The position numbers and the translations under genes were made by a program. The notes under the pieces are model-generated. The model did not search any database, was not told the origin of the DNA, and worked only from the letters and a program-made list of their open reading frames with translations. DNA of 17,261 bases, taken from NCBI GenBank assembly GCA_913009315.1, contig CAJVZA010000041.1, positions 1-17,261 on the forward strand, given 5' to 3'. Positions 1 through 17,261 of this stretch are shown here, piece by piece. This stretch comes from an uncultured Hippea sp. (GTDB lineage: Bacteria; Campylobacterota_A; Desulfurellia; JAADFJ01). The stretch's first letter is position 1, and each line of letters begins with the position of its first letter.

Positions 1-1570
1 TTTTTACCAGTGATAACTCTCTGAGAGTTGATTTAAAATCAAGATTGCACAGGTCAGTATACTCTTTTAGTTTCAAGACTATATTATATGCAAGCATAGA
101 TAAAGCGGTATGACCTTTTATTCTCTTGTCTGTTTTTAAATATAAAGGTCTGATCTCTAAAAATTCAGTCTTCAATGTTTTAAAAGCATTTTCTACTTTG
201 ATTAAAGTCTTATAAGCTTTGTGAATGTTCTCTTTTGTATCTTTTGATTTATCCGTAAGTGAAGTTTTAATCACATAACAGCCATCCGGCTTTTCAATGT
301 CACTTTCAGCAGCTTTATCTATGATGATATTCACTGTTGCCAATGATTTGATTTTACTTATTGTATTACCGTTTCTCTTTTTTACTTTACATATTCCTTC
401 TTCATATTTTATATTATAACTTATCAATTTTGTTAATTTTAAATCGGATCTCTTTTTGTCCATCTGTTTTATCAATGTTTCTCTTTTGGCTCTGTAGCGG
501 GTATTGTACCGTTTTGTTTGGTTCTCAGCAAACTCTTTAAAGCTTAATATCTTATTCTCTCTGTTTTTTCTTATCTCTTCCATTCTCACAGGATTGCGTC
601 TCAGTATATATCTTACATCATCGCCTATTATTTCTTTTAAATCTTCATCAAATAAACTCATCTGCATATTGTTTGACTTATCGTCAATCAATGCTCTGAC
701 AGACGCTTTACCGATAGAAGTAATATAATCATAACCCAACTCTTTAATCTTTACTATATCCTCACTCTTTATCATCCCCCCGTCACCGACAATAGTGATG
801 TTGTTCAGATTAAATCTGTTCTTTAATTTATCCAGTTGATCCGCAAATGTCTTTGCATCATTGGTATTGCCTTTATATGTATGAATAGATATTGCATGTC
901 CGTTCTCATCGGTCAACAATCCTATAACTATCTGAGCTTTACCCTTTTTCTTATCTCTGTTGTATCCGTAAGTGATAAGTTCACTGTCATTGTAGTCTCC
1001 CTCTACATAAGAGCTTGTTACATCATAAAATACTCTTTTGGGAGGATTGTTTTTATAATATGCATAAAACAGTTTATCCTCTATCCTATCCTGATTTTCC
1101 TGCATATAGTCCAGCCCTGAATAGATGGATTTACTATTTAATCTATCTTTTTCATCGTTACTGAAATGCAGTAGATTCAATATCTTATCTTCATTTAAAG
1201 CCCAGTATAAAGCCTGAATTCTGCTGCTTTGAATTGCAACTCTTGCAGCTATTAATACTAAAGCTGTCTTTGCTTCGTAAGTTTTACTCAGTTTGGTGCT
1301 CATCCCCAATAGTTTCATAATAAAAACTACAATCAGACTAAGTCCTATGCTTTTACCCTGTTTTTGATTGTCGGCGATAACCGTAATCTTATCTCTGCCT
1401 TTTAAGGCTGCCGCTATAGCTTCAACCTGACGGGCAGGCTGTTTGGTTAAGTTGGCAATAGTTCTTGTCTTTACCCTGCCATGGTCTTTATGGTCTCTGT
1501 AACTCTCTCTTAATAAAATCTGCTCATAATAGGTATCTTTGTATCCTTTCCTTGTTACTGCAATATACAT
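1..1570 (-). CDS. IS1634-family DDE transposase, 3' end outside window
   Basis: Reading the minus strand from the ATG at 1570 gives 523 codons with no stop up to the window edge, so the C-terminus is missing. The protein is a cut-and-paste transposase with an RNase H-like DDE core. Visible acidic candidates are D183 in FYDVTS, D263 in VGDGGM, and E460 in VENAFKTLK. E460 is followed by EIRPLYLKTDKRIKGH, the conserved block after the catalytic Glu in IS1634 and related IS4-superfamily enzymes. The lysine-rich stretch at about 335-405 fits the insertion between the second Asp and the Glu. Family members are roughly 500-600 residues, so little is probably lost. There is no clear Shine-Dalgarno before the ATG, but a near-consensus promoter lies 38 bases upstream. 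The frame is intact as far as visible, so the element may be active. Family call is confident; the exact IS name is not known. Confidence 0.9.
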   Translation of the reverse strand, partial: MYIAVTRKGYKDTYYEQILLRESYRDHKDHGRVKTRTIANLTKQPARQVEAIAAALKGRDKITVIADNQKQGKSIGLSLIVVFIMKLLGMSTKLSKTYEAKTALVLIAARVAIQSSRIQALYWALNEDKILNLLHFSNDEKDRLNSKSIYSGLDYMQENQDRIEDKLFYAYYKNNPPKRVFYDVTSSYVEGDYNDSELITYGYNRDKKKGKAQIVIGLLTDENGHAISIHTYKGNTNDAKTFADQLDKLKNRFNLNNITIVGDGGMIKSEDIVKIKELGYDYITSIGKASVRALIDDKSNNMQMSLFDEDLKEIIGDDVRYILRRNPVRMEEIRKNRENKILSFKEFAENQTKRYNTRYRAKRETLIKQMDKKRSDLKLTKLISYNIKYEEGICKVKKRNGNTISKIKSLATVNIIIDKAAESDIEKPDGCYVIKTSLTDKSKDTKENIHKAYKTLIKVENAFKTLKTEFLEIRPLYLKTDKRIKGHTALSMLAYNIVLKLKEYTDLCNLDFKSTLRELSLVK

Positions 1571-1872
1571 ATATTAGTTGTTGGTCCGTTTTATTTTCAT
1601 TTGATATATTGTAATAGAAGATAAGCAGCTTGTCAAGTAATTCCGTGATTACAAAACAGCTAATAAACCGGAGTTATCGGCTGTGCCAAAGGGTTTGTTA
1701 AGGTTTTGGGAGGAGAATGTCCGATATAGTGTTTGGGCGAAGTCGGGAAAATATTGAACGGACAACCGCAGCTGCCGGAGAATGTTAAAGGCAACAGTTC
1801 CGATATGCAAAATGAAAATGGATTTTGGAAAGAAATAAGGTAAACGGTTAAAATAAAAGTTATCGGTAAAGA
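1571..1872. other. Gene-free junction between the IS and glcF
   Basis: These 302 bases hold the transposase promoter, the presumed outer end of the IS, and the region downstream of glcF. I cannot place the terminal inverted repeat because the other IS end is outside the window. A weak hairpin (ACAGC 1656-1660 with GCTGT 1680-1684) reads on the minus strand into TTTTG. It could be a poor terminator for glcF or part of the IS end. A 37-codon open stretch (1730-1843, plus strand) ends in a stop and looks coding-like, but it has no start and no recognisable family. Confidence 0.5.
1608..1636 (-). promoter_or_regulatory. Sigma70-type promoter for the transposase
   Basis: On the minus strand a perfect -35 TTGACA (1636-1631) is separated by exactly 17 bases from a -10 TACAAT (1613-1608), one base from consensus. 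The transposase ATG at 1570 follows 37 bases after the -10. This is the best promoter match in the window. Confidence 0.75.
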
Positions 1873-3129
1873 TTATTTTTGCTGAGGCGTGAAAGGCATT
1901 AATGCCTTATTTATTAATTCAAGTGTATGCATAACAACAATATCTTGATCTTTTCTATACAGTCCTTCTGAAATCTGCATCATACATGCAGAACAGCCGG
2001 TAACAACAGTCGCCGCTCCGGTGTTTTTAATGTCCTCAATCTTTTTATCCATTATTTTTAATGACAGATTTCTCCAATCGATACTGAATGTTCCTCCGTT
2101 TCCGCAGCATCTCAGCGAATCGGACATTTCTATAATGTCTGCACCTGTCTTTTTTATAAGCTCTCTGGGTTCGGCTGTAACCTTTTGGGTTTTTGCAAGA
2201 TGGCATGGGTCATGATATGTTACGTTTGTATTGATGGAGTTTTTCATCAGTTTTTTCAGATTGCTGTTATGGTAAAGATAGAATACAGGATCATAAAATA
2301 GCTTTGACACCTTTTCCGCCTTTTTTCTGTATTCTTCGTCCTCTAAAAATGTAAAAAGTTTTGGATAGTCGTATTTTATCATTGATGCGCAGGTAGGTTC
2401 CGGAAGGAGTACCGGAAGATTCAGTTTTTCAAACAGATCAATGTTATGCCTGGCTAAATAAGCAGCCGTTTCGAAATCTCCTGCAAAATATGCCGGAGCT
2501 CCGCAGCAAAGCTGTTTTTTTGGCAGTGTGCTGCCGATATTGAGTTTTTTTAGAATATCAACAAGTGCATAGCCTACCGATTGGTATGAATAATTTACCA
2601 AACATGACATAAACAGCGCAACGTTGTTTTCTCCTTTTGTGGGGTTATCCGGAAGCGACTGAAGCAGTGACTTCTTATAGATTTTTGGAAAAAACCGGTT
2701 AATGAACGGAAACTCTTGTCCATTTTTTTTCTGTTTGGCTGCGACAGATACCGCTGCTCCTGCGGTTACCGTTAAATCAAGCTTTTTTCTATCCTTAAGA
2801 AGCCAAAAAAACAGCTTTTTGTAAAGCGGAAGACTGCTGTGCTCTAAAAGCATGTGTCTCGCCAATGTTACAATTGTATCGGTCGGAGCATCATTCGGGC
2901 AAATTTCTACACAACTCGTACATAAAATACATTTTCCGAAAAGCTCTTTTATTCTGCTGCCCTCAGGTTTTATGGTTTGATTTCTGAGCTCTTCTAAAAG
3001 TGAAAAATGTCCGCGGGCAACAAACGGCTCCCTCTGCTCTTCTGCAAATACCGGACAAATCCATCGGCATTTACCACATTTAACGCATTTTTCCAGTTCT
3101 TCCCTTATAAACTCATTTCCGTTCTTCAT
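1873..3129 (-). CDS. glcF: Glycolate/D-lactate oxidase iron-sulfur subunit (GlcF-like)
   Basis: 418-residue cytoplasmic Fe-S electron-transfer subunit that takes electrons from a GlcD-type flavoprotein and passes them toward the quinone pool. The N-terminus carries two 4Fe-4S ferredoxin motifs, C15-x2-C18-x2-C21-x3-C25 and C67-x2-C70-x2-C73-x3-C77, the second closing with CP. Two CCG (HdrB-like) cysteine domains follow. One is marked by QLCCGAPAYFAGD, the other by HDPCH, LRCCGNGG and a late GCSACM. This order and length match GlcF and related LutA/HdrD-type proteins. The ATG at 3129 has no obvious Shine-Dalgarno. glcD lies upstream on the same strand, but 229 bases separate the two genes, a wide gap for subunits of one enzyme. 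Substrate (glycolate, D-lactate or another 2-hydroxy acid) cannot be told from sequence alone. It is the last gene before the IS. Confidence 0.88.
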   Translation of the reverse strand: MKNGNEFIREELEKCVKCGKCRWICPVFAEEQREPFVARGHFSLLEELRNQTIKPEGSRIKELFGKCILCTSCVEICPNDAPTDTIVTLARHMLLEHSSLPLYKKLFFWLLKDRKKLDLTVTAGAAVSVAAKQKKNGQEFPFINRFFPKIYKKSLLQSLPDNPTKGENNVALFMSCLVNYSYQSVGYALVDILKKLNIGSTLPKKQLCCGAPAYFAGDFETAAYLARHNIDLFEKLNLPVLLPEPTCASMIKYDYPKLFTFLEDEEYRKKAEKVSKLFYDPVFYLYHNSNLKKLMKNSINTNVTYHDPCHLAKTQKVTAEPRELIKKTGADIIEMSDSLRCCGNGGTFSIDWRNLSLKIMDKKIEDIKNTGAATVVTGCSACMMQISEGLYRKDQDIVVMHTLELINKALMPFTPQQK

Positions 3130-3359
3130 GTTTTATGCTGCACGCAGACAGATCTCATCAAGACGTAAATTGCAGGCGGCAGTAAAGCGATTACTAAGAT
3201 TTACAATGCAGAGAGAGCTGATTTGATATTCAGGATACTCGTTCATAGATTAACAGAAGTGCTTATAAAAACAGACAGCGCCAATGGAGTCTTCTTTATC
3301 TTTCTGATTTTGACAGCACCTAATCGGAATCCTTTGACTGCGCTTCACTTTTGATCGTT
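3130..3359. other. Long spacer between glcD and glcF
   Basis: 229-230 bases lie between two genes normally tightly linked. I see no convincing promoter, terminator or RNA. A 37-codon ATG frame on the minus strand (3246-3133) lacks a Shine-Dalgarno and resembles nothing I know. The stretch may be the residue of a lost small gene or a processing region. Confidence 0.4.
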
Positions 3360-4730
3360 TCACAATCCTGTTTTTCCGGGATTTAAAATATTGTTTGGAT
3401 CAAAAGCACGTTTTATTAATTTCATAATATTAATTTCACTTTCTGTTTTTGCGAGTTTCAGAAATTTCTGTTTAGCCATTCCTATGCCATGTTCTCCTGA
3501 CAATGTACCGCCGAGTTCAACAACAGACTCAAAAATTTCATATACCGCACTCTCGGCCTTTTCTCGTTGACCGTTTTCATAAAGAACGTTCACATGAATA
3601 TTGCCGTCTCCGGCATGACCGAAGTTGACGATTGGCAGGCCGTATTTTTTACTTATATGATCGGTTTTTTCAACCATTTCATCAAGACGGTTGCGCGGAA
3701 CAACGATATCTTCGTTCATTTTATTCGGCCTTATATTTTTGAGAGAGGGTGATACGCTCCGCCTGGCTCGCCACAGAAAATCCTCTTCCGCTTTATCGGT
3801 TGCAACCTTGACTACTGCTCCTGCTTTAGTACGCAAAAGCTCTGAAATCTTTTTAGCTTCTGACGAGGCTTCTGTTTTTGAGCCGTCTGTCTGTATTACG
3901 AGTATGGCCTCCGTGCTTTTGCTGATACTTATATCGGTATATCTTTTTACGGCATTAACCGAATATTTATCCATAAATTCGATTGCTGTCGGCAGTATAT
4001 TGTTGTTTAAAATCAGGGGAACCGATGAGGCAGCTCCTGCAAGAGTTTTAAATTCTGCCAAAACCGTTGCAGTAGCCTGAGGCTTTGGAATTAGTTTGAT
4101 GATTATTTTCGTAATAAAAGCTAATGTTCCTTCAGATCCGATTAACAGTCCGGCAATGTTGTATCCTACTACATCCTTTATATTTCTTGAGCCGGCTCTG
4201 ATGAAATCTCCGTTTGGAAGAACAGCCTCCAACCCAAGTATATAATCTTTTGTGACGCCGTATTTTACCGCTCTCGGGCCTCCGGCATTTTCCGCAACAT
4301 TTCCTCCGAGCGTTGAGAATTGCCAGCTTGCCGGATCCGGGGGATAAAATAACCCTTTTTTTTCTACTTCCTGCTGAAACAGATAGTTTATTACTCCAGG
4401 CTCTACAACAGCGGTCAGATCCGTTGTGTCTATGGATTCAATTTTGTTCATAAGTTCAGTAGAGGCAACTATGCCGCCATTAGATGCAAGTGCTCCACCC
4501 GTAAAGCCGGATCCTGCACCTCTTGGTACAATCGGCATTTGTTCCTTTCCGGCCAGTTTAAAAAGTTCGCTGATCTGCTGTGCATTTTTTGGAAATACAA
4601 CAAAATCAGGCACAAAGCGCTTCTGTGTTGCGTCATAAGCATATTGTGTTCTGTCGATCAGTTCATTAAATACACCGGATTTCCCGAATATTCTGCAAAG
4701 TTTGCCGTAAATCTGCTTGTTGCTGTTCAT
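3360..4730 (-). CDS. glcD: FAD-linked 2-hydroxy-acid oxidase (GlcD-like)
   Basis: 456-residue FAD-dependent oxidase/dehydrogenase of the GlcD / D-lactate dehydrogenase (VAO/PCMH) family, oxidising a 2-hydroxy acid such as glycolate or D-lactate to the 2-oxo acid. The FAD PP-loop is seen at 69-80 (PRGAGSGFTGGA), followed by DPAS at 132-135 and LGGNVAENAGGP at 141-152, both typical of the FAD-binding half. The C-terminal cap has GHAGDGNIHVNV and later SGEHGIG, the usual substrate/cofactor-domain signatures. Length is normal. The ATG at 4730 is supported by AAGGAG six bases upstream. A hairpin and an 8-base palindrome precede that ribosome site. The zinc phospholipase-like gene is upstream and glcF downstream on the same strand, so the flavin and Fe-S subunits are encoded together. 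Family is certain; the substrate is not. Confidence 0.92.
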   Translation of the reverse strand: MNSNKQIYGKLCRIFGKSGVFNELIDRTQYAYDATQKRFVPDFVVFPKNAQQISELFKLAGKEQMPIVPRGAGSGFTGGALASNGGIVASTELMNKIESIDTTDLTAVVEPGVINYLFQQEVEKKGLFYPPDPASWQFSTLGGNVAENAGGPRAVKYGVTKDYILGLEAVLPNGDFIRAGSRNIKDVVGYNIAGLLIGSEGTLAFITKIIIKLIPKPQATATVLAEFKTLAGAASSVPLILNNNILPTAIEFMDKYSVNAVKRYTDISISKSTEAILVIQTDGSKTEASSEAKKISELLRTKAGAVVKVATDKAEEDFLWRARRSVSPSLKNIRPNKMNEDIVVPRNRLDEMVEKTDHISKKYGLPIVNFGHAGDGNIHVNVLYENGQREKAESAVYEIFESVVELGGTLSGEHGIGMAKQKFLKLAKTESEINIMKLIKRAFDPNNILNPGKTGL

Positions 4731-4744
4731 GCGATGCTCCTTGT

Positions 4745-4782
4745 AGTCAGAACGGCACTCTGCGCCTGACTTCCGGCCGGCC
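4745..4782 (-). promoter_or_regulatory. Hairpin and GGCCGGCC palindrome before the glcD ribosome site
   Basis: A six-base stem (AGTCAG 4745-4750 with CTGACT 4766-4771, 15-base loop) sits just upstream of the glcD AAGGAG. Beside it is the perfect palindrome GGCCGGCC at 4775-4782, rare by chance in AT-rich DNA. It may be a leader structure or processing site in the plc-glcD spacer. No run of T follows on the minus strand, so a simple terminator is unlikely. Confidence 0.3.
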
Positions 4783-4814
4783 TTTTCAGTATCATGCGTC
4801 TTTTAGAATACTTT

Positions 4815-5585
4815 TTAGCGTGCAAGGTGATTTAGAAACCTATGTGAAGGCTTGCTTATTACCGCCGTTTTCGACAAAACCGCCGATCTATTTCCGTTTA
4901 TAAGAATATCTTTTGTAAAATCGATTGATAACGCAAGGTAGTTATAAAGCTCTTTTTTGCTGAACAGATTTCCGATTTCCGAGCTGTATTCATGCGAGGG
5001 GAACAGATTAACCGTTTGTCTGAATAGGAATTTAGATGTCGAAAAGGAAAATAGCGTGTCGTATAGACTATTTTTAAGCAGCTTGTCGAGGTCTGGATAT
5101 TTTTTGTTGATTACGGCTTTTGACAAAATGGTATATCTTGAGGGAAGCATAAGTTCTGCTTTAGACTCAATGATACTGTGAAGAATTTCAGAAGTAAAAC
5201 GATTTTTTTCCAGTTTAGGTCTTATAAAATACTGATGGGCAGCAACATCGGACGCTATATGTGAAAAATATCCGTAAACAAACGCCTTTTCCCGATTGCC
5301 GCGCGCCTTCTCCAAAAGTGAAAATGCTACAATCCAATTATGACAATGGTTTAGGGGATTGCAATATTTTTTCCCGATTGTTATATCAGGTGCTATGTTT
5401 CCATAAAAAAATGCATCTATATTTGCATAAAGCAATGCTGAAATCTTGCCGAGCTGCCCAAGATAATCGTTTATCAAATTACTTGCAACAAACAGATGAG
5501 CTGCACTTCCCCACGCTGCAGCATTCTGAGCATTAAAAAATATAAAAACTGCCAATACTATTCCGATAATCACACTACCCGCCAT
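4815..5585 (-). CDS. Exported zinc-dependent phospholipase C-like protein
   Basis: 256 residues with a hydrophobic N-terminal signal segment (about 5-19) and a probable cleavage after the Ala-rich NAAA, leaving W25 as first mature residue. In Bacillus cereus phospholipase C the N-terminal Trp of the mature enzyme itself binds zinc. A matching ligand set can be read here: W25, H30, D67 (GNIAPD), H82 (CHNW), H109 and D113 (YFSHIASD), H117, H136 and E140 (HSIIE). The HxxxD and HxxxE spacings match the three-zinc site of the PF00882 family. Its likely role is a secreted hydrolase acting on phospholipid or another phosphodiester, but many bacterial members are uncharacterised. The C-terminal third (about 150-256) has no feature I recognise. 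No good Shine-Dalgarno precedes the ATG at 5585. It lies 58 bases after serA and 84 before glcD. Confidence 0.75.
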   Translation of the reverse strand: MAGSVIIGIVLAVFIFFNAQNAAAWGSAAHLFVASNLINDYLGQLGKISALLYANIDAFFYGNIAPDITIGKKYCNPLNHCHNWIVAFSLLEKARGNREKAFVYGYFSHIASDVAAHQYFIRPKLEKNRFTSEILHSIIESKAELMLPSRYTILSKAVINKKYPDLDKLLKNSLYDTLFSFSTSKFLFRQTVNLFPSHEYSSEIGNLFSKKELYNYLALSIDFTKDILINGNRSAVLSKTAVISKPSHRFLNHLAR

Positions 5586-5643
5586 AATAAGCTAAATTTT
5601 TTTGCTATCAAGTGTTACGTTGAAAGCCCTTGAAGTAGGCAAA

Positions 5644-7224
5644 TTATAGTAAAATTTGTTTAACTTCTAATGTTCCGTCAATTGCTTTCAGTTGATTGAT
5701 GACAGTTTTTGATAGCTGAGTGTCAACACTTATAAATGATATTGCCTCATGCGCAATCTTTTGTCTGCCAAGTCTGAAATCCGCTATATTTATTGAGGCT
5801 TTACCCAAAATTGTACCGACATTTCCGATAAATCCCGGAATGTCACGGTTTTTCATGAATATAAGGATAGGTTTCGGTTCCACCTCGATACTGAAATCAT
5901 CGAAGCTTACGATGCGTGATTGACCTGACTCAAAAATAGTTCCTGAGATGGAACGTGTACCGGTCGATGTTGTTAACGTAAGTTTTAAAAGATTTGTAAA
6001 GTTTTTGCTTTTTGTTGTTGCCGTTTCAAGAGTAATGATGCCTCGTTCCTCCGCAACAATACCTGCATTTACATAATTCAAGCTTTCTTTAAGATATTCT
6101 TTCAGCATTCCGACATAGATAAACGGTTTCAGAATCGGTGTAAATTCCGCAATCGGCCCTGAAGAAGAAATTTCGATTTTTTTGTCCGTTCCATCCATAA
6201 TTGTTTTAAGGATTTTTGCCATTTTTTCAGCAAGTTTTAAGAACGGCGACAAATTTGCCGGCAGCTGTTTGTCAGGCATGGGTAAATTCAGGGCGTTTGT
6301 AAAGCCTTTTCCATTTAAGGCGTTAATTACCTCACCGGCGGCTTCTATGGCAACTCGGGATTGTGCTTCTTGCGTGTTGGCTCCAAGATGAGGTGTTACT
6401 ATTATATTTTCAAGCGACAAAAACGGTGAATCTATACATGGTTCGTGTTCAAAAACATCTATTCCGGCCGCAGAAACTTTGCCTGATTTTAGTGATTCAT
6501 AAAGATCTTTTTCGTTGTACAGTCCGCCTCTGGCACAGTTGATAAGAATTACTCCGTCTTTCGCAATTTTCAGCTCGTTTGCTGCAATCATATTGATCGT
6601 TTCTTCGGTTTTTGGAGTATGTATTGTTATTATGTCGCTTTCTTTAATCAGCTCTTCAACCGAGAACAAATATTTGCAGTGCATATTTGTTGCCTTTTTG
6701 GGATCAATATATGGATCGTAGACCAGCACCTCAGCATTAAAAGCAATGCAGCGTTTTGCCACCTCGGGTCCTATATGACCAAAGCCTATTATGCCGACTG
6801 TTTTGCCATAAAGTTCCTTGCCCATCCACCTCTTTCTATTCCATATTTTTTTATTTTTTAACTCATTGTGGGAGTATGGAAGCAGTCTCAGGCAGGAAAG
6901 TATATGATTCATAGTATGCTCGGCTGCAGCAATAGTATTTGCGGCCGGAACATTCATAACAAGTATTCCCCTTCTTGATGCTTCCGTTATATCAACATTA
7001 TCAATTCCAACGCCGGCTCTGACGATAACTTTGAGATTTTCGGCTGCATCCAAAAATTTTTTATCAACCGTTGTAGCACTTCTTGTTACAACAGCATCCG
7101 TATCCGACAGATGGTTCAGAAGTTTATCTTTGGGCAGATCCGCCAGGACTTCAACATTCAGTCCGGCAGCTTTCAATATATCTATTCCGTCGGCTGCAAT
7201 ATTGTCCGTTACTATGACTTTCAT
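5644..7224 (-). CDS. serA: D-3-phosphoglycerate dehydrogenase, long form
   Basis: 526-residue enzyme for the first committed step of serine synthesis: NAD-dependent oxidation of 3-phosphoglycerate to 3-phosphohydroxypyruvate, cytoplasmic. The NAD-binding Rossmann motif is GIIGFGHIG (144-152). Catalytic residues are R232 (NCARGG), E261 (FEHEP) and H279 (TPHLGA). After the dehydrogenase core (to about 315) comes an intervening allosteric-substrate-binding-type domain (about 325-450). A C-terminal ACT domain (about 453-526, beginning ILIFMKNRDIPG) is the usual serine-sensing site. This domain order and length are those of the type I long SerA found in many anaerobes and in mycobacteria. The ATG at 7224 overlaps the stop of the upstream tlpA-like gene (ATGA) and is preceded by GGGAGA, so translation is probably coupled. 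Feedback inhibition by serine is expected from the family but not shown here. Confidence 0.96.
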   Translation of the reverse strand: MKVIVTDNIAADGIDILKAAGLNVEVLADLPKDKLLNHLSDTDAVVTRSATTVDKKFLDAAENLKVIVRAGVGIDNVDITEASRRGILVMNVPAANTIAAAEHTMNHILSCLRLLPYSHNELKNKKIWNRKRWMGKELYGKTVGIIGFGHIGPEVAKRCIAFNAEVLVYDPYIDPKKATNMHCKYLFSVEELIKESDIITIHTPKTEETINMIAANELKIAKDGVILINCARGGLYNEKDLYESLKSGKVSAAGIDVFEHEPCIDSPFLSLENIIVTPHLGANTQEAQSRVAIEAAGEVINALNGKGFTNALNLPMPDKQLPANLSPFLKLAEKMAKILKTIMDGTDKKIEISSSGPIAEFTPILKPFIYVGMLKEYLKESLNYVNAGIVAEERGIITLETATTKSKNFTNLLKLTLTTSTGTRSISGTIFESGQSRIVSFDDFSIEVEPKPILIFMKNRDIPGFIGNVGTILGKASINIADFRLGRQKIAHEAISFISVDTQLSKTVINQLKAIDGTLEVKQILL

Positions 7225-7754
7225 CTATTCTCCCGTAAAAGTTTTTCTATGAGTGCTCTCCACTCGGCTTGAGGAATTATGCCTATAATGCGCTTATATA
7301 TTTTTCCTTGTCTATCTATAATTATATTTGTTGGAAGATATTCGATGGAACCGACAACAGGCCGGTTTTTCGGATTTTCCAACGCTACCCTGTAAGGAAT
7401 GCTGAACTGTTTTACAAAAGCAGGTACGTCAGCTATCTGACGATCGGTGCTTATACTGATTATATCAAAGCCCCTATTTTTATAATTTCTGTAAAGTTCT
7501 GTAAGTTCGGGCATTTCGGCTTTGCATGCAGGACACCATGTTGCAAAATAATTCAGAATTACAACCTTTCCCTTATCTTTTGACAAATTTACGGTTTTAC
7601 CGTCTAAAAGATGAAACGATAGCGAGTCGGTCTGATTTCTGACTTCTGTTTGGAGTCTTGATCTTTTAGTTATGTCGCTCTTGCATCCCGATATCAAAGA
7701 GATCCCAATAAACAAAGCTGCAATTAACAACAAACTTTTTTTATATTTAAACAT
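7221..7754 (-). CDS. TlpA/ResA-type thioredoxin-like lipoprotein
   Basis: 177-residue envelope-anchored thiol-disulfide oxidoreductase. A basic N-terminus and hydrophobic stretch end in a lipobox (LISGC, lipidated C24). The thioredoxin fold follows from about residue 42. The active site is W73-C74-P75-A76-C77 (FATWCPACKAEM) and the cis-proline is P141 (YLPTNIIID). The AhpC/TSA-Redoxin-like start (SFHLLDGKTVNLS) and the insertion between the CxxC and the cis-Pro are typical of the TlpA/ResA/CcmG group. These proteins usually reduce apocytochrome c or other envelope thiols. No cytochrome c maturation genes are in this window, so the partner is unknown. The start overlaps the ruvC stop by eight bases, and the stop overlaps the serA ATG, placing it in the middle of a coupled trio. 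Confidence 0.9.
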   Translation of the reverse strand: MFKYKKSLLLIAALFIGISLISGCKSDITKRSRLQTEVRNQTDSLSFHLLDGKTVNLSKDKGKVVILNYFATWCPACKAEMPELTELYRNYKNRGFDIISISTDRQIADVPAFVKQFSIPYRVALENPKNRPVVGSIEYLPTNIIIDRQGKIYKRIIGIIPQAEWRALIEKLLRENR

Positions 7755-8220
7755 CTTTTATTCTTCCGTTAAACATACAGCTGTGGCACCATGCAACCGC
7801 CAACGCATCGGATGCATCAAACGGAAGATCGCCTATCTCTATATTCAGAATTTTTTCAAGCATAGTTTTTACCTGCTGCTTCGTAGCTCTTCCATATCCT
7901 GTCAGCTCCTTCTTTACCTCTGTAGGATCATATTCATATATTTTTGTGTTCAAATTGAGAGCTGCCATAAGCACTGAAGATCTTACTTGACCAAGTATAA
8001 AAGCAACATGAGGATTCTTGGCTAAAAATGCATTTTCTATAGCAAGAGCGTCCGGCTTTTCCTCATTTATGATAAGGCTTATTTCATCATATATCTTTTT
8101 CAGTTTATCAAGAATACCAAGGGAGGAATCTAATTTCAGCACCCTGAGATCAATCTCTTTCCCGTCCATCAGGGCGATGCCTAACATTCTGCTTCCAGGA
8201 TCAATTCCTAAAATTTTCAT
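7747..8220 (-). CDS. ruvC: Holliday junction resolvase RuvC
   Basis: 157-residue endonuclease that resolves Holliday junctions, normally acting with the RuvAB branch-migration motor. The RNase H-like catalytic set is complete: D7 in GIDPGS, E62 in AIENAF, and D135 and D138 in DASDALAVAWCH. The family blocks LGQVRS and EVKKELTGYGRATKQQV are present. I choose the ATG at 8220 because the family begins at M-K-I-L-G-I-D-P-G. A TTG 45 bases upstream (8265) would add an unconserved extension. No Shine-Dalgarno precedes the ATG, and a possible -10 lies only eight bases away, so the message may be leaderless or nearly so. It is the first gene of the minus operon and overlaps tlpA by eight bases. ruvA and ruvB are not adjacent in this window. 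Confidence 0.95.
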   Translation of the reverse strand: MKILGIDPGSRMLGIALMDGKEIDLRVLKLDSSLGILDKLKKIYDEISLIINEEKPDALAIENAFLAKNPHVAFILGQVRSSVLMAALNLNTKIYEYDPTEVKKELTGYGRATKQQVKTMLEKILNIEIGDLPFDASDALAVAWCHSCMFNGRIKDV

Positions 8221-8228
8221 ATTTATTA

Positions 8229-8256
8229 ATTTTATAACAATTTTTATGCTTTGCAA
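8229..8256 (-). promoter_or_regulatory. ruvC: Possible ruvC-operon promoter
   Basis: On the minus strand TTGCAA (8256-8251) lies 16 bases from TAAAAT (8234-8229), a 5/6 match at -10. The expected transcription start would fall within a base or two of the ruvC ATG, consistent with the missing Shine-Dalgarno. It would be back to back with the plus-strand promoter at 8259. Confidence 0.35.
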
Positions 8257-8258
8257 TG

Positions 8259-8287
8259 TTGACAATAGAAAAATCTTGTTTTAAATT
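8259..8287 (+). promoter_or_regulatory. Candidate promoter for the plus-strand leader and operon
   Basis: A perfect TTGACA (8259-8264), a 17-base spacer and a weak TAAATT (8282-8287, 4/6). Transcription would begin near 8294 and read through the structured region 8331-8456 into the PHP-domain gene, giving a leader of about 240 bases. Confidence 0.4.
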
Positions 8288-8330
8288 GGTATAAGGTATA
8301 TTAGTATTGTTTTAATGTATTTGAAATTTA

Positions 8331-8456
8331 TCCCGCTTTTAGGCGGGAGACGGCTTTGCGCAGGAGCGGTTGCGGCTGATTCAAACAATATTGACGGTGG
8401 TCTGCACAGAGAAGGCCGTCTTGCATTGACTGCCTGCAGCACTAACCGTGCAGGCA
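8331..8456 (+). ncRNA. Candidate structured leader or small RNA, unassigned
   Basis: Three inverted repeats lie end to end. First, TCCCGC (8331-8336) pairs with GCGGGA (8343-8348). Second, AGACGGCTTT (8348-8357) pairs with AAGGCCGTCT (8412-8421) over ten positions with one G-T wobble, with GCAG/CTGC pairing continuing inside (8360-8363 with 8402-8405). Third, TGCCTGCA (8431-8438) pairs perfectly with TGCAGGCA (8449-8456). The block is more GC-rich than its surroundings and precedes the operon ribosome site at 8521. It matches none of the common motifs I checked by eye (SRP RNA, RNase P, tmRNA, TPP, cobalamin, c-di-GMP, fluoride, guanidine). A 63-codon frame (8315-8506) crosses it but has no ribosome site and no recognisable family. 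Direction is assumed from the downstream operon. Confidence 0.35.
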
Positions 8457-8500
8457 ACATGGCGGCATACCTCTTGGTTTTGATCGAAAGGCTATTTAAC

Positions 8501-8520
8501 GCGTAAGGCAGGTTATTAAA
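8501..8520 (+). repeat. Copy 1 of a short near-repeat bracketing the plus operon
   Basis: The 20 bases GCGTAAGGCAGGTTATTAAA lie immediately before the AAGGAG of the PHP gene. They recur at 13605-13623 with one substitution and one missing base, directly after the ftsH stop. Confidence 0.35.
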
Positions 8521-8528
8521 AAGGAGAT
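8521..8528 (+). promoter_or_regulatory. Ribosome site fixing a GTG start
   Basis: AAGGAGAT ends five bases before the GTG at 8534 and fixes the start of the PHP-domain gene. The first encoded motif (DFHTHT) begins at residue 3, so no upstream start is needed. Confidence 0.75.
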
Positions 8529-8533
8529 AATTT

Positions 8534-9184
8534 GTGATAGATTTTCACACGCACACATTCAATAGTGACGGGGAACTTCTGATTTCGGAGCTTGCGAGGC
8601 GCTCGTCAGTTGTCGGATATGAGGCAGTTGCAATAACGGATCATTGCGATTTTTCCAATGTAGAGGAACTGATCAGCTCAACACTGAAAGTAAAATCTTA
8701 TATTGAAAAATATTATGGAATTATTCTCTTGGCCGGAGTTGAAATTACTCATGTTCCGCCGGAGGCAATAGCTGATCTTACCGGAGCGGCGCGTTCTCTC
8801 GGTGCTGAAATTGTTATTGTTCACGGTGAAACGATTGTTGAGCCTGTGGCAAAAGGAACCAATCGCGCAGCGATAGAAGCCGGTGTTGATATTTTGGCTC
8901 ATCCAGGCTTGATAAGCAGGGCAAATGTAATGCTTGCAAAAGAAAAAGGCGTTGCTCTCGAAATAACTTCGCGCAGGGGACACAGCTTAACAAACGGCCA
9001 TGTGGCAAAACTGGCAACCGAATGCGGCGCCAGACTAATTATCGATTCGGATAGTCACACTGTTTCAGATCTGCTGACGCTCGAAGCGGCAAAAGAGGTT
9101 TTATTGGGTGCCGCTTTATCTGAAAGTCAGGCGGAGATTGTCTTTAATAACAATAGAGAGCTTTTGAGAGAGGTGATAAAATGA
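8534..9184 (+). CDS. PHP-domain metal-dependent phosphoesterase
   Basis: 216-residue cytoplasmic PHP-family protein, of the type annotated as histidinol-phosphatase-like. Metal-binding motifs run in the usual order: H5 and H7 (DFHTHT) with D12 (SDGE), D36/H37 (TDHCD), E70 (GVEI), H97 (VHGE), H123 (AHPG), and D173/H175 (SDSH). This is a complete PHP trinuclear-type site. The sequence is shorter than HisK-type histidinol phosphatases, and no histidine-synthesis gene is nearby, so a general phosphomonoester or nucleotide hydrolase is equally possible. The start is a GTG at 8534, fixed by a strong AAGGAGAT six bases upstream. The next gene begins inside its stop codon (ATGA at 9181). It is first in the operon with the lipoprotein, DegP and FtsH genes, and follows the structured leader. 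Confidence 0.88.
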   Translation: MIDFHTHTFNSDGELLISELARRSSVVGYEAVAITDHCDFSNVEELISSTLKVKSYIEKYYGIILLAGVEITHVPPEAIADLTGAARSLGAEIVIVHGETIVEPVAKGTNRAAIEAGVDILAHPGLISRANVMLAKEKGVALEITSRRGHSLTNGHVAKLATECGARLIIDSDSHTVSDLLTLEAAKEVLLGAALSESQAEIVFNNNRELLREVIK

Positions 9185-10344
9185 AGCGGATGATAATAGG
9201 GTTTTTTCTTTTTGCTGCATTATCGGGCTGCGCAAAAGAACAGCATTTTAATATTTCCAATATCGGCAAAAAAATACAGAACAGTACTGTTCTCGCCGGT
9301 AATTTAATAGAAAAGGGAACATCAAACTGGTATAATAAGAGATTCAGTCCACCGCTTATGATAAACAAATCTTATAGCATAGGCAGGTTATCAAAACAGA
9401 ATATAACGGTCTATGGAAATAATCTTTATATTGGAGATGAAGATGGATGGTTATATAAGATAGCTGCACAGAACGGTAAGATTATAAAATTGCTGAAGGT
9501 TGATCATGGAATCGGATTCTCCGGATGCATATCCGAAGGGACACTTTATTTTTCAGATATAGATAGAAATATATACTCATATAACATTGATAAAGGCAGT
9601 CTAACTAAACATCAGACGGGTGCTCCTGTTTACTCGGCTCCGACTTGCTCCAAAGGAAAGGCGTATTTTCTTGACAGTAATCAGACGCTTTATGCAGTCG
9701 ATAAAAGCACTATTTTGTGGAATAATCATTTTCTGAATGCTCGAATAGAAATGAAGGGAGAAGCATCTCCGGTTATAAACGGCCGAAATCTTATTGTTGC
9801 AACAGATGACGGATTTCTTTATAAAATAAGAAATGGCAATGTTATCCAATCTGTGGAGGCAAATCCTGCAGTCGAGGATCCGGATACGGCAAAAGATATC
9901 GATTCGCGTCCGGCCGTTGATATTTTGGGGAATATATATATAACAACAGTAAACGGTATTGTTGCATCTTTTGATAAAAATTTTCATTTTTTATGGAAGA
10001 AGGTGAGTGTTCCTGCTGCGGCCGATCTGATTTTAAGTCCGAATGAATTGATTGTTTCAGATCTTGACGGTAATATCTCTTCGTACGATACGGATACCGG
10101 AAATTTATTATGGAAAGTAAATATCAGCAAAAAACCACTGATCGGATCAGCCGTTATGCTTGACAAAACCATATATCAACCTACTTTGAATGGCTACCTA
10201 TATGCAATATCGGAGAATGGGAGGATATTATGGAGAGAAATGATAGACGGTTCTGGTTTTGCATCAAAACCGGTTTTTTATGATGGATTCCTTTATCTTT
10301 CGGCGCGCAGTGGTAGAATATATAGAATGAAATCGACTAAGTAG
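9181..10344 (+). CDS. BamB-like eight-bladed beta-propeller lipoprotein
   Basis: 387 residues with a short signal segment and lipobox LSGC (lipidated C17). The rest is built from PQQ-like beta-propeller repeats. I count eight blade cores, each with a pattern like LYIGDEDGWLYKI: near 82-94, 121-135, 160-173, 203-216, 251-265, 289-303, 330-343 and 370-382. Several end in a tryptophan (ILW, FLWKK, LLWKV, ILWRE). Length, lipobox and blade number resemble BamB, the lipoprotein that helps the BAM complex insert outer-membrane proteins. No bamA, and no der (its frequent partner elsewhere), is seen here, so the name stays tentative. It overlaps the PHP gene by four bases and lies 17 bases before the DegP gene. 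That placement with a periplasmic protease supports an envelope-assembly role. PQQ binding itself is not implied. Confidence 0.72.
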   Translation: MKRMIIGFFLFAALSGCAKEQHFNISNIGKKIQNSTVLAGNLIEKGTSNWYNKRFSPPLMINKSYSIGRLSKQNITVYGNNLYIGDEDGWLYKIAAQNGKIIKLLKVDHGIGFSGCISEGTLYFSDIDRNIYSYNIDKGSLTKHQTGAPVYSAPTCSKGKAYFLDSNQTLYAVDKSTILWNNHFLNARIEMKGEASPVINGRNLIVATDDGFLYKIRNGNVIQSVEANPAVEDPDTAKDIDSRPAVDILGNIYITTVNGIVASFDKNFHFLWKKVSVPAAADLILSPNELIVSDLDGNISSYDTDTGNLLWKVNISKKPLIGSAVMLDKTIYQPTLNGYLYAISENGRILWREMIDGSGFASKPVFYDGFLYLSARSGRIYRMKSTK

Positions 10345-10361
10345 ATGACAGGAGGCATAGT

Positions 10362-11759
10362 TTGAAGAAATTTTTAGCAATTATTTTTATAAGCTTGTTT
10401 ATGATCGGATCAACATCGAATGCTTCGGTGCTTCCATGGAAAAATAAAACGAGATTAACCTTTCAGCAAATCAGTAAACAGGATTTGAAGGCTGTTGTTA
10501 ACATAAGCATTTCGCATACTGTTGTTAACAGACAGTACGGCAAATTTCATCAGTTTTTTGGTCAGAATGACCCATTCGAACGTTTTTTCGGTCAGTTTCT
10601 CAGAAACTTTCCCAATATGCCGCGTAAATATATTGAACGTTCCCTGGGATCAGGCTTTATAATAACTAAGAACGGGTATATTTTGACAAACAATCATGTG
10701 ATAGCCAAGGCAGATAAGATAAAAGTAACTTTGCCCGATGGAAGGGTTTTTAAGGGCAAAGTTATCGGCGCTGATAAAAAAACCGATATTGCGCTTGTAA
10801 AAATCGATGCAAACAATCTCCCAACTATAAAATTAGGTGATTCATCCAAAGTTCAGATTGGAGACAGCGTGCTTGCAATCGGAAATCCTTTCGGTCTCAA
10901 CGGTACCGTAACCTCAGGAATAATAAGCGCGGAAGGTCGGGTTATCGGAGACGGTCCGTACGATAATTTTCTTCAGACGGATGCAGCGATTAACCCCGGC
11001 AATTCAGGAGGTCCCCTTGTAAATATTTATGGAGAAGCAATTGGTATTAATACAGCTATCATAGCTTCGGGGCAGGGCATTGGTTTTGCCATTCCAATAA
11101 ATATAGCAAAAAATCTTTTGCCGCAGCTCAGATCGGGACATATCAACAGAGGTTATCTCGGTGTATATATGCAATCGGTTACCTTAGATATAAAAAAAGC
11201 GTTTCATCTGAAAAATACCAATGGTGTGCTTGTTTCGGATGTGCTTAAAGGAACCCCTGCACAGAAGGCCGGAATTAAGCGGGGTGATGTTATTATAAAA
11301 GTTAACGGCAGCACAATAAAAGGTCCCACCGGTTTAGCTATAAAAATCGGTTCTTATAAGCCCGGAACGGTAGTAAATATAACCCTCATCAGAAACGGAA
11401 CCACCATAGAAAAAAGTGCAAAACTTTCTAAGACTGTTTCGCAGATTGTCAAAAATAAAGAGCGCTCTGCCTTAAATAAAAAGCTCGGTATAAGTGTCTC
11501 TCCAATTACCCCCGGCTTAAAAGCAAGATACAGACTCAAAGATTCAACAGGAGTCGTTATTGAAGCAGTTAATCCGGGTTCACTTGCATCTGAGGCGGGA
11601 CTTGCTCCGGGAGATGTTATTCTGGAGATAGATAGAAATCAGATCAAAGATATGAACGATTATAGAAGAGTCTTAAAGTCGGCTATGAAAAAGACCCCTA
11701 TTCTTTTGCTGATTCATCGCGGAAGAGCAACGATCTATATTACGATTGATTTAGGCTGA
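10362..11759 (+). CDS. degP: DegP/HtrA-family periplasmic serine protease (Do)
   Basis: 465-residue exported protease/chaperone that degrades or holds misfolded envelope proteins. A signal peptide covers about 1-21 (cleavage near SNA). The trypsin-like domain carries the full catalytic triad: H112 (TNNHV), D142 (KKTDIALVKI) and S215 (NPGNSGGPL). A Q/F-rich stretch at about 60-85 corresponds to the LA-loop region. Two PDZ domains follow, about 264-358 (RGYLGVYM, GVLVSDVLKGTPAQKAGI) and 374-462 (GVVIEAVNPGSLASEAGL). This protease-PDZ-PDZ layout is that of DegP/DegQ. The sequence does not separate them, so the symbol is by family only. The start is a TTG at 10362, chosen because AGGAGG lies five bases upstream and the signal peptide begins there. 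The stop overlaps the ftsH ATG by one base. Confidence 0.93.
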   Translation: MKKFLAIIFISLFMIGSTSNASVLPWKNKTRLTFQQISKQDLKAVVNISISHTVVNRQYGKFHQFFGQNDPFERFFGQFLRNFPNMPRKYIERSLGSGFIITKNGYILTNNHVIAKADKIKVTLPDGRVFKGKVIGADKKTDIALVKIDANNLPTIKLGDSSKVQIGDSVLAIGNPFGLNGTVTSGIISAEGRVIGDGPYDNFLQTDAAINPGNSGGPLVNIYGEAIGINTAIIASGQGIGFAIPINIAKNLLPQLRSGHINRGYLGVYMQSVTLDIKKAFHLKNTNGVLVSDVLKGTPAQKAGIKRGDVIIKVNGSTIKGPTGLAIKIGSYKPGTVVNITLIRNGTTIEKSAKLSKTVSQIVKNKERSALNKKLGISVSPITPGLKARYRLKDSTGVVIEAVNPGSLASEAGLAPGDVILEIDRNQIKDMNDYRRVLKSAMKKTPILLLIHRGRATIYITIDLG

Positions 11760-13603
11760 TGAATAAAAATCTACCCAAATTCGATCCTCCCAAAAAACTT
11801 CAACTTTTTTTGTGGTATGCGATTGCTGCTATTATTCTTATTTATATATATCAATCGTTTGCAAAATTTCCTTCTGAAACCATCAGCTACAGCAGATTTA
11901 TCCAGCTTGTTAAGGCTAATAAAGTAAAGAAGGTATCCATAGGTAGAAGTTATATAAAAGGAAGCTATGCAGTTGATGGCAAGAATTCTCTATTTTCAGT
12001 CATAAAGGTGGAAGATAAGAATCTTGTCAATCTTCTGCTTAAGCACGGAGTCGAAGTAGATGGCGTTATTTCGTCAGATTGGCTTAATAACCTCATATTT
12101 GGGTGGATATTACCGTTCGGCATTCTATTCTTTGTTTGGTATATGCTGAGCCGTAGAATGAAAAATTCGAGTACCAGTATATTTGGTTTTGGAAAAGGAA
12201 GATTCAGGATTTATACGAATCAGAGGCCCGAAACAACATTCAACGATGTGGCAGGAGAAAAAGAGGCAAAAGAGGAGACGAGCGAGGTTGTTGAATTTCT
12301 GAAAGATCCTCAGAGATTTAAGCGTCTTGGCGGAAGAATACCTAAGGGTGTGCTGCTTGTCGGGCCTCCGGGAACAGGTAAGACTTTATTGGCGAGAGCT
12401 GTTGCCGGTGAGGCAAGAGTGCCCTTTATTAGTATATCGGGCTCTGAGTTTGTAGAGATGTTTGTTGGTGTGGGTGCGTCAAGGGTAAGAGATCTTTTTG
12501 AAACTGCTAAAAAAATGGCTCCCTGTATCGTTTTTATCGATGAAATAGATACTATAGGTAAAAGCAGGGCAATAAGTTCCGTTACAGGCGGAAACGATGA
12601 GAGAGAACAGACGCTAAATCAACTGTTGGCAGAAATGGATGGATTTGATTCCAGCGGAGGAGTCATTATTCTTGCGGCAACCAACAGACCGGAGATACTG
12701 GATCCGGCGTTACTAAGACCGGGACGTTTTGACAGGCAAATTTTGGTTGATAAGCCTGATTTGGATGGTAGAGAAGAAATTTTCGAAGTCCATCTGAAAA
12801 AGATAAAGCTTGCCGGCGAGGTTGACTCAAGAAGGCTTGCTCAGCAGACGGTCGGACTTTCAGGAGCGGATATTGCAAATGTTACTAATGAAGCGGCACT
12901 TTTGGCAGGCAGAGAAAATGCAAGCGATGTCAAGATGAAGCATCTTGAAGAGGCTATTGAACGTCAGCAGGTTGGACTCGAGAGGAAAAGCAGACGAATA
13001 AATGTTAATGAAAAAAAGATTATTGCATACCATGAAACAGGTCACGCAATAGTGGCTGAGATGGTCAAATTTTCTGAACCTGTTCAGAAAATCTCTATCA
13101 TACCAAGAGGTCTTGCTGCATTGGGATACACGTCTCAGCGACCGCTTGAAGACAGATATCTTATGAGAAAGGATGAGATAATGGATAAGATTGCTATGCT
13201 TTTCGGAGGCAGAGTTGCTGAGGAGATAATATTTGATGATGTATCTACCGGAGCTCAAAACGATCTTGCAAGGGCAACCGATATGGCTAAATCACTGGTT
13301 ACAAGGCTTGGAATGGATGATACGGTGGGACCTATAATATTTGATGACATTCAAAAATTTCCATTAAGAACTCCCTATTCTTCTGCTTACAGCGACATAA
13401 GCGAAGAAACGAAAAAGATTATAGAGAAAAGTGTTCAGAAGATACTATCCGAAGCGCGATCTAAAGCCAGAAAAATACTTGAAGAGAATCGAGATGAATT
13501 GGAGCAAGTTGCAAAACTTCTTATGGAGAAAGAAACCTTAAGCGGAGACGACTTAAGAGATATACTCAATAAAAAGAAGGAAGAAAAAGAAACGACTGTT
13601 TAG
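11759..13603 (+). CDS. ftsH: ATP-dependent zinc metalloprotease FtsH
   Basis: 614-residue inner-membrane AAA+ protease that extracts and degrades membrane and some cytoplasmic proteins. Two membrane segments (about 15-34 and 111-130) flank a small periplasmic domain. Walker A is GPPGTGKT (202-209), Walker B IVFIDEID (257-264), and the pore loop MFVG is at 234-237. The second region of homology ends in RPGRFDR (320-326). The zinc site is H425-E426-x2-H429 (HETGH), with D502 in the later NDL as third ligand. The usual HEAGH appears here as HETGH, a mild change that keeps the ligands. The C-terminus is a charged, Lys/Glu-rich helix. The TGATG junction at 11757-11761 couples it to DegP, so the two proteases that guard opposite sides of the inner membrane are co-expressed. 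No clear terminator follows. Confidence 0.97.
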
Positions 13604-13877
13604 TGCGTAAGGTAGTTATTAAATCTTACTCTTTCTCTATCTTCTGTGGACGCTTAATATGTTCTTATTCATCTCCCGCTGCTCCGTATCAAATAGCACT
13701 TTGATTTTGTATTGTCAAAGCCGGATTACTTGATATGTTTAGTATACGATCTCACGCTTATGATTGGCACCATCCCGGAAAACTTTACCGAATGACGGTG
13801 TGCTGCAGGGGCGGCATTTCACGAATCGAGCAGAAACAAAATGTTCCGCTGGTCCCAAGAAACCACACCACAGCATG
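13604..13877. other. Convergent intergenic region
   Basis: 274 bases between the ends of ftsH and the minus-strand membrane-protein gene. A convergent pair normally shares a terminator, but I see none with a tight GC stem and T run. The best pairings are GTAAG/CTTAC (13606-13610 with 13624-13628) and GGTGTG/CACACC (13797-13802 with 13864-13869, loop about 61). Copy 2 of the short near-repeat opens the region. The middle is more mixed in base content than other gaps and may be decayed coding sequence. Confidence 0.45.
13605..13623 (+). repeat. Copy 2 of the short near-repeat
   Basis: GCGTAAGGTAGTTATTAAA begins one base after the ftsH stop. Aligned with 8501-8520 it shows 18 identities, one C/T change and one missing G. 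The two copies lie on either side of the whole four-gene operon. Confidence 0.35.
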
Positions 13878-15113
13878 CTAAATCGTTTTTAAATGCCGGT
13901 GAACCTTTTTAAAGTTTACGGCAAATGCCCCTATGCTGAAAATAGCGGTTGCGGAGCCGATAATAATAGGAGCGGTGGTTTGCGCTATTAGACCAATAGA
14001 CACTAAAGCAATAGCTATATACCAACTGACTTCTTGATATCGCATAATTTTAGAGTCCAGCATATCGGCAAGCATAGGCACCTTTTCTTTTCCTATCAGA
14101 CTGCCATACCTGTGAAACCAGACCAGAAACGGAAAAATCTTGTAAAGTTGACCAAAGATTAAAGTACCGCAGAATCCGATAAAAAAGAGAAAACCGGCAA
14201 GCTGCCAACTCAAACCCGCAACTTTTGTTATAATCGCAGCTGCAAAGAAGAGAAATGCCGCCCTTGATGCTGAAAGAGGAATGTCAAGTCTCCTTCTCAT
14301 TCTTTTTTGATAAATCATTAAAACTTGATAGATGATTAAAACGGACGACACGATAAACAAAGATATTTCAAAAAAAACAGGTATATTGATTTTCAAAAGT
14401 TTACCGGCAACCGGCAGCCAGATAACTGCCAGCAGCAATACGGCACCTATTTTAGACGGAATCGTATTATAACCTCTGCTCAATAAGAACATTGGAAATA
14501 ACTCAAGCAATGCGCCGATAATTATAAATAAAAGCCATCCTACAGCGGCGAAATCGATATGAAAAAACAGGAGATCTTTGAAGCTGATACCAATGTTGTG
14601 ATTAAGCGAAGCTATCAAAAAATTTGCAGTAATAGCTGCGAGAACAAAATGAATAATACCGAGCACAATAAAAACGCCATTAATTTTCCAGCGTTTTATT
14701 CTAAACAGACTGATACCGATATTTACGGCAAACAATATTACTGCAAGCGTTAAAATCTCAACAAATACAGTGACCATTTTGAAATTTCCGAAGAAAAATG
14801 AGGCAATAATACCTATTGTGCCGATCAGATAGATCCAGAATTGTAATCTTGCGAGAGGATAACTGTAGATTCTGACCTCAAGAATGACAGGCGTCATCTG
14901 ATAAAGAGCGCCTATCATTACCATTGAAATAAATCCAAGTGTTGCAAAGTGAGTAGCAGCTGCGGTTCTAAACGATACGGAACCCCCAAGTATGATAGAG
15001 GGTTCCGATATCAGCAAAACAAACAACAGTGCAAGCATTAAAGCGGCAGCTATGAAATAGCGTTCAACTATGTCAAGCGGCGGCGCAAATTCTGTGGATA
15101 AATCTCCGCTCAT
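13878..15113 (-). CDS. Polytopic heme-copper-oxidase/NnrS-like membrane protein
   Basis: 411 very hydrophobic residues with about 12 predicted membrane helices by eye. Histidines sit in or beside helices: H55 (ATHFATLGF), H155 (GIIHFVLA), H185 (FFHIDFAAVGW) and H334 (FLVWFHRYG). The block THFATLGFISMVMIGALYQMTPVI and its echo HIDFAAVGWLLFIIIGALLELFPM recall the heme-binding helices of heme-copper oxidase subunit I and NnrS-type proteins. I see no copper-ligand cluster like that of a true cytochrome oxidase (no HH pair), so it is unlikely to be a complete terminal oxidase. A heme-binding or NO-related role is an inference. Its ATG overlaps the stop of the DUF2249 gene (ATGA at 15113-15110), so the two are translated together. 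Family assignment is moderate, exact function unknown. Confidence 0.6.
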   Translation of the reverse strand: MSGDLSTEFAPPLDIVERYFIAAALMLALLFVLLISEPSIILGGSVSFRTAAATHFATLGFISMVMIGALYQMTPVILEVRIYSYPLARLQFWIYLIGTIGIIASFFFGNFKMVTVFVEILTLAVILFAVNIGISLFRIKRWKINGVFIVLGIIHFVLAAITANFLIASLNHNIGISFKDLLFFHIDFAAVGWLLFIIIGALLELFPMFLLSRGYNTIPSKIGAVLLLAVIWLPVAGKLLKINIPVFFEISLFIVSSVLIIYQVLMIYQKRMRRRLDIPLSASRAAFLFFAAAIITKVAGLSWQLAGFLFFIGFCGTLIFGQLYKIFPFLVWFHRYGSLIGKEKVPMLADMLDSKIMRYQEVSWYIAIALVSIGLIAQTTAPIIIGSATAIFSIGAFAVNFKKVHRHLKTI

Positions 15114-15880
15114 TTGTGAATTTTTAGTATTATATGATCGTCTGACACTTGGTTGGTTTCAACAACGTATCCATGCTCTTCGAGCCGGGGATAAAGATGT
15201 TTGGGTCTTTTGAAATGATGAACCGTCAAAACTTCTCCTTTGGGAAGTGTTTCAAGCGCTTCAAAGATTTTTACCATCGGTTGAGGCGGCTCCAGTCCTC
15301 TGACATCAATCGTATGATTATTCGGCTGTTCTTCCTGATGCGGTTTGAATATGCTGCCGCTCTCCGGAGACTGCTGTTTGATGCCTGTGTTGAAAAAATA
15401 GATATGCCAAATACCTTCTTTTTCTTCGGAATAATGGTCAAAGCCTTTTCTTTCCAACACGGAATATAGCGGAGCGGGCTCGAAAATATTAATAAGATGC
15501 AGGATATTTCCTCCGATTCCTGAAATTGCCTTCATGATTGCACCAAACGGATCCCTGCCATGCGCTATATCGTCTCTTACATCAAGATCGATTATATCGG
15601 CCTTATCTATCCAGTCCGGCTTTTCTTTTGAAGTCGCTTTTGGAGCAAGTTCAGGATGTGCCGACAAAAATAACGGCAGAGTTCCGTTTTTCTCATTCAT
15701 TACCAACAGAAGATCCGGTGTTTCCACATCAAGAAGATCGGCTAACTCGGCAATCGTTGGATTCTTATCAAAATCAATCGAAACATTCTTTGATTCTGCT
15801 ATCTCAATAAGCGTAGATTTTGTAGTCCCGTTATCTATAAAATCTGCCAAATGACTGTTTTTATTCAAAAAATCACCCAT
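15110..15880 (-). CDS. Tandem DUF2249 (TusA-like) protein
   Basis: 256-residue soluble protein with three parts. An N-terminal helical segment (about 8-65, including PTIAELADLLDVETPDLL) resembles DUF1858/ScdA-N-like domains. A first DUF2249 domain spans about 95-163 (IIDLDVRDDIAHGRDPF ... GIWHIYFF). A second spans about 189-255 (TIDVRGLEPPQPM ... HIILKIHK). DUF2249 shares the TusA/SirA fold, but where TusA has a catalytic Cys in its CPxP motif, the second copy has EPPQP, so sulfur-carrier chemistry like TusA is not expected. DUF2249 genes are often found near NO, hemerythrin and denitrification genes, which fits the membrane protein that follows and overlaps it. A good GGAGGT precedes the ATG and overlaps the ald stop. 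The function is unknown. A regulatory or metal/heme-handling partner of the membrane protein is my inference. Confidence 0.72.
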   Translation of the reverse strand: MGDFLNKNSHLADFIDNGTTKSTLIEIAESKNVSIDFDKNPTIAELADLLDVETPDLLLVMNEKNGTLPLFLSAHPELAPKATSKEKPDWIDKADIIDLDVRDDIAHGRDPFGAIMKAISGIGGNILHLINIFEPAPLYSVLERKGFDHYSEEKEGIWHIYFFNTGIKQQSPESGSIFKPHQEEQPNNHTIDVRGLEPPQPMVKIFEALETLPKGEVLTVHHFKRPKHLYPRLEEHGYVVETNQVSDDHIILKIHK

Positions 15881-15889
15881 ATTTACCTC

Positions 15890-16984
15890 CTAAATTATAT
15901 CATATAGGTAAACATAAGGTAGATTTAGTGATTTGGCAACCTCAGAATGAGTTATTTTTCCGTCGTGAATATTGAGTCCCGCCATAAGTCCTTCATCATC
16001 TTGCAAACTTTTTTTCCAACCGTCTGCAATTTTTATTATATAGTCGTAAGTTGCATTAGAAAGCGCCTCTGTCGCGGTTGCGGCATAAGCGGCAGGCATA
16101 TTTGTAACGCAATATTGAGTTACTCCTCCGGTTTTAAATACAGGATTGAGATGAGTGGTGGGGCGTGATGTTTCGGTGCAGCCTCCCTGATCAATCGCAA
16201 CATCAACAATCACTGAACCCTCTTTCATATCCATTATCATTTCTTTTGTAATAATCTTTGGTGCCGAACCTCCCGGAACAAGTACTGCCCCTACAACAAG
16301 ATCAGACAGTTTTGCTGCATTTGCTACTGCCAGCGGATGAGCATAAATCGTTTTTAATCCAAATTCTTCCATTGTCTTGAGCTTATCGGTGTCTATATCG
16401 GCTATTGTGACATCTGCGCCGACACCTTTGGCAACAAGGGCGGCATTTTGTCCTACAACTCCGGCTCCTATAACAAGCACCTTTGCCGGAAGTACTCCCG
16501 GAACACCGGATGGCAAAACTCCATTCCCTCCAAACGGCTCGGAAAGATAAAAAAATCCAACGAGCGATGCTATTTTGCCGGCAATTTCGCTCATTGGAGC
16601 TAACAGCGGCAGCTTGCCGTCTTTAACAACCGTCTCATACGCAAAGGCTGTTATGCCGGAAGATAGAAGTGCTTCTGCCAATTTTTTCGATGATGCAAGA
16701 TGAAGATAGGTAAAAAGCAGCTTGCCTTTTTTGAAATATTTAAATTCCGACTCCATAGGTTCTTTTACCTTGACAACCATGTCGGCATTCCATGCCTCGT
16801 CTGCAGTTTTTACAATCCCGGCACCGGCCGCTCTGTATTGTTTATCGGCAAAAAAGCTGCCCTCTCCTGCGCCTGATTCAACGATCACCTGATGACCCGC
16901 TCTAACAATCTGGTTAACTGAATACGGTGTAATGCTTACTCTCTTTTCAGATTCCTTGATCTCTTTCGGAACTCCAATCAACAT
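15890..16984 (-). CDS. ald: Alanine dehydrogenase
   Basis: 364-residue NAD-dependent enzyme interconverting L-alanine with pyruvate and ammonium, cytoplasmic and usually hexameric. The N-terminus MLIGVPKEIKESEKRVSITP is characteristic, with substrate-binding R15. The catalytic pair is K74 (VKVKEP) and H95 (TYLHLA). The nucleotide site is GAGVVG (173-178), preceded by the family loop FGGNGVLPSGVPGVLPAKV. The later GSVIVDVAIDQGGC block carries the active-site Asp (D265). Length is close to the usual 370. The ATG at 16984 has GGAGGT upstream. It appears to head an operon with the DUF2249 and membrane-protein genes, ending only nine bases before the next ATG, inside that gene's ribosome site. It could be tied to pyruvate/ammonia balance and redox state. 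A perfect inverted repeat just upstream suggests regulation. Confidence 0.95.
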   Translation of the reverse strand: MLIGVPKEIKESEKRVSITPYSVNQIVRAGHQVIVESGAGEGSFFADKQYRAAGAGIVKTADEAWNADMVVKVKEPMESEFKYFKKGKLLFTYLHLASSKKLAEALLSSGITAFAYETVVKDGKLPLLAPMSEIAGKIASLVGFFYLSEPFGGNGVLPSGVPGVLPAKVLVIGAGVVGQNAALVAKGVGADVTIADIDTDKLKTMEEFGLKTIYAHPLAVANAAKLSDLVVGAVLVPGGSAPKIITKEMIMDMKEGSVIVDVAIDQGGCTETSRPTTHLNPVFKTGGVTQYCVTNMPAAYAATATEALSNATYDYIIKIADGWKKSLQDDEGLMAGLNIHDGKITHSEVAKSLNLPYVYLYDII

Positions 16985-16999
16985 AATCTACCTCCGATG

Positions 17000-17030
17000 T
17001 TTTATTAAACTATAGCTAAGTTTAATAAAA
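17000..17030. promoter_or_regulatory. Perfect 12-base inverted repeat before ald
   Basis: TTTTATTAAACT (17000-17011) and AGTTTAATAAAA (17019-17030) are exact reverse complements around a seven-base centre. The element ends 15 bases upstream of the ald ATG, next to its GGAGGT. A possible -10 (TATAGT on the minus strand, 17014-17009) lies inside. It could be an operator, for example of an Lrp- or FNR/CRP-size regulator, or an mRNA hairpin. The regulator cannot be named. Confidence 0.45.
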
Positions 17031-17076
17031 ATAATCTAAAAGTAAAATCCGGCCGTTAATATGCTGCTTTTATCTC

Positions 17077-17131
17077 AAAGAGACCGCTGCACAAAAAGTT
17101 GTGAATCTGTTTATTATGCGACGGTCTCTTT
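17077..17131. repeat. 55-base inverted-repeat element, terminator or mobile-element end
   Basis: AAAGAGACCG (17077-17086) pairs perfectly with CGGTCTCTTT (17122-17131). The similarity continues inward with transitions: the arms read AAAGAGACCGCTGCACAA and AAAGAGACCGTCGCATAA. The right arm lies inside the 3' end of the broken frame at 17114-17260. It may be a bidirectional terminator, or the terminal repeat of an insertion element extending off the right edge. Confidence 0.45.
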
Positions 17132-17260
17132 AACCCGATCTTCAACCATAAAGTCAATATAATCTCCTACAGTTAACAGATTATTTAAAAAGTTCTATAC
17201 TACAATCGGTACATTCAGTTTCTTGATTCCGTACAAGTTCAATATCCTCTTTTGTTCTTC
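17114..17260 (-). pseudogene. C-terminal fragment of an unknown gene with an internal stop
   Basis: The minus-strand frame entering from the window edge reads EEQKRILNLYGIKKLNVPIV and reaches a TAG at 17197-17195. The same frame then continues NFLNNLLTVGDYIDFMVEDR to a TAA at 17116-17114. Both parts look coding and the frame is preserved across the stop, suggesting a gene broken by a nonsense change. I do not recognise the family. A transposase C-terminus is one guess because of the inverted repeat that overlaps its end. Alternatively the upstream and downstream parts are unrelated and coding-like by chance. Confidence 0.35.
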
Positions 17261-17261
17261 C

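Follow-up and report, generated by a model that had tools for sequence, protein, structure and literature searches.

The window analysed here, a stretch of 17,261 nucleotides from an uncultured Hippea sp., carries two overlapping genes that form a real, conserved two-gene module, of a kind that is already known and under-described. One gene encodes a soluble homologue of Thermus DrpB, and the other a membrane protein with the predicted fold of NOR and the heme-copper oxidases. The features on which the argument rests are the following.

15890..16984 (-): ald, alanine dehydrogenase (Pfam AlaDh_PNT_N/C), in an order that matches both genus relatives
15885..15891 (-): AGGAGGT ribosome-binding site of the drpB-like gene, read from the sequence
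15110..15880 (-): drpB-like gene, 256 aa, with a helical N-terminus, two DUF2249 (TusA-fold) domains and no Cys (from the ORF, Pfam, DrpB homology and the model)
15395..15586 (-): first DUF2249 domain (PF10006, E 1.8e-10)
15113..15313 (-): second DUF2249 domain (PF10006, E 6.4e-18), in which EPPQPM replaces the TusA CPxP motif in the alignment
15110..15113 (-): ATGA stop/start overlap of the drpB-like and membrane-protein genes, 4 bases, kept in L008 and L009
13878..15113 (-): membrane-protein gene, 411 aa, 12 predicted helices, putative three-unit heme-copper-oxidase/NOR fold of the HCOH type (from COX1 similarity, repeats and the NOR structural match)
14949..14951 (-): codon of H55 (TM2), invariant, aligning to the TM2 heme-b histidine of NorB
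14559..14561 (-): codon of H185 (TM6), invariant, at the place in repeat 2 equivalent to that of H55 in repeat 1

The genus is represented by three genomes, namely the window's own (G000) and two relatives (L008/G001 and L009/G002), and all three share the ald - DUF2249 - membrane gene order, the overlap and a short gap, the end of ald lying 9 bases before the drpB-like start codon in the window and 8-9 bases in the relatives. The sequence-only reading had described both ORFs, their ATGA overlap and their position after ald correctly, and it had named loss of joint conservation as one outcome that would speak against it; the pair is in fact conserved together in all three genus genomes. The membrane protein is 95% identical to that of L008/G001 and 72% identical to that of L009/G002. 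When compared with these two relatives (NG86), the dN/dS of the drpB-like gene is about 0.14 and about 0.08, and that of the membrane gene about 0.11 and about 0.14, similar to the values of ald (0.10 and 0.10). Such low ratios indicate constrained proteins under purifying selection and not chance ORFs.

It is probable that ald is the first gene of one transcription unit with the pair. Just upstream of ald, at window positions 17003-17028 (-), there is an inverted repeat, TATTAAACT-N7-AGTTTAATA, which G001 has unchanged and G002 in part, and which is a possible operator for the unit. FNR-type palindromes were found neither within the pair nor upstream of ald, and the window's two matches are no more than chance would give. 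Elsewhere in the window, an Fe-S/CCG-domain protein adjoins an FAD-linked oxidase as a GlcD/GlcF-like pair (1873-4730, -), and a protein with a zinc-dependent phospholipase C-type domain (PF00882) is encoded at 4815-5585 (-).

The two TusA-fold DUF2249 domains proposed for the soluble protein are well supported by Pfam, since PF10006 matches it in two stretches with an E of 2e-29 and 101.6 bits against a curated cut-off of 29.5; the TusA family itself is found once. The AF2 model, built from three sequences, has a mean pLDDT of 60, with about 75-86 in the C-terminal domain, and displays the TusA topology twice; its Foldseek matches are SirA/TusA/YeeD structures, the YeeE-YeeD thiosulfate complex included. 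The second domain was rightly said to lack the TusA cysteine, and the whole 256-aa protein is in fact free of cysteine, which excludes TusA sulfurtransferase chemistry for it even though the fold is common to both.

The best plasmid matches to the drpB-like protein (tblastn) are Thermus DUF2249 proteins. Downstream of nar, Thermus has a 72-aa DUF2249 gene and, right behind it, a 273-aa gene whose size, overlap and position agree with those of the DrpB of Chahlafi et al. (PMC6282519). The window protein and Thermus DrpB are 30% identical over 251 columns (residues 24-256), and both have a tandem DUF2249 behind a helical N-terminal region. Thermus DrpB also carries a Pfam DUF1858 domain, and the DUF1858-like N-terminus that had been suspected in the window protein is supported only indirectly, in that part of this region aligns to the DUF1858-scoring part of DrpB; Pfam itself gives no DUF1858 match there at E 1. 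The Thermus study describes DrpB as a membrane-associated factor of nitrate respiration, reports that nitrate control of nar and dnr expression is lost in drp mutants, and finds the nar and dnr promoters constitutive upon DrpB loss (PMC6282519). Given these published mutants of a homologue, the pair is less undescribed than the sequence-only reading had supposed, although systems of its kind are still under-described.

The membrane protein is itself 30% identical, over 327 columns, to THTHE16_RS11155 of the Thermus nar/drp cluster, the order of which is nar genes, a DrpA-sized DUF2249 gene, drpB, a one-unit COX1-like gene, a protoglobin gene, the HCOH gene and DUF59. In Thermus the drpB and HCOH genes are thus separated by two genes, whereas in the window they overlap and sit after ald; nar is present in both organisms, but in the window's genome it is on another contig. 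The two intervening genes, on plasmid pTHTHE1601, encode a 144-aa protein matching one COX1 unit (L011:10527-10958) and a protein with protoglobin and weak ThiS matches (L011:10964-11800); we found no discussion of either protein in the available parts of the DrpA/DrpB papers.

Pfam COX1 matches the window's membrane protein weakly (E 1e-4, below the cut-off) and is matched by five of the 11 members of its family, with a best E of 1.4e-13. The protein consists of three homologous units, for which unit-unit profile comparisons gave E values of 6e-9, 7e-9 and 2e-5. Its AF2 model, of low confidence (pLDDT 54, pTM 0.52), has 12 long helices, and the top six Foldseek matches are all cbb3 oxidase, NOR or cytochrome c oxidase. 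Structural alignment of this low-confidence model to NOR gave a Z of 25.0 (356 residues, 3.8 A), which is well above the helical-bundle background given by the alignment tool, and a Z of 23.8 was obtained with the cbb3 oxidase CcoN. A NOR/heme-copper-oxidase fold is therefore predicted, and the 'heme-copper' half of the label 'heme-copper/NnrS-like' is retained. The NnrS half (PF05940) is rejected, since none of the 11 members has a Pfam match and the hhalign probability, against a shallow two-sequence NnrS alignment, is 1.7%; a search of the genomes for NnrS gave zero matches, controls included, and is uninformative.

Catalytic heme-copper oxidases and NOR have six metal-ligand histidines (TM2, TM6, two in TM7 and two in TM10), and the TM2 histidine of NorB is a heme-b ligand in the established NOR structure. 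Eleven homologues were aligned, drawn from the genus and its class and from Aliarcobacter, Thermus, alphaproteobacteria and haloarchaea; H55 and H185 are the only invariant histidines (11/11), and the TM7 and TM10 ligands have no conserved counterpart among these sequences. The window protein thus shares with NorB and CcoN the predicted fold and the TM2 histidine, but it is without four of the six metal ligands and hence without an FeB/CuB catalytic metal site, in line with the earlier remark that no copper site was apparent. Two of the four heme ligands that had been put forward, H55 and H185, stand, and they probably hold one b-type heme; the sibling L009 has a Y in place of H155, and Aliarcobacter and the alphaproteobacteria have other residues in place of H334, so that both are rejected. 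Three-unit HCOH proteins, as described by Pei et al. 2014, reportedly have 12 helices, three repeats, two conserved histidines and a denitrification-linked context. Judged by these features, the window protein fits that group, having likewise three four-helix units and two conserved histidines, although it sits in a genome where NOR was not found. In the literature consulted, we found no report of heme binding, interaction or phenotype for any membrane homologue.

A single-sequence search of genome contigs gave only the two genus relatives, and viral contigs gave none; the distant relatives were taken from a plasmid collection, and the survey is accordingly skewed towards plasmid-borne loci. 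These plasmid relatives adjoin DUF2249 and Fe-S-assembly genes in alphaproteobacteria and Thermus, and partly in haloarchaea and Aliarcobacter, and many lie near nor, nirK, nnrS or nar, so that the proposed link with NO and denitrification neighbourhoods is borne out. On Ensifer, Shinella and R. phaseoli plasmids a single DUF2249, the HCOH gene, a tandem DUF2249 and DUF59 are consecutive, with nor, hemN, nnrS, nirK and Crp/Fnr genes alongside. The HCOH-DUF2249-DUF59 triplet adjoins nnrS and nirK in Gemmobacter, and in Paracoccus it occurs with Crp/Fnr and pseudoazurin genes, nor genes being some kilobases further. In this alphaproteobacterial cassette (Ensifer, Shinella, Rhizobium, Paracoccus and Gemmobacter) the homologous pair is adjacent and its frames mostly overlap or abut, as in the window; however, the membrane gene comes first, the DUF2249 protein is shorter and has no N-terminal extension, a DUF59 gene is added, and nor/nir genes are close by. 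Mesorhizobium has the pair flanked by nnrS and nos genes, without DUF59, and Aliarcobacter has a single DUF2249, HCOH and DUF59. Among haloarchaea, three DUF2249 genes and nirK lie within a few kilobases of the HCOH gene in Haloprofundus, and a DUF2249 gene lies about 1.4 kb from it in Halobaculum. Near the HCOH gene of Haloferax larsenii there is no annotated DUF2249, and G012, from the same class as the window's genome, has an HCOH gene and zero DUF2249 matches in its genome; the membrane protein would therefore be able to work without a DUF2249 partner.

The window's genome is 87.6% complete, and gene absences reported for it are the outcome of family searches in an incomplete genome. Its contig 59 (L046:3418-11690, G000:C59) carries a cytochrome c gene, narG (1447 bits, over the cut-off), three genes in narHJI positions and an MFS transporter, in a gene order that resembles the Thermus nar operon. 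On contig 5 (L018:6997-7937, G000:C5) a single-domain DUF2249 gene overlaps a RIC/ScdA gene (DUF542 and hemerythrin), which comes second; multiheme c-type cytochrome genes lie 1-5 kb beyond. Searches of this genome found no other COX1-family match (NOR or other heme-copper oxidase), no NrfA over the cut-off and no Hcp. In a 25-genome phylum set, RIC is restricted to the three genomes bearing the pair, and Hcp shows the reverse, occurring in none of the three genus genomes and in 18 of the 22 others. Since this pattern probably reflects one evolutionary event it is no more than suggestive, and possibly the RIC or the Hcp system replaced the other. G002 has both the pair and RIC, and no narG over the cut-off.

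The reading that we favour, tentatively and at a little less than even weight, is a two-gene accessory module for nitrate/NO physiology. The membrane protein would be a non-catalytic cousin of the NOR/heme-copper-oxidase core, made of three repeated four-helix units and holding one heme between TM2 and TM6; the cysteine-free DrpB homologue would dock at its cytoplasmic face, and both would act as sensors of the membrane's redox or NO state, leading to an adjustment of nitrate-respiration or NO-stress functions. This reading is based on the pairing, the fold class, the conserved histidines, the four missing NOR ligands, the DrpB homology and the nitrate/NO context of the relatives and of the window's genome; against it stand the low confidence of the membrane model, the presence of the pair in G002 without narG over the cut-off, the occurrence of the membrane gene in G012 and Haloferax larsenii with no DUF2249 gene beside it, and the location of the window's nar genes on another contig. 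A sensor output is favoured, with cofactor maturation as a close rival. The pair could plausibly, if with less weight, serve the heme or Fe-S cofactors of nitrate reductase or of further NO-sensitive enzymes, by assisting in their insertion, delivery or repair, as suggested by the Thermus drpAB double mutant, which has about one tenth of the nitrate reductase activity at normal NarG amounts (PMC6282519). In Thermus, Aliarcobacter and most alphaproteobacterial loci, the next gene after the pair is one for Fe-S assembly (DUF59), hemN is close by in rhizobial loci, and the RIC iron-centre-repair gene stands behind the single DUF2249 gene in the window's genome. However, no DUF59 gene adjoins the window pair, the two DUF59-type domains of the genome being in NifU-like and ApbC-like proteins away from it, and no heme-handling motif was found.

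The membrane protein could itself be a diverged NOR, with NO or another small molecule as the compound that it reduces or detoxifies, given its fold and the failure to find any other NOR or heme-copper oxidase in this genome. NO reduction is nevertheless improbable, as the protein has no FeB site and relatives share their locus with a true norB. Least credible by far is a sulfur relay, in which the DUF2249 protein would carry sulfur in the manner of TusA and be coupled to a transporter in the membrane: the TusA fold and the YeeE-YeeD match would agree with it, but the soluble protein has no cysteine, the sole cysteine of the membrane protein is not conserved across its family, and the membrane fold is that of NOR and not of YeeE.

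In many bacteria and archaea, genes for DUF2249 proteins are found together with those for denitrification. We take COG4309 to be the same family as DUF2249 under another numbering. COG4309 has been tied to nor regulons (PMC1274295). The accessory module occurs in a genome that yielded no NOR, no other heme-copper oxidase and no Hcp in the searches, which speaks against a task confined to NOR assembly and points to a broader nitrate/NO-stress function. The DrpA/DrpB work did not settle the manner of DrpB's membrane association or the route by which a signal crosses the membrane. If, as seems rather doubtful, the pair were a membrane receptor descended from NOR, whose degenerate one-heme core responds to NO, nitrite or the redox state of quinones and passes the signal on via the DrpB-type protein, then Thermus DrpB and the DUF2249 proteins linked to nor/nir would have in it the membrane partner that has so far been missing. 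The NOR-fold protein that recurs as their neighbour offers a concrete candidate membrane partner for DrpB-type DUF2249 proteins.
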